Assembly (NCBI GenBank): GCA_934394595.1
Contig: CAKRRX010000138.1
Coordinates: 1 to 6,676 of the forward strand
Direction: 5' to 3'
Length of the DNA: 6,676 nt
Source: an uncultured Blautia sp.
GTDB taxonomy: Bacteria > Bacillota > Clostridia > Lachnospirales > Lachnospiraceae
Both the position numbers and the translations under genes were made by a program. This document shows positions 1-6,676 of the stretch, piece after piece (within the stretch, counting starts at the first letter, position 1; every line of letters begins with the position of its first letter). Below the pieces are notes generated by a model. The model saw nothing but the letters and a program-made list of their open reading frames with translations. It had not been told where the DNA came from and searched no databases.

Positions 1-116
1 GGTGCACAGCCGCGGCCAAGTTTCCCGTCTTCAGTTACAACATCAACTTCTACCATTGGCCTGCACTTGCAGTCTACGATCTGACGGGCATGTACAGATT
101 TGATTTTTGAACTCAT
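1..116 (-). CDS. Enolase paralog (phosphopyruvate hydratase-like), N-terminal fragment
   Basis: Only the first 38 codons are present; the gene runs off the left edge. The visible protein starts MSSKIKSVHARQIVD and continues through VEVDVVTEDGKLGRG, which matches the N-terminal domain of enolases (ARxIxDSRGNPTVEVDV...G...GR). Enolase interconverts 2-phosphoglycerate and phosphoenolpyruvate in the cytoplasm. The usual DSRGNP stretch reads DCKCRP here (residues 15-20) and the usual GRAAVP reads GRGCAP, so this is probably a diverged paralog and not the housekeeping enolase. The start is set by a GAGGAGA-type ribosome site (complement of 123-129) six bases upstream of the ATG. It lies 72 bp downstream of the glycerate 2-kinase gene on the same strand. 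That kinase makes the enolase substrate, so the pairing is metabolically coherent. Catalytic residues are outside the window, so activity cannot be judged. Confidence 0.8.
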   Translation of the reverse strand, partial: MSSKIKSVHARQIVDCKCRPMVEVDVVTEDGKLGRGCA

Positions 117-188
117 AAAAATTCTCCTCGTTAATTTAATATAGATAGCTGACCAATGCCGGGGAAAGACAGGGGTCAATTATGGATG

Positions 189-1595
189 TCAGTCTTCTAC
201 AGCAGGGATGTACAGTACGTTAAAGTCGCACAGGTTGGTTCCTGTATTACCTGTAAATACAGCATCACCCATAGCATCAAGTGCTTCATAGCATGCATGT
301 CCTCTCAGAGAACCAAATACATCCACACCTTTTTCAAGGGCTGTCTTGTAACTGGTGGAGTCACAGATACCGCCGGCTACAGGAGTAGTACCGTCTGTTC
401 CTTCGGAGTCAATAGAAAGCATACATGCGCCTTTGGTCTTGGCTGCAAGGATAGAGAAACTTAAAGTAAGTTCCTGTCCAGGTCCACCATGACCGGTAAT
501 GGTGCTGTTATCCAGAATCTTTGTAGTGGTTTCACCGGAGCTTAAGATAACGCAAGGCGGTTTGATCGGGTTTCCATAAGCCTGTGCTTCTCTTGCGATA
601 GAAGCGAAGAAAGAACCGGCATCTTTACTTTCACCTTCCAGGAAAGAAGAAAGGATCATTGCCTGAAGTCCCATTTCTTCTGCAATCTCCTTGGCATAGA
701 TACAGGAATCCGGAAGTGTATTCAGAAGGAAATAAGTATTGTCCGGGAATGCTTTCGGTGTCTCTCCTTCAGGTCCTACATTCATCAGATAATCTACAAC
801 ACTCTTTGGCAGACGGTCTGCAACGTTGTAATCACGAATAACTCTTCTTGCATCTTCCAGAGTAGTTTTGTCAGGTCCCATTGGGGTGCTGGCATATTTC
901 TCATAAGGAACTCCGATGTCTCCTGTTGCAGGATTTCCTACTGCATCGCTGATACCGAATCCGATCAGTTCTGCACCTACAGACTGGATACGTTTGGCAA
1001 GCATACCACCATTCATTGCGGAGATATGACGACGGATCGCATTGACTTCATAAATACCTGCACCGGATTTCAGCATAACATCTGTAGTTTTGATCTCATC
1101 TTCCAGAGTAATTCCTTCGATAGGGCAGCTCATAAGTGCGGAGCTTCCACCACTGATCACTACAATAAAGAGATCGTCCGGTCCGGCGTGATCTACCAGA
1201 TCCAGGATCTTCAGGCAGGCTTCGTATCCAGCCTGATTAGGAAGAGGATGTCCTCCTACATATACATCAGTATTCTGGAAATGATCGGTTTCTTCTGAGA
1301 TCTTTACAATAGCAATACCTTTGGTAAGTTTGTCTCCCAGGACTTCATCTACTGCCATAGCCATATGGTTGCAGGCTTTTCCGGCTCCAAGGAGATAGAC
1401 ATGTTTCTTTTTGGATAAATCCCATGTTTTTGCTCCGATATGCAATATATCGCCATCCAGATGCATGATACTTTTTATTCTTTCATAAGAATCAAGTCGC
1501 TGGAGTGTTTTATTTGTAATGTCCAGTACAATCTTTCTTGACTGGATATCTCCATGGGATGTGAGGGAATCATAGTTTTTAATCTTATTTTTCAT
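189..1595 (-). CDS. Glycerate 2-kinase, class II (DUF4147/MOFRL family)
   Basis: This 468-residue cytoplasmic enzyme is predicted to phosphorylate glycerate with ATP to 2-phosphoglycerate. Family landmarks appear in order: GAGKA (70-74) with the conserved Lys73; GGHPLPNQAG (114-123); ISGGSSAL (147-154), the counterpart of the usual LSGGGSAL; EVNAIRRHIS followed by GG (183-197); SDAVGNP (216-222). The C-terminal MOFRL part has SSGETT (352-357), GHGGPGQE (368-375), DSEGTDG (396-402) and TGNTGTN (448-454). Length is slightly above the usual 420-450 residues because of a longer N-terminus. The start is supported by AAGGGAGA (complement of 1605-1612) nine bases upstream. The usual SGPT motif reads STPM (236-239), and one glycine of the SGGGSAL loop is Ser. 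The likely promoter is the leftward one at 1697-1725. The gene is probably co-transcribed with the downstream enolase paralog. The family assignment is firm; the exact hydroxy-acid substrate is inferred. Confidence 0.93.
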   Translation of the reverse strand: MKNKIKNYDSLTSHGDIQSRKIVLDITNKTLQRLDSYERIKSIMHLDGDILHIGAKTWDLSKKKHVYLLGAGKACNHMAMAVDEVLGDKLTKGIAIVKISEETDHFQNTDVYVGGHPLPNQAGYEACLKILDLVDHAGPDDLFIVVISGGSSALMSCPIEGITLEDEIKTTDVMLKSGAGIYEVNAIRRHISAMNGGMLAKRIQSVGAELIGFGISDAVGNPATGDIGVPYEKYASTPMGPDKTTLEDARRVIRDYNVADRLPKSVVDYLMNVGPEGETPKAFPDNTYFLLNTLPDSCIYAKEIAEEMGLQAMILSSFLEGESKDAGSFFASIAREAQAYGNPIKPPCVILSSGETTTKILDNSTITGHGGPGQELTLSFSILAAKTKGACMLSIDSEGTDGTTPVAGGICDSTSYKTALEKGVDVFGSLRGHACYEALDAMGDAVFTGNTGTNLCDFNVLYIPAVED

Positions 1596-1696
1596 AATAA
1601 AGAATCTCCCTTTACTTCATGTGGATAGTGGGTAATGCTTATCAAGTATTAAATAAAACTAAAAGCGAAAAGCAAAATGTATTAAACTGTACCTAA

Positions 1697-1725
1697 ACAA
1701 TATCGCAATATATCGAATATGTCAA
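1697..1725 (-). promoter_or_regulatory. Predicted sigma-A promoter for the glycerate kinase-enolase transcript
   Basis: Read leftward, TTGACA (complement of 1720-1725) is followed by a 17-bp spacer and TATTGT (complement of 1697-1702). The -35 box is perfect and the -10 box matches TATAAT at four of six positions. Transcription would begin near 1690, giving a leader of about 95 nt before the kinase ATG. The match between this promoter and the rightward one supports the call. Confidence 0.65.
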
Positions 1726-1844
1726 TAGGGAAGTCGAAAAATGCAGATAAATGTGAAAAATACATAAAACGGGTATCTGAATATTGTGAAAATATCTGAA
1801 TACGATAAAAGAAAGCAAAAAATATTGACATATGCGATATATTG
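1706..1844. repeat. 22-bp inverted repeat overlapping both divergent promoters; candidate shared operator
   Basis: The left arm is 1706-1727 and the right arm is 1823-1844. Read on the + strand, the left arm begins CAATATATCG and ends ATATGTCAATA. The reverse complement of the right arm differs only at its eleventh base (21 of 22 identical). Each arm spans the -35 box and most of the spacer of its promoter. Arm centres are 117 bp apart, close to eleven helical turns. This placement fits binding sites for one regulator acting on both promoters, possibly with looping. The regulator is not encoded in the window. Confidence 0.75.
1774..1802 (+). repeat. Tandem direct repeat TATCTGAATA, 19-bp period; possible activator site
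   Basis: Two exact copies of TATCTGAATA lie at 1774-1783 and 1793-1802, 19 bp apart from start to start, which is just under two helical turns. They lie between the divergent promoters, about 58 to 86 bp upstream of the predicted rightward transcription start. An inverted TATCTG half occurs at 1744-1749. The arrangement resembles a direct-repeat activator site, but chance is possible in AT-rich DNA. Confidence 0.4.
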
Positions 1845-1853
1845 ACGTATTAT
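1825..1853 (+). promoter_or_regulatory. Predicted sigma-A promoter for the oxidoreductase-TRAP operon
   Basis: TTGACA (1825-1830), a 17-bp spacer and TATTAT (1848-1853) form a near-consensus promoter: the -35 box is perfect and the -10 box matches five of six positions. Transcription would begin near 1860, giving a leader of about 90 nt before the ATG at 1950. Confidence 0.75.
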
Positions 1854-1934
1854 AAATGTATTAAATAAAACATTACGAGCCGCGAGACAAGCAAAATGAA
1901 GCGAAGCAAACAAAAAACTACCATTTATATAATG

Positions 1935-1941
1935 AAAGGAG
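1935..1941 (+). promoter_or_regulatory. Ribosome binding site fixing the start at 1950
   Basis: AAAGGAG ends eight bases before the ATG at 1950. The open frame extends upstream to an ATG at 1896, but no Shine-Dalgarno sequence precedes that codon, and the extra 18 residues are Lys-rich and unlike the family N-terminus. Confidence 0.85.
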
Positions 1942-1949
1942 AAACTCAA

Positions 1950-3074
1950 ATGGCTCACAAAACAGAATTTCTTTATTTATCAGAACAGGATACAATTGAT
2001 GCAGGTGTTCTTGACGCTAAGAAATGTATTGACAATGCAGAAGAAGTATTTACCTTATTAAGTAAAGGTGATTACCTGATGGGTGGAGCAAACCACAACA
2101 GCCATGGTATGGGAATTGTATTCCCGAAAGAAAGCCCGTTCCCGAACATGCCTGTAGCAGGACCTGACAGAAGATTCGTTGCAATGCCGGCTTACCTGGG
2201 TGGACGTTTTGATGTATGTGGTAATAAATGGTACGGTTCCAACGCAGCTAACCCGAAGAACGGACTTCCAAGATCCGTCCTTACTGTTACATTAAATGAT
2301 AAAGAAACAGGAGAGCCGCTGGCATTCATGTCTGCAAACCTCTTAAGTGCAGCAAGAACCGGTGCTGTTCCTGGAGTTGCAGCAAGACATCTGGCAAGAA
2401 AAGATTCCGAAGTTATTGCAGTACTTGGATGTGGACAGATCAACAAATCCTGCCTTCGTTCTATTCTTACACAGCTTCCTAATATTAAGAAAGTTGTATG
2501 CTATGATATCTTTGAAGCAGCAGCAGATAAATTTGTAGCATGGGAAAAAGAAGAGATCGGACTTGAAGCAGTAGCAGAGCTTGATCTGGAAAAAGCTGTC
2601 AAAGACGCAGATGTTCTTACAGTAGCAGCATCCCGTCTGAAACCTCTCTATGTGAAAGACGAGTGGATGAAAGAAGGCGTTACTGTTCTGATCACAGGAC
2701 CGATGCAGACAGACGATTCCTTCTGGATGAGCACAAAACTTATCTATGATAACACAAGACTTCATGAAGCATATGTTCAGGAAGCAATTGATTCCGGTGA
2801 CAAAGCAGGATATTATAAAGGTGTTATCGGCGGACCGATCTATACTCTGATCGATGCCGGTAAGATGCCTGCACTGAAAGACTCTACAAGCATTGGTGAA
2901 GTAATCCTGGGTGAAAAAGCAGGACGTACAGATGATAAAGAAAGAGTTACTTTTGTAGCTTGTGGTATGGCAACATTTGACGTAGGACTTGGATATGATC
3001 TGTACCACACAGCACTTGATAAAGGAATCGGAACAAAACTGAAACTGTGGGATGATCCATACCAGACAAGATAA
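1950..3074 (+). CDS. Ornithine cyclodeaminase/mu-crystallin family NAD(P)-dependent oxidoreductase
   Basis: This 374-residue cytoplasmic protein starts MAHKTEFLYLSEQD. It carries the family's Lys-Trp segment (KWYGSNAANP, 93-102, with GLPRS at 105-109) and SAARTGAVPGVAARHLAR (133-150), which contains the conserved Arg-Thr. The Rossmann dinucleotide loop is VLGCGQIN (158-165), and the C-terminal helix region is GMATFDVGLGYD (339-350). Family members include ornithine cyclodeaminase, archaeal alanine dehydrogenase, ketimine reductases and iminosuccinate reductase. The GGDCPGKTE-type stretch that carries the catalytic Asp of true ornithine cyclodeaminases is not recognisable; the corresponding place reads ITGPMQTDDSF (248-258). 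Cyclodeaminase activity is therefore unlikely, and an imine- or keto-acid reductase is more plausible. It is longer than the usual 315-350 residues, with extra sequence around residues 45-75. From memory, close clostridial relatives are sometimes labelled tyramine oxidase subunit B; I cannot verify that name or see support for it here. It is first in the operon, before the TRAP genes. Confidence 0.88.
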   Translation: MAHKTEFLYLSEQDTIDAGVLDAKKCIDNAEEVFTLLSKGDYLMGGANHNSHGMGIVFPKESPFPNMPVAGPDRRFVAMPAYLGGRFDVCGNKWYGSNAANPKNGLPRSVLTVTLNDKETGEPLAFMSANLLSAARTGAVPGVAARHLARKDSEVIAVLGCGQINKSCLRSILTQLPNIKKVVCYDIFEAAADKFVAWEKEEIGLEAVAELDLEKAVKDADVLTVAASRLKPLYVKDEWMKEGVTVLITGPMQTDDSFWMSTKLIYDNTRLHEAYVQEAIDSGDKAGYYKGVIGGPIYTLIDAGKMPALKDSTSIGEVILGEKAGRTDDKERVTFVACGMATFDVGLGYDLYHTALDKGIGTKLKLWDDPYQTR

Positions 3075-3127
3075 TCAATTGAATTTCGGATAGTTATTCG
3101 GAATCGCAGAAGGTATGAATTAGTGAC

Positions 3128-3195
3128 AAAGGTGTCGCGACAGTCTTCTTCTATGCGAGAAGAAGACTATGTGTGGCACCTTTTATATTTTTTTA
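3128..3195 (+). terminator. Long intercistronic hairpin with T-rich tail; likely partial terminator or attenuator
   Basis: An inner stem AGTCTTCTTC/GAAGAAGACT (3142-3151 with 3159-3168) closes a seven-base loop. An outer stem AAAGGTG/CACCTTT (3128-3134 with 3177-3183) encloses it, and G-U-rich pairs partly fill the middle. The tract TTTTATATTTTTTT follows at 3181-3194. It lies 53 bp after the oxidoreductase stop and just before the transporter ribosome site. No promoter is evident between hairpin and transporter, so partial read-through would give less transporter than enzyme mRNA. Confidence 0.75.
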
Positions 3196-3203
3196 GCGAA
3201 AAG

Positions 3204-3210
3204 AAGGAGG
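3204..3210 (+). promoter_or_regulatory. Ribosome binding site fixing the DctM start at 3219
   Basis: AAGGAGG ends eight bases before the ATG at 3219. The open frame continues upstream to a GTG at 3123, but those 32 codons are the terminator hairpin itself and have no ribosome site. Confidence 0.9.
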
Positions 3211-3218
3211 TAACGAGA

Positions 3219-4505
3219 ATGTCTTGGTCACTTTTAGCGATGATCGTATGCTTTTTGCTTCTGATGGTAATCGGTTTGCCGATCGCATACAACCTGATCG
3301 TAACAACACTGGTGTACTCGCTGGTAGCAGGGTTTGACCCTATACAGATGGCGATTAAGATGTACGGTGGAATGAACAGTTTCTCATTCCTGGCTGTCCC
3401 GTTTTTTGTACTGACCGGTCAGCTTATGCTGAGAGGCGGTCTTCTGGAATCTCTGATCAAATTTGTAAATGCATGGTTCGGAAGATTCAAAGGTGCTATT
3501 GCTATCGTAACAATCGGCGCATCCCTTCTGATGGGATCTATCGTAGGCCTTGCAGTTGCATCTGCAGCATCTCTGGGAGCATTCCTGATCCCTATGATGA
3601 AAAAAGAAGGATATGCAGCACCATTTGCAGCAGCAGTTATGTCCTCTGCATCACTTCTGGGACCGATCATGCCGCCAAGTGTACTGATGATCCTCTACTG
3701 TACCGCAGTAGGTAAGACATCCATCACCGGTATCTTTATGTCGGCAGTAACACCGGCGATCACAATCGCAGTACTGCAGTGCCTTGTTGCACATCATGTA
3801 GCAAAGAAAAGAAATTATCCTTCCTATGGTAAAACAACACTTGCAGAAAAAGGAAAAGCAACTGCAACTGCAATTCCGGCTCTGCTCCTTCCGGTTATTA
3901 TCCTTGGTGGTATCTTTACCGGTGTTTTCTCTATTACAGAAGCATCTGGCGTAGCTGTTGTATACAGTGCGATCCTTTCCTTCTGTATTAACAGAAGTGT
4001 AAAACTGAAAGATATCCCTGACATGATCATTGAGGCTGCTTCCACATCCGGTCTGGTACTGATCCTGGCTGGTGCAGGTACTGCAATGGCATGGGGTATC
4101 GCAAATGAGCGTGTTATGGACCAGCTGATCGGACCATTATCCAGTATCCCGTCCTGGCTGTTCCTGCTTCTGGTAAATATTCTGATGCTGATCTGTGGTA
4201 TGTTCATGGATGATTATGCATCTACAGTTATCCTTGCCCCGATCATTGCTCCGATCGCATGGGCACTGGGAATCAACCCATTACATATCGGTGTTGTATT
4301 CTGTATCAACCTGGTTGTAGGTCTGGCAACACCACCGTTTGGTATCACATTATTCGTAACAAGCCCTGTTGCAGGTGTAAGGCTGGAGGAAACTGCAAAA
4401 GAAGCTCTGCCGTTCCTGGCGGTAACGATCGGTGTATTGTTACTGGTAACATTTGTACCGCAGTTTGCACTGTGGCTGCCTAATCTGATGGGCTATACAG
4501 GATAA
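3219..4505 (+). CDS. TRAP transporter large permease subunit (DctM family)
   Basis: This 428-residue integral membrane protein is of normal length for the large subunit, the channel-forming part of a Na+- or H+-driven tripartite ATP-independent periplasmic-type transporter. It is almost entirely hydrophobic helices with short polar links. The duplicated family motifs are clear: MGSIVGLAVASAASLGAFLIP (105-125), followed by GPIMPPSVLMILY (148-160) in the first half, and VVGLATPPFGITLFV (366-380) with SPVAGVRLEE in the second. The start MSWSLLAMIV leads straight into the first membrane segment. It precedes the binding-protein gene by 29 bp, with no promoter visible. It is the first transporter gene here, whereas TRAP operons more often run binding protein, small subunit, large subunit. 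The substrate cannot be inferred from this subunit. Confidence 0.95.
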   Translation: MSWSLLAMIVCFLLLMVIGLPIAYNLIVTTLVYSLVAGFDPIQMAIKMYGGMNSFSFLAVPFFVLTGQLMLRGGLLESLIKFVNAWFGRFKGAIAIVTIGASLLMGSIVGLAVASAASLGAFLIPMMKKEGYAAPFAAAVMSSASLLGPIMPPSVLMILYCTAVGKTSITGIFMSAVTPAITIAVLQCLVAHHVAKKRNYPSYGKTTLAEKGKATATAIPALLLPVIILGGIFTGVFSITEASGVAVVYSAILSFCINRSVKLKDIPDMIIEAASTSGLVLILAGAGTAMAWGIANERVMDQLIGPLSSIPSWLFLLLVNILMLICGMFMDDYASTVILAPIIAPIAWALGINPLHIGVVFCINLVVGLATPPFGITLFVTSPVAGVRLEETAKEALPFLAVTIGVLLLVTFVPQFALWLPNLMGYTG

Positions 4506-4534
4506 CGACTTTAGATCAAGGAGGAAGATGAATC

Positions 4535-5620
4535 ATGAAGAAAAGAAGCGTAACAGTATTTTTTGCAGTTGCACTGGCTGCGGCAGTGTCCATTACAGCA
4601 ACTGGTTGTGATATGAAACGTACCAACAGCTCCGGCGGAAGTGGAAGTGCCGGTGTGGATGAAGATATTTCCGGTGATTATGTAATTCGAGTAGCATGCG
4701 AAAACTCTGATACTTATCCGTCAACTCTTGGTCTTAATGTTATGAAAGATTATATTGAAACACAGACAGATGGCCATGTACAGGTTAATATTTATGCCAG
4801 CGGACAGCTTGGAGGAGAGGAAGAAACTCTTGAGCAGGTTGCACAGGGATCTCTGGAAATGGCAGTAGCATCTTTTGCACCTGTTGTATCTTACGACCCG
4901 GAGTTTGAAGTTATGGATATTCCTTTTGTATACAGTAATTATAATCAGGCGTGGATGGTTCTTGACAGTCATGTAGGTACTGATATGATGGCAACTCTGG
5001 AAGATTATGGAATGGTTGGACTGGCATTTATGGAAAACGGATTCCGTCAGGTTACAAGTAACAAAGCTCCTATTACAAGCATTGCTGACTTTAAGGGACA
5101 GAAGCTTCGTACCATGCAGAACAACAATCACATTGCATTCTTCCAGGCACTTGGTGCGAACCCCACACCGGTTGCATTTTCCGAACTGTATATGGCTCTG
5201 AACCAGAACACAGTAGATGCACAGGAAAACCCGATCGCCAACGTTACAGATAAGAAGCTTTACGAAGTACAGAAATATCTTTCTATTACTAATCATATTT
5301 ATGATGCAATGCCTCTGGTTTGCAACAAAGATTACTTAGACAGTCTCCCAGGTAAATATCAGGGAATTGTAAAGACAGGTGCAACACTGGGCATGGAGTA
5401 CAGCCGATTCTGTAATGCAGAACGTGAGGATCTGATTCTTGAAGAACTGAAGAAAGAAGGCATGGAGATCAATGAAGTAGAAGATGCAGCTCGTGAAGAA
5501 ATGAAAGAAGTTGCTCAGCCTGCTGCTATTGAATCCATCGCCAAAGACATCGGACAGGAAAAAGTTGACAAATATCTGGAAGATGTACAGACAGTGCTTG
5601 GAGAGATCAGTAACTACTAA
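4535..5620 (+). CDS. TRAP transporter solute-binding lipoprotein (DctP family)
   Basis: This 361-residue protein captures the substrate outside the membrane and delivers it to the membrane subunits. Residues 1-25 form a lipoprotein signal: basic MKKR, a hydrophobic core, then ATGC with the lipidated Cys25. A Ser-Gly linker (residues 31-40) follows. The binding domain has YASGQLGGEEETLEQVAQGSLEMA (87-110), GFRQVTSNKAPI (169-180) and ADFKGQKLRTM (184-194), where Arg192 corresponds to the carboxylate-binding Arg of the family. TPVAFSELYMALNQNTVDAQENP (211-233) is also diagnostic. The conserved Arg implies a carboxylate-bearing ligand. A ribosome site AAGGAGG (4518-4524) lies ten bases upstream; an ATG at 4528 is out of frame. 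A lipid anchor is expected in a Gram-positive cell, where no periplasm would retain the protein. Confidence 0.95.
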   Translation: MKKRSVTVFFAVALAAAVSITATGCDMKRTNSSGGSGSAGVDEDISGDYVIRVACENSDTYPSTLGLNVMKDYIETQTDGHVQVNIYASGQLGGEEETLEQVAQGSLEMAVASFAPVVSYDPEFEVMDIPFVYSNYNQAWMVLDSHVGTDMMATLEDYGMVGLAFMENGFRQVTSNKAPITSIADFKGQKLRTMQNNNHIAFFQALGANPTPVAFSELYMALNQNTVDAQENPIANVTDKKLYEVQKYLSITNHIYDAMPLVCNKDYLDSLPGKYQGIVKTGATLGMEYSRFCNAEREDLILEELKKEGMEINEVEDAAREEMKEVAQPAAIESIAKDIGQEKVDKYLEDVQTVLGEISNY

Positions 5621-5631
5621 TTAATGTATAC

Positions 5632-5675
5632 ATAGTGACTGTTCGGCAGCTATGATATTGCTGAACAGTTACTGT
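5632..5675 (+). other. Intercistronic hairpin after the binding-protein gene
   Basis: GTGACTGTTCGGCAG (5635-5649) pairs with TTGCTGAACAGTTAC (5658-5672) over about 15 base pairs, including several G-U pairs, around an eight-base loop. It starts some 12 bases after the binding-protein stop and has no T run after it, so it is unlikely to terminate transcription. A hairpin here could protect the upstream mRNA from 3'-5' decay and so raise the level of binding protein over the membrane subunits. That role is inferred from its position. Confidence 0.65.
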
Positions 5676-5683
5676 ACAGAAAT

Positions 5684-5688
5684 AGGAG
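5684..5688 (+). promoter_or_regulatory. Ribosome binding site fixing the DctQ start at 5698
   Basis: AGGAG ends nine bases before the ATG at 5698. The in-frame ATG at 5689 directly abuts the site and so has no usable spacing. Confidence 0.8.
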
Positions 5689-5697
5689 ATGAAAAAT

Positions 5698-6240
5698 ATG
5701 GTAGAAACTATGGATAAGATCGTAGGTGTTCTTTACAAGATTATTCGTGTGGCTCTCTGTGTGATCCTGCTTGCAATGATCGGAATTCTGATGGCACATA
5801 TCATTTTCAGATATATTCTGAACAGTTCTCTGACCTGGTCAGAGGAACTTCTGAAGATTCTGCTGGTATGGTTTGGTATGATGAGTGTTTCTGTTCTTGC
5901 AGCCCGCAGAGAACATGTATCTATCGTTATCTTTAAAGAACGTATGCCAAAGAAAGTGGCAGATATTTTGACAAAAGTAACTCAGATCCTTACAGTTGCT
6001 ATCTGTATTGTTGTAATTTATGCAGGAATGAGATATGTGCTTCTGGCAGGACATCGTCCTACACCAGCGCTGAGACTTCCTTACAGATATGCTTATGCAG
6101 CAATCCCGGTTTCCTTCTGTTTTGTAACGATTTTTGAACTGCGTAACCTGCTGGTTGAACTTACCGGCAAAGGTCCTTATGCAGCAATCGAAAAACCGGA
6201 AGAAGACCTGACAGGTGGAAAAGAAGTAACACTGGATTAA
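5698..6240 (+). CDS. TRAP transporter small permease subunit (DctQ family)
   Basis: This 180-residue protein is the small membrane subunit that pairs with the large permease. Four hydrophobic segments are visible at about residues 13-36, 51-69, 93-113 and 131-149. The family signature FRYILNSSLTWSEELL (37-52) is clear, followed by a hydrophobic run and AARREHVSI (68-76). TPALRLPYRYAYAAIPVSF (122-140) matches the usual TPALGIP...AIP region before the last helix. The C-terminal 25 or so residues are charged and probably cytoplasmic. It is the last gene of the transporter operon, 77 bp after the binding-protein gene, and is followed directly by a strong terminator. Confidence 0.93.
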   Translation: MVETMDKIVGVLYKIIRVALCVILLAMIGILMAHIIFRYILNSSLTWSEELLKILLVWFGMMSVSVLAARREHVSIVIFKERMPKKVADILTKVTQILTVAICIVVIYAGMRYVLLAGHRPTPALRLPYRYAYAAIPVSFCFVTIFELRNLLVELTGKGPYAAIEKPEEDLTGGKEVTLD

Positions 6241-6256
6241 GTAAATAGAAATTATG

Positions 6257-6300
6257 AAGTGCCGCATAGTTCTTTTAGAAAGACTGTATGCGGCACTTTT
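6257..6300 (+). terminator. Intrinsic terminator ending the oxidoreductase-TRAP operon
   Basis: AAGTGCCGCATA (6257-6268) pairs perfectly with TATGCGGCACTT (6287-6298). An inner TCTTT/AAAGA stem (6271-6275 with 6279-6283) extends it. A short T run, TTTT, closes the structure at 6297-6300, 17 bases after the last transporter stop. The stem is GC-rich compared with its surroundings. The short T tract suggests some read-through into the next gene. Confidence 0.85.
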
Positions 6301-6336
6301 AGTAAAAAAATGTATTCAAAATAATGAAGAAGAAAT

Positions 6337-6340
6337 GGAG
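6337..6340 (+). promoter_or_regulatory. Ribosome binding site choosing the start at 6350
   Basis: GGAG ends nine bases before the ATG at 6350. In-frame ATGs at 6335 and 6341 overlap or abut this site and are therefore unlikely starts. Confidence 0.6.
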
Positions 6341-6349
6341 ATGAAAGAG

Positions 6350-6676
6350 ATGTTTAAGATTGATACAGCCGGCGAAAATATAGTATATACAGATACGGAT
6401 CTTAATGTAGAATTTTGTGTTCCTGCCAATGACTGTTCAGGCATGAAATATACACAGGAAATTTCTCCATTAAATGAAAAAGAAGATATAAAAAAAGCAT
6501 TTTTGTCCCCTGTATCTGGTAAAAGACTGTCAGAGATTGCGAAAGAGAGAAAAAGTAAAACGGCAGCAGTGCTGATATCAGATGCAACAAGGGGAATTTC
6601 CAATGCGGTCCTTGCAGCCCATGTGATCAGAGAGCTGGAAGAAGGTGGCCTTAAACTGAAAGATATTACATTTTTT
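6350..6676 (+). CDS. LarA-like (lactate racemase/DUF2088 family) protein, N-terminal fragment
   Basis: The first 109 codons are present and the gene runs off the right edge. The protein starts MFKIDTAGEN. After an acidic first half it shows PVSGKRLSEIAKERKSK (54-70), then AAVLISDATRGISN (72-85), then a helix ending in EEGGLKLKDITFF (97-109). This order matches the N-terminal domain of LarA and its homologs, where a proline precedes the LxEIA helix and a DxTR motif (Asp78, Thr80, Arg81 here) follows a hydrophobic strand. LarA uses a nickel pincer nucleotide cofactor to racemise lactate, and homologs act on other 2-hydroxy acids. The cofactor-binding His and Lys residues would lie beyond the window, so activity and substrate are open. 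The gene is on the same strand as the TRAP operon but lies behind its terminator. It may be read through at a low level or have its own weak promoter. Confidence 0.72.
   Translation, partial: MFKIDTAGENIVYTDTDLNVEFCVPANDCSGMKYTQEISPLNEKEDIKKAFLSPVSGKRLSEIAKERKSKTAAVLISDATRGISNAVLAAHVIRELEEGGLKLKDITFF

Follow-up and report, generated by a model that had tools for sequence, protein, structure and literature searches.

Predicted GntR and RpiR operators on the mirror-image divergent promoters of a glycerate kinase and TRAP transporter locus in Lachnospiraceae

Why two divergent promoters should carry nearly the same sequence between their -35 and -10 boxes, and which regulator or regulators might read it, is the question raised by a 6,676-nucleotide stretch of DNA from an uncultured Blautia sp. 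(assembly GCA_934394595.1, contig CAKRRX010000138.1; hereafter the window, to which coordinates refer unless another locus is named). The left operon, on the minus strand, comprises a gckA-type glycerate kinase gene (189..1595; PF13660 and PF05161) followed by the start of an enolase-like gene (1..116), cut by the window end, which is identical at 36 of 38 residues to the gene of locus L003 and whose homologue in L005 passes TIGR01060 eno. The right operon, on the plus strand, comprises an OCD-family oxidoreductase gene (1950..3074; PF02423, with NF004848 above cut-off), the TRAP transporter genes dctM, dctP and dctQ (3219..6240; PF06808, PF03480 and PF04290) and the start of a LarA-like gene (6341..6676; PF09861), again cut by the window end. 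Strong RNA hairpins lie between the genes of this operon at 3128-3183 (z -6.75, with a T-run behind it), 5636-5671 (z -5.61) and 6256-6298 (z -6.26), and may serve partial termination or transcript protection. Given the glycerate kinase and enolase-like genes, and in relatives also glutamate dehydrogenase and hydroxyacid dehydrogenase genes, the locus would fit the breakdown of amino or hydroxy acids via glycerate to phosphoenolpyruvate. In Erwinia sp. (L018) and Sinorhizobium terangae (L025), the gck, enolase-like, OCD and glutamate dehydrogenase genes form one same-strand run, which suggests one conserved catabolic pathway. The oxidoreductase was found at 62 loci in a scan of the genome collection; 29 loci with genomes, together with the window, formed the co-occurrence set, the other loci of the scan being mostly proteobacterial, with L018 and L025 as the only two proteobacterial controls. 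Amongst 16 loci compared by DNA, the nearest relative is L003 (77.4% over 5856 aligned nt), and identity between the window and its relatives ranges from 67.8 to 77.4%.

The initial annotation of this region had described a 22-nt inverted repeat, and positions 1706-1727 and 1823-1844 do indeed pair, with 21 matches over 22 positions. Among 1000 dinucleotide-shuffled versions of the 354-nt intergenic region, none yielded a 22-nt inverted pair with more than 18 matches. Inverted similarity extends further, to 1676-1727 against 1823-1874 (38 of 52 bases), owing to a second site behind each -10 box, and the 22-nt repeat is thus part of a longer mirror-image cassette. The promoter-like pairs described alongside the repeat (TTGACA, a 17-nt spacer and TATTxT) are likewise both present: the predicted promoter of the gckA-enolase operon has TTGACA at 1725-1720 and TATTGT at 1702-1697 on the minus strand, and that of the oxidoreductase-TRAP operon has TTGACA at 1825-1830 and TATTAT at 1848-1853 on the plus strand, each with 17 nt between the boxes. 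Both have the sigma-70-type TTGACA-17-TATAAT-like form, with 11 and 10 of 12 matches in the two predicted promoters, and each -35 is identical in 6/6 aligned sequences. Over the whole window promoter-like sites are not in excess (12 against 14.6 in shuffles), and the intergenic DNA has no match among plasmid records.

What fills the two spacers is a palindrome, site A (TTGCRATATATYGCAA-like), at 1703..1718 on the left (profile score 16.3) and at 1832..1847 on the right (14.5). A centre distance of 117 bp had been given for the pair; this holds for the centres of the arms, whilst the likely operators within them are centred 129 bp apart. Amongst 19 OCD-side promoters, a total that includes L004 (not scorable at a contig edge and never counted as a hit), A lies 1 nt after the -35 with a score of 12.7 or more in ten; elsewhere it is weak (L013), shifted (L011), overlapping the -35 (L014 and L035) or past the -10 (L019 and L023), and L001 and L002 have no good A. 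On the gckA side A occupies the spacer position in 13 of 16 promoters, a total in which L008, L058 and L014 are included and never counted as hits; by alignment, L008 and L058 have kept TTGACA and the second site and lost A, and in L014 an A can be read in the spacer by eye. A keeps its sequence but moves with respect to the promoter, which is most readily explained if a protein binds it. The earlier proposal that the shared spacer sequence is an operator gains from this mobility and from the palindromic form, and comparison of the loci supports A as an operator rather than as promoter sequence.

The second site, B, is a pseudo-palindrome (TGTATTAAATAAAACA-like) that reads TGTATT-N4-AAAACA, with more symmetric forms in relatives (TGTATTAAATAATACA and TGTATCATTTAATACA). 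In the window it begins 3 nt after each -10, at 1678..1693 on the left (profile score 13.1) and, as TGTATTAAATAAAACA, at 1857..1872 on the right (17.2); a further candidate for B, in the leader of gckA (1645..1660), has 14/16 pattern matches and falls below the B profile threshold of 15. The 3-nt gap recurs in 14 of the 19 OCD-side promoters (weakly in L035), the gap being 6 in L011; there is no B at that place in L012, L019 and L023, and L004 is again not scorable. On the gckA side the gap is 3 in half of the 16 promoters (8/16), 4 in L003, 1 in L002 and 13 in L011, with no B in L001 and L012. A scan of 14 genomes for B, allowing one mismatch, gave 24 occurrences, of which 14 fall in this intergenic region or next to gntR, as do 10 of 11 exact matches; the corresponding scan for A with up to two mismatches was noisier, among the matches listed. 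An exact match in G013:C4, inside a 455-aa reading frame, was treated as chance. The pseudo-palindromic form and TGTA/TACA-like ends of B are features of RpiR-type operators, and binding by an RpiR protein is predicted.

That both arms would be conserved in close relatives, as the initial annotation expected, held in part: in an alignment of the window with five relatives both arms recur, but left A is lost in two of the five (L008 and L058). Mean identity to the window in these six sequences was 1.0 for both -35 boxes, 0.96 for right B, 0.79 for left B, 0.69 for right A, 0.60 for left A, 0.53 for the middle and 0.27-0.36 for the leaders. Left A hardly rises above the middle, a low value explained by the two losses, and the case for A therefore rests on the wider set of loci.

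A third A site (A3; score 17.8) lies within the gckA coding sequence at 1440..1455. Sixteen gckA genes were examined, and in nine of the eleven with Ile at the relevant column the codon is ATA, against a background of 87 ATA amongst the 663 Ile codons of these genes; among 40 comparable columns of Ile, the runner-up has ATA in 4/16. The two exceptions, L002 and L162, use ATC CTG, so that the protein does not force the site, and another residue occupies the column in L010, L011, L013, L028 and L035. Judged by these codons, A3 is held by codon choice, with a weaker signal in a windowed statistic over 14 genes (rank 5 and 9 of 457).

The window ends before any regulator gene, and in relatives a pair of genes encoding a GntR/FCD and an RpiR/SIS protein is found; a nearby GntR-type regulator had been amongst those envisaged for this locus, and one is indeed linked in these relatives. 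Proteins of L005, L002 and L035 score above cut-off for PF00392 and PF07729 (FCD) in the case of GntR and for PF01418 (HTH_6) and PF01380 (SIS) in the case of RpiR. Both homologues lie within 12 of 19 loci examined, and in G006 and G008 (L161, L162) the pair falls a short way beyond the locus. L035 also has an AraC-type gene, whose cluster has further members in L019 and L028; the regulator genes common to most loci are GntR and RpiR. The prediction of one regulator switching both operons is probably incomplete, since each promoter has two site types and two regulator genes are linked in relatives.

On this evidence A is probably the operator of a GntR/FCD repressor, and B that of a separate RpiR/SIS repressor, on both of the mirror-image promoters. 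Sites, geometry and regulator co-occurrence can be read from the DNA itself, and it is from these that we infer binding, repression, ligands and looping; repression, rather than activation, is suggested by the position of the sites. A ligand-free GntR dimer would occupy the spacer of each promoter and exclude RNA polymerase, and an RpiR dimer over the start point, probably answering to a phosphorylated pathway intermediate, would act as a second lock; once both locks were lifted, the gckA-enolase and oxidoreductase-TRAP-LarA operons would open together. Extra A copies, one inside gckA and others at a spacing of 107-131 bp in the majority of loci, would raise GntR occupancy by cooperation or by a short DNA loop. 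The whole of a regulon-wide two-lock cassette, with GntR in the spacer and RpiR at the start in fixed register, on both divergent and scattered promoters of one catabolic pathway, with a phased loop and an operator held in gckA codons, is a more tentative proposal, to which we would give somewhat less than an even chance.

Whether the A sites form a loop is where the strongest rival parts from this proposal: the same sites and proteins may act without looping, each promoter being closed independently through its own A and B sites, with the spacing a reflection of shared ancestry, a reading whose chances fall just short of even. The initial annotation held that the spacing would allow a loop. 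Taken modulo 10.5 bp, thirteen A-A distances between 107 and 163 bp fall into a cluster (R=0.68, p=0.0013); this set includes a weak right A in L013 (score 5.1) and leaves out L001 (82 bp), L002 (139 bp) and L162 (107 bp, with one site degraded), along with L004, L008 and L058, which have no pair, and L019 and L023, which have another arrangement. Collapsed by relatedness, a step taken after the data had been seen, nine distances give p=0.024 with a best period nearer 11. When every pair is included by adding L001, L002 and L162, the 16 values give p=0.0038, but the 11 collapsed values p=0.063, a result that suits independent promoters, as does the loss of left A in L008 and L058. In a synthetic promoter test LldR gained nothing by looping from a second site (PMC7804116), and since LldR has been placed with the FadR subfamily (PMC4494728), the analogy counts mildly against loops by FadR-type proteins. 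Against independent promoters stands the fate of A where gckA and OCD are no longer divergent, as in G006 and G008. There the separated gckA promoter (L161 and L162) keeps TTGACA, A in the spacer, the -10 and B at gap 3, with a second A 107 bp upstream that scores 17.8 in L161 and is degraded in L162 (6.9), and the separated OCD promoters keep a second A 120 bp (L007) and 108 bp (L009) upstream. By eye, the extra copies in separated operons have no matching -35/-10 pair, and the second A thus persists in L007, L009 and L161 away from an evident promoter. Taken together, the retained copies and the phased spacings hint at short-loop formation between A sites, a hint that the p-value for all collapsed pairs weakens.

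The assignment of sites to proteins draws on co-occurrence. Genome searches found GntR in all of a first 14 genomes and in 4 of 15 others, and RpiR in 13 of the 14, with four more (at least 49% identity) among 16 genomes, one of these repeated; G305 has an RpiR homologue at 31% identity, and matches of 27% or less (G233, G464 and G469) were counted as absent. Sites were scored with leave-one-out profiles against 200 single-base shuffles per locus, at a cut of p<=0.015 chosen after the scores had been seen. A passes this cut in 17 of 18 loci with GntR against none of 11 without; the exception is L002 (p=0.06), and the nearest GntR-free loci are L028 (0.025) and L018 (0.035). B passes in 16 of 17 loci with RpiR (at least 49% identity) against one of 11 without, and also in L143 of G305. 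L140 of G081 falls below the cut despite its RpiR, and L014 passes although no RpiR was detected; as its contig breaks off within gntR, the gene after which rpiR would be expected, its RpiR may be unassembled. As the genomes are related, none of these counts are independent.

More telling are the genomes in which the two parts dissociate, and it is these that bear on the possibility that the assignments are swapped or foreign, with RpiR at A, GntR at B, or one of the sites belonging to a third regulator elsewhere. Such an exchange draws on the fact that A has no GT/AC pair 2-4 nt apart and so does not fit the FadR-subfamily operator consensus NyGTM-N0-1-KACNy as stated in a survey of GntR proteins (PMC4494728), and on the sites given for FarR, of the GntR family (TGTATTAWTT), which resemble half of B. 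L012 (G011), however, keeps GntR and A where B is absent, with no RpiR in the genome and no RpiR remnant in the locus. Conversely, a survey of 397 genomes of the family, based on the best few candidates per genome, found GntR in at least four and RpiR in at least eight, and, amongst those candidates, RpiR without GntR in G081, G273, G356 and G376. With G305, these five genomes contain six GntR-free RpiR regions, of which four, in four genomes, have B at a score of 14 or more (shuffle background 0-0.03 per region) and none of the six has A. The distance from B to the downstream rpiR is about 35 bp in G356 and about 80 bp in G305; in G273, where the genes run gck-eno-rpiR, two copies stand ahead of gck or at its start; G376 has its B 2.4 kb from rpiR, and in G081 neither of the two RpiR homologues has a clear B. 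This dissociation favours GntR as the protein at A and RpiR as that at B, and leaves a swapped or foreign assignment unlikely.

A single regulator on both spacer sites, with B belonging to the leader or start region and having no part in regulation, would make sense of the spacer palindrome being the strongest part of the repeat and of L012 keeping A where B is absent. It is nevertheless highly unlikely, for B is palindromic, keeps a fixed 3-nt gap in 14/19 OCD-side promoters, co-occurs with RpiR, and is found near rpiR or gck in three of the five GntR-free RpiR genomes (2.4 kb off in a fourth). Lastly, a local inverted duplication of a strong promoter, not yet diverged and with arms of no operator role, could account for the 38/52 bases that the arms share and for -35 boxes identical in all six aligned sequences, but has very little chance of being right, given loci old enough to differ to the extent stated above in which both arms nonetheless recur, and given an A that is found outside the spacer in L014, L035, L019 and L023 and inside gckA.

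The preferred reading, GntR at A and RpiR at B, can be set beside several known systems. In E. coli gal, the GalR operators OE and OI are 113 bp (11 helical turns) apart, serve two promoters and loop in a phase-dependent manner (PMC4693257). As described there, gal resembles this locus in having two operators of one repressor, two promoters and similar spacing; unlike gal, the promoters here are divergent, the sites lie within spacers, the predicted protein is of the GntR/FCD type and each promoter carries the site of a second regulator. Like HexR and RccR of Pseudomonas, the second protein is an RpiR/SIS protein of carbon metabolism (PMC5489143), although the L005 RpiR falls far short of the cut-offs of the HexR and AlsR models. 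RccR sites are reported to have TGTAGT/ACTACA ends, with one site 292 bp inside the pckA reading frame (PMC5489143), whereas B reads differently and belongs to another regulon in other organisms. Double sites between divergent operons are described in the GntR survey, in some cases cooperative, in others each assigned to one operon (PMC4494728), but both A copies here exactly fill promoter spacers and a third lies in a gene, unlike the double sites described in that survey. A repressor operator within a 17-bp spacer has been built in the lac Pspacer library (PMC7804116); that library, as described, is synthetic and LacI-based, whereas the sites here are natural, paired and kept across relatives. 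No paper with the two-site divergent combination was found in the open-licence PMC literature; the combination would be a new regulon architecture from familiar parts, each of which has precedents. If the reading is true, an uncharacterised set of catabolic genes in Lachnospiraceae and beyond would form a regulon with two inputs and with A and B motifs sharp enough for searching. The loci would also allow the same operators to be compared, in nature, between divergent and separated operons, and the site in gckA would be an intragenic operator visible through codon choice, of a kind rarely sought in annotation.

Sites of both types also occur beside other genes of these loci. A good A lies upstream of glutamate dehydrogenase in L002 (two copies), L003, L006 and L013; it is absent there in L005, L008, L010 and L058, where the gene follows closely behind the enolase gene. 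Both copies in L002 (5813-5896 of that locus) overlap GTATACAATATATTGC, a sequence that contains GTATAC and might combine sites for two proteins. Beside gntR in L161 lies a D-2-hydroxyacid dehydrogenase gene with B 3 nt after its predicted -10; between the two genes (1900-2500 of that locus) this plus-strand promoter faces a minus-strand promoter-like site in which, by eye, A occupies the spacer. In L138 (G292), which has neither regulator and neither A nor B, an inverted repeat TACCT-N6-AGGTA can be seen by eye upstream of OCD, shortly after the predicted -10, and is perhaps the result of an operator swap.
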